From Flavobacteriales bacterium (GTDB lineage: Bacteria; Bacteroidota; Bacteroidia; Flavobacteriales_F; PHOS-HE28): a stretch of DNA of 61,282 nucleotides. The notes under the pieces were generated by a model. The model saw nothing but the letters and a program-made list of their open reading frames with translations. It was not told the DNA's origin and did not search any database. Positions 1 through 61,282 of this stretch are shown here, piece by piece. Numbering within the stretch: the stretch's first letter is position 1; each line of letters begins with the position of its first letter. The position numbers and the translations under genes were made by a program. The DNA is taken from contig JAGNUG010000007.1 of the NCBI GenBank assembly GCA_017987115.1, forward strand, positions 1-61,282, read 5' to 3'.

Positions 1-73
1 GTATGATCCCAGGCACAACAAGTTGAGCTTGCGTCAACAGCGGCAAGAGCAAGAACAGAAGGATGGGGCGCAT
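1..73 (-). CDS. N-terminus of a secreted protein (cut by window edge)
   Basis: Only the first 24 codons lie in the window; the gene continues beyond base 1. The ATG at 73-71 opens a typical signal peptide (MRPILLFLLLPLLTQAQ): one Arg, a run of Leu, then a TQAQ signal peptidase I site. A CATCTTTG box ends 4 bases before the ATG, as at several other genes here. The protein is therefore probably exported, but nothing can be said about its function. It is divergent from rpsP. Confidence 0.6.
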   Translation of the reverse strand, partial: MRPILLFLLLPLLTQAQLVVPGII

Positions 74-77
74 GCTG

Positions 78-85
78 CAAAGATG
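78..85 (-). promoter_or_regulatory. -7 promoter box of the leftward secreted-protein gene
   Basis: CATCTTTG on the minus strand, one mismatch from the Bacteroidota -7 consensus TAnnTTTG. It ends 4 bases before the ATG at 73, so a transcript would have little or no leader. Confidence 0.4.
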
Positions 86-194
86 CAGTGTTCCCAGTGA
101 GGGAGATCCAGTCGACTTTCTCAGGATCAAGGGTGTATGTTTGCGTTGGTATTCGCGGATCGTAGCTTGAATTGAGAGGAGATCCGCAAGCACA

Positions 195-226
195 TTTGGT
201 GGTTTTACTTTAAAACCTCACTTTTG
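195..226 (+). promoter_or_regulatory. Promoter of rpsP (-33 TTTG / -7 CACTTTTG)
   Basis: TTTG at 195-198, a 20-base spacer, then CACTTTTG at 219-226. This fits the Bacteroidota TTTG-N(19-21)-TAnnTTTG promoter with one mismatch. It leaves a leader of about 35 bases before the rpsP start at 265. Confidence 0.55.
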
Positions 227-264
227 CACCCCCAATTCCGGGAAAACTAAAAACAACCAGCGAC

Positions 265-870
265 ATGCCAACTCGCATCCGCCTTCAGAGAAAGGGCAAA
301 AAAGGCCGGCCATATTACCACATGGTAATTGCCGATTCTCGTGCACCACGCGACGGGAAATACATTGAAAGGATCGGTGCCTACGATCCGAACATGAACC
401 CCGCTTTCGTGGAAGTGAACGTGGATAAAGCGATGGATTGGCTCCAGAAAGGTGCCCAACCTAGCGATACCTGCCGTGCTATCCTTAGCTACAGCGGTGT
501 TGTTTACAAGAATCACCTCGCCAATGGCGTTAAGAAGGGTGCATTTGACCAAGCTGAGGCTGATCGCCGTTTTGAGGCATGGTTGAGCGAGAAGAACTCC
601 AAGATCGACGGTAAGAAGAACAAGTTGGCGCAAAGCGCTGAGGCTGCTACGAAGGACCGCCTTGAAGCAGAGCGCAAGAAAGCCGCTGATATGGCCGCTG
701 CACACAGTGCCAAATTAGCTGCATTGAGCGCACCACCGGAGATCATACCGATGGAGCCTGCTGCTGACGCCGCTGAAGCAGCACCTGAAGCTGCTACCGA
801 AGAGACGCCAGTAGCAGAAGCACCTGCTGCTGATGCCCCGAAAGAGGGTGAGGCACCTGCTGCGGAGTAA
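265..870 (+). CDS. rpsP: 30S ribosomal protein S16 with long C-terminal extension
   Basis: Structural protein of the small ribosomal subunit that binds 16S rRNA during 30S assembly. Residues 1-85 form the S16 domain, recognisable from the basic start MPTRIRLQRKGKKGRPYY and the ERIGAYDPN turn. The protein is 201 residues, whereas a minimal S16 has about 80-90. Residues 86-140 are Lys/Ala-rich and probably helical; residues 145-201 are a low-complexity Ala/Glu/Pro tail. Extended S16 proteins are common in Bacteroidota. The ATG at 265 gives the canonical N-terminus. A terminator follows, then rimM, the usual neighbour of rpsP. trmD and rplS, next in the classic operon, are absent here. Confidence 0.96.
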   Translation: MPTRIRLQRKGKKGRPYYHMVIADSRAPRDGKYIERIGAYDPNMNPAFVEVNVDKAMDWLQKGAQPSDTCRAILSYSGVVYKNHLANGVKKGAFDQAEADRRFEAWLSEKNSKIDGKKNKLAQSAEAATKDRLEAERKKAADMAAAHSAKLAALSAPPEIIPMEPAADAAEAAPEAATEETPVAEAPAADAPKEGEAPAAE

Positions 871-893
871 GTTCATACGTCACAAACATCCAG

Positions 894-928
894 AACCCGC
901 GTTCCTTTGCTGGAGCGCGGGTTTTTTT
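894..928 (+). terminator. Rho-independent terminator after rpsP
   Basis: Arms 894-905 and 912-923 pair (AACCCGCG against CGCGGGTT, extended inward through one G-U pair) around a 6-base loop and run into seven Ts (922-928). It separates rpsP from rimM, so rimM may have its own promoter or depend on read-through. Confidence 0.85.
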
Positions 929-997
929 GTTCATAAAAGCTTCAGATCTTGAAGGTGAGCATTACCGGAAAACGGCCGTTGTAATTACTTTCACGCC

Positions 998-1522
998 ATG
1001 GACCTCGAAAGTCTACATCGTATTGGTAAGCTCGGTAAGCCTTGGGGATACAAAGGCGAACTGACCGTACACCTCGAGGATTGCGACCTGGATGATCTGG
1101 TACACGAAGGGGTCCTTTTCGTTGGTATCGAAGGGCAGAAGATACCCTTCTTCTTTTCGAAGCTCCATGACAAAGGCCGCGATACATTGGTGAAATTTGA
1201 AGATTTCGATGACCCGCAAACCGCCGGGGTCCTTGTAGGCAGAGACCTCTATGCTCCACCCGGTCTATTGGCCGACGGAAGCGATGAGTCCTGGGATCCT
1301 GAAGAGTTCATTGGCATGATCGTGCAGGACGAGGAACACGGTGATCTCGGCGAGGTGATCGGCATTGAAGGCACAGCCAAGAATCCGGTCCTTTCCATAT
1401 TGCGGGGCGAACAGGAAGTCATGGTGCCTCTGGTGGATGAATTGATCCTCGGTATCGACCCTGAGACCAATACACTGCTTGTAAGGACACCTGAGGGTTT
1501 GATCGATCTTTACCGGTCCTGA
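998..1522 (+). CDS. rimM: Ribosome maturation factor RimM
   Basis: Assembly factor that binds protein S19 in the 30S head and helps late 16S rRNA processing. The 174 residues match the usual length. The N-terminal RimM barrel spans about residues 1-88, with the signature HRIGKLGKPWGYKGELTV near the start. A PRC-barrel domain follows at about 95-170, containing DEEHGDLGEVIGI and ending in the family-typical motif around LVDELILGIDPE. Position after rpsP supports the call. The ATG at 998 gives the canonical start. Confidence 0.95.
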   Translation: MDLESLHRIGKLGKPWGYKGELTVHLEDCDLDDLVHEGVLFVGIEGQKIPFFFSKLHDKGRDTLVKFEDFDDPQTAGVLVGRDLYAPPGLLADGSDESWDPEEFIGMIVQDEEHGDLGEVIGIEGTAKNPVLSILRGEQEVMVPLVDELILGIDPETNTLLVRTPEGLIDLYRS

Positions 1523-1539
1523 TCCTACAGCATTAGTTC

Positions 1540-2250
1540 ATGGCGAAGCCTACGTTCCGAGCCAAACAATTCACCATTCAACAAGACCGCTGTGCGCAGA
1601 AAGTGAGTACGGATGGAGTCTTGTTCGGGTCGTGGATCGACTTCGGTGGAGCCAAGCAGATCCTGGATATCGGAACAGGAACTGGGCTATTGGCGTTGAT
1701 CGCTGCACAACGCAACGAAAACGCGCAGATCGATGCGGTGGAGATCGATCCGGAGGCAGCCGATCAAGCCCTTGAGAATGTTAAGGACTCTCGTTGGTTG
1801 GAGAGGGTAGCGGTCCATTGCAAGGATGTTCGCCTTTACGAACCTGATCAGCGGTATGACCTTATCATCTGCAACCCGCCATACTACGCGAATTACTTAT
1901 CATCACCGGATCCGCTCAATAACATAGCGAAACATAGTAATGAATTGCGATTTCCGGATCTTCTGGAAGCGGTTAACAGACTCTTGACCAAGGATGGAAG
2001 GTTCTGTGTGATCATTCCCATAAACCGTGAAAACGATCTACTAGCAGTAGCAACTCGTTATGGATTAGATCCTACACGACGAAGCACAGTTTCATACGTA
2101 CTCGCAGATCCACCGAAGCGGTTGATCTTGGAACTGGATCGATCAGGTAAGCCTTTGATGGAGGAACCGATCATCATACAGGCGTCCGGGCCTTTCGATT
2201 ATTCAGCGCAATACCGCGCAATGATCAGTGACCTGATGATCGGGTTCTAG
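1540..2250 (+). CDS. trmN6: tRNA1(Val) (adenine(37)-N6)-methyltransferase
   Basis: SAM-dependent N6-adenine methyltransferase of the YfiC/TrmN6 family, expected to modify A37 of tRNA1(Val). The N-terminal FRAKQFTIQQDRCAQKVSTDG is typical of the family. Motif I (LDIGTGTGLLALIAAQR) lies at about residues 42-58, and the catalytic NPPYY at 112-116. The 236-residue length is normal. It starts 17 bases after rimM on the same strand, probably in one transcript. Related N6-adenine methyltransferases share the NPPY motif, so the exact tRNA target is inferred from the family. Confidence 0.88.
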   Translation: MAKPTFRAKQFTIQQDRCAQKVSTDGVLFGSWIDFGGAKQILDIGTGTGLLALIAAQRNENAQIDAVEIDPEAADQALENVKDSRWLERVAVHCKDVRLYEPDQRYDLIICNPPYYANYLSSPDPLNNIAKHSNELRFPDLLEAVNRLLTKDGRFCVIIPINRENDLLAVATRYGLDPTRRSTVSYVLADPPKRLILELDRSGKPLMEEPIIIQASGPFDYSAQYRAMISDLMIGF

Positions 2251-2252
2251 GA

Positions 2253-2275
2253 GCACTTTGATGAAGCTAAAGTGC
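2253..2275. terminator. Hairpin between convergent genes
   Basis: A perfect 7-bp stem (GCACTTT at 2253-2259, AAAGTGC at 2269-2275) with a 9-base loop sits exactly between the trmN6 stop and the stop of the opposing gene. There is no T-run on either strand, so it is at best a weak bidirectional terminator. Confidence 0.4.
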
Positions 2276-2278
2276 GTA

Positions 2279-3625
2279 TCACTTTATCTCCACCTCCTTG
2301 AACACCACTCCCAACATCTCCAATTCTTCCAAAATTGGCCCGTAGATGGAAGGAGTAAGGGGCAACAATACTCCGCGTTCCTTGATCGTGCCGTTCAAGA
2401 TCATTTTTGCCGCTATGGCCACAGGCAATCCAACGGTCTTGGCCATGGCCGTGTAACGGTCATCCAAACCTTCAACGGTCAGGTTGGCTTGGATCTCATG
2501 CTGTTTCCCGTTCAATTCATACACGAAACGGTGCCACATGACAACCAGGTCCTTGTCTGTTGGTAACAATTCCCATTTCCGTTCCAACAGGGTTTGTAGC
2601 GTAGCAGCAGGTGAAAGGCCGGTTACACCAACAGCGGTTTTGCCAAAGAGGCCCAGCCAGTCCAGTTTGGCCATCACTTCACCTTTCGAATTCAAATTAA
2701 GTTGGTGAGCCAGATTCGCACGTGTATCCAATTCCATGTTTGCCGGTAGGAAAGCGTCCAGGTAATTGCTCCAAGTAGCTTCGGGTCCAAGCTCCATTTT
2801 GAAACTGTCGTCCGTACATCCCAATTGCACGAATACATCCCAAGCAGCGCAATACCCGGCCTTACGTAAGGTGCCACGGAACAATGTGGGTACGTTCTCC
2901 AGCCGGTACAGTGCACGGTACTTCAGTGAGTCGCGGTTGGCGTAAGCATCAAAGGAACCGTAGCCTGGAACTTCCACTTTTTGTGTACGCTGAAAGAGCT
3001 TGTGATAGGGCACGTATTTGGTACAACCGTTCCGGATGTACATGGCCGCACCCCCTTGCCCCGCCAGCACGACGTTACGCGGGTTCCAACTGAATTTGTA
3101 ATTCCATGGATTGGTATCACTTTCCGGTGCTACCAAACCGCCGGTGTGGCTTTCGAACGCCTCTATTCGACCACCTTTGTCGCGGATCCGATCCAAGATC
3201 CGCATCGCACTCATATGGTCGATCCCAGGATCCAACCCAAGCTCGTTCATTACTACGATGCCCGCTTTCTTGATCTCAGCGTCCAATGCCCACATCGCAT
3301 CCGGGACATAACTTGGGGTGATCACATGCTTCCCAAGTTTGATGCAATCCTTTACCACGTCCATGTGCAGGAAGGCTGGCAACATGCTGATCACCAGGTC
3401 GTGCTTAGCTATCAATGCACCGCGGGCCTTCGCATCCGTCGCGTCCAACGTTACCCCTTTGGCTACGGATGCACCTTCAGCGACCATGGCTGCGGCATGC
3501 GTTGCATCCTTATCGCCAACGGTTATGCGCCATTGCTGTGAGTTTGCCTCACGGGTCAAGTATTGGATCAGCGATGAGGCCGATCTACCGGCGCCAAGGA
3601 TAAGAATACGCTTCATGATTTTCAA
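2279..3625 (-). CDS. Saccharopine dehydrogenase family protein (LYS9-like)
   Basis: NAD(P)-dependent oxidoreductase of the saccharopine dehydrogenase (glutamate-forming) type, acting on lysine/2-aminoadipate semialdehyde chemistry. The Rossmann motif ILILGAGRSASSLI lies at residues 7-20. Later segments such as MNELGLDPGIDHMSAMRI and ESHTGGLVAPE are hallmarks of the C-terminal catalytic domain. The length of 448 residues fits the stand-alone enzyme. The ATG at 3625 (MKIMKR) or at 3616 could start it. No other lysine-pathway gene is adjacent; dapD is 22 kb away. A role in lysine catabolism is inferred. Confidence 0.85.
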   Translation of the reverse strand: MKIMKRILILGAGRSASSLIQYLTREANSQQWRITVGDKDATHAAAMVAEGASVAKGVTLDATDAKARGALIAKHDLVISMLPAFLHMDVVKDCIKLGKHVITPSYVPDAMWALDAEIKKAGIVVMNELGLDPGIDHMSAMRILDRIRDKGGRIEAFESHTGGLVAPESDTNPWNYKFSWNPRNVVLAGQGGAAMYIRNGCTKYVPYHKLFQRTQKVEVPGYGSFDAYANRDSLKYRALYRLENVPTLFRGTLRKAGYCAAWDVFVQLGCTDDSFKMELGPEATWSNYLDAFLPANMELDTRANLAHQLNLNSKGEVMAKLDWLGLFGKTAVGVTGLSPAATLQTLLERKWELLPTDKDLVVMWHRFVYELNGKQHEIQANLTVEGLDDRYTAMAKTVGLPVAIAAKMILNGTIKERGVLLPLTPSIYGPILEELEMLGVVFKEVEIK

Positions 3626-3634
3626 TTGCGGCTG

Positions 3635-3642
3635 CGAAGATG
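3635..3642 (-). promoter_or_regulatory. -7 box of the saccharopine dehydrogenase gene
   Basis: CATCTTCG on the minus strand, a variant of TAnnTTTG ending 9 bases before the ATG at 3625. Confidence 0.35.
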
Positions 3643-3656
3643 AGGCTCGGCCTCTG

Positions 3657-3680
3657 GAATGAAGAATGAAGAATGAAGAA
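3657..3680. repeat. Heptanucleotide tandem repeat (GAATGAA x3)
   Basis: Three perfect copies of GAATGAA at 3657-3677 plus a partial fourth, followed by AT-rich sequence (GAATTTTCAATTTTTAATG). It lies in the spacer between two divergent genes. A second heptamer array with a different unit is at 30526-30560. Confidence 0.8.
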
Positions 3681-3775
3681 TTTTCAATTTTTAATGTGCG
3701 ACACTTTTGCGCTGACTATGAATATGGATCATTCTGAACCCGTGAAGTCCTTCGCTTTTTGGTTTGGCACAGCCC

Positions 3776-3805
3776 TTGCCTACGTACCGTCGAAAGCTAA
3801 CTTCG
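3776..3805 (+). promoter_or_regulatory. Promoter of the DUF4476/CsgG cluster
   Basis: TTG at 3776-3778, a 19-base spacer and TAACTTCG at 3798-3805 (TAnnTTYG variant), with the ATG of the first cluster gene 19 bases further on. It is the only promoter-like sequence seen before the first three genes of the cluster. Confidence 0.5.
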
Positions 3806-3824
3806 CAACCCAATAAAATTCATC

Positions 3825-4823
3825 ATGATCAGATCTGCCACTCTCTTCCTCACGGCGCTGCTAACATTAAGTTGCTATGCCCAAACAACCGATCTTGTTT
3901 TCTTTACCGATGATGGTACCAAGTTCACGTTGGTCCTTGATGGTGATATGAAGAATGCCCAGCCTGCCTCCCGCGTGGTTGCAACCGGAATTCGTACGGA
4001 AACACCTGTGATAATGATCAATTTCGAGGATGCGGCCCAACCCGCGTTCAAGAAATCAGGCTACTTCACACTTGGAAAGGAGTACACCTTGATGATAACG
4101 TTCAACAAGAAAGGCGAACGTGTGTTACGTATGACAGGAGAGGCGGCGCTAGGCACGGCTGCTAAACTTCCATCCCCTGATCCATCGAACTTTGTTGAGG
4201 ATCGACCGAACGCTGTGGTTGACGAAGGACGTACGATCGAGAACGGTTCGCAACAGATCACCACAACGGTGATCGAAGGATCGAGTAGTGATGGTACCGG
4301 AGAAAACGTGCGGATCGATATGGGTGTGAATGGTATCGACTTCAACATGAACGTGGGTGTTACCGAAGGCAATGGGTCATCCACTACCACGCAGACCACC
4401 ACGATGACCACCACCACCACCACGGTTACGAACAGCAATACAGCTACCCCAGCTTACCCAGCGGAACCTGTTTCACCTGTACCTGAGCCGCCGATCTACC
4501 ACATGCCGGGTTATACCGGTCCTATTGGCTGCGGTTGGCCCATGTCGCCGGCTGAATATTCTGATGCCAAGAAGAGCATTGAAAGCAAGAGCTTTGAAGA
4601 CACTAAGATGACCACGGCCAAGCAAGTAGGAAGAGATCGCTGTTTCACATCAGAACAGGTGAAAGGCATCATGAATACCTTTAGTTTTGAGGATACAAAG
4701 CTTGAGTTTGCCAAGTATGCCTACGAACGGACATACGATATTGGTAATTACTACAAACTCAACGATGCCTTTTCTTTCGAGAGCTCTATTGAGGAGCTGA
4801 ACGAATACACACAAGGGCGCTGA
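3825..4823 (+). CDS. Secreted DUF4476 domain protein
   Basis: Probable exported protein of unknown function. Residues 1-19 (MIRSATLFLTALLTLSCYAQ) form a signal peptide ending at CYAQ. Residues 20-120 resemble the beta-rich N-terminal part of such proteins. A Thr-rich low-complexity stretch occupies about 186-205. Residues 245-332 look like a DUF4476 domain: repeated SFEDTK segments spaced through an all-alpha region. DUF4476 is found mainly in Bacteroidota and has no known role. The stop is 8 bases before the next gene, a CsgG-type lipoprotein, so the four genes to 8268 probably act together in the envelope. Confidence 0.8.
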   Translation: MIRSATLFLTALLTLSCYAQTTDLVFFTDDGTKFTLVLDGDMKNAQPASRVVATGIRTETPVIMINFEDAAQPAFKKSGYFTLGKEYTLMITFNKKGERVLRMTGEAALGTAAKLPSPDPSNFVEDRPNAVVDEGRTIENGSQQITTTVIEGSSSDGTGENVRIDMGVNGIDFNMNVGVTEGNGSSTTTQTTTMTTTTTTVTNSNTATPAYPAEPVSPVPEPPIYHMPGYTGPIGCGWPMSPAEYSDAKKSIESKSFEDTKMTTAKQVGRDRCFTSEQVKGIMNTFSFEDTKLEFAKYAYERTYDIGNYYKLNDAFSFESSIEELNEYTQGR

Positions 4824-4830
4824 TCGGCTT

Positions 4831-6207
4831 ATGTCACTGTTGAAGTACATATCAACTGCATTGATCATTTCGCTACTCTCGGCAGGATGCAGCGGCTCCA
4901 AGTCGTTCGCAAAGAAGGCGGGCAAGTTGGATGAAGCCGGTATGTATGCCGAAGCCGCGGATATGTACCTCCAAGCGGTGCAGCGGAACGGCAAGAACGT
5001 TGATGCCAAGATCGGATTGAAACAGACCGGACAAAAGCTTTTGGAAGACAAGCTGAGCACATTCTTCAAGACTATGGCTGTGAGTGATGCGAAGGGTCAA
5101 GCTGTCAGTGCGTATTTGGAAGCGAAGTCCTATCAAGAACGCGTTGAGCGTCTTGGAGTAATGCTTGAAATTCCTGATCATTATAAGTCTGATTTTGAGA
5201 AAGTTAAAGGTGAATATTTAGTTGAGCTTTATAATGAGGGGCAAGCGCTTCTGGAGATCCAGGATTTTCCATCAGCGGAGCGCAAATTCAGCGAGATAGC
5301 GAAGCTCGAACCCGGATATAAGGATGCTAGTAGCTTGCAAGCTGTCGCTTATTTGGAACCACTTTATCGGGCTGCAAAAGTTGATCTTGACGCTGAGCAT
5401 TATCGTAAAGCATATGATGCGCTGAACAAAGTGGTTGCAAAGGACCCCAATTTCAAGGATGCTTCTCTGCTTCGGCAGGAATGCTTGTCCAAAGGCCAGT
5501 ATTCGATTGCCGTGCTTCCTTTTAAAAGGAGCAAGGTGAATGGCACGGCCACTGCTAAAGTGCAAGCTTATGCCATGACAGCGTTGACGGAGGCAAAAGA
5601 CCCGTTCCTGAAGATCGTTGACCGGGAGAACATGGAACGGATCCTCGAAGAACAAAGGCTTGGCCTTAGCGGTGTTGTGGATGAACAGACTGCTGTGCGC
5701 GTAGGTAACCTTATGGGTGCCAAAGCAGTGTTGATGGGTGAAATTGTGGATTACCGCGAGGAGACCGGTAAAACGCGTTCCAGCACAAAGGATGGCTACG
5801 CATCGTATCAAGTAACGCGGGTCAATGCCGAAGGGCAGAAGTACGTGGAGACGAAGTACAAGCCCGTGAATTACACGGAGTATCTGCAAACCAACAAAGT
5901 GGTCCTATCATTTTCGTACCGACTGGTCTCGTTGGAGACCGGTGAGATCCTCGTGAGCAAGATCGTGGACCGTACTGCCAATGATGATCTCTATTACGCC
6001 ACGTACGATGGCGATAAGAATACCCTTTTTCCTAAGGCGAATGGTAATGTGGATCTTGGTAATAGCGCACGGAATCAGTTGCGCTCACTGCTTTCTGCAA
6101 AGCGGGATATCATTCCGGTCTCTACCCTAAGCACGAATGCCATCCGCGAAGCGACCAATGCCATGGCCAGCACTGTGATCCAGGATCTGAACAGCAAATT
6201 GCCCTGA
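4831..6207 (+). CDS. Outer-membrane lipoprotein with TPR-like and CsgG domains
   Basis: Probable CsgG-family lipoprotein. The lipobox LSAGC places the lipidated Cys at residue 20. Residues 25-220 contain TPR-like helices (AGMYAEAADMYLQAVQRNGK, LNKVVAKDPNFKDASLL). The CsgG-like domain begins near residue 225 with YSIAVLPFKRSK and continues through FLKIVDRENMERILEEQ and GNLMGAKAVLMGEIVDY, the usual CsgG landmarks. CsgG itself forms the curli secretion pore, but many homologues have other envelope roles. No CsgA, CsgE or CsgF homologue is visible. The next gene overlaps the end of this one if it starts at the CTG proposed below. Confidence 0.85.
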   Translation: MSLLKYISTALIISLLSAGCSGSKSFAKKAGKLDEAGMYAEAADMYLQAVQRNGKNVDAKIGLKQTGQKLLEDKLSTFFKTMAVSDAKGQAVSAYLEAKSYQERVERLGVMLEIPDHYKSDFEKVKGEYLVELYNEGQALLEIQDFPSAERKFSEIAKLEPGYKDASSLQAVAYLEPLYRAAKVDLDAEHYRKAYDALNKVVAKDPNFKDASLLRQECLSKGQYSIAVLPFKRSKVNGTATAKVQAYAMTALTEAKDPFLKIVDRENMERILEEQRLGLSGVVDEQTAVRVGNLMGAKAVLMGEIVDYREETGKTRSSTKDGYASYQVTRVNAEGQKYVETKYKPVNYTEYLQTNKVVLSFSYRLVSLETGEILVSKIVDRTANDDLYYATYDGDKNTLFPKANGNVDLGNSARNQLRSLLSAKRDIIPVSTLSTNAIREATNAMASTVIQDLNSKLP

Positions 6208-7577
6208 AAAAGCTGTTTCCCATAGTGTTGGTGTTGGTTTGGGCGTGCAAAAGCAAACAGCCCATAGCACAAACTCCTTTGCCAACAGAGGCTCCACGAC
6301 CATCTTGGGTCAGTGCGCGTCCAGTGACCTCGGGCTATTACGTCGGTATCGGATTGGCGAACAAGAACAGACCCGATATCCAGGAAGCAGCCAAGAAGAA
6401 CGCACTTAACGACCTGGCAAGCGAGATCAGTGTAACGGTTGAGGGTAACAGTTTGCTTTATACCTTGGATCGTAGGACCACATTCGATGAATCCTTCACG
6501 AGTACTATAAAAACCAGTTCTGCTGAATTGTTGGAAGGGTTTGAACTGGTGGATACCTATGAGAACGACACGGAATACTGGAACTATTACCGGCTTTCCA
6601 AATCGGAACACGCACGTATCAAGGCTGAGCGTAAGGCAAATGCGATCGGTATCGCCACAGACCTGCGTTCGAGAGCAAAGGCCAGTTTGGCGGCAGGTGA
6701 TCTGAAAGGCGCGTTCGATCAGGACCTGCGTGCATTGATCGCTATGAAGGCTTACTGGGGAGAGAATGATGTCATCGAGCTGAATGGAGAACAGGTTCCG
6801 TTAGTGAATGCTTTGTACAGCGACTTGCAATTACTGACCAGTGGCGTCGTCTTTAGCATATTGCCGGAACGATGCGTTCTTGATTATGCAAACAGCTTCA
6901 AACGGGAAGTATTGATCAAAGCGCGCTATACCGGCGGATCATCGTTGGTGCAATTGCCCCTTGTCGTTAGTTATCCTGGTATCAGCGGAAAAGTCACTGA
7001 GCTGAAGAATACGGATACGGATGGGAACCTGCGTACAACGGTCCAACGCGTAGCTAATGACCAGAACAAAGCACCAGAGGTTACCGTCCGGTTGAACATG
7101 GATGAACTCATTCACACCGAAACCGACCAAGAACTGGCAAAAGCGCTGGGCGCTAGCCTTACACTGCCGGAGAAACGGGCTGCGATCGATCGGGTAATGC
7201 CCAAAGTGTTCATGCGTGCCTTGGAATCGAACCTTGGTAAACCCGTTGGTGATGCAGGTGCGGCTAATGCGATGAGGCAGGAACTCACCAGCAACGGCTT
7301 CCGTTTTGTGGATCGGGAGGCGGATAGTGAAATGTTGCTGGAACTTACTTCAACAACACGCCAAGGTGGAGAAAGCAACGGTTTCTTTGTCGCCTACTTG
7401 GACCTCTCGTACACTATTCGAGATCGGCGGACCAAGGATGTGATCCACGAGGGTGGGGAACAGGGCGTGAAAGGTGTTCAGCTCAATTTCGAAAAAGCGG
7501 GGCTGGAAGCGTACAAGAAAGCAATATCCGACCTTAAGAAAGAACTCGTACCGGGCATTATGAATGCCTTTAACTAA
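6204..7577 (+). CDS. LPP20-family lipoprotein, non-AUG start
   Basis: Envelope lipoprotein with an LPP20-like domain: the segment PSWVSARPVTSGYYVGIGLA followed by an Ala-rich helix (EAAKKNALNDLASEISVTVE) is typical of the family. The rest (about residues 160-457) is not recognised. No ATG precedes the signal peptide. Reading back from GTG at 6225 gives the codons CTG AAA AAG CTG TTT CCC ATA in frame, so a CTG at 6204 yields a full lipoprotein signal (KKLFPIVLVLVWAC, Cys 15) that overlaps the previous stop. ATT at 6198 is another option; GTG at 6225 would leave only a short, uncharged leader. Function is unknown; it probably acts with the CsgG protein. Confidence 0.75.
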   Translation: MKKLFPIVLVLVWACKSKQPIAQTPLPTEAPRPSWVSARPVTSGYYVGIGLANKNRPDIQEAAKKNALNDLASEISVTVEGNSLLYTLDRRTTFDESFTSTIKTSSAELLEGFELVDTYENDTEYWNYYRLSKSEHARIKAERKANAIGIATDLRSRAKASLAAGDLKGAFDQDLRALIAMKAYWGENDVIELNGEQVPLVNALYSDLQLLTSGVVFSILPERCVLDYANSFKREVLIKARYTGGSSLVQLPLVVSYPGISGKVTELKNTDTDGNLRTTVQRVANDQNKAPEVTVRLNMDELIHTETDQELAKALGASLTLPEKRAAIDRVMPKVFMRALESNLGKPVGDAGAANAMRQELTSNGFRFVDREADSEMLLELTSTTRQGGESNGFFVAYLDLSYTIRDRRTKDVIHEGGEQGVKGVQLNFEKAGLEAYKKAISDLKKELVPGIMNAFN

Positions 7578-7674
7578 AGGCTTTCAGTAGTTTGGCACGC
7601 AATTGGTCCAAGACATGACAACAGTAACAATGGATCTCGACCTTTGCCGGGATCAGCGCCTAAAACAAACCATC

Positions 7675-8268
7675 ATGAAAACCCTTTCCACCACCCGAAC
7701 AATTACCGCAGTGATGACGGCGCTTTTGCTGTCAGGCGGTCTCGCTGCTTGTAAGAGCAAGAAGAAAGCCGCTGAGGCCGCGCCTCCAGGGGGCGAAACA
7801 GAGATCAAAGTAATGTGCTCCGGACCTGAGTACTTTACCAATAGCGAGGTATTCCGCGCCAATGCCCTAGGCGAAAGCATGGACCAAGCTACAGCCAAGA
7901 AAAAAGCCTTGGCCAATGCACGTGCTCAAATGGCCAGTGACATCAATACGCAGATCAAAGGTGTGATCGATAACTACGTGAATAGCCGTGAGTTCAACAA
8001 CAAGGAAGAGGTTTCCGAGCGTTTTGAAGGACTTACCCGTGAAGTCGTGGATCAACGTTTGGCAGGTGTGCGCACGATCTGTGAAAAGCAGGTTACCGTT
8101 AATGCTACGGGTAACTACAAGACCTATATCGCTATTGAATTGAGTGCTCAGGACCTTCTCGCAGCATACAACGAGCGCCTCAGCAACGATGAGCGCACCC
8201 GGATCGATTACGATTACGAAAAATTCAAAGAGACCTTTGAAGCCGAAATGGATAAGATCGGTAAGTGA
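7675..8268 (+). CDS. Small LPP20-like lipoprotein
   Basis: Exported lipoprotein of 197 residues: MKTLSTTRTITAVMTALLLS leads into lipobox GLAAC with Cys 26. The mature part has the same layout as the LPP20 region of the previous gene: a short beta segment (SEVFRANALGESMD) followed by a long helix (ATAKKKALANARAQMASDIN), then YKTYIAIELSAQDLLAAYNE. An in-frame ATG lies 72 bases upstream at 7603, but the ATG at 7675 is preferred because it opens the signal peptide. The preceding spacer (7578-7674) contains GACCTTTG near 7640, possibly a promoter. A strong terminator closes the cluster. Confidence 0.8.
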   Translation: MKTLSTTRTITAVMTALLLSGGLAACKSKKKAAEAAPPGGETEIKVMCSGPEYFTNSEVFRANALGESMDQATAKKKALANARAQMASDINTQIKGVIDNYVNSREFNNKEEVSERFEGLTREVVDQRLAGVRTICEKQVTVNATGNYKTYIAIELSAQDLLAAYNERLSNDERTRIDYDYEKFKETFEAEMDKIGK

Positions 8269-8285
8269 TCCTGTGCATCAGCTGG

Positions 8286-8320
8286 AAACCCCCTTCCGCA
8301 TCATGCAGGAGGGGGTTTTT
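8286..8320 (+). terminator. Rho-independent terminator of the CsgG/LPP20 cluster
   Basis: Arms 8286-8296 and 8308-8318 pair (AACCCCCT against AGGGGGTT, with flanking pairs), followed by a T-run ending at 8320. It marks the downstream end of the envelope cluster. Confidence 0.85.
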
Positions 8321-8369
8321 CCATAATTGGCTAAGCTCACACCCTTGCAACTTTCAGCAGCCTAACACC

Positions 8370-8377
8370 GACCTTTG
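8370..8377 (+). promoter_or_regulatory. -7 box of the DUF423 gene
   Basis: GACCTTTG, one mismatch from TAnnTTTG, ending 4 bases before the ATG at 8382. Confidence 0.4.
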
Positions 8378-8381
8378 TGCA

Positions 8382-8780
8382 ATGAACAGGACAACACTTG
8401 CATGGGCGGCCTTTATTCTGTTGATCGCCGTGGCTTTTGGTGCATTTGGAGCTCATGGGCTAAGAATGGTGTTAAGCGATATTGAACTTGGGCAATGGCA
8501 GACAGGGGTTCAATACCAGTTCTACCATGGACTTGGGCTGTTATTTCTGGCGCTTGCTGGAACGTGGTTATCAACCAAGCAGCAGCGTGCTATTCGGATG
8601 CTGTTTTTGCTGGGTATCATGCTGTTCTGTGGTTCATTGTTTCTACTAAGTACGCGCTCCCTACTGGGCACCCAAGCGCTAACGCCGTTATTAGGCCCCG
8701 TTACGCCGATCGGCGGCCTGCTGTTCATCGCAGGTTGGGGTACGCTTCTTGTTTTGGCGATCCGTGGAAACAAAGGATAA
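8382..8780 (+). CDS. DUF423 small membrane protein
   Basis: Inner-membrane protein of 132 residues with about four hydrophobic segments (roughly 7-27, 45-62, 70-87, 100-125). The N-terminal signature AFGAFGAHGLR and the QYQFYHGLGLL motif identify the DUF423 (YgdD/TMEM256-like) family, whose function is unknown. An in-frame ATG further upstream (8265) overlaps the terminator and encodes no family sequence, so the start at 8382 is preferred. Confidence 0.88.
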   Translation: MNRTTLAWAAFILLIAVAFGAFGAHGLRMVLSDIELGQWQTGVQYQFYHGLGLLFLALAGTWLSTKQQRAIRMLFLLGIMLFCGSLFLLSTRSLLGTQALTPLLGPVTPIGGLLFIAGWGTLLVLAIRGNKG

Positions 8781-8813
8781 CGAATGTCATAAAGGCGTGC
8801 TGCTTAATTCCCT

Positions 8814-8821
8814 TACTTTTG
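8814..8821 (+). promoter_or_regulatory. -7 box of pckA
   Basis: TACTTTTG, an exact TAnnTTTG match, 25 bases before the pckA ATG. No clear -33 TTTG was found at the right distance. Confidence 0.55.
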
Positions 8822-8846
8822 CTGACCAAATTCCAATATCAAGAAC

Positions 8847-10460
8847 ATGAACGAATTCGGCCATAAACCGAAAAATGCTGATCTCGCTAAGATCGGCTTA
8901 AGCCGCGTAGGGGACACATTTTGGAACCTCGAACCAGCTGAATTGATAGAGCATGTGATCATGAATGGCGAAGGCGTTTTCGCGGATAGCGGCGCTATTG
9001 CAGTTGATACCGGCGAATTCACCGGCAGATCCCCGAAAGATAAGTTCTGTGTGAAGGATGCCAAAACAGAGAATACCGTTTGGTGGGGCGATGTGAATTT
9101 CCCCTTCACTCCTGAGAAATTCGACCTGCTGCATGATAAAATGGCGGCGTATCTGCAAGGACGTGACGTTTATGTGAAAGATGCTTACGCTTGTGCCGCT
9201 CCGGAACATCGTTTGAACCTCCGCGTTGTGGCTGAGCATCCTTACAGTGCACACTTCAGCAGCAACATGTTCCTGAACCTCACCAAGGAGGAAACCGAGG
9301 CATTCGAGCCTGAATGGCACATTATCTGTGCGCCTGATTTCAAGGCTGATCCGGAAAAGGACGGAACGCGTCAGCACAATTTCGCAGTGACCAATTTCAC
9401 GAAGAAGATTATACTTATCGGTGGTACAGGATATACTGGCGAGATCAAGAAGGGCATTTTTACCGTGTTGAATTATGTGTTGCCACAGGAACGAGGCGTA
9501 CTGAGCATGCATTGCAGTGCCAACATCGGTAAGGATAACGATACGGCTGTGTTCTTCGGACTGAGTGGTACAGGGAAGACTACCTTGAGTGCCGATCCGG
9601 ATCGTAGACTGATCGGTGACGATGAGCATGGCTGGAGCGATAAAGGTGTGTTCAATTTCGAAGGTGGTTGTTATGCGAAATGCATCGATCTATCCGCAGA
9701 AAAAGAACCACAGATATGGAGTGCGATCAAGTTCGGCTCGATCCTGGAGAACATCGTGTTCAAAGAAGGATCTACCGAAGTTGATTACACCGATAGTACC
9801 AAAACGGAGAATACCCGTGTAAGCTATCCCATCGATTTCATCGATAACATCGCTGTGCCAAGCGTAGGCGATCACCCGAAGAACATTTTCTTCCTTACGG
9901 CAGATGCGTACGGTGTATTGCCGCCGATCAGCAAGCTGACACCAGGCCAAGCGATGTACCACTTCATCAGTGGCTATACCGCTAAGGTGGCTGGTACTGA
10001 AGCTGGGGTCTCTGAACCACAAAGCACGTTCTCAGCATGTTTCGGTAAAGCGTTCTTGCCATTGCACCCTACGAAATACGCGGGTATGCTGGGTGAGCTG
10101 ATGAAGAAGCACAATGTGCGCGTCTGGTTGGTGAATACCGGCTGGAGCGGAGGAGCTTATGGCACAGGCGAACGCGTGAAATTGAAATTTACGCGTGCCA
10201 TGATCACAGCGGCGTTGCGCGGTGAACTTGATGATGTGGATTACAAGGAACACAAAGTATTCGGAGTGAACTTCCCTACATCGTGCTCCAACGTACCTTC
10301 CGAAATTCTGGATCCACGTGGTACGTGGGCGGATAAGGATGCTTATGACGCGCAAGCCGAGAAATTGGCGAACGGTTTCGTTGCGAACTTCGAGAAATTC
10401 AAAGATGGAGCCTCGAAGGAGATCCTTGATGCCGCTCCAAGAACTGCTGTGAAAGCTTAA
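8847..10460 (+). CDS. pckA: Phosphoenolpyruvate carboxykinase (ATP)
   Basis: Cytosolic enzyme converting oxaloacetate and ATP to phosphoenolpyruvate, ADP and CO2, the first committed step of gluconeogenesis. The 537 residues match the ATP-dependent class. Visible motifs: substrate-site TGRSPKDKFCV near residue 58, the kinase-1a P-loop GLSGTGKTTLS at about 238-248, the metal site LIGDDEHGW just after, and NTGWSGGAYGTG near 430. The start at 8847 gives the usual N-terminal length. It has its own promoter and terminator and so is a single-gene unit. Confidence 0.97.
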   Translation: MNEFGHKPKNADLAKIGLSRVGDTFWNLEPAELIEHVIMNGEGVFADSGAIAVDTGEFTGRSPKDKFCVKDAKTENTVWWGDVNFPFTPEKFDLLHDKMAAYLQGRDVYVKDAYACAAPEHRLNLRVVAEHPYSAHFSSNMFLNLTKEETEAFEPEWHIICAPDFKADPEKDGTRQHNFAVTNFTKKIILIGGTGYTGEIKKGIFTVLNYVLPQERGVLSMHCSANIGKDNDTAVFFGLSGTGKTTLSADPDRRLIGDDEHGWSDKGVFNFEGGCYAKCIDLSAEKEPQIWSAIKFGSILENIVFKEGSTEVDYTDSTKTENTRVSYPIDFIDNIAVPSVGDHPKNIFFLTADAYGVLPPISKLTPGQAMYHFISGYTAKVAGTEAGVSEPQSTFSACFGKAFLPLHPTKYAGMLGELMKKHNVRVWLVNTGWSGGAYGTGERVKLKFTRAMITAALRGELDDVDYKEHKVFGVNFPTSCSNVPSEILDPRGTWADKDAYDAQAEKLANGFVANFEKFKDGASKEILDAAPRTAVKA

Positions 10461-10474
10461 TGATGCCAAAATAG

Positions 10475-10513
10475 AAAAGGGCCCTCCACATATGTGGTAG
10501 GGCTCTTTTTTTA
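10475..10513 (+). terminator. Rho-independent terminator of pckA
   Basis: A long hairpin built on the palindrome CCACATATGTGG, extended by AGGGC pairing on the outside, followed by a run of seven Ts. A-rich sequence on the 5' side could make it work in both directions. Confidence 0.8.
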
Positions 10514-10565
10514 CCGATCAAACACTTTGGCACGTGGTTCGCCAACCATGTGCTCAACCAGCTAG

Positions 10566-12023
10566 ATGTTCCGTTCCTCTTTGATGTCTTTGTGTGTATT
10601 GCTTTGCCTATGGCAAGGTGTATCGGCGCAGGGACTTAGCATGGGGAGAACATATTATCCTGAAAAATTGCATCAGGACCTGGAAGAGTTCCGTGAATTC
10701 GTCCACGCTGCGCATCCCGATCCGTACCGCTACAGGACCAAAGAGCAATTGGATCATACCTTCGATAGTGTAAGGACCACGATCAACGTGCCACTTACTA
10801 CGGATGGTTTTGTTAGGTCGATGTTACCAGTGTTAAAGGCCATTGGTGATTCGCATTGTAGGGTTGAGCTCTCGGAGGAATCGTTGGTCCAGATGAGAGA
10901 TCGGACAGCCATGATCCCGATAACGGTCAAAGTCATTGACGGGGGACTCTATATTGACGATGAGTTGAAGGGTTTCCGCAGTTTTCCGCAGGGTGCGCGT
11001 CTTATCCACATCAACGGCATTCTTGCTGGATCGATCCTTGAGCGGTTACAGAATGCCATTGTATGCGACGGCGCGAACACAACAATGGCCGATAGACGGA
11101 TCGAGCGCGAATTCAGATCGCTTTATTACCTGCATATCGAACGGCCAACTACTTTCGATATTCAGTTCGAAGCCCCAAACGAGGAGTTGGGTAGGGCTAC
11201 CATATTTGCCATGACGGCAATTGATATTGAGAATTCGCGTAAGCCTTCCGGTACTGTGACGTTGCCGTGGGGGTCACGTTGGATCCCGGAGATCTCTACT
11301 ATGTGGTTGGGACTTCGAACTCTGGATGTTGATTCGTTACGGACGGCTGGTCAGGATCCTGAAAAGTTCCTGGCGTCCATGTTGCGTGAATTGAAAAAGA
11401 ACAAGGGTGCTGCGCTGGTAATTGATCTGCGCGGAGCGGGTGGAAGGGAGCTTGGAATGGCAGAACTGGTATTCGGAGCTATTGCTACGGAACCCTATCG
11501 TCTGGTAGAGAATATCTCGATCCGATCGCGGTCGTTGCCTAATTGTTCCAACTGGATTGCGGATCATCCGGAGTTCTATTTGGATGTGAATGCACGGTAT
11601 CCGAGAATGCTACCGGATAGATTCGGTGTTCATCCGGAAGATGACCGACTTACGGATCTACAGCCAGAAGGCAAAGCGTTCAAAGGCAAAGTGTATGTGT
11701 TGTGTGATGGCTATACGCGTGATGCTGCTGCTGCATTCGTCATGCTGGCCAAGCGAATGGGTAGGGCGCGGGTAGTTGGTGAGGAGATCGGTACGAACGC
11801 ATACACGTACACGGGTGGGAGAGACCTCATTGCCGAGGCACCAAATAGCAAAGTGTGGTTCATTGTTCCGTTGATGCGATACACACCTTCCGGAAATCCT
11901 TCAGGGCCACTTGATCGAGGGGAAATGCCGAATACGGAACTTCGCCCTAGTGCAATTAGCATTGCCAAGGGGACTGATAGTGTGAAAGAGAATTTGATCA
12001 TGTATATCCGGGAGACCCAATGA
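10566..12023 (+). CDS. Secreted S41 peptidase-like protein lacking the usual Ser
   Basis: Exported protein (signal peptide MFRSSLMSLCVLLCLWQGVSAQ) with an S41/C-terminal-processing-protease fold. Residues 30-110 form the helical N-terminal cap (DLEEFREFVHAAHPDPYRYR, then GDSHCRVEL). The core motif DLRGAGGRELG lies near residue 290. In the family the nucleophile sits in a segment like DEGTASAAE; here the aligned stretch is CDGYTRDAAAAF (380-391), with Asp 386 where Ser is expected. The protein may therefore be a binding protein or use another residue. The next gene starts inside its stop codon (ATGA), so the two are translationally coupled. Confidence 0.75.
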   Translation: MFRSSLMSLCVLLCLWQGVSAQGLSMGRTYYPEKLHQDLEEFREFVHAAHPDPYRYRTKEQLDHTFDSVRTTINVPLTTDGFVRSMLPVLKAIGDSHCRVELSEESLVQMRDRTAMIPITVKVIDGGLYIDDELKGFRSFPQGARLIHINGILAGSILERLQNAIVCDGANTTMADRRIEREFRSLYYLHIERPTTFDIQFEAPNEELGRATIFAMTAIDIENSRKPSGTVTLPWGSRWIPEISTMWLGLRTLDVDSLRTAGQDPEKFLASMLRELKKNKGAALVIDLRGAGGRELGMAELVFGAIATEPYRLVENISIRSRSLPNCSNWIADHPEFYLDVNARYPRMLPDRFGVHPEDDRLTDLQPEGKAFKGKVYVLCDGYTRDAAAAFVMLAKRMGRARVVGEEIGTNAYTYTGGRDLIAEAPNSKVWFIVPLMRYTPSGNPSGPLDRGEMPNTELRPSAISIAKGTDSVKENLIMYIRETQ

Positions 12024-13165
12024 CCCCGGTAGTGTACAGGAGATCAGAACCATTTCTGTTCAGAAGACCAATTGGATGGTGGATCTGCTCTATGTTCTTT
12101 TTTGTGGCGTGTGCCCCTGGGTCAAGTGAGCATCTACCGTGTACACAATGGACCGATGTTCATAACCAGTACGCACAGTCGTTCCAGATCCGCACTTGCG
12201 GAAGTGTGCATCAGTTGATCGTATTCGGACCGAACGGGCGACTGGATACATTAGCCATTCAATACGTCGGAGATAACGCCGATAAAAGCACTTCCGTGAT
12301 CCAGCCGTTGCAGAAGGTGGCGGTAGTTAGCACTACGCACCTCGCATACATCCATGCATTGGGGTTATCAGAACGGGTAGTTGGTGCAGCTGGTCTGGCG
12401 CATGTGATGGATCCCACCTTAATGAACATGCTTTCTGAACAAGGAACCTTGGAGCTCGGAACTGCCGATGGGTTGGACAGGGAAGCACTGATACACCTAG
12501 CACCGGACGCATTGCTGGATCAGCCCTTCGGAAAGTCGGATGCGGCGGAACCTTTGGTGGGCATACCGTCCATTATGATCTCTGAATACCTGGAGCCACA
12601 CCCCCTTGGCAGGGCAGAGTGGGTGCGGTTCTTTGGCGTTCTGTTCGGTGAAGCCGCTAGATCGGACAGCCTGTTCGCTGCCATTGTGACCCGTTATACC
12701 ACGGTCCGTGATCATGTGGATGCCACCGTTGCTCCAACAACCGTGTTCTTCGGGTCCAATTGGCAAGGAACATGGTGGGTTCCCGGGGGGAAGAGTTCTA
12801 TGAGTCGGCTGATCGCCGATGCTGGCGGGGCGTTGCAATTCAGCGATCCGGAAAGTGTGGAGAACAGTGCTCTGGACCTTGAGACCCTGATCCACAAAGG
12901 TGATCTACTGAAGCACTGGGGTATGGTCGTGGCCGAAGACGGCTCGGTGTCTGCCGATGTGCTCAGCGCCGGTGAACGAAGGCTTCAACAGATCAGGCCC
13001 TTTCAGGAAAACGGACTTTTTGCTGCGAATAGCGCAGACGTCGATATTTTCGGAAAAGCGCTGTTGGAACCGGATGTGTTACTACTGGATCTGGTGAAAG
13101 TGTTCCACCCGACGATCGCAATGGAACACGAGGCGTCCTACTATATGGTTGTTAAGCAGCAATAG
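12020..13165 (+). CDS. ABC-transporter-type substrate-binding lipoprotein (BtuF/FepB-like)
   Basis: Periplasmic-binding-protein fold of the class used for vitamin B12, haem and iron-siderophores. A hydrophobic stretch ends in lipobox FFVAC with Cys 31. The first lobe starts near residue 95 with VAVVSTTHLAYIHALGLSERVVGAAG, typical of the family, and contains the usual EALIHLAPDALLDQ pattern. The second lobe includes FFGSNWQGTWWVPGGKSSMS and DAGG. It starts by ATGA overlap with the S41-like gene. No permease or ATPase gene is adjacent, so the transporter partner and ligand are unknown. Confidence 0.8.
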   Translation: MTPVVYRRSEPFLFRRPIGWWICSMFFFVACAPGSSEHLPCTQWTDVHNQYAQSFQIRTCGSVHQLIVFGPNGRLDTLAIQYVGDNADKSTSVIQPLQKVAVVSTTHLAYIHALGLSERVVGAAGLAHVMDPTLMNMLSEQGTLELGTADGLDREALIHLAPDALLDQPFGKSDAAEPLVGIPSIMISEYLEPHPLGRAEWVRFFGVLFGEAARSDSLFAAIVTRYTTVRDHVDATVAPTTVFFGSNWQGTWWVPGGKSSMSRLIADAGGALQFSDPESVENSALDLETLIHKGDLLKHWGMVVAEDGSVSADVLSAGERRLQQIRPFQENGLFAANSADVDIFGKALLEPDVLLLDLVKVFHPTIAMEHEASYYMVVKQQ

Positions 13166-13176
13166 TTCTAGAACTA
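13163..13176. other. 14-bp perfect palindrome at the stop codon
   Basis: TAGTTCTAGAACTA is its own reverse complement and begins with the stop codon of the preceding gene. It could be an operator or weak hairpin for the convergent genes; nothing else supports a role. Confidence 0.3.
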
Positions 13177-13243
13177 GGACTTGTAGCGCTCATGACCATC
13201 CTGTACGAACGGAATTTTGTGCACGGTTCTTCCACGGTTGATC

Positions 13244-13717
13244 CTAATATGCAATACCTGATCTTCTATAGATAAAGCCCAACAACCAAGCCGGACCGAT
13301 CATCAGGAATTGGAGGTCTTCCAGAAAGCTTGGTTTCGCACCTTCGATCTTGTGCCCATAGAATTGGCCGATCCATGCGAGCACAAAGAGTACCGAACTG
13401 ATGGCCCACAACGGCCATGGTGCATGCGCATCAAGCCAGGCGCAACCAGCCAAACATGCAATGCTCCAAAGTGCCATGCCCAGCATGATCGGTAGGGATA
13501 GTCTCAAATAGAATAGACAAACAAGCCCTACGGCAATTTTAGCCCAGAGGTGCGGGGTGAACAAGGGAGGTAGATCTGGAACCGGAATGCTCCAAAGAAA
13601 CCCGACGACACAGAAATAGATCACAGGGACACAGATCCAATGGATCGCCTTATTGGTGCTGTTCTGGTGACTAACGCCGTAAGCGTCGAACCACTCTTGG
13701 ATGGTGCGTTTAGGCAT
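13244..13717 (-). CDS. Mpo1-like (DUF962) membrane protein
   Basis: Small integral membrane protein of 157 residues. The N-terminal WFDAYGVSHQNSTNKAIHWICVPVI matches the Mpo1/YGL010w (DUF962) family, whose conserved YxxxHxNxxNxxxHxxGxP-type pattern is largely present (His 17, His 26). About four transmembrane segments follow. Yeast Mpo1 is an Fe(II) dioxygenase in phytosphingosine alpha-oxidation; the bacterial role is unknown. The ATG at 13717 is chosen because homology begins there. An ATG at 13762 overlapping the DinB stop (ATGA) would add 15 residues and is also possible. Confidence 0.82.
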   Translation of the reverse strand: MPKRTIQEWFDAYGVSHQNSTNKAIHWICVPVIYFCVVGFLWSIPVPDLPPLFTPHLWAKIAVGLVCLFYLRLSLPIMLGMALWSIACLAGCAWLDAHAPWPLWAISSVLFVLAWIGQFYGHKIEGAKPSFLEDLQFLMIGPAWLLGFIYRRSGIAY

Positions 13718-13758
13718 ATTGTTCAAACTGTTTATGCATTGGTACTCAGTACCAGCAT

Positions 13759-14313
13759 TCATCTATAACGTTCCTCTAAGATATTAACGTGGTGTTGGCC
13801 GTGTCCTGCAATGACGTAACCCAATGCTCTTACGCTCATCGATCTTCCATTCGCGTTTCCATGAGCTACTAACATTTCATCCGTGAAGCTACGGAATAGC
13901 GCGATCGTGGATTTGCGCACAAGGTTGAATTCATCGGATAGTTCGGTTAGGCTGCGCCGGTCTGCATTGGAACATGCTGCATATTCATTTTCCTCGAAGC
14001 CCGGTAACGAATTGGGGTCTTGCCGTGCAAACGTGAGTGCCCGGTAGCTCATGATCCGTTCGGTATCGATCACGTGCTGCAGCAGTTCCTTCACGCTCCA
14101 TTTGCCGGGTGCGTATCGGTGATCACCTTGCGCTTCGGAAAAGGTGCTTAGCGTTCTATTGAGGTCATCTGCAGCTGTCTGTAGGGCTGTAATGATGTCA
14201 AGGTCTAATACGCTCGTAACATAGCCCTTGTAGAACGGTGCATATTCTGATTCTTGGGGTAATTGATGATCATGCATGCCGAAAGGTAATGGCACGCCCA
14301 ATACATGGTCCAT
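13759..14313 (-). CDS. DinB family protein
   Basis: Four-helix-bundle protein of the DinB/YfiT metal-dependent superfamily. The segments APGKWSVKELLQHVIDTER (about 68-86) and AGHGQHHVNILEERYR at the C-terminus (169-184) supply the metal-binding His residues: His 80 and His 171/175. Family members include thiol transferases and many of unknown function, and no specific reaction can be assigned. The 184-residue length is normal. It is followed by the Mpo1-like gene on the same strand, possibly as a two-gene operon. Confidence 0.85.
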   Translation of the reverse strand: MDHVLGVPLPFGMHDHQLPQESEYAPFYKGYVTSVLDLDIITALQTAADDLNRTLSTFSEAQGDHRYAPGKWSVKELLQHVIDTERIMSYRALTFARQDPNSLPGFEENEYAACSNADRRSLTELSDEFNLVRKSTIALFRSFTDEMLVAHGNANGRSMSVRALGYVIAGHGQHHVNILEERYR

Positions 14314-14360
14314 TTTGCCGATAGCTTGAGATCATTTACGAGGTACGATACGCTTTTGAA

Positions 14361-15311
14361 CTACTCTTGATCGGCAGCACCACCTTGGCCTTGGATCAGA
14401 ACACGCGGAAGAGCGACCACCTCTTTCCCTATTTGGAACCATCCGTAAGGGTTCAGCCACCAGGTCCAGCGTTTGCACCAAGGATCGTAAAGCGAAATTA
14501 TACCCACACCATCCGAAGTTCCCTTGGCGGTTACGTATCCTTTCCACGTCCGTCGAGCATGTACACCTAAGGTTGCGATATCAAAGGCTTCAATTCCATT
14601 CTGCTTGGCGTATTCCACGAATGTTCGTCCAGTTGCGAACGTGCGGCCACCCGTATGGTGCAACGTAGGCACAGCGGTGATCTTGTCCGCCGGGATACCG
14701 GATCTTATCAGTGCCGCACGTCCGGCATCGGCATGGGTTGGCCAACCGGGAACCGTGGTGCCATCCTGACCGACCAGTTGAACTTCAGCGATGGAATGCG
14801 CAGGAGTACCATCAACATCCATCATTGCGATAAAGGCGATGGGAACCCCGGGTTCTGCGTAATGTGCTGAGGTCGATTCGAATCGTACTTGGCGCAATTG
14901 CTTTCCGGTCACATCGATCTCATGATCCGTAGTGCTCGTTGTGGAACGTTGGGTGAGCAATGTATCCGTGCCACTGATCAAATACCATATCGTTGTGGGT
15001 AGACCAGCGGCACCGACAAGGATCGAATGTTCGATCGGTCCGTTCATGTTGATCCGAACCTCTTCTCCTTCTTCCAAGTAATATGCGAATGGTCGCATTG
15101 TCCCAGTGACATACATGTGATCATATCCACCAGTAAGAAAAAGAGCACGCGCTTCCATCAAACCTTCATGGTGCATCCATCCTTCCACGACAAGGTTCTT
15201 ACTGCCGACAGGACGCTGCATGGCGAAGTACGGATGGGCAAATAGTATGAGGATCAGGCAGGTAAGAAGGCCGAGAATAAGTGTACGGAACGCGATCTTC
15301 CTCCAATTCAT
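14361..15311 (-). CDS. Membrane-anchored YdcF/SanA-like (DUF218) protein with an inserted domain
   Basis: A single N-terminal membrane anchor (about residues 9-28) is followed by a DUF218-like fold. KNLVVEGWMHHEGLMEARAL (from about residue 39) is the first conserved strand and helix. A gap of about 100 residues follows before HADAGRAALIRSGIPADKIT and TGRTFVEYAKQNGIEAFDIATLGVHARRTW, which complete the fold. The intervening part (about 80-180) is beta-rich and does not belong to the DUF218 core. Relatives act on envelope polysaccharide precursors, but no function is shown here. The start overlaps the TPR gene by 4 bases. Confidence 0.7.
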   Translation of the reverse strand: MNWRKIAFRTLILGLLTCLILILFAHPYFAMQRPVGSKNLVVEGWMHHEGLMEARALFLTGGYDHMYVTGTMRPFAYYLEEGEEVRINMNGPIEHSILVGAAGLPTTIWYLISGTDTLLTQRSTTSTTDHEIDVTGKQLRQVRFESTSAHYAEPGVPIAFIAMMDVDGTPAHSIAEVQLVGQDGTTVPGWPTHADAGRAALIRSGIPADKITAVPTLHHTGGRTFATGRTFVEYAKQNGIEAFDIATLGVHARRTWKGYVTAKGTSDGVGIISLYDPWCKRWTWWLNPYGWFQIGKEVVALPRVLIQGQGGAADQE

Positions 15312-15628
15312 TCAGCGTCTTCTAAGGAATTGAGCAGTTCCTGAAGTTCTGCGCGTGCCTTACGATCACCGGTGACCAAACTCTGCATCATGCCTGCCTC
15401 ACACGCTCGTTCCGCATTTTCGATCTGGCCCAGATCTGCTTGTAGAAGTGCCAATTGATAGTACGCAGGTATGTACTTTGGATCGTCGGTGAGGATGGCC
15501 TCAAGATCAGCAACGGCTTGCTCCATATTACCGGAACGTTTCCATTCCAACGCTATGGCATAACGGAGAAATAGATCACCTGGCTCTTCGGCCAACATGC
15601 CTTGTAATTGTGCCAAACGGTCGCTCAC
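15308..15628 (-). CDS. Small TPR protein
   Basis: A 106-residue, probably cytosolic protein made of about two and a half tetratricopeptide repeats: GDLFLRYAIALEWKRSGNMEQ, YIPAYYQLALLQADLGQIE and a final helix. It likely mediates protein contacts. The start is GTG at 15628, giving SDRLAQLQGMLAEEPGD. The GTG overlaps the stop of the small ORF upstream, and its own stop overlaps the next ATG, so it is tightly packed in a leftward operon. Confidence 0.8.
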   Translation of the reverse strand: MSDRLAQLQGMLAEEPGDLFLRYAIALEWKRSGNMEQAVADLEAILTDDPKYIPAYYQLALLQADLGQIENAERACEAGMMQSLVTGDRKARAELQELLNSLEDAE

Positions 15629-15909
15629 TGTTCAACTAGTTTTGATTCCCATTCCTTACGAAGAATTGTAGCGGATCCCAACCGCTCGAACTTTCCATGT
15701 CGGCAGTCTATTTCAACCGTACATCGTATACGACCACTAGCTCGAGATCCGAGAAGGTGAGGTTCTCGATAGGTGAAGGATCTACAGTTAGCATTGGGCC
15801 GCGAATTTACAGGACTTGTTCCACGCTGCGTCGTTGCATCATTGTAGTTCATTTTTCCATGAGGGATGCGAATGAACGTTAGGAAACAGTTCAATTGGCC
15901 GGAGCACAT
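15625..15909 (-). CDS. Doubtful 94-residue ORF between helicase and TPR genes
   Basis: The ORF fills the whole gap. Its ATG overlaps the helicase stop (TGATG) and its stop overlaps the TPR start (GTGA). That geometry favours a real coupled gene. Against it, the protein is rich in Arg, Cys and Asn, has no recognised motif and looks like an out-of-frame reading. The neighbouring minus-strand frame contains a more protein-like stretch (ENLTFSDLELVVVYDVRLK), but it is broken by stop codons on both sides. The region may be a decayed gene. Confidence 0.3.
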   Translation of the reverse strand: MCSGQLNCFLTFIRIPHGKMNYNDATTQRGTSPVNSRPNANCRSFTYREPHLLGSRASGRIRCTVEIDCRHGKFERLGSATILRKEWESKLVEQ

Positions 15910-17069
15910 CAAACCCCTGAAAGATCAATGTCCTCCGTGCCTTCCAGCGTTACCCACTGCTTCATTTTCTTCTGGATCACTTTGAAGTGGTGCTGGTCTT
16001 CCGGTGTGATGATGGAGATGGCTACGCCTGTTCTAGCTGCACGACCCGTTCTACCAATGCGGTGAATGTAATCCTTCGGTGATCGGGGCAGTTCATAATT
16101 GATCACATAGGGGAGGGAGTCGATGTCTATTCCGCGGGAAAGAAGATCCGTTGCGACCAACACACGCAACGTGCCTTTCTTGAACGCCGCTAATGCATTC
16201 TGTCGCGCACCTTGACTTTTCTTACCATGCGTGGACTCCGCATCAATGCCATTCTTTTTCAACTTGTCGGCAACGTGGTCCGCACTGTGTCCGGAGGCTG
16301 TGAAGATCAGCACTTGCTGCATATCCATGCTCTTGATCAGATAGCGTAGGAAAGGTCCTTTTTTCTCTTGGTCCACTCGGAATGCACGTTGTTGGATCAA
16401 CATAACTTCCTGTGGTTCTTCGGTAAGCTGGATCACCTCCGGCTTATGCAGCACAAGCTGGGTGATGGCATCGACGGCAGAATTCAATGTGGCCGAGAAC
16501 AGGAGGTTCTGCCGCTTCCGCGGGAGAGCAGCGAGGATCCGATCCATTTCGTCACGGAAACCGAGATCGAGCATTTTGTCGGCTTCGTCCAAGACCAAAT
16601 ATTTCACGGACCCTAGATGAACGGCTTTATGATCCATAAGGTCCAATAAACGGCCTGGGGTTGCAATGAGAATATCCACGCCTTGCATTCCGATCATTTG
16701 GGGATTGATGGATACACCACCGAACACCGCTGCAACTTTGATCCTGCTCGACAATGAAGGCACAAGCGTTTTGATCACTTCTTCGACTTGTCCTGCCAAC
16801 TCGCGTGTTGGAACAACGAACAACACAGGAACATGCCGGTTGGGCAGCGCCCATTTTGCCTCTAATAGAAGCTGAAGCGCCGGCAATACATAGGCCAACG
16901 TTTTGCCTGATCCTGTTGGTGCTATGCCTAATAGGTCCTTACCGAACAGTATCGCAGGTATCGCGCGCTCCTGGATCGGGGTCGGGGTGGAAATGGCAGT
17001 ATCCTGCAATGCTTTGAGCAATTCATCAGACAGCCCGAACGAGCGTAATTGGGTCAATGATCCTGTCAT
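15909..17069 (-). CDS. DEAD-box ATP-dependent RNA helicase (RhlE-type)
   Basis: RNA helicase that unwinds short duplexes, probably in ribosome assembly or RNA turnover. Helicase motifs appear in order: Q motif (TPIQERAIPAILFGKDLL), motif I APTGSGKT near residue 55, PTRELAGQ, TPGRLLD, motif II DEAD near 158, SATL, and motif VI HRIGRTGRAART near 340. At 386 residues it has almost no C-terminal tail, which fits the shorter RhlE-like group. It heads a leftward run of overlapping genes. Confidence 0.93.
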   Translation of the reverse strand: MTGSLTQLRSFGLSDELLKALQDTAISTPTPIQERAIPAILFGKDLLGIAPTGSGKTLAYVLPALQLLLEAKWALPNRHVPVLFVVPTRELAGQVEEVIKTLVPSLSSRIKVAAVFGGVSINPQMIGMQGVDILIATPGRLLDLMDHKAVHLGSVKYLVLDEADKMLDLGFRDEMDRILAALPRKRQNLLFSATLNSAVDAITQLVLHKPEVIQLTEEPQEVMLIQQRAFRVDQEKKGPFLRYLIKSMDMQQVLIFTASGHSADHVADKLKKNGIDAESTHGKKSQGARQNALAAFKKGTLRVLVATDLLSRGIDIDSLPYVINYELPRSPKDYIHRIGRTGRAARTGVAISIITPEDQHHFKVIQKKMKQWVTLEGTEDIDLSGV

Positions 17070-17229
17070 TCAGTTTGTCGCATTCCTCTCGGTCTGTGCG
17101 CAAAGTACCTGAAAACTGATCGATCCCACACCACTAATAAAAGAGCCTCTTGCCAATATTGAGGTCATTATGTCGTAATTGATCGACAAGATCAATGATC
17201 AGGGCAGATGAGGCTGCAGCTACGAGACG

Positions 17230-17460
17230 TTAGTCTTGATCTTCTCCTGCTGTTCGGTAGCTCAGTGCACCCGAAGGACATTTATCGATCTGTTCCTTCA
17301 ATTCTTCGATCGATGCGTTCTCCGCTTTGATCCATGGCCTTGCCTTCGGGTCATAGACATTGGGTAACATCTTGACGCATACGCCAGCATGTGCACATTT
17401 TCCGGGCTGCCAAACAACGCGTAGATCCCCATTGGGGTATTCAGTTTTGAAGTCTGCCAT
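17230..17460 (-). CDS. Divergent 4Fe-4S mono-cluster protein (Fer4_19-like)
   Basis: A 76-residue ferredoxin-like protein. The Cys pattern is KCAHAGVCVKMLP (Cys 22, Cys 28) and DKCPSGALSY (Cys 61 followed by Pro), matching the divergent single-cluster ferredoxin family often fused or adjacent to small redox proteins. It probably carries electrons, but the partner is unknown. The ATG at 17460 gives the full domain; upstream in-frame codons belong to the opposing spacer. A TATCTTCG box sits 18 bases upstream. Confidence 0.85.
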   Translation of the reverse strand: MADFKTEYPNGDLRVVWQPGKCAHAGVCVKMLPNVYDPKARPWIKAENASIEELKEQIDKCPSGALSYRTAGEDQD

Positions 17461-17478
17461 ATTAGAGAGGATTTCATT

Positions 17479-17486
17479 CGAAGATA
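17479..17486 (-). promoter_or_regulatory. -7 box of the ferredoxin-like gene
   Basis: TATCTTCG on the minus strand (TAnnTTCG variant), 18 bases before the ATG at 17460. Confidence 0.4.
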
Positions 17487-17583
17487 GGTACGATAGTGCT
17501 GAAACCGAAAAAGTGGCGCTAGTTCTGGGTCTGCAGACCGGTGTGGAACCATTGAACCATTTCTCCGTATACCTGCATTCACC

Positions 17584-18591
17584 ATGTTCCAAAGGCTCCA
17601 TCCTCTTACTGTACTGGGATACATCCTGCTCGTTGCTTCGGCCGTACCATTGGCCATGGGCTTCGCGAGCATTGCCGCTCTGTTGTTCTTTCTGGCCTAC
17701 GGGTTCGCGTTGCTGGAGTTCCAGAAGTACACCAGCAATTATCAGTTCGCTTTGTTGCTGCTCAGTGGCGCCGCGTTGGGCATTGTGCTGGATCTGCATT
17801 ACCAGCACTGGCCTTTGCTAACGTTCGCTCTGCTATTTGCGGCTTCAGCGACCATTGTGCGCCAACGGTTCATGCGCTTTTTTACCTATGTGGACCTGCT
17901 TTGGGTAGATACCGGTAAAGCAGCATTGGCTGTGTTGTTCTTCGTGCTGGCCGTGTGGAACACACCGTTCATCTGGGACCTTTGGTTACTGCCCATTATT
18001 CCATTGACCGCTGCTGTTGGCCTTACGATCAGTTATGTACAGGATGCACGCCACATGAAGGACCTTACCCGTGGTGGCTACAGGGTGCAAGTGGGCAAGC
18101 CTGCACCGGATTTCGAGCTGCCGGACCAGAACGGCGACCTCATGCGGCTGTCGGACATGCGCGGCAAACACCCGGTACTTTTGATCTTTGTGCGTGGGGA
18201 TTGGTGCCCCGGTTGCCACATGATGTTGCGCACCTATGAACGGAACCGAAAGCGCTTCAAGGAAAAAGGTGTCCACGTTCTCGGAATCGGACCCGATGAT
18301 ATTTCCGTGAATCTGAGCATGGTACAACGCATTGGTGTTGGGTATCGTATGCTTTCTGATGACAAGCAAGAAGTTTCCGGTCAATATGGAGTGGTATACA
18401 GCAACCCCCTGATCGAACACATGGTGGACTATGAGAAAGGCATGCCGCTGCCGGCGTCTTTCCTAGTGGATGCCAATGGTATTGTCCGATACGCCTCACG
18501 GCCCGATCGAGTTGGTGAATTCCTTGACCCCGAGTTGATCTTTGGTGTGTTGGATGGTATACAACCGGATCCCGATCTTGCATGGACTTGA
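17584..18591 (+). CDS. Membrane protein with C-terminal peroxiredoxin/thioredoxin-like domain
   Basis: Residues 1-155 are hydrophobic with five or six membrane segments. From about residue 170 an AhpC/TSA-type domain begins (VGKPAPDFELPDQNGDLMRL). Its active site RGDWCPGCHM places Cys near 207 and 210, a CxxC arrangement more like thioredoxin than a one-Cys peroxiredoxin. LPASFLVDANGIVRY completes the fold. The enzyme domain is thus tethered to the membrane, presumably reducing peroxides or disulfides near it. The last 10 bases overlap the next gene, a SpoIIE-type phosphatase, suggesting a shared oxidative or stress response. Confidence 0.8.
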   Translation: MFQRLHPLTVLGYILLVASAVPLAMGFASIAALLFFLAYGFALLEFQKYTSNYQFALLLLSGAALGIVLDLHYQHWPLLTFALLFAASATIVRQRFMRFFTYVDLLWVDTGKAALAVLFFVLAVWNTPFIWDLWLLPIIPLTAAVGLTISYVQDARHMKDLTRGGYRVQVGKPAPDFELPDQNGDLMRLSDMRGKHPVLLIFVRGDWCPGCHMMLRTYERNRKRFKEKGVHVLGIGPDDISVNLSMVQRIGVGYRMLSDDKQEVSGQYGVVYSNPLIEHMVDYEKGMPLPASFLVDANGIVRYASRPDRVGEFLDPELIFGVLDGIQPDPDLAWT

Positions 18592-19856
18592 CCATTGGAC
18601 TTGCTGTAATGGCTTTTGCGATACTGCTCCTGGTGGTGGCTATCGGTATTTCCATTGCATATAACCGCTTGCAAGGCGTTCATAGCACTACTGTTCATGA
18701 TCGGGATAGTTTCCTCAGCATTCTGGAAGCAAGCAACGATGCGTTGTTCGTGATCAATTTCGTAAGTGGTAAGATCCATTTGGCGAACGCGAAAGCCTCG
18801 GAATTGATCGGGATCTCCACCAATGAATTAACGACACTCACTATCTTCGATCTGCACCCGAAAGAGTTCCTTCATCGAAGCGCGGATCGTATTGCGGATG
18901 CTTGGGAAAAGAAGGGTAATATCTATTCAGATATTCCATTGTTGTCATCAACTTCGGAAGTGATCCCGGTGGAAAGCAGTACACGTGTTTCCTCTTATAA
19001 AGGTGAACCTGCAGTAATCCTGTACGCGCGCGACATACGTGAACGTCTTGAGCTACAGAATGAGGTTGAAGAACAGCAAATGATCGTTCGCGAGCAGAAC
19101 CATCAACTGCTCTCAAGTATTCGCTATGCTCAACGGATCCAAAGGGCTGTGCTGCCAGAGGCAGAGGGATTGCAAACGCTTCTACCGGAATCATTCATTC
19201 TATTCCGGCCAAAGGATATTGTTAGTGGTGATCTGTATTGGTTCGCTGAGCAGGATGGGGCAGTGGTGCTGGTGGCTGCGGATTGCACGGGTCACGGGGT
19301 GCCTGGCGCCTTGCTTACATTGATCGGAGCTACGTTGTTCAATGATGTCGTCCTAAAGAAAAAGGTGACGGATACCGGAGCGATCCTCGATGCGGTGCGT
19401 TCGGGGATGATCCAAGCCCTGAGCAAGGACGGCGATGAAGCGCGTCACGACGGTATGAATGCAGCTGTACTTCGTTATGATCCGCGAACTAAGGACGTCT
19501 ACTATTCAGGTGGCTACACACCGCTATATGTAGTGCGTAACGGCGAATTGACCGAACAAAAAGGAGACCGGATGCCTGTCGGACCACACACAGGCGATAT
19601 GGGATCGTTCAGTAGCGGAAGCATCCAATTGCAACTTGGCGATCGACTTTTTATTTGTTCCGATGGTCTTCAGGACCAATTCGGTGGACCACAAGGGAAG
19701 AAGTTGAAATCAAGCGGCCTGAAGGATTGGCTTGTGAAGACATCATATCTCACTATTGATGAGCAGTATCAAGCCATATCCGACAATTTCCGGATGTGGT
19801 TAGGAAAAGGTGAGCAGATCGACGACGTGCTGTTGGTTGGATTTGAGGTTACCTAG
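18582..19856 (+). CDS. Membrane PAS-SpoIIE (PP2C-type) serine phosphatase
   Basis: Signalling protein. An N-terminal membrane helix spans about residues 5-27. A PAS domain at about 45-160 (SILEASNDALFVINFVSG, then LYARDIRERLELQNEVEEQ) leads into a coiled-coil linker. The SpoIIE phosphatase domain runs from about 195 to 424: RPKDIVSGDLYWF, the metal site AADCTGHGVPGALLTLIG, and FICSDGLQDQFGG. Such enzymes dephosphorylate anti-sigma-factor antagonists or other targets in response to PAS input. The 10-base overlap with the peroxiredoxin-like gene indicates co-expression. Confidence 0.9.
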   Translation: MDLTIGLAVMAFAILLLVVAIGISIAYNRLQGVHSTTVHDRDSFLSILEASNDALFVINFVSGKIHLANAKASELIGISTNELTTLTIFDLHPKEFLHRSADRIADAWEKKGNIYSDIPLLSSTSEVIPVESSTRVSSYKGEPAVILYARDIRERLELQNEVEEQQMIVREQNHQLLSSIRYAQRIQRAVLPEAEGLQTLLPESFILFRPKDIVSGDLYWFAEQDGAVVLVAADCTGHGVPGALLTLIGATLFNDVVLKKKVTDTGAILDAVRSGMIQALSKDGDEARHDGMNAAVLRYDPRTKDVYYSGGYTPLYVVRNGELTEQKGDRMPVGPHTGDMGSFSSGSIQLQLGDRLFICSDGLQDQFGGPQGKKLKSSGLKDWLVKTSYLTIDEQYQAISDNFRMWLGKGEQIDDVLLVGFEVT

Positions 19857-19908
19857 ATCAACTCATGGTATCTTTTTCAGATTCTAGAACATCCCAAGAT
19901 CCAGAACA

Positions 19909-20820
19909 TTATAGTGTCAAACCATCTACGAGTTGGATGAGTCCGCTTGGATCGTTCGGTGATACAGACCGCCAACTCGCTTCCCTACGCAACCAGGTCA
20001 TTTGGCGTTTGGCATAGTTGCGGGTGTGCTGTTTGATCAACGCGATGGCTTGTTCAAGCGTGCTGTTGCCCGAGAAATGATCGAAGAGTTCACGATAGCC
20101 CACTGTACGTAATGCATTGTGATCTTTAAATGGAATGAGGGCCCTCGCTTCTTCAATCAGACCGTTCGTGATCATGGCATCTACACGCTGATCGATCCGC
20201 TCATACAATTGCTCACGCGGCAAGTGCATGGCAATACGTACGATGCGAATATCCGATCTGTCCTGAGGTGTAGTACGTTGCTCACTGAATGGTCTTCCGC
20301 TCGCAATGCATATTTCCAACGCCCGTATAACGCGGTGTGGATTTGCTCGATCGATCCGTTCCCAAGTTGCTAGGTCGCGTTGTTTCAGATCATTCAATAG
20401 CGGTACAGATCCATCTTTCCGGTAGCGCTCCTGTAGTTGTTCTCTGATGGTGTGATCACCGAGCGGTAGTGGATCCAGACCCTTGATCAATGCATCGATG
20501 TACAGACCTGACCCACCAACGATAATTGCTACACCGTTCCTAGCGAACAGCTCTTGAAGAACGGATTCTCCGGCGCGCGCAAAAGATCCAGCGCTCCATG
20601 TTTCAGCGATCTCCAAATGACCAAGAAAATGGTGTTTGATACCATTCAATTCGGCTTCAGTCGGACGTGCTGTCCCGATCTGCATGGCGGTATAGAATTG
20701 CCGCGAATCTGCACTGATGACTTCGGTGCCCAGATGCCGCGCTAATTGTACTGCCGCCTTGGTCTTTCCGCTGGCTGTGGGCCCGCCTATGATAATTACG
20801 GTGCCTTTACCCACCGTCAT
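19909..20820 (-). CDS. miaA: tRNA dimethylallyltransferase
   Basis: Transfers the dimethylallyl group from DMAPP to N6 of A37 in tRNAs reading UNN codons. The P-loop IIGGPTASGKT lies near residues 10-20, followed by the family signature VISADSRQFYTAMQIGTARP and later VGGSGLYIDALIKGLDPLP. The C-terminal RNTRNYAKRQ-like region (KQHTRNYAKRQMTWLRRE) is present. The 303-residue length is normal. Its start overlaps the stop of the upstream pRiA4b-type gene by 4 bases, so the two are co-transcribed from the promoter at 21395-21402. Confidence 0.95.
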   Translation of the reverse strand: MTVGKGTVIIIGGPTASGKTKAAVQLARHLGTEVISADSRQFYTAMQIGTARPTEAELNGIKHHFLGHLEIAETWSAGSFARAGESVLQELFARNGVAIIVGGSGLYIDALIKGLDPLPLGDHTIREQLQERYRKDGSVPLLNDLKQRDLATWERIDRANPHRVIRALEICIASGRPFSEQRTTPQDRSDIRIVRIAMHLPREQLYERIDQRVDAMITNGLIEEARALIPFKDHNALRTVGYRELFDHFSGNSTLEQAIALIKQHTRNYAKRQMTWLRREASWRSVSPNDPSGLIQLVDGLTL

Positions 20821-21386
20821 CGGTACTCCTCACCGAGATCATCGATGTTGCCGTGACCGAACTCGTCATGGTCCTCATCACCATACTGATCATCATCGTC
20901 CATGCCGTGCTCTTCATCCCCTAGATCGTAGGGGTCTTCTGCAAGAATGCCAGCTGAAAGATCATCTTCCTTGCTATGTTCGTCGGGTGCTTCTTTCATG
21001 CTGAGCACCACACGCGGGTAAGTCAACGTGGCATCCGGGTCTCCAGCACCGATAAGTTCCACCATAAACATCCACATATGCAGGAAGTCATACGCGTAGA
21101 TGAAGCGTTGTGAAGTACTGCGGATGTGGTCACTGATGTACACTTCCTTCATCAATGCTGGAACGGTTCCTTCCTCAGCAAAACCAAGGTCGGCCAACGG
21201 GATCTCCGGACCTTTGCCCCATTCCTCATCGCTCACATAGAAGCAGGCCATCTCCTGACCAATGAATCCAAAGGCTTCTTTTATGGCTTTGTGCAGATCG
21301 AGAAAGTTCTGTTCAGAGCCGATCTCAATATCACGGAAAGCCTCAGTAGGGTGATCGATAAGAACGCGGAAACGGTAAATGCGCAT
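20817..21386 (-). CDS. pRiA4b ORF-3-like protein with acidic tail
   Basis: A 189-residue protein. Residues 1-130 match the plasmid pRiA4b ORF-3-like family (IYRFRVLIDHPTEAFRDIEI, FLDLHKAIKEAFGF, YDFLHMWMFMVEL), a fold of unknown function often encoded on the chromosome in Bacteroidota and not by itself a mobile element. Residues 140-189 are strongly acidic (many Asp, Glu and Gly). The ATG at 21386 lies 8 bases after a good -7 box. It overlaps miaA and probably leads a two-gene operon. Confidence 0.83.
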   Translation of the reverse strand: MRIYRFRVLIDHPTEAFRDIEIGSEQNFLDLHKAIKEAFGFIGQEMACFYVSDEEWGKGPEIPLADLGFAEEGTVPALMKEVYISDHIRSTSQRFIYAYDFLHMWMFMVELIGAGDPDATLTYPRVVLSMKEAPDEHSKEDDLSAGILAEDPYDLGDEEHGMDDDDQYGDEDHDEFGHGNIDDLGEEYR

Positions 21387-21394
21387 GAAGTGTG

Positions 21395-21402
21395 CAAAAT
21401 TA
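21395..21402 (-). promoter_or_regulatory. -7 box of the pRiA4b-type gene and miaA
   Basis: TAATTTTG on the minus strand, an exact TAnnTTTG match ending 8 bases before the ATG at 21386. Confidence 0.55.
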
Positions 21403-21450
21403 GGCGAATACGGTGGATGATGAACGTACGGCCGGCCATGGGGCGCATCG

Positions 21451-22926
21451 CTATGCGCCTCGATCGGTCGGATAGAGCTCCATACCCGGAACCGGCAACA
21501 GGTCCAGTTTTGCTGCTTCAGCGATCATGAGTTCCCAGGCCTGTGCACGATCATTGTGGATCTTGCCGTCCAAGATGGCATCCTTGATCACGGTCTTTAT
21601 ATCACCGATGATCTTGCATGGTGGAATATTGAAGGCCGCCATGATATCCTCACCCGTTACAGGTGGCTGGAAATTACGGACGTGATCCTTCTGCTCCACA
21701 TCCTTCAGCTTCTGGATCACCACGTCGTAGTTCTTCAAGTAGCGTTCCTTTTTCTTCTCGTTCTTGCTTGTAATGTCCGCACGACACAAGATCATGAGGG
21801 CATCAATGTCATCCCCGGCATCGAAGAGCAAGCGACGAATAGCACTATCCGTTACCTGATCCTTGGTGAGCGAGATCGGACGTAGGTGCAATGCGACCAG
21901 CTTCTGGACGAAGCGCATTTTATCGTCAAGCGGCAATTTCAACCGTCTGAAAAGTTTGGGTACCATGCGCGCACCTTTATCCTCGTGACCGTGGAATGTC
22001 CAACCATGACCTTCCTCGAATCGTTTGGTCAGCGGCTTCGCTATGTCGTGGAGTATGGCACCCCAGCGCAGCCAGAGGTCATCGCTATGCGCACAAACAT
22101 TATCCAATACTTGTAAGGTGTGATGGAAATTGTCCTTGTGACCAATGCCGTGTTTCTCTTCGGCTCCTTGTAACGCAACGAACTCCGGAAAGAATTCCTG
22201 AAGCAAGCCACTTTCCAGCAACAGGTTGAAACCTACGCTAGGCTTGGGAACAGCAATGATCTTGTTGAGCTCCGTGTGGATCCGTTCAGCACTGATGATC
22301 TCCAATCGCTTGGCATTCCGCTTGATCGCTTCGAACGTGGGCGGATCGATAGTGAACCCTAATTGTGAGGCGAATCGCACAGCCCGTAACATCCGCAACG
22401 GGTCATCGCTGAACGTGATGTCCGGATCGAGCGGCGTTCGGATCAGGCCGCGGTCGAGGTCCAGGATTCCACCGAATGGATCCACCAACGCACCGAGGCT
22501 GCCTGTATTCAAGCTAATGGCAAGCGCATTGATCGTGAAATCGCGCCGCTCCTGATCGTCCTTGATGGTACCCGATTCCACATCAGGCTTGCGGCTATTG
22601 CGACTGTAGCTCTCTTTCCGCGCACCAACGAATTCCACCTGTTCATCGCCGTACATGAACATGGCCGTACCGAAATTCTTGAACACATGGACAGGGCCGG
22701 TCCCCAAACGCTTAGCAACAGCTTCAGCAAACGCGATCCCGTCTCCTTCCACAACGAAATCAAGGTCCTTGCATGGTCTGTTGATCAATAGATCGCGCAC
22801 ATAACCCCCAATGGCAAATGCCGGAATGCCTTGTATATCAGCCTCTGCAGCAATGGCCTTGAATAAAGGTTGCTCCGTAACACCTTCGAGGTGCGTGGTA
22901 TCTACGGTATAGCTGGTGGTACGCAA
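21451..22926 (-). CDS. cca: CCA-adding tRNA nucleotidyltransferase with HD domain
   Basis: Polymerises or repairs the 3' CCA end of tRNA. The class II nucleotidyltransferase head has AIGGYVRDLLINRPCKDLDFVVEG (about residues 36-60) with the catalytic Asp pair, and RRDFTINALAISL further on. A C-terminal HD phosphohydrolase domain follows (WGAILHDIAKPLTKRFEEG; His-Asp pair near 292). The 491-residue length fits the Bacteroidota HD-fused form. Family members include CC- and A-adding enzymes and poly(A) polymerases, so the exact activity is inferred. Confidence 0.92.
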   Translation of the reverse strand: MRTTSYTVDTTHLEGVTEQPLFKAIAAEADIQGIPAFAIGGYVRDLLINRPCKDLDFVVEGDGIAFAEAVAKRLGTGPVHVFKNFGTAMFMYGDEQVEFVGARKESYSRNSRKPDVESGTIKDDQERRDFTINALAISLNTGSLGALVDPFGGILDLDRGLIRTPLDPDITFSDDPLRMLRAVRFASQLGFTIDPPTFEAIKRNAKRLEIISAERIHTELNKIIAVPKPSVGFNLLLESGLLQEFFPEFVALQGAEEKHGIGHKDNFHHTLQVLDNVCAHSDDLWLRWGAILHDIAKPLTKRFEEGHGWTFHGHEDKGARMVPKLFRRLKLPLDDKMRFVQKLVALHLRPISLTKDQVTDSAIRRLLFDAGDDIDALMILCRADITSKNEKKKERYLKNYDVVIQKLKDVEQKDHVRNFQPPVTGEDIMAAFNIPPCKIIGDIKTVIKDAILDGKIHNDRAQAWELMIAEAAKLDLLPVPGMELYPTDRGA

Positions 22927-22929
22927 GGG

Positions 22930-23046
22930 GATCAGAAAATTAGATGATCAGACGATCAGAAAATTAGAAAATGAAGCGTCTGCATGGGCAAAAAATGGAA
23001 CCATGCCTGAGGCAGGCAGGACGCAGATGACGCAGAAAGACATGAT
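22930..23046. repeat. Composite dispersed intergenic repeat, copy 1
   Basis: Two parts in fixed order. Part A (22930-22976) is built of GATCAG and AAAATTAGA units. Part B (23021-23046) begins ACGCAGATGACGCAGAAA. An inverted repeat, TGCCTGAGGCA, lies between them. The same two parts, in the same order and orientation, occur at 44770-44857, and part A alone at 35903-35921. The spacer up to the next gene (to 23188) holds no ORF. Confidence 0.8.
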
Positions 23047-23188
23047 TTTTATGATCAGATAATGGGCATCTTTGATTGCTTGGTGTTTACGACAGGGATT
23101 GCTTAGCGGTGCGCGAATTTAGGAGTTCAGGTTTGTGCTACTCTTTTTGATAACGATGTGCTGGGGTCGAGATTGATGATGAGATCGA

Positions 23189-24166
23189 TCAACCTTGGAT
23201 TACCCTAACAACGTCAACCTTCAGCGCGCAATTGAAATGTTCTTCCGGACATTGCTTGTAACCGTGCAGTCCACATGGTCGGCAGTTCAATTCCACTTTG
23301 GTCTCTACGGTCCTGCCGTTATCGCGTAACGGTCCAAATCCGAAAGCGGGTACCGTACTGCAGAATACCACCGTGACCGGGGCATTCATGGCGCTTGCAA
23401 TGTGCAGCGGTGCGCTGTCGTTCACGTAGTTCATCTGCGCTTTTTCCATGAGCGCTGCGGTGCTTAAGAGTGAGAGCTTTCCAGCCAGAACCGTGCCTCG
23501 TTTTGCTTCTTTGGTGATGCGTTCGCAGAGCGCAACGTCACTTGGCGCGCCGATCAAGTAGACGGTCCGTTCAGCTGGAAGTTGATCGATCAGTTCGATC
23601 CATTTTTCCGCTGGCCATTGCTTGGTGAACCACACGGAGGCCGGGGCAATACAGACGTAGGAGGATACGCCGCTGATCAGTTCAGAAACGGTGTCCCGGT
23701 CTTTTTTCGTGGGATATAAGCGGGGTAGGGGCCGGGTATCATCGGTCAGGTGTGTGATCAATTCGTTCAATCGTGCCACTTCATGCCGCCCATCGCCGAT
23801 GACGTGCTTTATTTTCTTGGAGTAAAGAAAGCTGAGCGGATTCTTGTTGTACCCGACCTTTTCAGTGCCATGCGCCAGCACGGTCATCAGCCCGGTGCTG
23901 AAAAAGCGTTGCGCGTTGATGATGTGGTCGTATTGCGTACGCCGCAATGAACGGATCAACCTGAATAACGCCCGTGTTTTGCCTTTGCTCTTATCCCAAA
24001 CATGCAGCTCGTTCAAGAATGGGTGTTCGTTGAAAAGCCCATCATTCCCTTTTCTTACAACAAGATCCAAACGCGCTTTAGGATATCGTGCGTGCAACTT
24101 TTCCAGGATGCTCGTGACCAGAACGGCATCACCCAAAAACGCGGTCTGTATGACCAGGATCTTCAT
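23189..24166 (-). CDS. Glycosyltransferase family 9 (heptosyltransferase-like)
   Basis: Probable inner-membrane-associated transferase of lipopolysaccharide core assembly, using an ADP-heptose-type donor. The N-terminal MKILVIQTAFLGDAVLVTSILEKL and the following KARLDLVVRKGN are hallmarks of GT9. The C-terminal part has the donor-site pattern YVNDSAPLHIASAMNAPVTVVF, the family DSGPLHIA variant. The ATG at 24166 gives the canonical start (325 residues); an ATG 39 bases upstream adds only atypical residues. It lies alone in a leftward group with the CNNM gene. Confidence 0.88.
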   Translation of the reverse strand: MKILVIQTAFLGDAVLVTSILEKLHARYPKARLDLVVRKGNDGLFNEHPFLNELHVWDKSKGKTRALFRLIRSLRRTQYDHIINAQRFFSTGLMTVLAHGTEKVGYNKNPLSFLYSKKIKHVIGDGRHEVARLNELITHLTDDTRPLPRLYPTKKDRDTVSELISGVSSYVCIAPASVWFTKQWPAEKWIELIDQLPAERTVYLIGAPSDVALCERITKEAKRGTVLAGKLSLLSTAALMEKAQMNYVNDSAPLHIASAMNAPVTVVFCSTVPAFGFGPLRDNGRTVETKVELNCRPCGLHGYKQCPEEHFNCALKVDVVRVIQG

Positions 24167-24212
24167 TTTGTCATTCTCGGTCGCTGAGCGGAGTCGAGGT
24201 TCCAAGGTGCAT

Positions 24213-25502
24213 TCATTCTTCTGCTCCTTCGATCAATGTGATCATTACCTTATCGATCCGGTTGCCGTCCATATCCATTACTTCCCCAATGAAGTTGGGC
24301 TCAGTGACCTGGTCGCCAACAATTGGAAGACGCTCCAGTTCGTTCAAGAAGAAACCTGCCACGGTTGTATAAGCATTGTTGTTCTCCTCTAAAAGATCTT
24401 TTCCTAAATAGTGGTTCAGATCACCGATCAATACTTGGCCGCCGATCAAAAGCGATCCATCGGCGCGTTTTACGATCTCAGGTGTGTCATCGTCATCTTC
24501 GTCGGGTAGATCGCCCATGATGGCTTCGGTAAGGTCATGCAGTGTCACCATGCCTTTGAGTTGCCCGTGTTCATCGATCACCAAGGCAGCATATTGCTTG
24601 CTTTTCTTGAATTTGTTGAGGATGGTGAATGCCGGCGTGCTTTGCGGAACGAAAATGGGAGGCCTAATAATGTTTGTGAGCTTGAAACCGGGCTGGTTGA
24701 ACTGATCGAGCAGGTCGCGGATGGATAATGTACCCAAGACCTCGTCGATCTCACCGTTACAGACCGGGAATTTGCTGTGGTGGCTGTCTTTCACTTGTGC
24801 GATGATCTCCGTTATCGGATCATTGCTATCAACCCATTCAAGATCGTTGCGGTGGGTCATTAATGTCTTCGCCACCTGATCATTGAAACGGAAGAGATTG
24901 TGCAATGCTTCCGATTCTTCTTTATCCAACACGCCTTGCAGGTTTGCCGTTCGGATCATGGAGCGCAGTTCTTCTTCACTTACGCGATCGCCATTGCCTT
25001 CGCTGATCGGTAATAATTTCAACAACAATGCAGTGGATCCCGAGAACAATTTAACGATCGGGAAGGTGGCTTTCGTGAACACGTTGATGATCGGTGCAAC
25101 GAACAATGCGATCTGTTCAGGATCGTTCAGCGCGATGCTTTTCGGAACCAACTCACCAACGACAATGGTGAAATAAGTGATCCCACCAATGACCAATGCC
25201 AGCGCAGCGTTATGAGCGTATGGGGCGATCAAAGGCCAATTGTTGAATACCGTTTCCAAATTGTCCGTAAGCGCAGCACCGCCATACGCACCGGAAACAA
25301 TGCCGATCAGCGTAATTCCCACTTGAACACTGCTCAGAAACCCTTCCGGATCTGCGAGTAACTTAAGAATGGTCTTTGCGCGGGTCGATCCTTGATCAGC
25401 CAATGCTTGGATGCGACTTGCCTTAACACTTACCAATGCGATCTCACTCAACGAAAAGAAGCCGTTCAGTAATGTCAGCAGGCCAATGATCAGGATCTCC
25501 AT
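24213..25502 (-). CDS. CNNM/CBS-domain membrane protein (hemolysin C/CorC family)
   Basis: Integral membrane protein, possibly involved in divalent-cation (Mg/Co) efflux. Residues 1-190 form the DUF21/CNNM transmembrane domain (GFFSLSEIALVSVKASRIQALA is the family signature). Two CBS domains follow at about 205-325 (TLMTHRNDLEWVDSNDPI, then YAALVIDEHGQLKGMVTLHDL), and the C-terminal CorC_HlyC domain ends the protein (TVAGFFLNELERLPIVGDQV). The 429-residue length is normal. The older name hemolysin is misleading. A CATCTTTG box lies 8 bases upstream. Confidence 0.92.
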   Translation of the reverse strand: MEILIIGLLTLLNGFFSLSEIALVSVKASRIQALADQGSTRAKTILKLLADPEGFLSSVQVGITLIGIVSGAYGGAALTDNLETVFNNWPLIAPYAHNAALALVIGGITYFTIVVGELVPKSIALNDPEQIALFVAPIINVFTKATFPIVKLFSGSTALLLKLLPISEGNGDRVSEEELRSMIRTANLQGVLDKEESEALHNLFRFNDQVAKTLMTHRNDLEWVDSNDPITEIIAQVKDSHHSKFPVCNGEIDEVLGTLSIRDLLDQFNQPGFKLTNIIRPPIFVPQSTPAFTILNKFKKSKQYAALVIDEHGQLKGMVTLHDLTEAIMGDLPDEDDDDTPEIVKRADGSLLIGGQVLIGDLNHYLGKDLLEENNNAYTTVAGFFLNELERLPIVGDQVTEPNFIGEVMDMDGNRIDKVMITLIEGAEE

Positions 25503-25510
25503 TCAAAGGG

Positions 25511-25518
25511 CAAAGATG
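25511..25518 (-). promoter_or_regulatory. -7 box of the CNNM gene
   Basis: CATCTTTG on the minus strand, ending 8 bases before the ATG at 25502. Confidence 0.4.
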
Positions 25519-25621
25519 GGTGTATTTTGAACAAAGTATTGAATACATGGTACAGAGTAACTGTTACCAAGTATGCCAAAAAGTACGCAGTACTCGGTGC
25601 CCTGTGATCTTTACCAAAGAT

Positions 25622-26434
25622 CTAAACAGACACCCCATGTTCCCGAAGGGCATCGTTGAGCGATGTCTTCTTGTCTGTGCTCGCTTTACGTTGACCGATG
25701 ATCAATGCACAAGGCACGCCGAATTCTCCTGCAGGGAATTGCTTTGGGACGGTTCCTGGAATAACAACTGAACGTGGCGGGATATAGCCTTTGGATTCTT
25801 TTGGCTCGCTGCCGGTAACGTCAATGATCCGTGTACTTGCCGTAAGTACCACATTCGCTCCTAACACGGCTTCCGTGCCGATGCGAATGCCTTCAACCAC
25901 GATCGCGCGTGAGCCAATGAATGCACCGTCCTCAATGATCACGGGAGCTGCTTGCACAGGTTCCAATACGCCGCCGATGCCTACGCCACCACTCAAATGC
26001 ACGTTCTTGCCGATCTGTGCACAACTACCCACAGTAGCCCAAGTATCCACCATGGTACCTTGGTCCACATAAGCGCCGATGTTCACGTAACTCGGCATCA
26101 TGATCACGCCGCGTGCGAGATAGGCGCCGTACCGTGCAATGGCATGGGGAACCACGCGAACACCGAGCTTTTCATAGCCGCGTTTCAGCTCCATTTTATC
26201 ATTCCATTCCAGCGGACCGGCTTCCATCGTGCGCATTCCACGAGTAGGGAAGTACAATATCACGGCTTTCTTGACCCAATCATTCACGTTCCATGGCCCA
26301 CCTCCATCCGAGGGGTCAGCTACGCGCAACTCGCCTTTGTCCAGCAATTCGATCACATGCTCAATGGCCTGTATCGTAACTCGCTCCTTTAAAAGCGACC
26401 GGTCTTCCCATGCTTTTTCGATCTCTTGTTGCAT
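25622..26434 (-). CDS. dapD: 2,3,4,5-tetrahydropyridine-2,6-dicarboxylate N-succinyltransferase
   Basis: Enzyme of the succinylase branch of diaminopimelate/lysine synthesis, transferring succinyl from succinyl-CoA. The N-terminal helical domain (MQQEIEKAWEDRSLL) is followed by a left-handed beta-helix of hexapeptide repeats: MPSYVNIGAYVDQGTMVDTW, VGSCAQIGKNVHLSGGVGIG and IIEDGAFIGSRAIVVEGIRIG. The 270-residue length is typical. The ATG at 26434 is chosen because the family begins with this helix; the 25 upstream in-frame residues are not family sequence. It is divergent from the small secreted protein gene. Confidence 0.95.
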   Translation of the reverse strand: MQQEIEKAWEDRSLLKERVTIQAIEHVIELLDKGELRVADPSDGGGPWNVNDWVKKAVILYFPTRGMRTMEAGPLEWNDKMELKRGYEKLGVRVVPHAIARYGAYLARGVIMMPSYVNIGAYVDQGTMVDTWATVGSCAQIGKNVHLSGGVGIGGVLEPVQAAPVIIEDGAFIGSRAIVVEGIRIGTEAVLGANVVLTASTRIIDVTGSEPKESKGYIPPRSVVIPGTVPKQFPAGEFGVPCALIIGQRKASTDKKTSLNDALREHGVSV

Positions 26435-26521
26435 GTGGCGAAGGTATTGACGGATATGGTTCGCATAATGGAACAATGGATCGCTGTAACATTGCGCCGC
26501 TAATAACACATCACCCTTACT

Positions 26522-26908
26522 ATGACCCGTATCATGCTCGCTTGTAGCCTATTCCTCGCCGCCACTTGCTCTGCAGTTGCACAGAACAACACCATGATCA
26601 TAGGCGATTGGTTCTATCAAGCTCCAGTAGATAATGGCAAGCTTGATGCTAAAAGTCGCGACATGCTCGACCAAATGTTCGGTGAAATGGTCTTCTCCTT
26701 TGCCGAAGATGGTACCTACGCTTTAGTGGTAATGGGCAATGAAGATTCCGGTAAATGGAGCATGAATGATGAGGGTACCGAGATCACATTTTACTCTTAT
26801 GAAGACCCCGTTAATACAATGGCCATATTGAGCCTGACCGACAGCGAGTGGCAAGCTGAGATCAGCGAGGGGAAAGGGTTTGTGTTTGGAAGATCCGTGA
26901 AGAAGTGA
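26522..26908 (+). CDS. Small secreted lipocalin-like protein
   Basis: A 128-residue protein with a signal peptide (MTRIMLACSLFLAATCSAVAQ). The mature part starts with IIGDWFYQAP and continues with alternating beta strands (FSFAEDGTYALVVMGNEDSGKWSMNDEGTEITF). This resembles short lipocalin-like calycin domains of Bacteroidota. No ligand can be named. It stands alone between dapD and the dockerin-repeat genes. Confidence 0.65.
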   Translation: MTRIMLACSLFLAATCSAVAQNNTMIIGDWFYQAPVDNGKLDAKSRDMLDQMFGEMVFSFAEDGTYALVVMGNEDSGKWSMNDEGTEITFYSYEDPVNTMAILSLTDSEWQAEISEGKGFVFGRSVKK

Positions 26909-26941
26909 GTTTCAGAATTTCGATTGCTGGGCATAGCGTAT

Positions 26942-28351
26942 TTACGGCACTTGCTCCACCCGTGTAGCTGTCGGCACAACCCCGCCAATGGTCTGCAGTA
27001 TGATATCCCGGTCGTTGTTCGTTCCAGTGTAGCGGATGGTGCCATCCATGTTGATGTCCAATGGACTATAGGTGTTCGTCACTGTGGTCGTTGGCGTCGT
27101 TCCTCCAATCGCAGTAAGGATCAGATCACGATCATTGCCTGACCCGGTATATTGAACTATTCCATTGCCATCACCATCCCCTGGCCATAAGCATTGAACA
27201 GACCCAACAGCGACCCTCGCATTCGTACCATGAACGCTCGTCGATATACTTCTCAAGTCGATCAAGGTGTTCGTCGGATCAAGTTCCAATGATCGGGATC
27301 CGGACATCACGCCCAAGTGGTTCCGATGTCTGATCGCTATACGATAAGTTCCGGGTGCCACCGGTGCGTTGATATAGCTCTCACCGTTCAGGCCCATTAG
27401 GTCCCCATCGCGCTGCAACAGTGCGGGGCGCGAATGAAGCACGCCATACGGTGCGCTCGCCGATCGTACTTCCACTACCAACCAATCCACGATGGCGTTG
27501 TTTCCAGTGATCGCCAACAAGGAAGCGCTCATGCTTGCACCGGGTGTTGCGCCCGCATAGGAATATCCTGAACCGCTGTAAGGCTCCACGGTGGGGACCA
27601 AGTTGGCATTGCGCAATCCATCGTTCATCAGGCTGCCGCTGGGAAGCGCCCCGGCCAAAGCGGCACGCACACGGAAGTTCACTCCGCAATCCGTTGGCTG
27701 GATCACAGATGCTGTGGTGAAGGCAATATGCTCTGGACATACCTCGACCAGGCTGCCTTGTTGCCATTCAAAATATCCTGGAAGGTCCACCGTGTGCGGG
27801 CCTGGAGGAACCGTGAAGTCGGAAAGGGCCTCATACATCACTCCGGTACCCGGAAAGCTCCAGTCATCGAAGAACGAATTCAGTGCTCCCCCGTCGAGTG
27901 AATAAACCCACAAATTACTCGCCTGCGTTACCGAGGAGGCCAGCTTCACATGGGTATCAATTGTACCGCACTCCGGAACAGCCCCCTCATAGCCCCAGAT
28001 CCGGTAGGTTACGGCCTGGTAGTCCGCGGAGATCGCTTCCGCGACGCAGCCATCGGCATCCGTCACGATCACTCGCGTACGCTCGGTCAACTCCCAGAAG
28101 GCTTCGTACGGTTGATCCAGCACCTGTCCATCCGCATCAGCGGGATAGGATGAAGCGTAGTTCCAATCCGTGGACCCGATCGGCTGAGTTTCGAGTACAA
28201 TGGAATACGGACCGTTGCCTCCATTGGTCTGCACCGCGATGGATACCGAATGGCAATCGTTCTGGACTTCCAAGGTCGCCGTCATTCCACATTGAGCGCT
28301 TCCGGGTATTGTAACCAAAGCGGTTATGACGAGTTGCGCAAGTCGTTTCAT
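26942..28351 (-). CDS. Secreted protein with shared C-terminal module and two dockerin-like repeats (A)
   Basis: A 469-residue exported protein (signal peptide MKRLAQLVITALVTIPGSAQ). Residues 20-220 are beta-rich and unrecognised. Residues about 225-350 form a module shared with two other genes here, with the landmarks MNDGLR, GNNAIVDWLVVEVRS, SRPALLQRDGDL and RHRNHLGVMS. Residues 387-469 hold two repeats of the type DxNxDGxxxYTGxxNDRDxIL. The first has DGDGNG and the second DINMDGTIRYTGTNNDRD; both look like EF-hand/dockerin-type calcium loops. No type IX CTD sequence was recognised. It overlaps the next gene by 4 bases. Confidence 0.75.
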   Translation of the reverse strand: MKRLAQLVITALVTIPGSAQCGMTATLEVQNDCHSVSIAVQTNGGNGPYSIVLETQPIGSTDWNYASSYPADADGQVLDQPYEAFWELTERTRVIVTDADGCVAEAISADYQAVTYRIWGYEGAVPECGTIDTHVKLASSVTQASNLWVYSLDGGALNSFFDDWSFPGTGVMYEALSDFTVPPGPHTVDLPGYFEWQQGSLVEVCPEHIAFTTASVIQPTDCGVNFRVRAALAGALPSGSLMNDGLRNANLVPTVEPYSGSGYSYAGATPGASMSASLLAITGNNAIVDWLVVEVRSASAPYGVLHSRPALLQRDGDLMGLNGESYINAPVAPGTYRIAIRHRNHLGVMSGSRSLELDPTNTLIDLRSISTSVHGTNARVAVGSVQCLWPGDGDGNGIVQYTGSGNDRDLILTAIGGTTPTTTVTNTYSPLDINMDGTIRYTGTNNDRDIILQTIGGVVPTATRVEQVP

Positions 28352-29859
28352 GGTAATTGCTGAGTTCGTGTAGCTGTTGGCACAACTCCGCCAATGGTCT
28401 CCAAAATAATATCCCTGTCGTTGTTCGTTCCAGTGTAGCGGATAGTGCCATCCATGTTGATGTCCAATGGGCTGTAGGTGTTCATTACCGTGTTGGTGGG
28501 TGTTGCTCCGCCGATCGCAGTGAGGATCAGATCACGGTCGTTATCGGTGCCGGTGTAGCGCACCGTGCCGTTGCCATTGGCATCGCCGGGCCATAAACAC
28601 CGAACGCCGTTAATGCTAGTGGTTGCATTGGTGCCGTACAACGAGGCATTGATGTCACGCAAAGAGACCTGCGCAGGTACTAAACTCAATGAAGTAAGAT
28701 CGCTCATGATCCCCAAGTGGTTCCTATGCCGGACCGCGACCCGGTAGTTGGCCGGGGAAAGGCTGGGGAAATTGACGTATTGGTCGCCGTCCAGATCCAC
28801 GACGTCGCCATCGCGTTGTACAAGAGCTGGGCGCGAGGCAAGAACTGTATAGGGAGGATCCATAGAACGGATCTCCACGATCACCCAATCCACGATGGCA
28901 TTGCTACCGGTGGTGTTCAGCAGGCTTTGTGCTATGCTGGCACCGGCCGAACTGTTCGGGATGAAAGAATAACCTATCGCAGAATAGGGCTCGGTCAGCG
29001 TTAGCAACCCGCTTGATCGCAGGTTGTCGTTCATCAATGTACCACTTGTTGGCATGGCTCCGCCCAATGCGATCTGCGGGGCAATATTTATGCCTGCATC
29101 TCCGAGTGTAAAAGGAGCGACGGGTAGTGTGAACGTCATGCTGCGCGGCGAGCCGAAAGAGCAGTCTTCAACTGGCCAACCTTCGTAAACGATATTCTGA
29201 GCACCGTTGTTCGTCATTGTAAGTGTATAGGTGCCGGGCACAAGATTGGGTAGCACATGTGGAGAACAGTCGCAACCGGTCGAGAGTCCATCCAAGGGTA
29301 ATCCTGCAACGGTACCGCTCATATTAATTGGACCGGAAAGGGTGAAATTGCTTGCTTCCAAAAATTGCCAGCGGTGAGAGATCTCACCAAGTCGAACATT
29401 GGCATTGCCGGTAAAGGCGTTGTATAAGAACCCGCCATCAACGGTGGATTGTACTTGGCATGGATCATTTGGGCATTGAGAGTATTGGTTCGGAACCCAT
29501 GCCTGCCATCCTGGTGATAGTGTGATGGGCTGTTCTTGCGGAAAATTCGACGTAACGCAACCGTTCCCGTCAATGATCTGATACTGCTGTGGAAGTGCCC
29601 CCCAGATAAACTCAGGGAAAGTGAAGGTGCCTAATGCGGGGATCGGGTAGTTCGGTGAGCCACTGTACTGGATCTGGAACGGAGGTATTCCTGCCGTTAT
29701 CTCCACTTGCATCCAGGATTCAAGTTCTGTTACAGGGGGCCATTGAGCATTAGCACAACCGAGCGCTGTTATTTCGGCCACAAGACCGCACTGAGAGAAT
29801 GCGTAGTGCGGGATCCCAATTCCGGTTACCATCAGGAGGATCGATGCGATCTGCTTCAT
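28348..29859 (-). CDS. Secreted protein with shared C-terminal module and two dockerin-like repeats (B)
   Basis: A 503-residue paralogue of the downstream gene. Signal peptide MKQIASILLMVTGIGIPHYAFSQ. Residues 24-270 differ from protein A (Pro/Gly/Asn-rich, beta). The shared module (about 275-395) has MNDNLRSSG, GSNAIVDWVIVEIRS, SRPALVQRDGDVVDLDG and RHRNHLGIMS. Residues 421-503 carry two repeats, DANGNGTVRYTGTDNDRD and DINMDGTIRYTGTNNDRD. The DNA for the repeats is nearly identical to protein A, suggesting recent duplication or gene conversion. The ATG at 29859 is chosen for the signal peptide; an ATG at 29973 would put 38 non-signal residues in front. Confidence 0.75.
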   Translation of the reverse strand: MKQIASILLMVTGIGIPHYAFSQCGLVAEITALGCANAQWPPVTELESWMQVEITAGIPPFQIQYSGSPNYPIPALGTFTFPEFIWGALPQQYQIIDGNGCVTSNFPQEQPITLSPGWQAWVPNQYSQCPNDPCQVQSTVDGGFLYNAFTGNANVRLGEISHRWQFLEASNFTLSGPINMSGTVAGLPLDGLSTGCDCSPHVLPNLVPGTYTLTMTNNGAQNIVYEGWPVEDCSFGSPRSMTFTLPVAPFTLGDAGINIAPQIALGGAMPTSGTLMNDNLRSSGLLTLTEPYSAIGYSFIPNSSAGASIAQSLLNTTGSNAIVDWVIVEIRSMDPPYTVLASRPALVQRDGDVVDLDGDQYVNFPSLSPANYRVAVRHRNHLGIMSDLTSLSLVPAQVSLRDINASLYGTNATTSINGVRCLWPGDANGNGTVRYTGTDNDRDLILTAIGGATPTNTVMNTYSPLDINMDGTIRYTGTNNDRDIILETIGGVVPTATRTQQLP

Positions 29860-29860
29860 A

Positions 29861-29896
29861 TGGTTCTCTTCAATTAGTTGGTTCTCTTCAATTAGT
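29861..29896. repeat. Perfect 18-bp tandem duplication before a start codon
   Basis: TGGTTCTCTTCAATTAGT occurs twice in a row (29861-29878 and 29879-29896), just upstream of the ATG at 29859. It lies in the leader or promoter region of protein B and adds 18 bases to it. Confidence 0.85.
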
Positions 29897-30033
29897 CCGT
29901 GATGTTCAGAATGGATACTGTCCGTGAAGCCTTTGACTCGACCCAGCCAATGATTGCGATGACCATATCCCAAAGTGTCGTTGGTAAATTAGACGAAAAA
30001 TCTCAAATGGGTTGCCTAGCAATTGAAATGTAT

Positions 30034-30064
30034 GAATAACTGGTCGTTCAGACGAATAACTGGT
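30034..30064. repeat. 12-bp direct repeat upstream of ruvX
   Basis: GAATAACTGGTC at 30034-30045 and again at 30053-30064, 19 bases apart start to start. It lies just before the ruvX -7 box and could be an operator; no regulator is evident. Confidence 0.5.
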
Positions 30065-30079
30065 CAATTCACCCCAACT

Positions 30080-30087
30080 TACCTTCG
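30080..30087 (+). promoter_or_regulatory. -7 box of ruvX
   Basis: TACCTTCG (TAnnTTCG variant) ending 4 bases before the ATG at 30092, implying a leaderless or near-leaderless mRNA. Confidence 0.45.
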
Positions 30088-30091
30088 CGGC

Positions 30092-30514
30092 ATGTCCCGC
30101 ATCCTAGCATTGGACCATGGCCTTAAGCGCACTGGTATTGCCGTTACTGACCCACTCCGCATTATTGCAACTGCGTTGGATACGGTTGCTACCAAAGACT
30201 GCATTGCATTTTTAAAAGCATACTTGGCAAAAGAACAAGTGGAAGGTTTTGTGATTGGACTACCTATGGGCCTCAACGGCAGACCGACAGATGCTACGGC
30301 TGGTGTGCTCGCATTCTTGAAGACCTTGAAAAGTGCATTCCCCGAGCAATGGATTGAGACGATGGATGAACGTTTCACCAGCAAAATGGCCCAACAAACG
30401 CTGCAGGATAGTGGTGTGAAAAAAATGGCGCGCAGAGAAAAAGGTCAGCTCGACCGCATTAGTGCTACGCTAATTCTGCAAAGCTGGATGGAAGGCGGAG
30501 GGACGAGGGTGTAA
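30092..30514 (+). CDS. ruvX: Putative Holliday junction resolvase / pre-16S rRNA nuclease
   Basis: YqgF-family RNase H-fold nuclease, implicated in 16S rRNA 5' processing and possibly junction resolution. The N-terminal ILALDHGLKRTGIAVTD supplies the first catalytic Asp; FVIGLPMGLNG and the ETMDERFTSKMA motif follow, with a late DRISATLILQSW carrying the last acidic residue. The 140-residue length is standard. The start at 30092 gives the canonical N-terminus; a further in-frame ATG at 30023 would place the promoter box inside the gene. Confidence 0.93.
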   Translation: MSRILALDHGLKRTGIAVTDPLRIIATALDTVATKDCIAFLKAYLAKEQVEGFVIGLPMGLNGRPTDATAGVLAFLKTLKSAFPEQWIETMDERFTSKMAQQTLQDSGVKKMARREKGQLDRISATLILQSWMEGGGTRV

Positions 30515-30525
30515 CGATGGTTAGA

Positions 30526-30560
30526 GTATCAAGTATCAAGACACAAGACACAAGACAAAA
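30526..30560. repeat. Heptanucleotide tandem repeat, five units
   Basis: GTATCAA, GTATCAA, GACACAA, GACACAA, GACAAAA in direct succession. The units drift within the array but keep a strict 7-base period. It lies between ruvX and def, which are 249 bases apart; the rest of this spacer holds no ORF. Confidence 0.75.
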
Positions 30561-30735
30561 GGTGGGAAGCTGTGCTTTTTGGCGAAGTCCCAGTGCAGCA
30601 GGATCACAAGTGTCAAGAGTTGAGAATGATCAATGTAGACTCCGATCGTCGATATCGTGAGGAACGGTAGATGATTACGTACATCAGTGTTCCGTTGCAA
30701 CTAACAACGGTCAACCAAGAACCAACCGTCCCACG

Positions 30736-30743
30736 TACCTTTG
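30736..30743 (+). promoter_or_regulatory. -7 box of the def operon
   Basis: TACCTTTG, an exact TAnnTTTG match, 20 bases before the def ATG. Confidence 0.55.
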
Positions 30744-30763
30744 CGGCACTACAAGAAGTTTGA

Positions 30764-31345
30764 ATGATACTACCTATTCGCGCCTATGGCGATCCTGTGC
30801 TGAAAAAGATGACACAGGACATTGAACCGGATCATCCGGGATTGAAACAGCTTATTGCAGATATGTTCGAGACCATGTACGCCGCAAATGGTGTTGGTCT
30901 TGCTGCCCCGCAAGTGGGTCTAGGCATCCGCATGTTCATTGTAGATGCTTCTCCGTTCGCAGAGGACGAGGATGGAAACCCTACTGACGAGGCCAAGCTG
31001 AAGGACTTCAAGAAAGTGTTCATCAACCCCTACATCGTTGAAGAAGAAGGGGAGCAGTGGCCGTTCGAGGAGGGTTGTCTGAGCATCCCGAACATTCGCG
31101 AAGAGGTGTTGCGCGAACCACGTATCGTTCTACAATATCAGGACGAGAATTTCAAGGAACACGAAGTTGAATTCGATGGGATGGCCGCACGCGTGATCCA
31201 ACATGAACATGATCACCTCGATGGCATCCTTTTTACCGATCGACTGAAACCCCTACGTCGTAGACTGCTCAACGGAAAGCTACGCGACATCTCGCGAGGT
31301 GAAACCGATGTGAAGTATAAAATGCGTTTTCCCGTCACCAAATGA
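30764..31345 (+). CDS. def: Peptide deformylase
   Basis: Fe(II)/Zn hydrolase that removes the formyl group from nascent proteins. All three motifs are present: GVGLAAPQVG near residue 45, EGCLSIP near 105 with the metal Cys, and QHEHDHLDG near 146 with two metal His and the catalytic Glu. The 193-residue length is typical for Bacteroidota. The next gene starts by ATGA overlap, so def heads a three-gene operon with a lipoprotein and a thioredoxin-like protein. Confidence 0.97.
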   Translation: MILPIRAYGDPVLKKMTQDIEPDHPGLKQLIADMFETMYAANGVGLAAPQVGLGIRMFIVDASPFAEDEDGNPTDEAKLKDFKKVFINPYIVEEEGEQWPFEEGCLSIPNIREEVLREPRIVLQYQDENFKEHEVEFDGMAARVIQHEHDHLDGILFTDRLKPLRRRLLNGKLRDISRGETDVKYKMRFPVTK

Positions 31346-31905
31346 AGAACTTGAAATTCGTTGTCGCGCCGATCGCCTTATCCCTGCTTTTAGCATGCGG
31401 TGGCGGGGAAGAGGCAAAAAAGGATGGCGTGGACCCCAAAGCCGCGGAAATGGTCGGGCGAATCTCCACCATGGAAGATACCTTGTTCAAGAGCGTAACT
31501 TTTGATGCACGGAGTGCGCAAGAGTTGCTTGATGTCTATAAGGCTTTTACAAAGGCCTATCCGATGGATGAAAATGCGCCGGAATATTTGTTCCGAGCTG
31601 CAGGGTTATGCTCGAAGGCCATGGGCGATCCGGTACAGGGTATCAAATTATATGATCGCATCATTGTCGATTACCCAAGCTGGAAACGATTACCGGACAC
31701 GTATTACCTGAAAGCGTTCACGATCGATACCGAGTTGAAGCAGAAAGGGGAGGCACAGAAGGCCTATCAGCAAGTTATTAACTTGTATCCCGATCATCCG
31801 TTCGCGAATGATGCACGGCAAATGATGGAGTACTTATTGCTTACCGATGAAGAGTTGATACAGAAGTTCGAGTCCATGGAACAAGCCGCGAATGCTGGAC
31901 AGTGA
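31342..31905 (+). CDS. TPR-containing lipoprotein
   Basis: Envelope lipoprotein of 187 residues; lipobox LLLAC gives Cys 19. The mature part contains two TPR-like repeats (FTKAYPMDENAPEYLFRAAG and QKAYQQVINLYPDHPFANDA), like outer-membrane assembly or cell-division coordinators such as YbgF/CpoB or BamD-type proteins. No specific role can be assigned. It overlaps def upstream by 4 bases and the thioredoxin-like gene downstream by 4 bases. Confidence 0.75.
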   Translation: MKNLKFVVAPIALSLLLACGGGEEAKKDGVDPKAAEMVGRISTMEDTLFKSVTFDARSAQELLDVYKAFTKAYPMDENAPEYLFRAAGLCSKAMGDPVQGIKLYDRIIVDYPSWKRLPDTYYLKAFTIDTELKQKGEAQKAYQQVINLYPDHPFANDARQMMEYLLLTDEELIQKFESMEQAANAGQ

Positions 31906-32510
31906 CCAACGGTAAACCAATTACGATGGATCTAGGTTCGATCATAAAGAAAGGGATGTCCCACGATGCTTACCGAGCTGCTTTCGATAAGGCGGTCGCG
32001 GAAGGAAGGGATGTAGGTCCGCCCGACGGCGGCTACGGTTCGGAGTACACCAAGTTGAACTTGGCACGCACACGTCGTTTGGAAAAAACGTTGAAGATCA
32101 GTGACGACGTGCGGTCCATCATGACAAAAGCAGCACCACAGACCTGGATCGTGCTTACCGAAATGTGGTGTGGTGATTCTGCCCAGAACCTACCGGTCAT
32201 ACATGCGCTTGCTGAACTTGCTCCATCCATAAAACTGCATGTATTGCTTCGCGATGAAAACCTGGAGCTGATGGACAACTACCTCACTGGTGGAAGCCGC
32301 AGCATCCCGAAATTGATCGCCTTCGAAACAGCAACGGGCAATGAACTGTTCACCTGGGGACCACGACCAGTATCTGCGCAAACATTGGTGATCACCGAGA
32401 AAGAGGGAAAGACCAAGGAAGAACTTGCGGAGATCTTGCACGGCTGGTACAATACCAATAAAGGGCAGGATGTGGTGAGGGAGGTTGTGGCGTTGGTGGC
32501 GCGCCAATGA
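31902..32510 (+). CDS. Thioredoxin-family protein (single active-site Cys)
   Basis: A 202-residue thioredoxin-fold protein. The active-site region is TWIVLTEMWCGDSAQNLPVI: WCGDS, with one Cys where thioredoxin has WCGPC, so it may act as a bacilliredoxin-like monothiol protein. A cis-Pro follows in SIPKLIAFE. The start is probably GTG at 31902 (overlap GTGA); ATG at 31926 would give MDLGSIIKKGMSHDAY and cannot be excluded. It closes the def operon. Confidence 0.78.
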   Translation: MTNGKPITMDLGSIIKKGMSHDAYRAAFDKAVAEGRDVGPPDGGYGSEYTKLNLARTRRLEKTLKISDDVRSIMTKAAPQTWIVLTEMWCGDSAQNLPVIHALAELAPSIKLHVLLRDENLELMDNYLTGGSRSIPKLIAFETATGNELFTWGPRPVSAQTLVITEKEGKTKEELAEILHGWYNTNKGQDVVREVVALVARQ

Positions 32511-32549
32511 TCGGCTAGCAGGTGTGTGGAATGCGATCTACAACCCGCT

Positions 32550-33830
32550 TCAGCTTCGCATGATCACCTGCCCTTGCGCAATGATCCCCAACGCACGCCC
32601 AGTGAAGCGTTGACCAATGAACGGCGTGTTGTGACTCTTGCTCACCAGATCTGCTTCTTGGCATGTCCACTCCAACTCCGGATCGAATAGGGTGATCTCT
32701 GCTTCCGTGCCTTCGGCGATATGGACCGTAGGTAAACCAAGAACTGCTCGTGGTCCTGAGGTAAAACGTTCGATGATCCGACGCAAAGTGGTGCGCCCTT
32801 TCAGCGCTGTATTTGCAACGGCAAAGCAGGTTTCCAAGCCAATGATCCCAAAGGAAGCTGGTCCGAACTCAATGATCTTGTGTTCGCGATCCTCAGGGCG
32901 ATGGTCGCTAACAATGCAATCGATCGTGCCATCCTTCACACCATCGCGCAATGCTTCAATGTGGATGCTGTCGCGCAACGGTGGCATCACTTTGTAACGT
33001 GTTTCGAAACCGCGCAAGCAACCATCGTCCAGCAATAGGTTATGCGCTGCAACAGACGCGGTAACATGCAACTTCCGGGCTTTCGCTTTGCGGATCATCT
33101 CTACGCTTCCTGCTGTGGAAATAGTTGCCACATGCAAGTGCCCGCCCGCGTATTCCAACAGCTCCAGATCACGCGCCAATTGGATCGTTTCAGCCATTGG
33201 CGGTATGCCCTTCAACCCAAGTCGCGTGGACATTGTGCCTTCGTGCATCATCCCGTTCAGGCTCAATGCTGGATCGTTCGGGAACACCATCACCGGTGGT
33301 TTACTTCCGGGCAAACCGTTGGCATATTGCAACGCCAATAGCATCAACCTGCTGTTGCCTATGGTATGTTGATCATCGCAGTAGGCAACGGCGCCCGCAG
33401 TGCGTAGATCGTGCAGCTCGGCCAATTGTTCGCCCTTGAGACCTTGCGTTAGCGCTCCCAACGGCAGTACCTGTACGGGGTGGCCATTCGCACGACTCAG
33501 CAAGTTCGCTACACCGCTGCTTTTGTCCATTACGGGATCCGTGCTCGGTAGCACAGCCACACGCGTATACCCACCGGCAGCAGCTGCATCCAAGCCGTTA
33601 CGAATACCTTGCTTCCACTCTTCACCGGGATCGCGAAAGTGCGCCCGTAGATCCACCCAGCCCGCACTGGCATGCATTCCCTTCAACTTGATCTCGTCAC
33701 CAGTTCCTTTCGGAATGCGTGTGCCGATCTTGGTGATCGTGCCTTTTTCAATGCGAATGTCAAGCTCTTTCTCGTGATGTGGACCGCCGGGGTCGATCAC
33801 TTTTACTTGGCGCAGAGTGACAGGTTTCAT
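32550..33830 (-). CDS. Dihydroorotase-like amidohydrolase lacking HxH
   Basis: A 426-residue amidohydrolase-fold protein related to type I dihydroorotase (pyrimidine synthesis). The N-terminal composite domain is followed by GWVDLRAHFRDPGEE (58-72). Active enzymes have D-x-H-x-H here, but this protein has Arg 62 in place of the first His. The carboxylated-Lys region reads GAVAYCDDQHTIGN and the usual HVST reads ATIST, while SDHRPED near 310 keeps the late Asp. It is thus probably a non-catalytic PyrC-prime/PyrX-like subunit, as known in some Bacteroidota and pseudomonads. A true pyrC should lie elsewhere. It is 3 bases from the BatA-type gene. Confidence 0.75.
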   Translation of the reverse strand: MKPVTLRQVKVIDPGGPHHEKELDIRIEKGTITKIGTRIPKGTGDEIKLKGMHASAGWVDLRAHFRDPGEEWKQGIRNGLDAAAAGGYTRVAVLPSTDPVMDKSSGVANLLSRANGHPVQVLPLGALTQGLKGEQLAELHDLRTAGAVAYCDDQHTIGNSRLMLLALQYANGLPGSKPPVMVFPNDPALSLNGMMHEGTMSTRLGLKGIPPMAETIQLARDLELLEYAGGHLHVATISTAGSVEMIRKAKARKLHVTASVAAHNLLLDDGCLRGFETRYKVMPPLRDSIHIEALRDGVKDGTIDCIVSDHRPEDREHKIIEFGPASFGIIGLETCFAVANTALKGRTTLRRIIERFTSGPRAVLGLPTVHIAEGTEAEITLFDPELEWTCQEADLVSKSHNTPFIGQRFTGRALGIIAQGQVIMRS

Positions 33831-33833
33831 CGC

Positions 33834-35873
33834 TTATTTCAGGTATCGGATCAGGAATACTTCAGCAGCTAAGAAAAGCAATGCGATCAAGATGAACCAT
33901 TTCCACAGTTTACGGCCTTGGTCCAACTCGTTCAATTTCAAACTGAGGTCCGATGTGCCCGTATCCAACACCGTGTAGCTTGTAAGTCCTTTATCGGTCA
34001 ACAGCGCTTTTAGTTCATCCACGCCGTAGGCGCTTAGATTGCTTTCTCGGCGCGGAAGGTCCAATGCCAAGGTCATTAATGTGTCGTTACCGCTGACGAC
34101 CGCATACGGACCCGGTGGTAGGTCTTGGTCGTGCAAAGCAATTGCTGTGTTGCCCGGTGTTCTGCGCACCTCCGGGACCAGGTCGATGTTGTTCGGTCCT
34201 TTCAAGTGGGGTACTGCGTCGCCTTTGAATTCGATGCCTTCCAACGGGATCAGTACTTCTTCGCCCAGGGTGTGGTACAATGCACCCATCGGACGGCTCA
34301 ATTCCGCCATGCGTAACAGCGAGGTAAGGAAGAATGCATGGTGTGTGAAGTTGCCCGCGCTTTCTGCCAGTGGCGTTGCGCAGAGGTAGATCGATCCACG
34401 GCCTTGCTGTGTGCGCGATAGATAGGCAGTGCCATCCTGCAAGCGCAAGAGCACATCGCTTCCTGCCGCCGGACGAACGCTCCAGCGCTCACGCACAACG
34501 GGCAGGTCCACGTTACGTTGCATGGTCTCGAAGATGTCGCGATAGAAAGGTTTATCCAGATCGATGCGATCCACCTTAACGGTAGCGGTATCCATCCGCG
34601 TAGGAGGGGAGGCGCCGAATTGACCGAAAAGTCCGGCATAACCACTTGGATCACCATTGGTTGGTGGGAATATTGCAACACTGCCGCCGTTCTCCACGAA
34701 GGTGCCTAATGCTTGCACTAAACCGCTGGCTACGTCAGGTAACGCATTCAAGATCACAAGGTCTTGCCGAGCCAAGGATGAAAGATCCAACGAGCGCATG
34801 GCTTGCTCTGTGAAACCATGCAGGCTGTCACCGCTGAAAACATCAGCCACCGACTTATCGCTTTCGACATTACCGCCGCTAACCAACAACACACGCAACT
34901 TATCGATCACGCGGTAACTGATGTACATGCGGTCATCGAATGTGACAGGACGATCATCGATCGAGATAAAGCCCCAGTGGTTGCCGCCAGCTTCGCTCGT
35001 GTAACGCAAGGTCGTATCCACGGAAGCCCCTCCAAGAACACTGAAGCTGGCCAAAGCGCGTTGGCGCCCATCGATGTCCAATCGCAACGGCACGTTGACC
35101 AATTCCTGCTCTCCGTAATTCTGCAACCGGACGTGCAGGATCTCGCTTTGTCCCGCGCGCCGCACAGGGCTATCGAACCACACGGAATCGATGCTGAGGT
35201 TATCCGGGCTGGCACTTGCCAATGGAACGATCACAGTAGGAATTAGCGTGTCATTTGTCCAATTATCGATATCCGTTACACTGCGTTGTAGGTCTGTGAA
35301 CAGGAACGCGCGCTTGACTGGTGCGTCGCTCTGGCCAAGGGCTTCACGCTGTCGGGCCATCACTTTGCTCAACGGTCGTGCATACGGACTTACATCCACT
35401 TGTGAGGCTGCTTCCAATGCTTCATCACGACCTAGGAGTACTTGTTGCTTTCCTTCGAAACGCCCGGTCAGTAGCTGAAATCGATCCGTTGCGCTGTAGG
35501 CCATTACGGCATCTTGCGCACCTTTGCGGGCTTGGTCCAGTAACCGTCCTTGCGCGTTCTGGCCATCCATGCTGTAGCTATCATCCACATACAGCGAGAC
35601 AGCGCGTTGACCTGCAACCACGTTCGTATTCGCACTGGGGATATACGGTTGAGCAAATGCTAGGACCAAACTTGCCAACGCTAGTAGTCTTGCCAGCAGG
35701 ACCAACCAATGTTGCACCTTTTTCCGGGCACGCGTTTGTTGGGTGATCTCCGCCAAGAACCGAACATTCGGGAAATCGATCCGCTTGAACCGCCGTAGCT
35801 GGAAAAGATGGATAAGCACCGGGATCGAAAGAGCAGCAAGCGCCCACAAAAAGGCCGGGTGCAGAAAGGACAT
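33834..35873 (-). CDS. BatA-domain membrane protein with vWA-like region
   Basis: A 679-residue inner-membrane protein. The N-terminus (MSFLHPAFLWALAALSIPVL) with LIHLFQLRRFKRIDFPNVRF is the BatA/TIGR02226 double-membrane-segment signature; the second segment is at about 56-76. A vWA-like fold follows, with a DxSxS metal site at DDSYS (97-101). The large extracytoplasmic part (120-650) ends in a C-terminal membrane helix (WFILIALLFLAAEVFLI). It probably acts in envelope stress or assembly, but the function is unknown. It precedes the dihydroorotase-like gene. Confidence 0.82.
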   Translation of the reverse strand: MSFLHPAFLWALAALSIPVLIHLFQLRRFKRIDFPNVRFLAEITQQTRARKKVQHWLVLLARLLALASLVLAFAQPYIPSANTNVVAGQRAVSLYVDDSYSMDGQNAQGRLLDQARKGAQDAVMAYSATDRFQLLTGRFEGKQQVLLGRDEALEAASQVDVSPYARPLSKVMARQREALGQSDAPVKRAFLFTDLQRSVTDIDNWTNDTLIPTVIVPLASASPDNLSIDSVWFDSPVRRAGQSEILHVRLQNYGEQELVNVPLRLDIDGRQRALASFSVLGGASVDTTLRYTSEAGGNHWGFISIDDRPVTFDDRMYISYRVIDKLRVLLVSGGNVESDKSVADVFSGDSLHGFTEQAMRSLDLSSLARQDLVILNALPDVASGLVQALGTFVENGGSVAIFPPTNGDPSGYAGLFGQFGASPPTRMDTATVKVDRIDLDKPFYRDIFETMQRNVDLPVVRERWSVRPAAGSDVLLRLQDGTAYLSRTQQGRGSIYLCATPLAESAGNFTHHAFFLTSLLRMAELSRPMGALYHTLGEEVLIPLEGIEFKGDAVPHLKGPNNIDLVPEVRRTPGNTAIALHDQDLPPGPYAVVSGNDTLMTLALDLPRRESNLSAYGVDELKALLTDKGLTSYTVLDTGTSDLSLKLNELDQGRKLWKWFILIALLFLAAEVFLIRYLK

Positions 35874-35878
35874 GGGCG

Positions 35879-35886
35879 CGAAGATA
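35879..35886 (-). promoter_or_regulatory. -7 box of the BatA-type gene
   Basis: TATCTTCG on the minus strand, ending 5 bases before the ATG at 35873. Confidence 0.45.
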
Positions 35887-35902
35887 ATAGGGAGATGGGG
35901 TC

Positions 35903-35921
35903 GATCAGATGATCAGATGAC
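35903..35921. repeat. Part-A copy of the dispersed intergenic repeat
   Basis: GATCAGATGATCAGATGAC in the spacer between the BatA-type gene and TIGR02757. It matches part A of the composite repeats at 22930 and 44770. Confidence 0.55.
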
Positions 35922-35991
35922 GGCTGGTTGGGCTAGTTAGAAATCCTTGATACATACTCCCTGTGTGCTCCGTTGTGGATTGTGGTAATAT

Positions 35992-36780
35992 TCAACTCCC
36001 TTTATCAACCCCCATCCCGAACAGCGCAATATCATAACGCACAGGGTCCACGGGGTCGAATTCGCGTAACCGTTCCGTGAGTTCCAACACCGCTTTCAGA
36101 TCATCCTGCTTTCGATGCAATAAGCCAAGGTCACGACCAACACGACCGGTATGAACGTCCAAGGGAACAAGCAAAGCTGAGGTCGGAATGCGTTTCCAAT
36201 GACCCATGTCAATGCCGCGATCACTGGGGCGTACCATCCACCGCAAGAACATGTTGATGCGTTTGGCATTACTGCCTTTTGCGGGATCGGCTACGTGTTT
36301 TTGGGTGCGCTGCTCATGTACCGGTTCAAAGAAGCGTTGCTTGAATAGCGAGATGCCTTCAGCTGCTGACCAATTGGTTGGTGCTTTCTCGGTTCCGTTC
36401 AATAGAAAGGCTTGTTCCAATCCGTAATATTCCGCGTAAACATGCCGTAAGCCGATAACGAAATGCCGTAGGTCCACGCCATTGAACGTGCGGTGCACGA
36501 AGCGATCCAAACGATCAAGGTCCTGTTCAGTTGCATTCAATACGAAATCATGCGGTGCGCGATCCATAAGATCCACCAACTTCCATGCATTGTTGATGAT
36601 GGACTTGCGTTGTCCCCACGCGATAGTTGCCGTAAGAAAGCCGATCACCTCTGCATTCTCCCGATCAGCGAATGAACGTGGTACTTGTATGGGGTCGTTC
36701 TCGATGAACTCCGGACGGGCGTAACGCTCGTAGGCTTCATCCAGAAGCACCTTTGTTTGGTTGGTTGGCATGGGGTTCAC
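35992..36780 (-). CDS. TIGR02757 (DUF2400) family protein
   Basis: A 262-residue protein of unknown function. The motifs FLTATIAWGQRKSIINNAWK, KRINMFLRWMVRPSDRGID and LVPLDVHTGRVGRDLGLL identify the TIGR02757 family, which has a helix-hairpin-helix-like all-alpha fold reminiscent of DNA glycosylases; a DNA role is only inferred. The start is GTG at 36780, overlapping the DUF4412 stop (GTGA); ATG at 36771 is an alternative three codons in. Confidence 0.88.
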   Translation of the reverse strand: MNPMPTNQTKVLLDEAYERYARPEFIENDPIQVPRSFADRENAEVIGFLTATIAWGQRKSIINNAWKLVDLMDRAPHDFVLNATEQDLDRLDRFVHRTFNGVDLRHFVIGLRHVYAEYYGLEQAFLLNGTEKAPTNWSAAEGISLFKQRFFEPVHEQRTQKHVADPAKGSNAKRINMFLRWMVRPSDRGIDMGHWKRIPTSALLVPLDVHTGRVGRDLGLLHRKQDDLKAVLELTERLREFDPVDPVRYDIALFGMGVDKGS

Positions 36781-37556
36781 CGCCCCATCATGCCCGGTAG
36801 TGCCATCGGCAGTTCCACCACTTGATAACCGTCCAAGCTGAACGTACTCGACGGTGGTTCACCTAAATTGAATTCTCGGGTAACGCCTTGTGTTTTTTCG
36901 TTCGTTTCCGCATCCACCATCTCAAATTCCATCGGGAAACCTGTGATCTGCATGTCGTCATACTTCAACGCAGAGACATTCCCGGAAGCGATGTTGTTCG
37001 TTAGGTCAGTGAACGGAACCGCAACATCTTTTGCCATCCAGCCCGTCCAAGTGCCGTCCTTGCTTTTGGCAATGACCTTCGTACACACATGACCATTGAT
37101 CGTCTTGGTTTCGTTGGTCACGGTGACCTCGGTTTCCGATACATCCTTTTCGGTATCAGGTGTTTCCTTTATGTTGACCTTCATCTTCGGGGTCTTCATT
37201 GCGGTCTTTTTCCCGTTCTTGTCCGTCATCAACATGTATTGCCACTTGTTCTTCAGGTCGGTCATCATCGTCATTTCTTGCCCTTTCATTTCCGGTGAAT
37301 CCATGCGTATGGAGGTCATTTCCACATTGCTGGCATAGTGAATGGACATGGTCTGTGGCTTTTCGGTCTTCTTATCAACAGTAGTGATATCCATCACGAA
37401 ATCGCCTATGAACGTATTGGGTACAAAGGGCGAATCGTCCTTTTCGACCACTGGCATACCTCCGCCGGTATACTGTTCAATGAGCGCTTTTTCCGCGTCT
37501 GTTTGAGCGACGGCGATCGTTGAAAATAGCAGTGTGGTGATGAGGAGGGTACGCAT
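36777..37556 (-). CDS. Secreted DUF4412 protein
   Basis: A 259-residue exported protein (signal peptide MRTLLITTLLFSTIAVAQ). The beta-rich body contains GDFVMDITTVDKKTEKPQTM, KTINGHVCTKVIAKSKDGTW and AVPFTDLTNNI, typical of DUF4412, a Bacteroidota periplasmic or outer-membrane family of unknown function. It is rich in Met and Lys. It overlaps TIGR02757 by 4 bases, but the two products have no obvious common role. Confidence 0.82.
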   Translation of the reverse strand: MRTLLITTLLFSTIAVAQTDAEKALIEQYTGGGMPVVEKDDSPFVPNTFIGDFVMDITTVDKKTEKPQTMSIHYASNVEMTSIRMDSPEMKGQEMTMMTDLKNKWQYMLMTDKNGKKTAMKTPKMKVNIKETPDTEKDVSETEVTVTNETKTINGHVCTKVIAKSKDGTWTGWMAKDVAVPFTDLTNNIASGNVSALKYDDMQITGFPMEFEMVDAETNEKTQGVTREFNLGEPPSSTFSLDGYQVVELPMALPGMMGR

Positions 37557-37598
37557 GGTGATATTATTTAGAGGGGGAAGTTACAAAAGGTCGATTTT

Positions 37599-38642
37599 TC
37601 ACTTTTGGGTTCTCTCATCATCATCATAGATCTCTTGCATGATCTGAGCTCCTACATGTTGCCTATAATGCGAGCTTTCGATGTAGTTGTGGATATCCTT
37701 CGTGATCGAATTGATGCCCGAGTAATCGTGGACATGTTTTGTTCCGAATGCATGTTGCAAAGCAGCAAGATCAGTTGCATCAATGGCAGCCAGGTCATAA
37801 CCGGGACTGATCACGACCTCAAGCCGTGCGTTGTTCTTTTCCGTGATCCGATGAATGCTATCCAATGCGCGAACATGGTCAGCAGTGATCATCGGCGGAT
37901 AGTTCTTCTGCTGTGTAGTATCACGTACGTAGAAGATCGCAGCGCGAGCGGTATAGAATGAATCCGGGTTGGAAACGATGTAACGCTCGATGCCCATGTT
38001 GCGTTCTGCAGTGATCGGGTCCATCAGGTTATTCTCGTCGATCGCAAGGACACCTTCCATGTACGGACGCACCTTGCCAAAACATGCATAGTCAATGTAC
38101 TTCACAAAGAAGAGATCCGCGAACCATGCTTCCAAGAACGTCTTCTCGAACGTGAATTTACTTTCCCCTGAAACACGTGGGTCCTTGATGAACAGATGCC
38201 CTGTGCTATTTCGCATTGGAGCGAAGGTGTGCAGTGGGTCGATAATGATAAGGACATCGTTGATCGGCGCTTTAAGGCTATCAAGTAATTCCAACTTCTT
38301 TTCAATGCCCCATAAGGTTTCCTTGCTTGCGTCAAAGGCGAACGGTTTTGCAGTGTTCGGTAATTGCTTTTTCCAAGTATCCAAGCGATAGGCCATTGTT
38401 CGCGAGCTGCCGAGCAAGAACGAATTGAACTGTTCGGTGGGTGCGTTGCGTAGATAGATCTCCGTGCTCGCAAAGTCTTTGTTCAACGGCAGAAATGAAT
38501 CTGCACTGATGTCTTCGTGGTGCCGCACAACACGGAACGGATCCAACACCACGTACATTCCCAATACGACGATGATCGGCGATGCGAAAAGCAAGGCCTG
38601 CATACAGAATCGGAATGTGTTGTGCTTCTTTTCCATATTCAT
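37599..38642 (-). CDS. Membrane-anchored protein of the MBOAT cluster
   Basis: A 347-residue protein with one N-terminal membrane helix (about 15-34) and an extracytoplasmic domain. FNSFLLGSSRTMAY resembles a GDS-like/SGNH motif I, and LIIIDPLHTF and FGTKHVHDYSGI lie further on. It is therefore probably an AlgX/AlgJ/DltD-like partner in polysaccharide O-acylation. Its ATG overlaps the MBOAT stop (TGATG), which supports both the start and co-function. The exact acceptor polymer is unknown. Confidence 0.7.
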   Translation of the reverse strand: MNMEKKHNTFRFCMQALLFASPIIVVLGMYVVLDPFRVVRHHEDISADSFLPLNKDFASTEIYLRNAPTEQFNSFLLGSSRTMAYRLDTWKKQLPNTAKPFAFDASKETLWGIEKKLELLDSLKAPINDVLIIIDPLHTFAPMRNSTGHLFIKDPRVSGESKFTFEKTFLEAWFADLFFVKYIDYACFGKVRPYMEGVLAIDENNLMDPITAERNMGIERYIVSNPDSFYTARAAIFYVRDTTQQKNYPPMITADHVRALDSIHRITEKNNARLEVVISPGYDLAAIDATDLAALQHAFGTKHVHDYSGINSITKDIHNYIESSHYRQHVGAQIMQEIYDDDERTQK

Positions 38643-40105
38643 CAGAATTGGAAATAGATGAACTGTGTATCCTCGCCAACATAAGCCAGCACTGCAGCGC
38701 ACAATGTGTAATAGAATGCCCAGCGCACCGCGCGTGGAAAGCGATCGGGAATTGTTGCAATGGGGCAGTGCTCCAATCTTCCCAGCCATTCCACTCCAAA
38801 GAAAACGATCGTGATCACCGGCAGAAAAAGACCGATCTCTGCATTCACATAGTTCGTTGCCACGCTATAACTCGATGGATCGAACAATCCCAACACCAGA
38901 TCACGGATGTACGTGAGTGCATGGTGCATATCCGTAGCACGGAAGAAGATCATGGACATGAACGTAATCGTGAAGGTGCTGCCCATGCCCCATACTTCAC
39001 GAAGCGACGGCAACATTCTGCCTTCAGCTACTGTGCCCATATGCATCCTGTTCTTCCCGGAAAGCAGGAGTGGCAGGAAATAAAGCGCATTCAGTCCACC
39101 CCAAACGATGTAGGTCCAATATGCGCCATGCCAGAATCCGCTCACTAAAAAGATGATCATGATATTGCGGACACGCATCCAATTACCGCCACGTGAACCG
39201 CCCAAAGGGATGTACAAATAGTCGCGGAACCACGATGAAAGCGAGATGTGCCAACGACGCCAGAACTCCGCAATATCCCGCGAGAAATACGGGTAGTTGA
39301 AGTTGCGCAACAACTCGATGCCCATCAACCGCGCAGTGCCCAATGCGATATCCGAGTAGCCGGAAAAATCGCCATAGGCTTGAATGGCGAAGAGCACTGC
39401 GCCCAATAGCAGCGTAGGTCCAGAGTATGTCTCACTATTCGCAAAGATGTCATTGACGAATGGTGCCAGGTTATCCGCGATCACGATCTTCTTGAACAAA
39501 CCCCAAAGCGCTTGCCTCGCTCCATCAACAGCTTGCTGACGTTTGAATGTTCGTGGCTTTTGGAGTTGGGGTAGAAGGTTCGTAGCGCGTTCGATCGGCC
39601 CAGCGACCAACAACGGAAAGAACCCAACGAAAAGCGCATAATCAACTAGGTTGTCCGTTGGTTCGATGTGGTCATTGTAGATATCGAAGACATACGAAAG
39701 CCCGTGGAACGTGTAAAATGAAATACCAACTGGAAGTATGATGCTGAGCAGCCACGGATTGCTTTCCATGCCGAATTGATGCAAGAGATCCGCGAACTCA
39801 GAAACGAAGAAGTTGTAGTACTTGAAGAAACCCAAGAGCCCTAGGTTGGTGACCACACTGATGATCAACCACAAGCGTTTGCGCTGTTTCGTACTGCTTT
39901 TACGGATCAACAGTCCGCTGGAAAAATCCAGCAGCGTACTGAACATCAACAGGAACAGAAAACGCCAGTCCCAGCAGGAATAGAAGAAGTAGCTCGCCAC
40001 CAAAAGCATGGCGTTCTGCAACCGCAAATTACCCTTGGTAACGAACCAATACAGCAGGAAGACCACAGGGTAGAAGAACCAGAATTCGATCGCGGAAAAG
40101 AGCAT
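38642..40105 (-). CDS. MBOAT family O-acyltransferase (AlgI-like)
   Basis: A 487-residue polytopic membrane enzyme that passes acyl groups across the inner membrane for O-acetylation of a surface polymer. The start MLFSAIEFWFFYPVVFLLYW and the segment FFPLLVAGPIERATNLLPQL are AlgI-like. The catalytic His lies in SGFWHGAYWTYIVWGG at about residue 326. About eleven membrane segments are visible. It sits between an SGNH hydrolase and a membrane-anchored SGNH-like protein, the usual composition of an O-acylation module. Confidence 0.93.
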   Translation of the reverse strand: MLFSAIEFWFFYPVVFLLYWFVTKGNLRLQNAMLLVASYFFYSCWDWRFLFLLMFSTLLDFSSGLLIRKSSTKQRKRLWLIISVVTNLGLLGFFKYYNFFVSEFADLLHQFGMESNPWLLSIILPVGISFYTFHGLSYVFDIYNDHIEPTDNLVDYALFVGFFPLLVAGPIERATNLLPQLQKPRTFKRQQAVDGARQALWGLFKKIVIADNLAPFVNDIFANSETYSGPTLLLGAVLFAIQAYGDFSGYSDIALGTARLMGIELLRNFNYPYFSRDIAEFWRRWHISLSSWFRDYLYIPLGGSRGGNWMRVRNIMIIFLVSGFWHGAYWTYIVWGGLNALYFLPLLLSGKNRMHMGTVAEGRMLPSLREVWGMGSTFTITFMSMIFFRATDMHHALTYIRDLVLGLFDPSSYSVATNYVNAEIGLFLPVITIVFFGVEWLGRLEHCPIATIPDRFPRAVRWAFYYTLCAAVLAYVGEDTQFIYFQF

Positions 40106-40117
40106 GGTCCTAGGCGA

Positions 40118-40807
40118 TCAATTCAGATAAGGTCCGATCAATTCCGACAACCGTTGGTATCCCTTGGCATTGAGGTGTATCCCATCATAAACGAGATCGA
40201 TCGGCATAACCCCATCCTGTGCAAAGTGGCTGTATAGGTCAATGAAATCTACTTTTTGTGCAAGGCAGATCGCTGATATGCGTTTGTTGCTTTCGATGAC
40301 CGCATCCTTGAGATAAGGATCTACCACGGGTAATAGCGAGAGCACATGGATCGGTACTTCTGGATAGTGGTCGTGCAAAGCACCCAATAGTTTTTCCATT
40401 CGAGAAGCCACTTCCTCAGCTGTACCGCCTTGGAAAAGGTCGTTGATCCCGGCCAGCACAAATAGCTGTTTCGGTGTATTACCAAGATCTGTCTTGGCCA
40501 ATTGCTGAACTTGTGCAATGGTGTGTCCACTGATCCCGTAATTCAGGATCTCATGCTCAGGGAACATTGCATTCAATGGGAACAATTCGATATGACTATC
40601 GCCCATGAATACGGAAGTGTTCGGTGCAATGCGCATGCTAGCGTTCAATTCAACACGGGTGCTACCACGTTCGGTAAAGGGTGTTGGTCGTGTAGCACGA
40701 CGTTTCAATTCTCGTTCGGCCATCCAGACATTGATACCAACGCTTATGCACAAGAATGCGAGCAAGAGCCGGAACGTGTTTCGTGATGGAACTTTCCATT
40801 CGGACAT
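40118..40807 (-). CDS. Membrane-anchored SGNH/GDSL hydrolase
   Basis: A 229-residue protein with an N-terminal anchor (about 11-29) and a GDSL/SGNH esterase domain. Block I is FMGDSHIEL with Ser 71, block II NYGISGHT, block III LAGINDLFQGG and block V DGIHLNAKGY with the catalytic Asp/His. It probably acts as the acyl esterase or transferase partner of the MBOAT protein 12 bases downstream. The acyl acceptor is unknown. Confidence 0.88.
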   Translation of the reverse strand: MSEWKVPSRNTFRLLLAFLCISVGINVWMAERELKRRATRPTPFTERGSTRVELNASMRIAPNTSVFMGDSHIELFPLNAMFPEHEILNYGISGHTIAQVQQLAKTDLGNTPKQLFVLAGINDLFQGGTAEEVASRMEKLLGALHDHYPEVPIHVLSLLPVVDPYLKDAVIESNKRISAICLAQKVDFIDLYSHFAQDGVMPIDLVYDGIHLNAKGYQRLSELIGPYLN

Positions 40808-40890
40808 TGGCCGGAAAGGTAGGGGGGAATGACCAGATCACTCTTATTGATCAATGGTCAAAAGTGCATTCACAGCTACTGACTACAATT

Positions 40891-43884
40891 CTATGGAAGT
40901 GATGCAGCAACCGTAGCGGTAGGCGTAGTACCACCAATGGTTTGCAAGATACGGTCACGATCGTTGTTAGTTCCTGTGTAGCGCACAACGCCGTCCATAT
41001 TCACATCCTCCGGCCAATAGCCTGTTACGGAATTGGTGGGTATCACGCCACCGATACGCTGAAGGATTGGGTCACGGTCGTTATCAGTTCCGGTGTATGC
41101 CACAGTACCGTCGAAGTTGACATCGCCGGCGGCAATGGTCATTGTACCATTATTATTTACACGGGCATCGTTATCATAGACCTGTGTGCTGGGGAGAGTG
41201 AGGTCAACAAATGCTAGAACTCCACCGAACGCGACCGCACTGGATGGTGAGGACATCACTGGCAGGTGGTTCCTTGACCTTATTGCTACGCAATAGTTGC
41301 CTGCCGACAGCCCAGGGAATCCTGGGTAACTCAGACCGTCGAGGTCAACGATGTATCCGTTGGGCAACAACAGCGCGGCTCGCGAAGCGACAACGGTGCC
41401 GGGTGAAGCTGCGGACCGCATTTCCAGGATCAACCAATCCACAATAGCGGTGGATCCGGTACTGGCGAGCAGGCTGGCAGGAATGGTCGCACCTGGTGTG
41501 AATGTCGGTTGCGTATAGCCCATCGCGGTAAAGGGTTCTGTAATGGGGAAGGACGGCATCGTACGGAGGGCATCGTTCATGGTGGACCCGTTGTATGGAC
41601 CATCCAGCAACAAACGTACTGCGATGCGAGGCGCATCCTTGATTCGGGCAATGCGGTTGCGACCAATGCCGTTGACCGTCCTGAAACCACCTACTATCAC
41701 CATTTCCTCTACCGAGGGGAAGACCATTCCGATCACTTCGGATTGCGGTCCAGTTCCGAGGTCGAAGGATGCGTCGTGGGAACCATTCGGGAGTAGTCGG
41801 GCAAGTGCGGGCCGGGAGCTGCCATCCACATTCTGGAAAGCGCCACTAACGTAGACCTTACCGTTCCACGCTACTTTTACTAGTGAGGCGGCACCATTGA
41901 AACCGGTACCGATGTTGAAAGAGAGATCCACTGACCCGTTAGGATCTAGGCGCACAAGGCGTGATCTGGGTTGGCCGTTGAAGGTGGTGAATGCTGATCC
42001 GACCGCTAGGATATTTCCATTAGGCTGGCGTTCGAGATCCTGGACCGCGCTGTTGTTATTGGGCCCTGTGCCGATGTTGAAAATTGGATCAAGACTGCCG
42101 TCGTTGTTGAGCCTGAAGATGGCTCCCACGCTTTCCCCGTTATACAGGGTGGTTCCGCCGGCTACTAGGATCTTGCCGTCGGGGAGATATAGCATGTCAT
42201 ACAATGCACCATTCGAAATGCCTTGGGTGAATGTCGGGTCAAGACTGCCATTAGGAAGCAGGCGGTGTAAGCTTTGGCCCGATAAGGTCAGCACCTTGCC
42301 GTCGGATTGGAGAGCAAGACGTCTGGATGAAGTGATCTGGTTAAAGTCCGTCAGGAAGGTATTGTCGGGGCTACCATCGCTATTCAAGCGCATCACGCGA
42401 CTGCTGTACGTGGCATCGAAAGCATCAACGAAGTGTCCACCGATCACCAGTTTGCCATCCGGCTGCAGCACCACGTCGGTAACCAGCGAATTGATGCCCC
42501 ACCATGCATTGAAGGTGGTGTCCATCTCGCCGTTCGGGTGCAGGCGCGCAACCCGGTTCGCTGTTCTGCTGAAGTAGGACAGGAAACCACCGACCACTAC
42601 AAGCTTGCCATCAGGCTGAAGCACTACGTTATAGGCGGCGAGATCGAAAGCGTTCGCCTGCGCCCAAGTGGGATCTACACTCCCATCAGGCATCAGCCGC
42701 GTGAAGTGGCACTCACCGCGTGAGCCATATGCTTCGAAAGGACCGAGCACTACTATTCGCTGGTCAGGTAGGACCATCACTTGTTGCACTACGGAACTGA
42801 AGTCCACACCGGCGAACACCGGGTCGATCGAACCGTCGGCATTGAAGCGGGTGAGGTAGTCGAGTGCAGCGCCGTTCGAGCCGTTGAAACTCTTCCCAAC
42901 GATCAGCTTACCGTCCGCTTGTGCGGCGATGGTGTTCACGCCGTTAAAGGTGATCGTGGCCGGAACGAAACCGGGATCTGTGGCACCGGAGGCCGAGAGC
43001 AACACGAATTTCTGGCGAGGCTGGCCATTGACGGAGGTGAAACTGCCGCTGAGCCACACTTTGCCATCAGCACGGAGAGCGAGGGCATAGCCAGCGTTGC
43101 CTCCTGCTAGCGTGGGCGAGAAGCTACCGTCCAGTGTCCCTGTTGTCTGCAAGCGCGCGATACAGGGCCGTGAGGTACCGTTATATGTCAGGAAGCTTCC
43201 CACCACCAGGATCTTCCCATCCGGCTGGAGCACAAGCCCCTTAATTGCGTTGTTGAATCCAGTTCCGGTGTTCAGCGTGGCATCAAGCGTACCATCGGTG
43301 TTCAATCGTACGAGGTTGGTGACGCTCGCTCCATTGAAGCTGAGCCAGCTGCCAGCCACGATCAACCGGCCATCCGGTTGCAGTACCATATGATCTACCG
43401 TACCAGCAGAGGTGCCTGTTTGAAATCCAGACCCTGGGTTGAAACTTGTATCCAGCGTGCCGTTCACATTAAGGCGAGCGATGCCACGTCGCGATACGCC
43501 GCCAACTGTAGAGATATTTCCGCCAATGATCACCTTGCCATCATCCTGCACCAGCACTGAATTGATCACTCCGGTAGAAGCCGGTACGAAGGTGGTGTCG
43601 ATGGTGCCGTCCGGCAGTAAACGGGTCACATGCAACCGGGTACGTGTATCATGTAAATTGAAGTTCCCTACGACCACCATACGACCGTCCGGCATCAAAG
43701 CCGCATGGTTCGCTCTGGCCGGATTCACGGCATTGGCGATCCGCAAGCCGTCGTGCAGACCGAAACCGGCATCGCCGGGGTTAAAATTCAGGTCCACGCT
43801 GACCTGTTGTGCAAATAGTCCGCTCTTGAACATAGTAAGGGTCAGAATGAGGAGCGTTCTCCCGAGGTTATTTACTATGTACAT
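40891..43884 (-). CDS. Secreted delta-60 repeat protein with shared module and dockerin-like repeats (C)
   Basis: A 997-residue exported protein (MYIVNNLGRTLLILTLTMFKSGLFAQ). Residues 50-790 comprise about 14 delta-60-type repeats of about 50 residues, each with a core like LQPDGKLVVVGGF followed by RLNxDGSLDxxFN, expected to form a large beta-propeller. Residues about 795-915 are the module shared with proteins A and B (MNDALRTMPS, AIVDWLILEMRS, SRAALLLPNG, RSRNHLPVMS). Residues 919-997 hold two dockerin-like repeats, DVNFDGTVAYTGTDNDRD and DVNMDGVVRYTGTNNDRD. An ATG at 43959 would add 25 residues; 43884 is preferred for the signal peptide. Probably surface-exposed and adhesive. Confidence 0.82.
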   Translation of the reverse strand: MYIVNNLGRTLLILTLTMFKSGLFAQQVSVDLNFNPGDAGFGLHDGLRIANAVNPARANHAALMPDGRMVVVGNFNLHDTRTRLHVTRLLPDGTIDTTFVPASTGVINSVLVQDDGKVIIGGNISTVGGVSRRGIARLNVNGTLDTSFNPGSGFQTGTSAGTVDHMVLQPDGRLIVAGSWLSFNGASVTNLVRLNTDGTLDATLNTGTGFNNAIKGLVLQPDGKILVVGSFLTYNGTSRPCIARLQTTGTLDGSFSPTLAGGNAGYALALRADGKVWLSGSFTSVNGQPRQKFVLLSASGATDPGFVPATITFNGVNTIAAQADGKLIVGKSFNGSNGAALDYLTRFNADGSIDPVFAGVDFSSVVQQVMVLPDQRIVVLGPFEAYGSRGECHFTRLMPDGSVDPTWAQANAFDLAAYNVVLQPDGKLVVVGGFLSYFSRTANRVARLHPNGEMDTTFNAWWGINSLVTDVVLQPDGKLVIGGHFVDAFDATYSSRVMRLNSDGSPDNTFLTDFNQITSSRRLALQSDGKVLTLSGQSLHRLLPNGSLDPTFTQGISNGALYDMLYLPDGKILVAGGTTLYNGESVGAIFRLNNDGSLDPIFNIGTGPNNNSAVQDLERQPNGNILAVGSAFTTFNGQPRSRLVRLDPNGSVDLSFNIGTGFNGAASLVKVAWNGKVYVSGAFQNVDGSSRPALARLLPNGSHDASFDLGTGPQSEVIGMVFPSVEEMVIVGGFRTVNGIGRNRIARIKDAPRIAVRLLLDGPYNGSTMNDALRTMPSFPITEPFTAMGYTQPTFTPGATIPASLLASTGSTAIVDWLILEMRSAASPGTVVASRAALLLPNGYIVDLDGLSYPGFPGLSAGNYCVAIRSRNHLPVMSSPSSAVAFGGVLAFVDLTLPSTQVYDNDARVNNNGTMTIAAGDVNFDGTVAYTGTDNDRDPILQRIGGVIPTNSVTGYWPEDVNMDGVVRYTGTNNDRDRILQTIGGTTPTATVAASLP

Positions 43885-44097
43885 GATCCGGTGGTTAATG
43901 CGTAATGGACGAACACGTTCAGCATTGGTTGCCTGAACTGAGACGTTTTCAACCTGCACTCCGATCTACAACGGGCTTAAAGCAATACACTAGGCCACTC
44001 AGCGCTAGGCAAACAGCGATTCACACTGATCGGTACGATTTTGCATCGGTATTTTCACAGGTTGCCAAGATCCGAACGCTTCTGTCGTTGATGTACT

Positions 44098-44745
44098 TTA
44101 CATCACCCCATCCTTCATCACCAACCGACGATCAGTCATACCCGCCAGTTCCTCGTTATGTGTAACGATCACGAAAGTCTGCCCGAGTTCGGTGCGCAGA
44201 TCGAAGAACAATTGGTGAAGTTCCTTGGCGTGAGCGGAGTCCAGGTTTCCTGATGGTTCATCCGCCAAAACCACGCTCGGTGAGTTGAACAATGCACGAG
44301 CTACTGCTACGCGTTGCTGTTCGCCGCCGCTCAACTGGCCGGGCTTGTGTTGGGATCGTTGGATGACGTTGAGGCGTTCCAACAACTGCTTGGCGCGGGG
44401 CTCGCACTCGTTCATGCTCTTGCCAGCGATCAGGCCAGGCATCATTACATTCTCCATGGCGGTGAACTCCGGCAACAAATGATGGAATTGAAATACGAAT
44501 CCTATGTGCTTGTTTCGGAAGGCACTCAGCGCCTTTGTATCCAGCTTGGTGACATCCTCGCCGTTGATCAATAACACGCCGCTATCCGCACGCTCCAGCG
44601 TACCAAGGATCTGCAACAGCGTGGTCTTGCCGGCACCGCTGGCACCAACTATGCTCACCACTTCGCCTTTAGCCACGTGCAGGTCAACACCCTTGAGTAC
44701 TTCAAGGTCACCGTATTTCTTGCGGATGGATGTGGCACGGATCAT
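44098..44745 (-). CDS. lolD: Lipoprotein-releasing ABC transporter ATPase
   Basis: ATP-binding subunit of the LolCDE complex, which extracts lipoproteins from the inner membrane. Walker A GASGAGKT at 34-41, the Q-loop, signature [15 protein letters not shown] near 138, Walker [13 protein letters not shown] near 160, and the H-loop THNEE. The 215-residue length is normal. LolC/LolE is not in the window. The abundance of lipoprotein genes here suits this function, but other MacB-type exporters have similar ATPases. Confidence 0.85.
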
Positions 44746-44750
44746 GGCTG

Positions 44751-44758
44751 CAAAGGAA
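44751..44758 (-). promoter_or_regulatory. -7 box of lolD
   Basis: TTCCTTTG on the minus strand, one mismatch from TAnnTTTG, ending 5 bases before the ATG at 44745. Confidence 0.35.
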
Positions 44759-44769
44759 AGGGGAATGCC

Positions 44770-44857
44770 GATCAGATGATCAGAAAATCAGATGATCAGA
44801 AAATTGAGTGACTGGTTGGTCGAAGGATGGAACGCAGATAACGCAGAAAAACATGAT
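44770..44857. repeat. Composite dispersed intergenic repeat, copy 2
   Basis: Part A at 44770-44808 (GATCAGATGATCAGAAAAT and a second GATCAG block) and part B at 44832-44857 (ACGCAGATAACGCAGAAAA, then ACATGAT). Same order and orientation as the copy at 22930-23046, but with a shorter gap between the parts. It lies in the 343-base spacer 44746-45088, which has no ORF. Confidence 0.8.
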
Positions 44858-44947
44858 AGGCGCTGATATGTTAGTAATGCAGTTACTGCGCTTGGCTGTC
44901 CTTATTATTCAGGATCCGGAAGCAATAGGAGCATCAGCACTACATGG

Positions 44948-44978
44948 CCCGGCTATATGAGATCAGCTGATCGCCGGG
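44948..44978. repeat. Nested palindrome in the lolD-mscS spacer
   Basis: The 12-bp palindrome GATCAGCTGATC (44961-44972) is flanked by CCCGGC (44948-44953) and its inverse GCCGGG (44973-44978). It could form a hairpin or bind a dimeric protein. Confidence 0.45.
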
Positions 44979-45052
44979 TCCAACTATCAAAATCAAGCTG
45001 TATCATATAAGATCAGCGTCATCGGTTCTTTTTATTAGACCGCTAAGGCGCT

Positions 45053-45091
45053 ACATCAGCTAATTAGCAGATCGATCACATCAGCTAATTA
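45053..45091. repeat. 14-bp direct repeat overlapping the mscS stop
   Basis: ACATCAGCTAATTA at 45053-45066 and again at 45078-45091, 25 bases apart. The second copy includes the stop codon of the mscS gene (TTA on the plus strand). Confidence 0.6.
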
Positions 45092-46372
45092 ACCCTGCGG
45101 TTTCCCCATATTCCGCATATCATCTGCAGCTGGCCGCTCGAATACGACCACTTGAAAGTACTTGGTGCTTGCCAACAAATGATCGAAAATATCGGCCATG
45201 ATGATCTCATATTCCTCCCATTTCGTTGTTTTGGTGAAGCAATAGAGCTCTATCGGTAACCCATGTTCATTAGGCGGTTGCTGCCGCACCATGCGCGTCA
45301 TATTGGAATGTATCTGGTCGTGATCGGCTAAGTAGAGGTCCACGTATTTCCGGAACAGACCTACGTTCGTAAGGTTGCGACCGTTGACCATCATGCTGTT
45401 GTCCACATGATGCGCTGCGTTAAATGTCTTCAGCTCTTCGCGCATTTCTTCGATGTACGGTCTGAGCAACTGTATGCGCTCCAGGTCCTTTATCTCGTCT
45501 TCATTCAAATACCGGATGCTGTTGATCTTGATCAAAATGCTCCGCTTGATCCTTCGCCCACCACTCTCCTGCATGCCACGCCAGTTCTGGAAACTATCAG
45601 CGATCAATGCGTACGTAGGTATCGTGGTGATGGTCATGTCCCAGTTCGCCACTTTCACCGTGGTAAGGTTGATCTCGATCACATCACCATCTGCTCCGAA
45701 TTTTGGCATCGTTATCCAATCGCCAACACGCACCATATCATTGGTGCTGATCTGTATGCTTGCCACGAACCCAAGGATCGTGTCCTTGAAGATCAATAAC
45801 AATACCGCAGAAGCGGCACCCATGGCGGTCAAAAAGGTCAACACGGATCGGCCCGTCAGCTGTGAGAAGATCAGTATCCCCGCAATGAAAAACAATACCA
45901 ACGTTGCGACCTGCACATAGCTGTCCAATGGTTTGTCACGGTAGTTCGGACTTTCGATCAACGTGTCGCGGCCGGCACGAAGAATGGCTCTGGTAATACG
46001 AACAAAGAGGATGATGAACGATATTGTGAAAATCCGCTCAACTATCGGTATCATTTGAGGAAGATCCCTGAAGATCACAGGTATCAAGTAATAGCTCAGC
46101 ATCAATGGGATCACCCTGGCCACATAGCGCGGAACGCGGTTATCCACTACGCGATCATCGAAATGGGTGTGTGTCTTTTTGCTGAAACGCTGTAACGAGG
46201 TCGTGAGGATCCAGTTGAGCAGCTTCGATAGCAAAGCCATTACAACGAATACGAGCATGGAACCGAGCAGGGGAACGATCCAGATGGTATTTTCCGGCGA
46301 AACGCCGGTACTGATCAACCAAGTGTCCAGATCTCCGAACACATATCCATAACCGAGGGCATTTTCATTCAT
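45089..46372 (-). CDS. MscS/YbdG-type mechanosensitive ion channel
   Basis: A 427-residue membrane protein. N-terminal membrane helices (about residues 27-55, 90-110 and 130-155) lead to the pore helix and beta domain: GAASAVLLLIFKDTILGFVASIQ and RVGDWITMPKFGADGDVIEI, the MscS landmarks. The C-terminal ELKTFNAAHHVDNSMMVNGRN and ELYCFTKTTKWEEYE are typical of the YbdG (MscM) subfamily, opening under osmotic stress. The ATG at 46372 is preferred over an upstream TTG at 46384. Confidence 0.9.
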   Translation of the reverse strand: MNENALGYGYVFGDLDTWLISTGVSPENTIWIVPLLGSMLVFVVMALLSKLLNWILTTSLQRFSKKTHTHFDDRVVDNRVPRYVARVIPLMLSYYLIPVIFRDLPQMIPIVERIFTISFIILFVRITRAILRAGRDTLIESPNYRDKPLDSYVQVATLVLFFIAGILIFSQLTGRSVLTFLTAMGAASAVLLLIFKDTILGFVASIQISTNDMVRVGDWITMPKFGADGDVIEINLTTVKVANWDMTITTIPTYALIADSFQNWRGMQESGGRRIKRSILIKINSIRYLNEDEIKDLERIQLLRPYIEEMREELKTFNAAHHVDNSMMVNGRNLTNVGLFRKYVDLYLADHDQIHSNMTRMVRQQPPNEHGLPIELYCFTKTTKWEEYEIIMADIFDHLLASTKYFQVVVFERPAADDMRNMGKPQG

Positions 46373-46381
46373 ATCAGGCCG

Positions 46382-46389
46382 CAAAGCTA
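46382..46389 (-). promoter_or_regulatory. -7 box of mscS
   Basis: TAGCTTTG on the minus strand, an exact TAnnTTTG match, ending 9 bases before the ATG at 46372. Confidence 0.5.
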
Positions 46390-46581
46390 ACAGCTTCAGA
46401 AGGCGTGCTCGGTTCTACGTCCGGAAGAATACGGCTTGGGATGTTCCGCAAGGTGTTTTGCCTTTGTTCCGTCATCGTTCGCATGTTGAAAAGCTATCCA
46501 CCCCAAAAAAATGTGAGGCTGTACATTCGCACCGCCTCCAAAGCTGGGAAGCCATAATTTTAATAACAAAGCATAAACCGC

Positions 46582-47772
46582 ATGAACCTCCACGAGTATC
46601 AAGGCAAACAGATCCTTTCACAATATGGCGTTCGCGTGCAACGCGGTCTGGTGGCCTACAATGCCGATGAAGCCGTTGACCAGGCCAAACGACTAAGCCA
46701 AGAAACCGGTACGAAATGGTGGGTGGTCAAGGCGCAGATCCACGCAGGCGGTCGTGGAAAAGGCGGTGGGGTGAAACTTGCAAAAAGTATTGATGAGGTG
46801 CGCGAGAAGGCGAATGACATCATCGGCATGATGTTGAAAACGCCACAAACGCCGCCGCAAGGAAAAAAAGTGAACAAGGTCTTGATCACGGAGGATATGT
46901 ATTATCCCGGTGCAAGCGAGACCAAGGAGTTCTACATGAGCGTGCTTCTGGATCGCAGCAGTGCACGTAACGTGATCGTGTACAGTACGGAAGGTGGTAT
47001 GGACATCGAGGAAGTTGCAGAACATCATCCGGACAAGATCAAAAAGGAATTCATCGATCCACGTGTTGGCCTACGACCTTTCCAATGTGGAAAGATCGCG
47101 ACAGATCTTGGTTTGTCGGGAACAGCTAAAAAAGAGATGATGAAGTTCGTTGCGGCCCTGTATAATGCTTACGAGGGTAGCGATGCGGCCATGTTCGAGA
47201 TCAACCCGGTTCTGAAGACCAGCGATGATAAGATCGCGGCAGTTGATGCCAAAGTGCGCTTGGATGGCAATGCGCTGTACCGCCATCCTGATTACGTCGA
47301 AATGCGCGATAAGACCGAAGAAGATCCTATTGAGGTAGAAGCTGGTGAAGCAGGATTGAACTATGTGAAGCTCGATGGTAACGTAGGGTGCATGGTGAAC
47401 GGTGCAGGATTGGCCATGGCAACCATGGACATCATTAAGTTAAGCGGCGGTGAACCGGCCAATTTCCTTGATGTGGGCGGAACAGCCGATGCGGCACGTG
47501 TCGAAAAAGCATTCCGGATCATTCTGAAAGACCCAACCGTAAAGGCAATTCTAGTGAATATCTTCGGTGGCATCGTTCGCTGCGATCGGGTTGCACAAGG
47601 GGTTGTGGACGCATACAAGAACATCGGCGACATCAACGTGCCGATCATTGTACGCTTGCAGGGTACCAATGCTGTAGAAGCAAAAGAATTGATCGACAAA
47701 AGCGGCCTGAAAGTGCTAAGTGCGGTTGCCTTGCAAGAGGCAGCCGATCGAGTGAAGGAGGTGCTTGCTTGA
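46582..47772 (+). CDS. sucC: Succinate-CoA ligase beta subunit
   Basis: Beta subunit of the TCA-cycle enzyme that makes ATP or GTP from succinyl-CoA. The start MNLHEYQGKQILSQYGVRVQ is canonical; the ATP-grasp domain continues with WVVKAQIHAGGRGKGGGVKL, and the CoA-ligase C-terminal part carries DVGGTADAARVEKAF and ILVNIFGGIVRCDRVAQGV. The 396-residue length is normal. sucD is not adjacent. A TAATTTTA box at 46555-46562 could be its promoter. Confidence 0.96.
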   Translation: MNLHEYQGKQILSQYGVRVQRGLVAYNADEAVDQAKRLSQETGTKWWVVKAQIHAGGRGKGGGVKLAKSIDEVREKANDIIGMMLKTPQTPPQGKKVNKVLITEDMYYPGASETKEFYMSVLLDRSSARNVIVYSTEGGMDIEEVAEHHPDKIKKEFIDPRVGLRPFQCGKIATDLGLSGTAKKEMMKFVAALYNAYEGSDAAMFEINPVLKTSDDKIAAVDAKVRLDGNALYRHPDYVEMRDKTEEDPIEVEAGEAGLNYVKLDGNVGCMVNGAGLAMATMDIIKLSGGEPANFLDVGGTADAARVEKAFRIILKDPTVKAILVNIFGGIVRCDRVAQGVVDAYKNIGDINVPIIVRLQGTNAVEAKELIDKSGLKVLSAVALQEAADRVKEVLA

Positions 47773-47845
47773 TAAGGTGATCGGGAGATCAGCCCAGCAA
47801 CACATACCTAGATACTTTTTTCAGAAGAGCACTCTGCCGGACGGA

Positions 47846-48799
47846 TCACCCGACCAGCCGGCCAATGATCGCCTTCACCGGTTCCACGGCCTTGGTGTGC
47901 CCAATACTCGGACCAGCGACCCATACCGTCTTGTAGGTGGCCTGTTGAGCCGCTTTCTCCGTGGCCTTCATACCGATGTAGAAGCGTACCATCTTCACCC
48001 ACTTCTTCAGGCTGCGGTTCTTGTTCAACATGCGCTCTAACCATGGCGAACGGGTGCCGATCTCTTGCACGTATGGCGTGTAGATCACCGTACACGGCGT
48101 GCCGCTGATGCGTTCGGTAAGTACGATGTCCTTCGCACCATAGTCCACGCAAGCCTGCTTGTATGCTTCGGTGATCGGCGCTTCCACTGCGGCAATGAAC
48201 GGACTGCCCACCGAAACGCCTTCAGCGCCGTAGGCTAGCATTTGTTCCAGTTCCGCTTTCGTGCCAACGCCACCCGCAGAGATCACGGGGATGCTGCAAT
48301 GCTGCTTCAGCAAGGCGATCAGGTCCTTTGGCGAGAGTTCCCCACGGTGACCGCCAGCTTCGTTGTTCACTGCGATCACAGCATCAGCGCCCAAGGCCTC
48401 CACTTTTTGCGCAAAACGCAGGTTCGTCACATCGCAGAATACCTTGAGGCCCACGGCGTGTGCCTGTCGTATGGTCTCTTGCGGACTGCCCAACGATGTG
48501 ATGATGAAGTCGCAACCCTCTTCGCAGATCACACCCAACTGGTCCATGGCTTTGGGGTTGCTCTTGTTCACGATCAGGTTGAACCCGAAGGCACCCTTTC
48601 CGCACTCTGTTTTCGCGGCTTTCAATTCACGAATGGCCGTCCTCAACTCATCCAGCGTGCGGTAGTTCAATGCCGGTATGCAACCCGCCACGCCACAGCG
48701 CATACCTTCTATTGTCATGGCAACGTTGCTCACTAGGAACATCGGAGCCATGATCAGTGGGTGTTCCAACTGGAGCATATCGGTAAGGCGGGTGCGCAT
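47846..48799 (-). CDS. FMN-dependent nitronate monooxygenase-like oxidoreductase
   Basis: A 317-residue TIM-barrel flavoprotein of the 2-nitropropane dioxygenase/enoyl-reductase-like family. Visible motifs: HPLIMAPMFLVSNVAM at the start, NNEAGGHRGE with the catalytic-type His in the middle, and the FMN phosphate loop ISAGGVGTKAELEQM then GAEGVSVGSPF. It may detoxify nitronates or act as an FMN-dependent enoyl reductase; the substrate is not decidable. The -7 box ends 4 bases before its ATG. Confidence 0.87.
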   Translation of the reverse strand: MRTRLTDMLQLEHPLIMAPMFLVSNVAMTIEGMRCGVAGCIPALNYRTLDELRTAIRELKAAKTECGKGAFGFNLIVNKSNPKAMDQLGVICEEGCDFIITSLGSPQETIRQAHAVGLKVFCDVTNLRFAQKVEALGADAVIAVNNEAGGHRGELSPKDLIALLKQHCSIPVISAGGVGTKAELEQMLAYGAEGVSVGSPFIAAVEAPITEAYKQACVDYGAKDIVLTERISGTPCTVIYTPYVQEIGTRSPWLERMLNKNRSLKKWVKMVRFYIGMKATEKAAQQATYKTVWVAGPSIGHTKAVEPVKAIIGRLVG

Positions 48800-48803
48800 G
48801 GCG

Positions 48804-48811
48804 CAAAGATG
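48804..48811 (-). promoter_or_regulatory. -7 box of the flavin oxidoreductase gene
   Basis: CATCTTTG on the minus strand, ending 4 bases before the ATG at 48799. Confidence 0.45.
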
Positions 48812-48938
48812 TCAGAAGAACCCATGTACACTGTGGAATATTCTTCGAACTGGTGATATTGGTAAAGGAGGATCTAGGTCGCGGCAACGATGGCGCGTGC
48901 ACGCTAAATGCGGTTGTAATTGGTGTTCTACGTTTTTC

Positions 48939-49592
48939 TCAGCCGCTGTTATAAGCTGCTATTTTTCTACCCAAAAGTTCATGATGAAGAGATGCCTGAT
49001 TGTTTTCTTCAATTATCTGCAAACCTTTTTTTAAAGTTTCAAAGTCTTTCCTACTGTATGGATTTTTTCTTTGATACTGCGTCTGTTCATCATTGAATAC
49101 AGATATATAAATTATTCCCCCTTCATTAAGCATTGAGATACACAAGCTTACCAGTTCATCAGCAATTTGTCGATCAAGGAAATGAAGCAAATTTGAAATA
49201 ACTATAATATCATTTTTTTCTTTAGACACATTTTCTCTGCAGTATTCAAAAGCATCTTTACCGAATTCTAAACGAAACATTTCGTTAAATTCCGTTTCAT
49301 TTATCTCTTCATATTGATTTTCTTCATTATAGCTAAGAGAATGATTTATTTTCTGTACCCAATCAGCAATAGTAACTTCTTGAAAGCTTTGAATATCGTC
49401 ATTCGGCTCACGAGAAAAAATCGAATAAGGTGTATTAATGTCCACTGCCGTATAGTTGAAAACATTCCTATACTTCAATAAAAGAAGTTCAATCTTCGAA
49501 TTGATCCAGCCGCTTCCAAGATCTAGAATTTTTATTCTATTTGAAGGTACTTCGGATATTACGTGACCAATAAGATTTGTTAGATCTGTCAT
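48939..49592 (-). CDS. AT-rich class I SAM-dependent methyltransferase
   Basis: A 217-residue methyltransferase-fold protein. Motif I is IKILDLGSGWINSKIELLLL (about residues 20-39) with AVDIN following, and the DIIVISNLLHFLDRQI stretch is motif IV-like. It has no other domain, and the substrate is unknown. Base composition is strikingly AT-rich (many AAT, GAA, ATA and TTA codons) compared with the rest of the window, and codon use differs from all neighbours. It was probably acquired by transfer. The AT-rich tract extends a little beyond both ends of the gene. Confidence 0.75.
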   Translation of the reverse strand: MTDLTNLIGHVISEVPSNRIKILDLGSGWINSKIELLLLKYRNVFNYTAVDINTPYSIFSREPNDDIQSFQEVTIADWVQKINHSLSYNEENQYEEINETEFNEMFRLEFGKDAFEYCRENVSKEKNDIIVISNLLHFLDRQIADELVSLCISMLNEGGIIYISVFNDEQTQYQRKNPYSRKDFETLKKGLQIIEENNQASLHHELLGRKIAAYNSG

Positions 49593-50035
49593 ATTAAATC
49601 GGAAAATGGATTTTGATTAACGAGATGTTTTTAAAATAATAGTTGCTTAAAACTAATCGGTTGAAGTAACAGGTGTTGATACTTCGCAAATCTAAGGTGT
49701 GTATATCATGCCATAAGGGCACGTAAAGCCCACATCTTTCTTTATGGCCGAGGTCATCCAAAGGACTTCGGGTCTTGCCATGGTCTTCTTGGAATTTGCC
49801 GCACCAATGTAAAGAATTCCAAGCCTTTGCATTGCCCATCAAAACCCGAACCTCATTGCCAAGTGCCGCATTTGGCGATCGTGTTCTGTCTGGCGTTTGT
49901 GTGTTCGCCGCAGAATAACTACCCAGTGCTGCCTGTTCATGCAGACAATGGAATGCGGCAGTATGAACCGAATGATCAACATGCGACAAAAATCATTCCT
50001 ATGTTCGCATCTTCGCGCTCCCGATCCTGCTGAAC
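49593..50035. other. 443-base spacer with nested inverted repeats and no convincing gene
   Basis: The spacer between the AT-rich methyltransferase gene and accC. A minus-strand ORF of 131 codons (49594-49989) was judged non-coding: it is rich in His, Cys, Arg and Ser and has no motif. Inverted repeats are visible: TTCGGGT (49767-49773) with ACCCGAA (49844-49850) enclosing CTTGGAATT (49788-49796) with AATTCCAAG (49815-49823). The end carries the accC promoter box. Confidence 0.55.
50008..50015 (+). promoter_or_regulatory. -7 box of accC
   Basis: CATCTTCG, a TAnnTTTG variant, 20 bases before the accC ATG. Confidence 0.35.
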
Positions 50036-51535
50036 ATGGCCAAGAAGCATTCCATCAAGAAACTCCTCATCGCCAACCGAGGCGAGATCGCCCTCCGCGT
50101 TATGCGAAGCGCTCGCGAAATGGGCATCAGCACCGTTGCTGTCTATTCCGAGGCCGATCGCAATGCACCCTTTGTTCGCTTCGCGGATGAAGCGGTATGT
50201 ATTGGTCCGGCCCCAAGTAAAGAGAGCTACTTGGTTTTCGAGAAGATCATCAAAGTGTGCAAGGACCTGAAGGTCGATGCCGTACATCCCGGATACGGTT
50301 TCCTCAGCGAGAACGGTGCATTCGCAACAGCGTTGGAAAAAGCCGGGGTGATCTTCGTTGGGCCATCGCCACACGCCATGAAGGTGATGGGCGATAAGCT
50401 CGCCGCCAAAGAAGCGGTGAAAGGACATGGCGTGCCACTTGTGCCGGGAACCGAAGGTGCAGTAGGAAGTTTGGAGGAGGCCATGAAGGTGGCGAGAACG
50501 ATCACGTTCCCGATCTTGATCAAAGCTGCAGCCGGTGGTGGTGGAAAAGGCATGCGGATCGTGGAAAAGGAGAGTGAATTGAAGGAAGGTCTTGAACGAG
50601 CAATAAGCGAAGCAGTGAACGCTTTTGGCGACGGTAGTGTCTTCATTGAGAAGTATGTCGCTGGACCACGCCATATCGAAGTGCAGATCCTTGCTGATCA
50701 ACATGGCAATACGGTCTACGTATTCGAACGTGAATGCAGCATTCAACGAAGGCACCAGAAAGTGATCGAAGAGGCACCAAGCGCAGTACTTACTCCGGCA
50801 TTGCGTAAGAAAATGGGTGTGGCCGCAGTGAACGTTGCCAAAAGCGTCGATTACGTTGGAGCAGGCACTGTGGAGTTCCTGTTGGATGAAAGCATGGAGT
50901 TCTACTTCATGGAAATGAATACGCGCTTGCAAGTAGAGCATCCGGTAACGGAGATGATCAGCGGTCTGGACCTGGTAAAAGAGCAGATCAAAGTGGCGCA
51001 GGGAGAAAAGCTTTCCTTCGAACAAGATGATCTAAAGATCCAAGGGCATGCTATTGAAGTGCGCGTTTATGCCGAGGACCCTACAAATAACTTTTTACCT
51101 GATATCGGTAGATTGAATACCTATCGTCCACCGCAAGGGTTAGGTGTGCGTGTGGATGATGGCTTTGAAGAGGGAATGGAGATCCCGATCCATTACGACC
51201 CGATGATCGCGAAGTTGATCACCCACGGAGCAACACGTGAGGAAGCTATCCAGCGCATGGAACGTGCGATCGATGATTATGCCATTTCAGGGATCGAGAC
51301 CACATTACCGTTCTGTCGCTATGTCATGGGGCACGATGCCTTCCGCAGCGGCAGCTACGATACCCATTTTGTGCGTGATCATTTCAAACCTACGGACCTA
51401 GAGGGTAAGGATCCAGGAGAACAGGCAGCGGCTGCCTTGGTAGCGGCGTCCATCTATCAGGAACGTACACAAAGGCCTTCGCCAATTGGCCAGCACTCCC
51501 ACGGCCAGAACGCTTGGAAACTTAAGCGACGCTAG
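50036..51535 (+). CDS. accC: Biotin carboxylase (acetyl/acyl-CoA carboxylase subunit)
   Basis: ATP-dependent carboxylation of the biotin on a carrier protein, feeding malonyl-CoA or methylmalonyl-CoA synthesis. Domains in order: N-terminal IKKLLIANRGEIALRVMRSA; HPGYGFLSENGAFA near 85; the ATP-grasp glycine loop KAAAGGGGKGMRI near 163; ERECSIQRRHQKVIEEAPS near 230; and EMNTRLQVEHPVTEMISGLD near 300. At 499 residues it is about 50 longer than E. coli AccC. The extra C-terminal part ends in basic residues, so an acyl-CoA (propionyl) carboxylase alpha subunit is also possible. No biotin carrier gene is adjacent. Confidence 0.9.
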   Translation: MAKKHSIKKLLIANRGEIALRVMRSAREMGISTVAVYSEADRNAPFVRFADEAVCIGPAPSKESYLVFEKIIKVCKDLKVDAVHPGYGFLSENGAFATALEKAGVIFVGPSPHAMKVMGDKLAAKEAVKGHGVPLVPGTEGAVGSLEEAMKVARTITFPILIKAAAGGGGKGMRIVEKESELKEGLERAISEAVNAFGDGSVFIEKYVAGPRHIEVQILADQHGNTVYVFERECSIQRRHQKVIEEAPSAVLTPALRKKMGVAAVNVAKSVDYVGAGTVEFLLDESMEFYFMEMNTRLQVEHPVTEMISGLDLVKEQIKVAQGEKLSFEQDDLKIQGHAIEVRVYAEDPTNNFLPDIGRLNTYRPPQGLGVRVDDGFEEGMEIPIHYDPMIAKLITHGATREEAIQRMERAIDDYAISGIETTLPFCRYVMGHDAFRSGSYDTHFVRDHFKPTDLEGKDPGEQAAAALVAASIYQERTQRPSPIGQHSHGQNAWKLKRR

Positions 51536-51598
51536 TTGCGTACAATTGGAATAATGGTCCGGAAGTTGCGTTTACCTTCATACTTCGGATCTGATACG

Positions 51599-52297
51599 AT
51601 GTACCCAATTCGTTCATTATTGATGCTATCGACCGTGCTGGTTTGTCTATTCGGCAAGGCACAGGAGCTTGATGGTGTTGTGTACCGCGGCGTTATCGAG
51701 AATGGTGACACCATGATGCAGGCCATCTTGCCCCCGGTTCGGGTTGATGATGTGTGGATACCGAAGAATAGGCGTGAGGAGGTGAAGTACGATAAGCTCA
51801 TGCGGAACGTCCTCAAGGTCTATCCGTATGCTGAGGTTACAGGCAAGTTGATGAATGAATATGCGTTTGATATGGCGCAGATCTCCTCGGAAGGAGATCA
51901 GAAACTCTACATCAAATTGGCGGAGATCGAATTGCGTGCGGAATTCGAAGAGGAACTGAAGGATCTGACCATGTCACAAGGGCGTGTATTGCTGAAGTTG
52001 ATCGATCGTGAAACCGGCGAAACGTCCTATGATCTAGTGAAAGAGCTACGTGGTGACATCCATGCATTCATATGGCAAGGATTAGCGAAACTTTTCGGCC
52101 AGGATCTGAAGAGCACCTATGATATGGAAGGCGAGGATCGGTTCATTGAACACATTGTTCAGCGTATCGAACGAGGTGAATTGGCTGTAACGGAACGTGG
52201 ACCGCGGACTGCAAAAGCACAGGCACGGTTGGTCCGACGCAAAGCACGGCTTTATCGAAAGCACGAGTTACACCCGGAAGACTCTTCGATGAACTAG
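51599..52297 (+). CDS. DUF4294 secreted protein
   Basis: A 232-residue exported protein. Signal peptide MYPIRSLLMLSTVLVCLFGK, ending at KAQ. The mature part has the DUF4294 pattern: WIPKNRREEVKYDKLMRNVLKVYPYAEVTGKL (conserved YDKL...VYPYA) and a long helical C-terminal half ending in basic residues (AQARLVRRKARLYRKHE). The family is Bacteroidota-specific with unknown function. The ATG at 51599 is chosen for the signal; in-frame starts further upstream (TTG 51536, ATG 51554) would put 15-21 residues before it. Its stop overlaps that of the opposing FkbM gene by 4 bases. Confidence 0.85.
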   Translation: MYPIRSLLMLSTVLVCLFGKAQELDGVVYRGVIENGDTMMQAILPPVRVDDVWIPKNRREEVKYDKLMRNVLKVYPYAEVTGKLMNEYAFDMAQISSEGDQKLYIKLAEIELRAEFEEELKDLTMSQGRVLLKLIDRETGETSYDLVKELRGDIHAFIWQGLAKLFGQDLKSTYDMEGEDRFIEHIVQRIERGELAVTERGPRTAKAQARLVRRKARLYRKHELHPEDSSMN

Positions 52298-53019
52298 GTT
52301 TTCCGAGCGTGCTGCCGTTCGTACAGTACATCGTAGCATTTTCCTCCTTCAGGACGTTCTGCAAAACAATTACGCGCTACTTCATTAAAGCCATGGTGAC
52401 CTAAGAATTCGCCTAGATCATTCAACGTGCAACAACCTGCGTAGACCTCAAAATCCGCCACTTCGGTCTTAATATACCGGAACTGTTCCAGAACGGATAC
52501 AGCACCCTTCAGTACGAGCAACTCGCTGCCTTGTGTATCCATTACCAACGTCTGGTACTGTGCAAGATCAATTGCATGCTCGGCCACAACGCTGGCAAGC
52601 GTGCGGCTCTGAAGTTCAATGGTGCGTTCCATCTTTACATCAGGCCATATATCCCCGTGTTCCTTGAAGTCGAAGATGGATGAAGATGCACCGCCATTGT
52701 TAGCGATATGGAACGTATAGTTCTTGTCATCCACATCGGTGAACAGGTATTTGAGTCCGGTCTGGTCGGGGTAGTGCTTGAGGTTGTGAAGTAATTTCTC
52801 AAAGACGTCCGGTAACGCTTCGATCCACAGGACCTTCAAGCCTTGTTCGTGATAGATCTGTCGTTCTTGCCCCTCATTGGCTCCAACGTGCAACACACCA
52901 TCGGTATGGCGCATGAATACATCCAACCCGACAAGCTCATTCGAGTGCTGCGCTTTCTTCCGTTTCATATTCCGCTTGAAACGGCGAATGGGAATAGCGA
53001 GGTAGTCCTTAATATTCAT
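52294..53019 (-). CDS. FkbM family methyltransferase
   Basis: A 241-residue SAM-dependent methyltransferase of the FkbM class, members of which O-methylate sugars or polyketides. Motif I region VLHVGANEGQERQIYHEQG, IEALPDVFEKLLHNL, and the FkbM signature LVMDTQGSELLVLKGA and EVADFEVYAGCCTL are visible. Since other surface-glycan genes are within a few kb, a role in polysaccharide methylation is plausible. The start at 53019 gives MNIKDYLAIPIRRFKRNMKR, a basic N-terminus. Confidence 0.88.
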   Translation of the reverse strand: MNIKDYLAIPIRRFKRNMKRKKAQHSNELVGLDVFMRHTDGVLHVGANEGQERQIYHEQGLKVLWIEALPDVFEKLLHNLKHYPDQTGLKYLFTDVDDKNYTFHIANNGGASSSIFDFKEHGDIWPDVKMERTIELQSRTLASVVAEHAIDLAQYQTLVMDTQGSELLVLKGAVSVLEQFRYIKTEVADFEVYAGCCTLNDLGEFLGHHGFNEVARNCFAERPEGGKCYDVLYERQHARKT

Positions 53020-53028
53020 GGGTTCCGG

Positions 53029-53610
53029 CTATCGACGTATTGCCCTTCGAGCTTTGGATAGTATGCGAACGGTAAGATAGATCAAACCGAGTACGACCAC
53101 GATCGCAAATACCGGTAAGAACCAAGCCACTGAACTGAGGATCAATGCACCGACGGTCTCTGCCGTGCTGACCACATGATTTCCCAGACCTGCAGTGGTC
53201 GTCGTACTGGCTACCCGTGTGGCTACAGTGCCGGTACTTATCAATCCAGCAAGCCCACCGCCTGCGATGAGTGCTAAGCCCCAGGAAAAAAGCGATGGCA
53301 TATCCGTGAAGGCGCTCATGGCTACAAGTGTTCCTGCTACACTGCTCATGGGAACGGCGATCACATCCAGCGCATGATCAACAAAGGGAATGTAGTAGGA
53401 GAGAAGCTCAACGCAGGTTGCAATGCCGAATGCGATCATCGCTGGCCAACTTCCCATCCATTCGAAACTTTCATTCAGTCCAATTCCTGCAATGTTGAAA
53501 TGTGAGAATAAACTCGCCACGAACAACGGTAGGAAAACGCGCAATCCACATGCTGCGGCCAAACCAATGCCGAGCATGATCGAGAGCACTTCCGTTCCAA
53601 TTGGATCCAT
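53029..53610 (-). CDS. DUF4126 membrane protein
   Basis: A 193-residue membrane protein with five or six hydrophobic segments, very rich in Ala, Gly, Val and Thr. The motifs GIGLAAACGLRVFLPLFV, LLSYYIPFVDHALDVIAVPM and GLALIAGGGLAGLIS match the DUF4126 family of unknown function. It is 10 bases from the GNAT gene upstream on the same strand and 9 from the FkbM gene, so the three may be co-transcribed. Confidence 0.85.
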   Translation of the reverse strand: MDPIGTEVLSIMLGIGLAAACGLRVFLPLFVASLFSHFNIAGIGLNESFEWMGSWPAMIAFGIATCVELLSYYIPFVDHALDVIAVPMSSVAGTLVAMSAFTDMPSLFSWGLALIAGGGLAGLISTGTVATRVASTTTTAGLGNHVVSTAETVGALILSSVAWFLPVFAIVVVLGLIYLTVRILSKARRAIRR

Positions 53611-53620
53611 TGATCGATCG

Positions 53621-54151
53621 TTATGCTTTTTTCAATCGGAGTTCCATAACGTGATCATCCATCACATAGCCTTCTCCGATATCCAATACCTCGTCACGCA
53701 CTACGGTGAAGCCTGAGCGAAGATAAAAGTCCTTTGTGGGATTGAATTTGTTCACGTTCAATTCAATTCGTTCATCACCTGCAATTTCGGCTGATCGGAT
53801 CACCGCATCCAATAGCTGCCTTCCTGCACCGGTTCCTTGGGCCTCGGGAAGCACGTATAGTTTATGCAACCTGGTTTTTCTTGTCCCTTTGTAGTTATGC
53901 TCACTACTCGCGAACCCTAAGGAATGCTCACCTTTCTCGAAAAGGAAGAACTTTTGACCTTGCTCGAATTGAAGTTGCAGCGCGCGCTCACTGTACATGA
54001 GGTCCAACATGTAGTCCAATTGACCTTGGGAAAGGATCTTCGCATATGCAATTGGCCATGTGATCAACGCAATTTGGCGAATGGCGATGATATCACGTTG
54101 CATGCATAGGCGGATACGTCGTTCCAGGTTTTCGACGGGCATGCCTTGCAA
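53621..54151 (-). CDS. GNAT-family N-acetyltransferase
   Basis: A 176-residue acetyltransferase that uses acetyl-CoA. The acetyl-CoA loop is LHKLYVLPEAQGTGAGRQLLDAVI (about 93-116); the last strand is FYLRSGFTVVRDE. The substrate is unknown. The start at 54151 (MQGMPVENLERR) or 54142 are close alternatives. It is 3 bases from the dehydrogenase gene upstream, in the same direction. Confidence 0.85.
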   Translation of the reverse strand: MQGMPVENLERRIRLCMQRDIIAIRQIALITWPIAYAKILSQGQLDYMLDLMYSERALQLQFEQGQKFFLFEKGEHSLGFASSEHNYKGTRKTRLHKLYVLPEAQGTGAGRQLLDAVIRSAEIAGDERIELNVNKFNPTKDFYLRSGFTVVRDEVLDIGEGYVMDDHVMELRLKKA

Positions 54152-54154
54152 CGA

Positions 54155-55039
54155 TCAACTGAATGCAGGAGCAACTACGCTTTCCTTACTGCCTGGGGTG
54201 TATGCGTAAAATCCTTCGCCGCTTTTAACGCCGAGCTTTCCGGCGGTTACCATTTGAACAAGCAACGGACACGGTGCATACTTCGGGTTTCCGAATCCAT
54301 CGTGCAATACGCGTAAGATGGCCAAGCACGTATCAAGACCAATGAAGTCAGCGAGTTGCAATGGTCCCATGGGGTGGGCCATACCCAATTTCATGACGGT
54401 ATCGATCTCTTCAACGCCGCCAATACCTTGGAAAAGCGTTTCGATCGCTTCGTTGATCATTGGCATCAGGATGCGATTTGCAACGAAACCGGGTTGGTCA
54501 TTCACGGCAACCGGAACTTTGCCGATCGCTTTGCTCAGCTCCAGGACCGTGTTGGTCACAGCGGCTGTGGTATCGTAACCTTTTATCACCTCGACCAACT
54601 TCATTACCGGCACCGGATTCATAAAGTGCATGCCGATCACATCTTGTGGCCTTTTGGTTACCGCAGCTATGCGCGTTATGCTGATGGAGCTGGTATTGGT
54701 GGCGAGGATGCAGCCTTTTGGAGCATGCGCGTCCATGTCCTTGAAGATCTTTAGTTTCAGATCCACATTCTCAGTTGCGGCTTCGACCACAAGTTCCGCT
54801 TTCGATACGCCTTTAGCAAGGTCAGTGGAGGTGGTGATGTTCTTCAGGGTGGCGATCTTCGCGTTCTCTGTTAACGTGCCTTTGGCGACTTGGCGATCCA
54901 GATTCTTGCCTACAGTGGCCAAGGCTTTGTCCAATGCCGCTTGCGCAACATCAATTAGTACTACTGAATGGTCGTTTTGTGCGAATACATGGGCTATGCC
55001 ATTGCCCATTTGGCCGGCACCGATAACTGAGATGTTCAT
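54155..55039 (-). CDS. hbd: 3-hydroxybutyryl-CoA dehydrogenase
   Basis: NAD(P)-dependent (S)-3-hydroxyacyl-CoA dehydrogenase of fatty-acid or butanoate metabolism. The Rossmann motif ISVIGAGQMGNGIAHVFAQN opens the protein, ATNTSSISIT and GMHFMNPVPVMKLVEVI follow (with the catalytic His), and NDQPGFVANRILMPMINEA with GMAHPMGPLQLADFIGLD completes the C-terminal domain. The 294-residue length is standard. A TACTTTAG box lies upstream on the minus strand near 55065. Confidence 0.95.
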   Translation of the reverse strand: MNISVIGAGQMGNGIAHVFAQNDHSVVLIDVAQAALDKALATVGKNLDRQVAKGTLTENAKIATLKNITTSTDLAKGVSKAELVVEAATENVDLKLKIFKDMDAHAPKGCILATNTSSISITRIAAVTKRPQDVIGMHFMNPVPVMKLVEVIKGYDTTAAVTNTVLELSKAIGKVPVAVNDQPGFVANRILMPMINEAIETLFQGIGGVEEIDTVMKLGMAHPMGPLQLADFIGLDTCLAILRVLHDGFGNPKYAPCPLLVQMVTAGKLGVKSGEGFYAYTPGSKESVVAPAFS

Positions 55040-55099
55040 GGATGGAAGTTGGTTGTGCCGCTAAAGTAGGGATCGCTGGGTCAGCCGATCAATGTGCAC

Positions 55100-56512
55100 C
55101 TACTTCCCGTCGCCTTTCAATACAATGAGTACCGTATAGGCAATGATCTTAAGATCAACCGCTAAGCTCATGTTCTCGATATACAGAATGTCGTATTTCA
55201 AGCGGCGTACCATTTGGTCCACATTCTCAGCGTAGCCGAACTTGACCTGTCCCCAGCTGGTTATTCCTGGTCGCACTTTGTGCAGGTGCTTATAATGCGG
55301 CGCTTGTTCCGTGATCGCGTCAATGAAATGCTGTCGCTCAGGGCGCGGTCCTACAAGACTCATATCACCTTTCAGAACGTTCCAGAATTGTGGCAGTTCA
55401 TCCATGCGGGTCTTGCGCATCCACCGGCCGAAGGGAGTAATGCGCGGATCAGTGACACTGCTGAGCTGCGGACCGTTCTCTTCGGCATTGCTGATCATGC
55501 TCCTGAACTTGATGATCTTGAAGGGACGACCATATTTTCCGATGCGCTCTTGACGGAAGAACATAGGACCACGTGAGGTGCTCCATACAGCAATGCCAAT
55601 GATCAGATAGACCGGTGATAGAACTACCATTGCAATTGCACTTGCGGCTATGTCTATCCCCCGTTTCAGCGAGAATTGCCAGGCGGGCATGATCTCCGGA
55701 TTCACCTCGATGAGCGGTGCGCCAAAAATGCTCGTCATTTTGACCGACCCTGAGAGAATGTCGTACATGTCCGGAATGACCTTGATCCGCACATGTGTCC
55801 CATCCAACTCGTTCATGATCTTGCTGATATGCGCATGTTCACCGCTGTCAACGGCAATAATGGCCTCCTCGACTGCATGTTGATCGATCACGGTGCGCAA
55901 CTCGTTCCACTTACCCAAGCGCGGCAAGCCTACATCAGCTAATAATTGGTCTCCTCCGTTAACGTTCACGAACCCAACGAATTTGTTGCCCGGCGACTTC
56001 GGAAGCCCCTCGATCTCTTCATAGATCGCCATGGCCCTTTCATTGCCACCGATCAGGATGGTATTGAAGGCGATCTCCCTTCGATGTACTTTACTAACAG
56101 TTGAACTGGTGAGTAGAAATCGAGGAACGAAGGTCAACGTGAAATGGAGCAGGAATAACGCAAGGAAGGATCTGTAATAGAGTTTGTACCCGGCAACATC
56201 ATCATCCAACAACAGAACGAAGAAGATCACCGTAACGCCGATGAAACTGATCAATAGGGTCTGGCCGAGTTCTTTGGTCCTGAATCGGCGAAATATCTCT
56301 CGATACCCTCCAACGACCGTGTATAGACCGAACCAGAACAACGGTATCAGCACCAGTCCCTTGAAATAGTTCTCATCGAAGTCGATATCCGCAAACGCGA
56401 CCTGAACAGGCTCCAGGTACATCTTGCGGTACACGAAGAAGAGCGTCCACGCCAAGCCCGAACCGAGGAGGTCGGTCAATACGTACTTCGCAACTTGGAG
56501 CCTTCTGTTCAT
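55100..56512 (-). CDS. Undecaprenyl-phosphate sugar-1-phosphate transferase (WcaJ-type)
   Basis: A 470-residue polyprenyl glycosylphosphotransferase that starts an exopolysaccharide or capsule repeat unit by loading a sugar-1-phosphate on undecaprenyl phosphate. N-terminal membrane segments span about 8-130 and a CoA-binding-like domain about 145-265. The bacterial sugar transferase domain follows: KRGIDIAASAIAMVVLSPVY, FRQERIGKYGRPFKIIKFRSM and LVGPRPERQHFIDAI. The donor sugar cannot be deduced. A lipoprotein and a Gfo/Idh dehydrogenase gene lie upstream. Confidence 0.92.
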   Translation of the reverse strand: MNRRLQVAKYVLTDLLGSGLAWTLFFVYRKMYLEPVQVAFADIDFDENYFKGLVLIPLFWFGLYTVVGGYREIFRRFRTKELGQTLLISFIGVTVIFFVLLLDDDVAGYKLYYRSFLALFLLHFTLTFVPRFLLTSSTVSKVHRREIAFNTILIGGNERAMAIYEEIEGLPKSPGNKFVGFVNVNGGDQLLADVGLPRLGKWNELRTVIDQHAVEEAIIAVDSGEHAHISKIMNELDGTHVRIKVIPDMYDILSGSVKMTSIFGAPLIEVNPEIMPAWQFSLKRGIDIAASAIAMVVLSPVYLIIGIAVWSTSRGPMFFRQERIGKYGRPFKIIKFRSMISNAEENGPQLSSVTDPRITPFGRWMRKTRMDELPQFWNVLKGDMSLVGPRPERQHFIDAITEQAPHYKHLHKVRPGITSWGQVKFGYAENVDQMVRRLKYDILYIENMSLAVDLKIIAYTVLIVLKGDGK

Positions 56513-56521
56513 GACCCTTTT

Positions 56522-57373
56522 CTAGCGCACCAATTTGATGTTATCCAAATACACCGTGCCGGACGTTTGGTCCGAAGGAATTGTTGCCTTGATATATATA
56601 TCGCGCTGCGAAATTGATGCATTGAAGGCTGCTGAGAGGTCGATGTAGATCTTTTTCCAGATCATTCCGTTTCCTTCTCTATCCGAACGGGTGACACCAA
56701 GGATAAAGCTGGATTGTGCCGTTCCGTCCAGTACATAGAACATCCCCACCTCAAGGTCTACATTGCTCCGATAGTTCAATTCAAGGAATGTCGCACCACC
56801 GGAAGCGGCGAAATCCTGATCCGTGTACAGCGTGATCGTCGGGTTCGATTGATCTAGTTCAAAACCACCGAATGCAGTACCATCCACAGTGAGATCAGGA
56901 TGCTCCGAAGCTGAATAACGCACCAATTGATCCAGACTATCAGCTACAAGGAATGAGAACCCGGCATCCTCGAACCCTTCTATCCAGAACGTGGCTTGCT
57001 CCGTGTAATTCACGACAGGTTCGATCGTTGCCGAATTCGTTTTGATAAGTTCTGCGGTGCCGGTCCAAGGTGTGTAGAACGGATAACGTATCCGGTCGTC
57101 ATAGAATCCATTGCGCTTCACCCCGGCATCAACGCGGATGTTAACGCTTCCTTCTTTCAGGAGTGGGATCCGTGCTGGCAATTCCCAGGAACCCATGAAT
57201 TCATCATTTACATAGACCCAACAATCCGTGATATTCTTGGTATTACTGCCCTGTAACCCAGAGGTGGTCAGGTCCACGCTGGGAACGATCAAATAGCTGG
57301 GCACCTTGTCGCCCTTGGTACAAGCACCAAGAAAGAAAACGGCAATGAGGAGAGTGCCTGAAGTTCGGATCAT
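56522..57373 (-). CDS. Lipoprotein of unknown function
   Basis: A 283-residue lipoprotein: MIRTSGTLLIAVFFLGACTK gives lipobox FLGAC with Cys 18. The mature part is beta-rich, with NYTEQATFWIEGFEDAG and, at the end, GTVYLDNIKLVR, like a carbohydrate-binding or jelly-roll domain. No family is recognised with confidence. It lies 9 bases before the sugar-transferase gene and probably belongs to the same transcript. Confidence 0.7.
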   Translation of the reverse strand: MIRTSGTLLIAVFFLGACTKGDKVPSYLIVPSVDLTTSGLQGSNTKNITDCWVYVNDEFMGSWELPARIPLLKEGSVNIRVDAGVKRNGFYDDRIRYPFYTPWTGTAELIKTNSATIEPVVNYTEQATFWIEGFEDAGFSFLVADSLDQLVRYSASEHPDLTVDGTAFGGFELDQSNPTITLYTDQDFAASGGATFLELNYRSNVDLEVGMFYVLDGTAQSSFILGVTRSDREGNGMIWKKIYIDLSAAFNASISQRDIYIKATIPSDQTSGTVYLDNIKLVR

Positions 57374-57421
57374 GCGCGGGCGTGGTAGTAACGGTTGATC
57401 AGTGTGGATCAGTATGTGGGT

Positions 57422-58426
57422 TCAAGCTTTTTGCACGGTCATACCTTCCAATACCCGGTGAGCGATCTCCAATGCAGCGGCACCGTCAGCAGCTGGAACA
57501 AGGGGAGTGGTGTTGGTTGCGATGCTTTGAGCGAACGATCTCAGCTCCTCCCGGATCGCATTGGTTACGGGTATCTCCGGTTTTTCGAAACTGATCTCAC
57601 GGACACCTTTTCCTTCGCCCAGCGCTACAGTGATCGCAAAGGGATCCGGCTCACCTTCTACTGCATTCATGCGTACGATCTCAGTTTCTTTGGTGAGCAT
57701 ATCCACGCTGATGTATGCGTCCCGTTGGAAAAAACGGCTTTTTCGCATGTTCTTCATGCTGATGCGGCTGGCTGTTAGGTTGGCAACACAGCCGTTCTTG
57801 AACTCGATCCGTGCATTTGCGATATCAGGAGTATCACTTACCACAGCTACGCCACTGGCATGTACCTGCTCGACATCACTTTTTACTACGTGCAGTATGA
57901 TATCGATATCATGGATCATCAGGTCCAATACCACGCTTACATCCGTTCCTCGTGGATTGAACTGTGCTAACCGATGGGTTTCGATGAACATTGGGCTGGA
58001 AAAGAAGGGTAGGGCTGCCAGAAAGGCTGGATTGAAACGCTCCACGTGACCAACTTGAACATGAAGCCCAGTTTTCAGTGATCGCTCTACAATTGAACGT
58101 GCTTCATCGAGCGAATTGGCCACGGGTTTTTCGATGAACACATGCTTTCCTTTTGCCATTGCTCCCATCGCGAGGTCAAAATGGGAAAGAGTGGGAGTAA
58201 CCACGTCGACCACATCAACTGCATCATATAGCTCGTTGATCGAATTGTAGATCGGTACCCCGAATTCTTCATGGACAGCTGCACATTTCTCAGGATGTGG
58301 GTCATGGAACCCGATCAGGTCCCATTCAGGGATCTCCCTGATCTGCTGAATATGGATCCTACCAAGATGCCCCGCGCCCAAAACACCGATCTTCAATGAT
58401 CCATTCTGCTTTTCGTTTTCCTTCAT
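57422..58426 (-). CDS. Gfo/Idh/MocA family oxidoreductase
   Basis: A 334-residue NAD(P)-dependent sugar-type dehydrogenase. The N-terminal LKIGVLGAGHLGRIHIQQIR is the Rossmann glycine loop; GKHVFIEKPVANSLDEAR carries the family EKP motif, with Lys as catalytic residue; LDLMIHDIDIILHVV supplies the DIHD-like His/Asp pair. It probably makes or modifies a nucleotide sugar for the adjacent sugar transferase, but this is inferred from context. The ATG at 58426 is preferred because the 70 in-frame residues before it overlap the pcm promoter and are not family sequence. Confidence 0.85.
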   Translation of the reverse strand: MKENEKQNGSLKIGVLGAGHLGRIHIQQIREIPEWDLIGFHDPHPEKCAAVHEEFGVPIYNSINELYDAVDVVDVVTPTLSHFDLAMGAMAKGKHVFIEKPVANSLDEARSIVERSLKTGLHVQVGHVERFNPAFLAALPFFSSPMFIETHRLAQFNPRGTDVSVVLDLMIHDIDIILHVVKSDVEQVHASGVAVVSDTPDIANARIEFKNGCVANLTASRISMKNMRKSRFFQRDAYISVDMLTKETEIVRMNAVEGEPDPFAITVALGEGKGVREISFEKPEIPVTNAIREELRSFAQSIATNTTPLVPAADGAAALEIAHRVLEGMTVQKA

Positions 58427-58498
58427 GTGCTCGCTGAACCGGTCTACAATTTGGGCGGCAAAAGTAATGGTCCATTTCGGCAACGCTGTCCTGCTCAT

Positions 58499-58506
58499 TA
58501 CTTTTG
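58499..58506 (+). promoter_or_regulatory. -7 box of pcm
   Basis: TACTTTTG, an exact TAnnTTTG match. It ends 16 bases before the ATG at 58523 and 7 bases before the ATG at 58514. Confidence 0.55.
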
Positions 58507-58522
58507 GACCGAGATGGCGCTT

Positions 58523-59170
58523 ATGGAAGATGGATACAGGCACAAAGGCCTGCGGAACCAGTTGGTGGAGGAGCTGAAGAAGAAAGGGGTCAAGGATACT
58601 AAGGTCTTGGAGGCCATAGGGGCAATTCCTAGGCATCAGTTCATCGATGATACCGCTTTCTTACAGCAAGCCTATGCTGATATTGCCTTCCCAATAGGTT
58701 GTGGGCAGACCATTTCACAACCGTATACAGTTGCATTCCAGACCGAACTACTTCAATTGAAGCCTGGAATGAAGGTGCTTGAAGTAGGAACAGGAAGCGG
58801 TTATCAATGTGCTGTATTGGTGAAATTAGGCACACGCGTTTTCACGATCGAACGACAGCGCCCACTGTACATGCGCACAAAGACCAAGCTTGCTGAAATG
58901 CGGATCCGTGCGGCTACCTATTATGGTGATGGATACGCAGGCTTACCGAAGGAGGCACCTTTCGATAGGGTTATCGTTACGTGTGGCGCCCCTTTTGTGC
59001 CGCAAGTGCTATTGGAGCAATTGAAACCGGGCGGCAGGGCTGTTATTCCTGTGGGAGAAGGAGACCTCCAAGTCATGACCGTGGTTGAGAAATTGATGGA
59101 CGGTACGCTATCTTCCACAACCCATGGAGATTTCCGGTTCGTACCAATGCTTGAACAGAAAGCGGGATAG
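58523..59170 (+). CDS. pcm: Protein-L-isoaspartate O-methyltransferase
   Basis: Repairs isoaspartyl residues in aged proteins by SAM-dependent methylation. The 215 residues match the family. Landmarks: VLEAIGAIPRHQFIDD, IGCGQTISQPYTVAFQTELL, the SAM loop VLEVGTGSGYQCAVL near 88, and VTCGAPFVPQVLLEQLKPGG. The ATG at 58523 is chosen because it lies a normal distance downstream of the promoter box; 58514 is also possible. It is divergent from the Gfo/Idh gene. Confidence 0.93.
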   Translation: MEDGYRHKGLRNQLVEELKKKGVKDTKVLEAIGAIPRHQFIDDTAFLQQAYADIAFPIGCGQTISQPYTVAFQTELLQLKPGMKVLEVGTGSGYQCAVLVKLGTRVFTIERQRPLYMRTKTKLAEMRIRAATYYGDGYAGLPKEAPFDRVIVTCGAPFVPQVLLEQLKPGGRAVIPVGEGDLQVMTVVEKLMDGTLSSTTHGDFRFVPMLEQKAG

Positions 59171-59598
59171 TTACGACGCATCGCATTTCACGCGAATGCG
59201 GTCATGTGCGGGTGTTCATAAGATGCCACGGTCGTTACTTTTGTGATCAGGGATCAGGTTAGATCTGTTCCAGATATAGCGCAAATCAACCCACAACGTA
59301 ACCTTTGTTAGGATGTATGCGTTAAAGCCCATCGTACCTCAAAAGCACGTGGTAAACCAATGCTGATATTTATCAGTATCGTTAGTCAATGAACTTTTCT
59401 ACATTCGCCCCCGATTTGGTAAAAAGCGTAACCGCATTCAAACTCCCGATCGAAATGAATGATATCAAGGTTCTTAACAAAAAGCTGTTAGGATCATTAA
59501 TAATTGTTCATTACTTTTGGCGCGCTTCAGCGGTACGTTTGGCCGCTGGATCACTCCACTAACTACACAAAAAGCACGTAAACCAAAAAACGTTCGAC
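59171..59598 (+). other. 428-base spacer with promoter-like boxes and a micro-ORF
   Basis: Between pcm and the outer-membrane protein gene. It contains TACTTTTG at 59236-59243, AACCTTTG at 59300-59307 followed 5 bases later by a 17-codon ORF (59313-59366), a CTGATA/TATCAG hairpin at 59363-59376, and TACTTTTG at 59512-59519, which probably drives the next gene. No larger gene is present; a small RNA cannot be excluded. Confidence 0.45.
59512..59519 (+). promoter_or_regulatory. -7 box of the outer-membrane protein gene
   Basis: TACTTTTG, an exact TAnnTTTG match, giving a leader of about 75 bases before the ATG at 59599. The long leader, unlike the other promoters here, may carry regulation. 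Confidence 0.55.
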
Positions 59599-60450
59599 AT
59601 GAAAAAGATCGTACTCTTCGCCGCAGCGCTTGTAGCATGCTCGGCTACCTTCGCCCAAACGGGCGAGATCACCAGCAATCGCGGTGAAAACTGGCTATCT
59701 CAGGATGGCGATTGGGGATTGACCTTTGATGCAAATCCTCTACTTAACTATGCTGGTAACCTATTCAATGGTGCTTCCGGTAACAACATCGGTGGTGGTC
59801 TAACATGGGCTAATTCCAACTTCGCTATACAGGGTAAGAAATTGGTAGATGCCAATACAGCTTACCGCGGTAAAGTGCGTATTGGTTTCGGCAGTACCAA
59901 GAACACCACGCTTGTAAATGATGTGACCAGCACAGATACTCCACAAGCTCAGGTGGAAGATACACAGAAGAATGGTTTCTTCGCACTTAATCTGGGCGTT
60001 GGTCTTGAGAAACGTGTCGGCAGCACACGCGTTGTAGGTGTTTATGGTGCAATGTTCAATGTTGGACTAACCAGCAGCAAAAGCAAATACGAGTATGGTA
60101 ACGCATTGAGTGCTACCAATCAAGGTCATACGAACTCATTCGGTCAAGGAAATGGTGTTACTGAAGCAAAGAACGGATCAACTTTCGGTCTTGGACTTAG
60201 TGCATTCGCCGGTATTGAGTGGTTCTGCGCTCCAAAGATCTCTTTGAGCGGTGAATACGGTTGGGGCTTTATGCTTGCAACTACCGGTTTCGGTGAAACT
60301 ACAACTGAGTCATGGGATGCTACAGCTGCCAATGGTGCAGGTGCGACCACCACAACTACAGTTGAAGGACCAACAGGTAAGCAGAGCGCATTCAGCCTGG
60401 ACACCAGCGTTTCTGGCGCTACTGTAGGAATTAATTTCTACTTCCAATAA
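59599..60450 (+). CDS. Outer-membrane beta-barrel-type protein
   Basis: A 283-residue exported protein. Signal peptide MKKIVLFAAALVACSATFAQ. The rest is Gly/Asn/Thr-rich with amphipathic beta strands, starting with WGLTFDANPLLNYAGNLFNG, with FFALNLGVGLEKRVGS and FGLGLSAFAGIEWFCAPKISL in the middle, and ending in the strand GATVGINFYFQ with a C-terminal aromatic, as in outer-membrane barrels of Bacteroidota. Function unknown (porin-like or adhesin). A perfect terminator and strong promoter box suggest high expression. Confidence 0.78.
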   Translation: MKKIVLFAAALVACSATFAQTGEITSNRGENWLSQDGDWGLTFDANPLLNYAGNLFNGASGNNIGGGLTWANSNFAIQGKKLVDANTAYRGKVRIGFGSTKNTTLVNDVTSTDTPQAQVEDTQKNGFFALNLGVGLEKRVGSTRVVGVYGAMFNVGLTSSKSKYEYGNALSATNQGHTNSFGQGNGVTEAKNGSTFGLGLSAFAGIEWFCAPKISLSGEYGWGFMLATTGFGETTTESWDATAANGAGATTTTTVEGPTGKQSAFSLDTSVSGATVGINFYFQ

Positions 60451-60469
60451 GGAATAGTTAAGTGATCTT

Positions 60470-60503
60470 GAAAGGCCTCCGGAAACGGAGGCCTTTCTTT
60501 TTT
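60470..60503 (+). terminator. Rho-independent terminator with GAAA loop
   Basis: A perfect 12-bp stem (GAAAGGCCTCCG at 60470-60481, its inverse at 60486-60497) closed by a GAAA tetraloop and followed by six Ts. It is the strongest terminator in the window. Confidence 0.92.
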
Positions 60504-60535
60504 GGGTATACCGCTCACTGACCGTACATTCGAAC

Positions 60536-61282
60536 ATGATCCCCGTGTTAGCCCCAACAGCAGTTAAGGACGCCGACCAACGTACGCTTCGAGCACAAGG
60601 CATTTCTTCGCTTCAGCTAATGGAGCGAGCAGCTGAGCGGTGTGCCGAACGTATCCTTGATCTTGTACGGACGGAAGCATTTGGCTCCAATAAGGTCAGT
60701 TTCATCGTATTTGCTGGGATGGGCAATAATGGTGGAGATGGACTTGCTATTGCCAGGTTACTTCATAAGGCTGGTGTACAAGTGCGCGTAGTTCGAGTGC
60801 TTCATTCAAAAAAGGCTTCAGCCGATCATTTTGCTAATTTGGAAAGGTTCGAGCATACTGGGGTTCCAATAGTTGATGTGGATCTTGGATCACTGTCATT
60901 TGAGATCGCTGATAACGAGGTTGTTATTGATGCGATGCTGGGTATCGGCGCTTCTGGGCCTCTCCATGAATTACTCAGGAATGTCGTTGAGGTGATCAAC
61001 AATTCAGGCAATCCGGTGATTGCCATCGATGTTCCGACCGGATTGGATGCAACTGGAGCTACGTTGAATGAACCAGGTCATATTGTTCAAGCTCAATGGA
61101 CCCTGACCATCGGAGTTCCCAAAATGGCGATGTTCCTTGCTGATAGAGCTCCTTTAGTGGGTCACTGGCAGTTGATCCCCATTGATCTTGAACTTGAAGG
61201 GATCAACACACGGGATACGAATGCATATTTGATCGAAGAACAGGATGTGATCAGCAATCTTGGACCTAAGCCACGTTTCGGT
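60536..61282 (+). CDS. nnr: NAD(P)H-hydrate epimerase/dehydratase (cut by window edge)
   Basis: Repairs NAD(P)HX, the hydrated form of NAD(P)H. The frame is open from ATG 60536 to the window end (249 codons). The N-terminal YjeF domain is clear: IPVLAPTAVKDADQRTLRAQ at the start, FAGMGNNGGDGLAIARLL (about 62-79) and AIDVPTGLDATGATLN (about 163-178). The C-terminal kinase-like dehydratase domain would lie beyond base 61282, so bifunctionality is inferred; stand-alone epimerases also exist. Confidence 0.9.
   Translation, partial: MIPVLAPTAVKDADQRTLRAQGISSLQLMERAAERCAERILDLVRTEAFGSNKVSFIVFAGMGNNGGDGLAIARLLHKAGVQVRVVRVLHSKKASADHFANLERFEHTGVPIVDVDLGSLSFEIADNEVVIDAMLGIGASGPLHELLRNVVEVINNSGNPVIAIDVPTGLDATGATLNEPGHIVQAQWTLTIGVPKMAMFLADRAPLVGHWQLIPIDLELEGINTRDTNAYLIEEQDVISNLGPKPRFG

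Follow-up and report, generated by a model that had tools for sequence, protein, structure and literature searches.

An XDoc-like C-terminal block that may stand in for a type IX sorting domain in a Flavobacteriales bacterium

The block in the window and in other genomes

The window is a stretch of 61,282 nucleotides from a Flavobacteriales bacterium, whose genome (G000) comprises 3.73 Mb in 202 contigs and is 96% complete. Three of its genes encode predicted secreted proteins that end in a common tail of about 240 residues, here called the block, which consists of a module of about 165 residues and a pair of DxNxDGxxxYTGxxNDRDxIL repeats, Table 1. A conserved proline lies just before the stop codon. 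In BLAST the 252-residue tail of gene 1 matches gene 2 with 64% identity (E 6e-99) and gene 3 with 50% identity (E 3e-59), while a block profile matches none of 1040 shuffled tails. The common C-terminal architecture claimed in an earlier note on this DNA is therefore borne out, but the module is longer than the 120 residues or so proposed there. Of the N-terminal parts, which the note had called unrelated, those of genes 1 and 2 show no clear relationship (BLASTP E 0.16), and the body of gene 3 is a propeller. Genes 2 and 1 overlap by an ATGA at 28348-28351, which suggests translational coupling of these two block-bearing genes.

Table 1. Block-bearing genes of the window and the parts of their tails (window coordinates).
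Feature	Coordinates	Strand	Description
Gene 1	26942..28351	-	469 aa, predicted secreted, signal peptide MKRLAQLVITALVTIPGSAQ..., ends in XDoc-like block
X-module-like beta-sandwich, gene 1	27188..27682	-	Block residues 7-171; AlphaFold strands, pLDDT ~97; aligned to XDoc
Dockerin-like repeat 1, gene 1	27089..27181	-	GDGDGNGIVQYTGSGNDRDLILTAIGG
Dockerin-like repeat 2, gene 1	26972..27067	-	PLDINMDGTIRYTGTNNDRDIILQTIGG
Gene 2	28348..29859	-	503 aa, predicted secreted, signal peptide MKQIASILLMVTGIGIPHYAFSQ, C-terminal XDoc-like block
XDoc-like block, gene 2	28351..29076	-	Profile match 305-546 of 546-residue open frame
Gene 3	40891..43884	-	Predicted secreted delta-60/DUF5122 beta-propeller protein, C-terminal XDoc-like block
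XDoc-like block, gene 3	40894..41616	-	BLAST/profile match

A search of the whole genome locates the block 27 times; in 26 cases its end is intact, and the other case is a remnant interrupted by a stop codon. The three proteins seen earlier all carry it, but they are only part of the set. When the genome is searched with the repeats alone, the block genes are the only ones returned and no repeat occurs without a module, therefore module and repeats travel together. The earlier note had proposed a profile search of Bacteroidota, and this search yields hundreds of block genes. At least 535 relatives are present among named bacterial genomes, and the 80 retained for analysis belong to assemblies of Flavobacteriales or of unclassified Bacteroidetes, including one with the label Chryseobacterium gleum. 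In an even sample of the phylum, 52 out of 394 genomes from many families contain the block.

The block is found at the very end of the protein. In 137 of 138 open reading frames the stop codon follows directly after the exact end of the profile, and the last tripeptide is QLP in 114 of the 138. Block proteins of the genome whose genes are complete at the 5' end start with a plausible signal peptide, judged by hydropathy and by eye; under a strict rule a signal peptide is assigned to 82 out of 123 block reading frames, compared with 16% of control frames. The bodies of the proteins are typical extracellular domains (reprolysin, lysyl oxidase, MAM, Kelch, PKD, GSDH). These results support a strictly C-terminal placement on signal-peptide proteins, a point that the note had put up for testing. 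The two outcomes named in the note as speaking against its proposal, i.e. a block in other positions or one that is a described sorting domain, were not observed.

Some individual copies deserve mention. The remnant (G000:C200:16274-16450) consists of 59 residues with a TAA stop, adjoins two intact block genes and is a decaying copy of the block. Over their final 75 residues the two adjacent window genes (26945-27169 and 28351-28575) and two genes on contig C200 (12237-12458 and 13598-13819) are 85-88% identical, while other copies mostly show 53-71% identity; from the sequences, this would reflect recent duplication or gene conversion of the tail between the loci. Several genomes of 2-4 Mb from families f26 and f34 (G059, G086, G101, G105, G287, G314, G357 and others) have a single block match each, mostly on a protein of about 700-800 residues, and apparently keep one conserved block gene per genome and no large set. 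The typical block gene on the contig labelled as a Chryseobacterium gleum MAG (CAMCAZ010000003.1) may come from a misbinned or misnamed assembly.

Predicted fold and dockerin-like repeats

No sequence model from Pfam, NCBIfam or PDB matches the block, no Pfam or NCBIfam model matches the module alone, and a PDB sequence search with a block profile of 26 rows returned nothing. An AlphaFold model of the 252-residue tail, built with 77 homologues, forms a single unit with a pLDDT of 96 and a pTM of 0.92 over all 252 residues. In the model an Ig/transthyretin-like sandwich is predicted to pack against two dockerin-type loop-helix repeats, each with a YTGxxN insertion of about four residues. Helices 190-197 and 230-237 (pLDDT 96) each follow a DxNxDG-type loop, giving two loop-helix (F-hand) repeats.

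The three best Foldseek matches are X-module-dockerin (XDoc) chains of cellulosome scaffoldins, with E-values from 1.7e-3 (4u3s) to 1.8e-2. In structural alignments to the PDB eight XDoc entries obtain Z-scores of 9.3-10.3, while the next row, which is not an XDoc, obtains 5.4. The XDoc alignments cover 138-151 residues over model residues ~4-252 with an rmsd of 3.3-3.6 and 15-19% identity. With an alignment of only 26 close paralogues AlphaFold folded just the sandwich, the repeats stayed at a pLDDT of ~40 and the structural matches were weak and generically transthyretin-like; the XDoc match thus came from the deeper alignment with distant homologues.

Judged by this model, the block would be a Bacteroidota version of the XDoc tandem. 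It resembles the type II XDoc of cellulosomal scaffoldins (C. thermocellum CipA/CipB, A. cellulolyticus ScaA; PDB 2b59, 3kcp, 4fl4, 4u3s, 4wi0, 5g5d, 5m0y) in the predicted fold over the whole tandem (Z ~10), in its extreme C-terminal location and in having two loop-helix repeats on a sandwich. It differs in that it occurs in another phylum, has no sequence-level match in the PDB, contains the loop insertion of about four residues and is attached to many unrelated enzymes and adhesins instead of one scaffoldin, in a genus where no cohesin was found. A common fold is no proof of a common partner.

The window proteins are not matched by Pfam Dockerin_1 (PF00404). Relatives with canonical loops obtain 13-20.3 bits against a cut-off of 22.9, several of them just under it. 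The module is kept in distant members, but in place of the window repeats many of them have simple dockerin-like loops of 12 residues, such as GDSNRDGQITALDFNTW...DMNLDAQVTALDFNQW. The window repeats are therefore dockerin-like loops with about four extra residues (YTGxxN). The description of the repeats as dockerin-like, with a YTGxxNDRD block that is not standard for a dockerin, agrees both with the predicted fold and with these homologues. Against a 12-residue calcium loop with Asp at 1, 3/5 and 12, repeat 2 retains D1 (100%), N3 (89%), D5 (78%) and G6 (99%) but has the insertion ahead of its last Asp, while repeat 1 is degenerate, with Asp at position 1 in 50% and Asn in 41%. The loops may bind calcium.

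Type IX sorting domains

The genome encodes a type IX secretion system (T9SS), with SprA, five PorV-family matches (one below the cut-off) and 14 PorP-family proteins. Its sorting domains number at least 150 of type A and about 38 of type B. None of these matches falls on a block place, and among 102 type A and 26 block reading frames none carries both. We rejected both types as the identity of the block, as the window proteins have no TIGR04183 or PF18962 match (type A) and the block proteins no TIGR04131 match (type B). Among 28 relatives there are weak type A matches, the best with E 0.09-0.19. NCBIfam also gave no match to the type C domain (ChiA, cl41395), in a library that may lack this model.

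For nine of the block proteins the genome also encodes homologues with a type A domain. In a search that covered 102 of the at least 150 type A genes, nine alignments pair five of these block proteins with type A paralogues, and the homology ends 7-18 residues short of the block in one partner and 13-22 residues short of the type A domain in the other. The clearest example is a lysyl oxidase-like pair with 43% identity over 708 residues (E 2e-178); further examples are a beta-propeller pair and a DUF11/DUF7619 protein that has five partners. The paralogue pairs are a natural exchange of the block for the type A domain. Of all the evidence, this exchange speaks most strongly for a role of the block as a T9SS sorting domain. 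The claim that the block is present in place of such a domain is supported by both the exchange and the lack of type A and B matches on block proteins.

These observations also bear on whether the block has nothing to do with sorting and is a common kind of calcium-binding accessory domain on proteins that are periplasmic or secreted in some other way. Sandwiches of the XDoc-like type and EF-like loops often serve as accessory domains. However, such a domain would not be expected to lie strictly at the C-terminus with a conserved last tripeptide, to exclude types A and B or to be swapped naturally with type A, and we find this explanation very unlikely.

Like the type A domain (TIGR04183, PF18962), the block is C-terminal on the same kinds of cargo and exchanged with it in paralogues, but it is about 240 residues long instead of ~75-80, has a different sequence and a dockerin half, and is matched by no model. 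With type B (TIGR04131, PF13585), which uses PorP/SprF shuttles, it shares a long C-terminal region on adhesin-like cargo; it lacks the sequence match and an adjoining porP/sprF. A dedicated shuttle of the PorP/SprF or PorV family was looked for beside the block genes and none was seen, the 14 PorP genes lying elsewhere. SprA is present in all 52 block-bearing genomes out of the 394 sampled, a weak association since only 5 of the 172 sampled genera lack SprA.

The XDoc-like fold in the position of a sorting domain makes the block probably an export or surface-attachment tag. We consider it reasonably probable that the XDoc-fold tail stands in for a T9SS sorting domain and serves in export, surface attachment or both. 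The block would then be a C-terminal sorting or attachment unit, occupying the position of the type A domain, on cargo that is exported by Sec and next, most likely, by the T9SS, and the proteins would be retained at the surface. The fold, the position, the exclusivity with types A and B, the swap and the cohesin linkage in other lineages are computed observations, while export by the T9SS and surface retention are what we infer from them.

Cohesins as a possible partner

Cellulosomal XDoc modules bind type II cohesin. The block has the same predicted fold, and it could be purely a docking tag that binds a divergent, unrecognised surface cohesin, with export by another route or signal. Three other lineages have cohesins that are fused to the block or encoded next to it, and in two of these there are small cohesin proteins with a type A tail. 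A single reading frame of 787 residues in G078 combines the block with four cohesins. G353 encodes a cohesin protein of 274 residues with a type A tail, and 7 bases downstream of it a protein that has both cohesin and block. The corresponding cohesin protein of G014 has 273 residues and a type A-like tail; its frame runs into the start of a frame for cohesin plus block, after which comes a second block gene. The G014 repeats are of the YSG..NDRS type, the same type as in the window. Over the 394 genomes a Pfam cohesin is present in 35 of the 52 with the block and in 100 of the 342 others (p 2e-7, uncorrected for phylogeny); this co-occurrence is confounded by phylogeny and falls to 2 out of 11 within the window's class.

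Most block loci outside the window's genus have no cohesin nearby, and the genus itself appears to lack one. The Pfam model detects no cohesin in the window's genome, a profile of 55 Bacteroidota members detects none in 35 genomes of the genus (E<=0.01), and hhalign finds none among 117 type A proteins of the genome, although controls were detected at up to 99%. A highly divergent cohesin may nevertheless be present in the genus. The cohesin-like partner suggested in the earlier note thus has linked candidates in G078, G014 and G353 and none in the 35 genomes of the window's genus. We regard a purely cohesin-docking role as unlikely, even if cohesin binding by the block would fit the linked genes.

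The adjoining genes in G353 and G014 for small proteins with a signal peptide, a cohesin and a type A domain would also fit a passenger route, in which block proteins bind to such a cohesin protein while still in the periplasm and leave with it through the T9SS. As no such cohesin was found in the window's genus and the literature search found no precedent, this route is highly improbable.

A more far-reaching possibility, somewhat less likely than not, is that the XDoc-fold block itself forms an additional class of sorting signal. It would then be a unit for cohesin docking which the T9SS recognises directly, used on about 26 cargo proteins of the genome and persisting in the genus after, or without, a cohesin partner. 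In the reading that we favour, the dockerin half would in some lineages probably plug into cohesins that are themselves exported by the T9SS, while in the window's genus, where no cohesin was found, the block probably works through a T9SS shuttle or another receptor.

If true, a fourth T9SS sorting class on dozens of proteins per genome would have been invisible to the family models used, and prediction of the Bacteroidota secretome would change. It would also link the surface plug of the cellulosome to an unrelated secretion system, and make testable how T9SS receptors accept signals of quite different fold. Only the sorting-domain classes A, B and C are listed in a review (PMC10202324), and a 2025 study of T9SS shuttles covers types A and B (PMC12618676). 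In open-licence papers on the motif, on XDoc in Bacteroidetes and on cohesin with T9SS the block is undescribed. A related system is the cellulosome-like one proposed for Ca. Stygibacter (Cloacimonadota), where a cohesin-bearing scaffoldin has a T9SS-type C-terminal domain (PMC8542988), as the cohesin proteins of G014 and G353 carry one for surface attachment. In the available text of that paper, however, the enzymes have ordinary dockerins and an X-module-like block is not reported.

Two more observations concern cohesin proteins. In the window's class, the locus G434:C40:258782-261213 has a reading frame of 1282 residues with three cohesins beside one of 1781 residues with a single cohesin, and no block gene was found in the 18 kb examined. 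In G014, G353 and G267 there are proteins of about 270-280 residues with a cohesin and a type A tail (L161, L162, L163, L171), as well as tandem multi-cohesin proteins with type A tails, so that several Bacteroidota lineages seem to have scaffoldins anchored through the T9SS.
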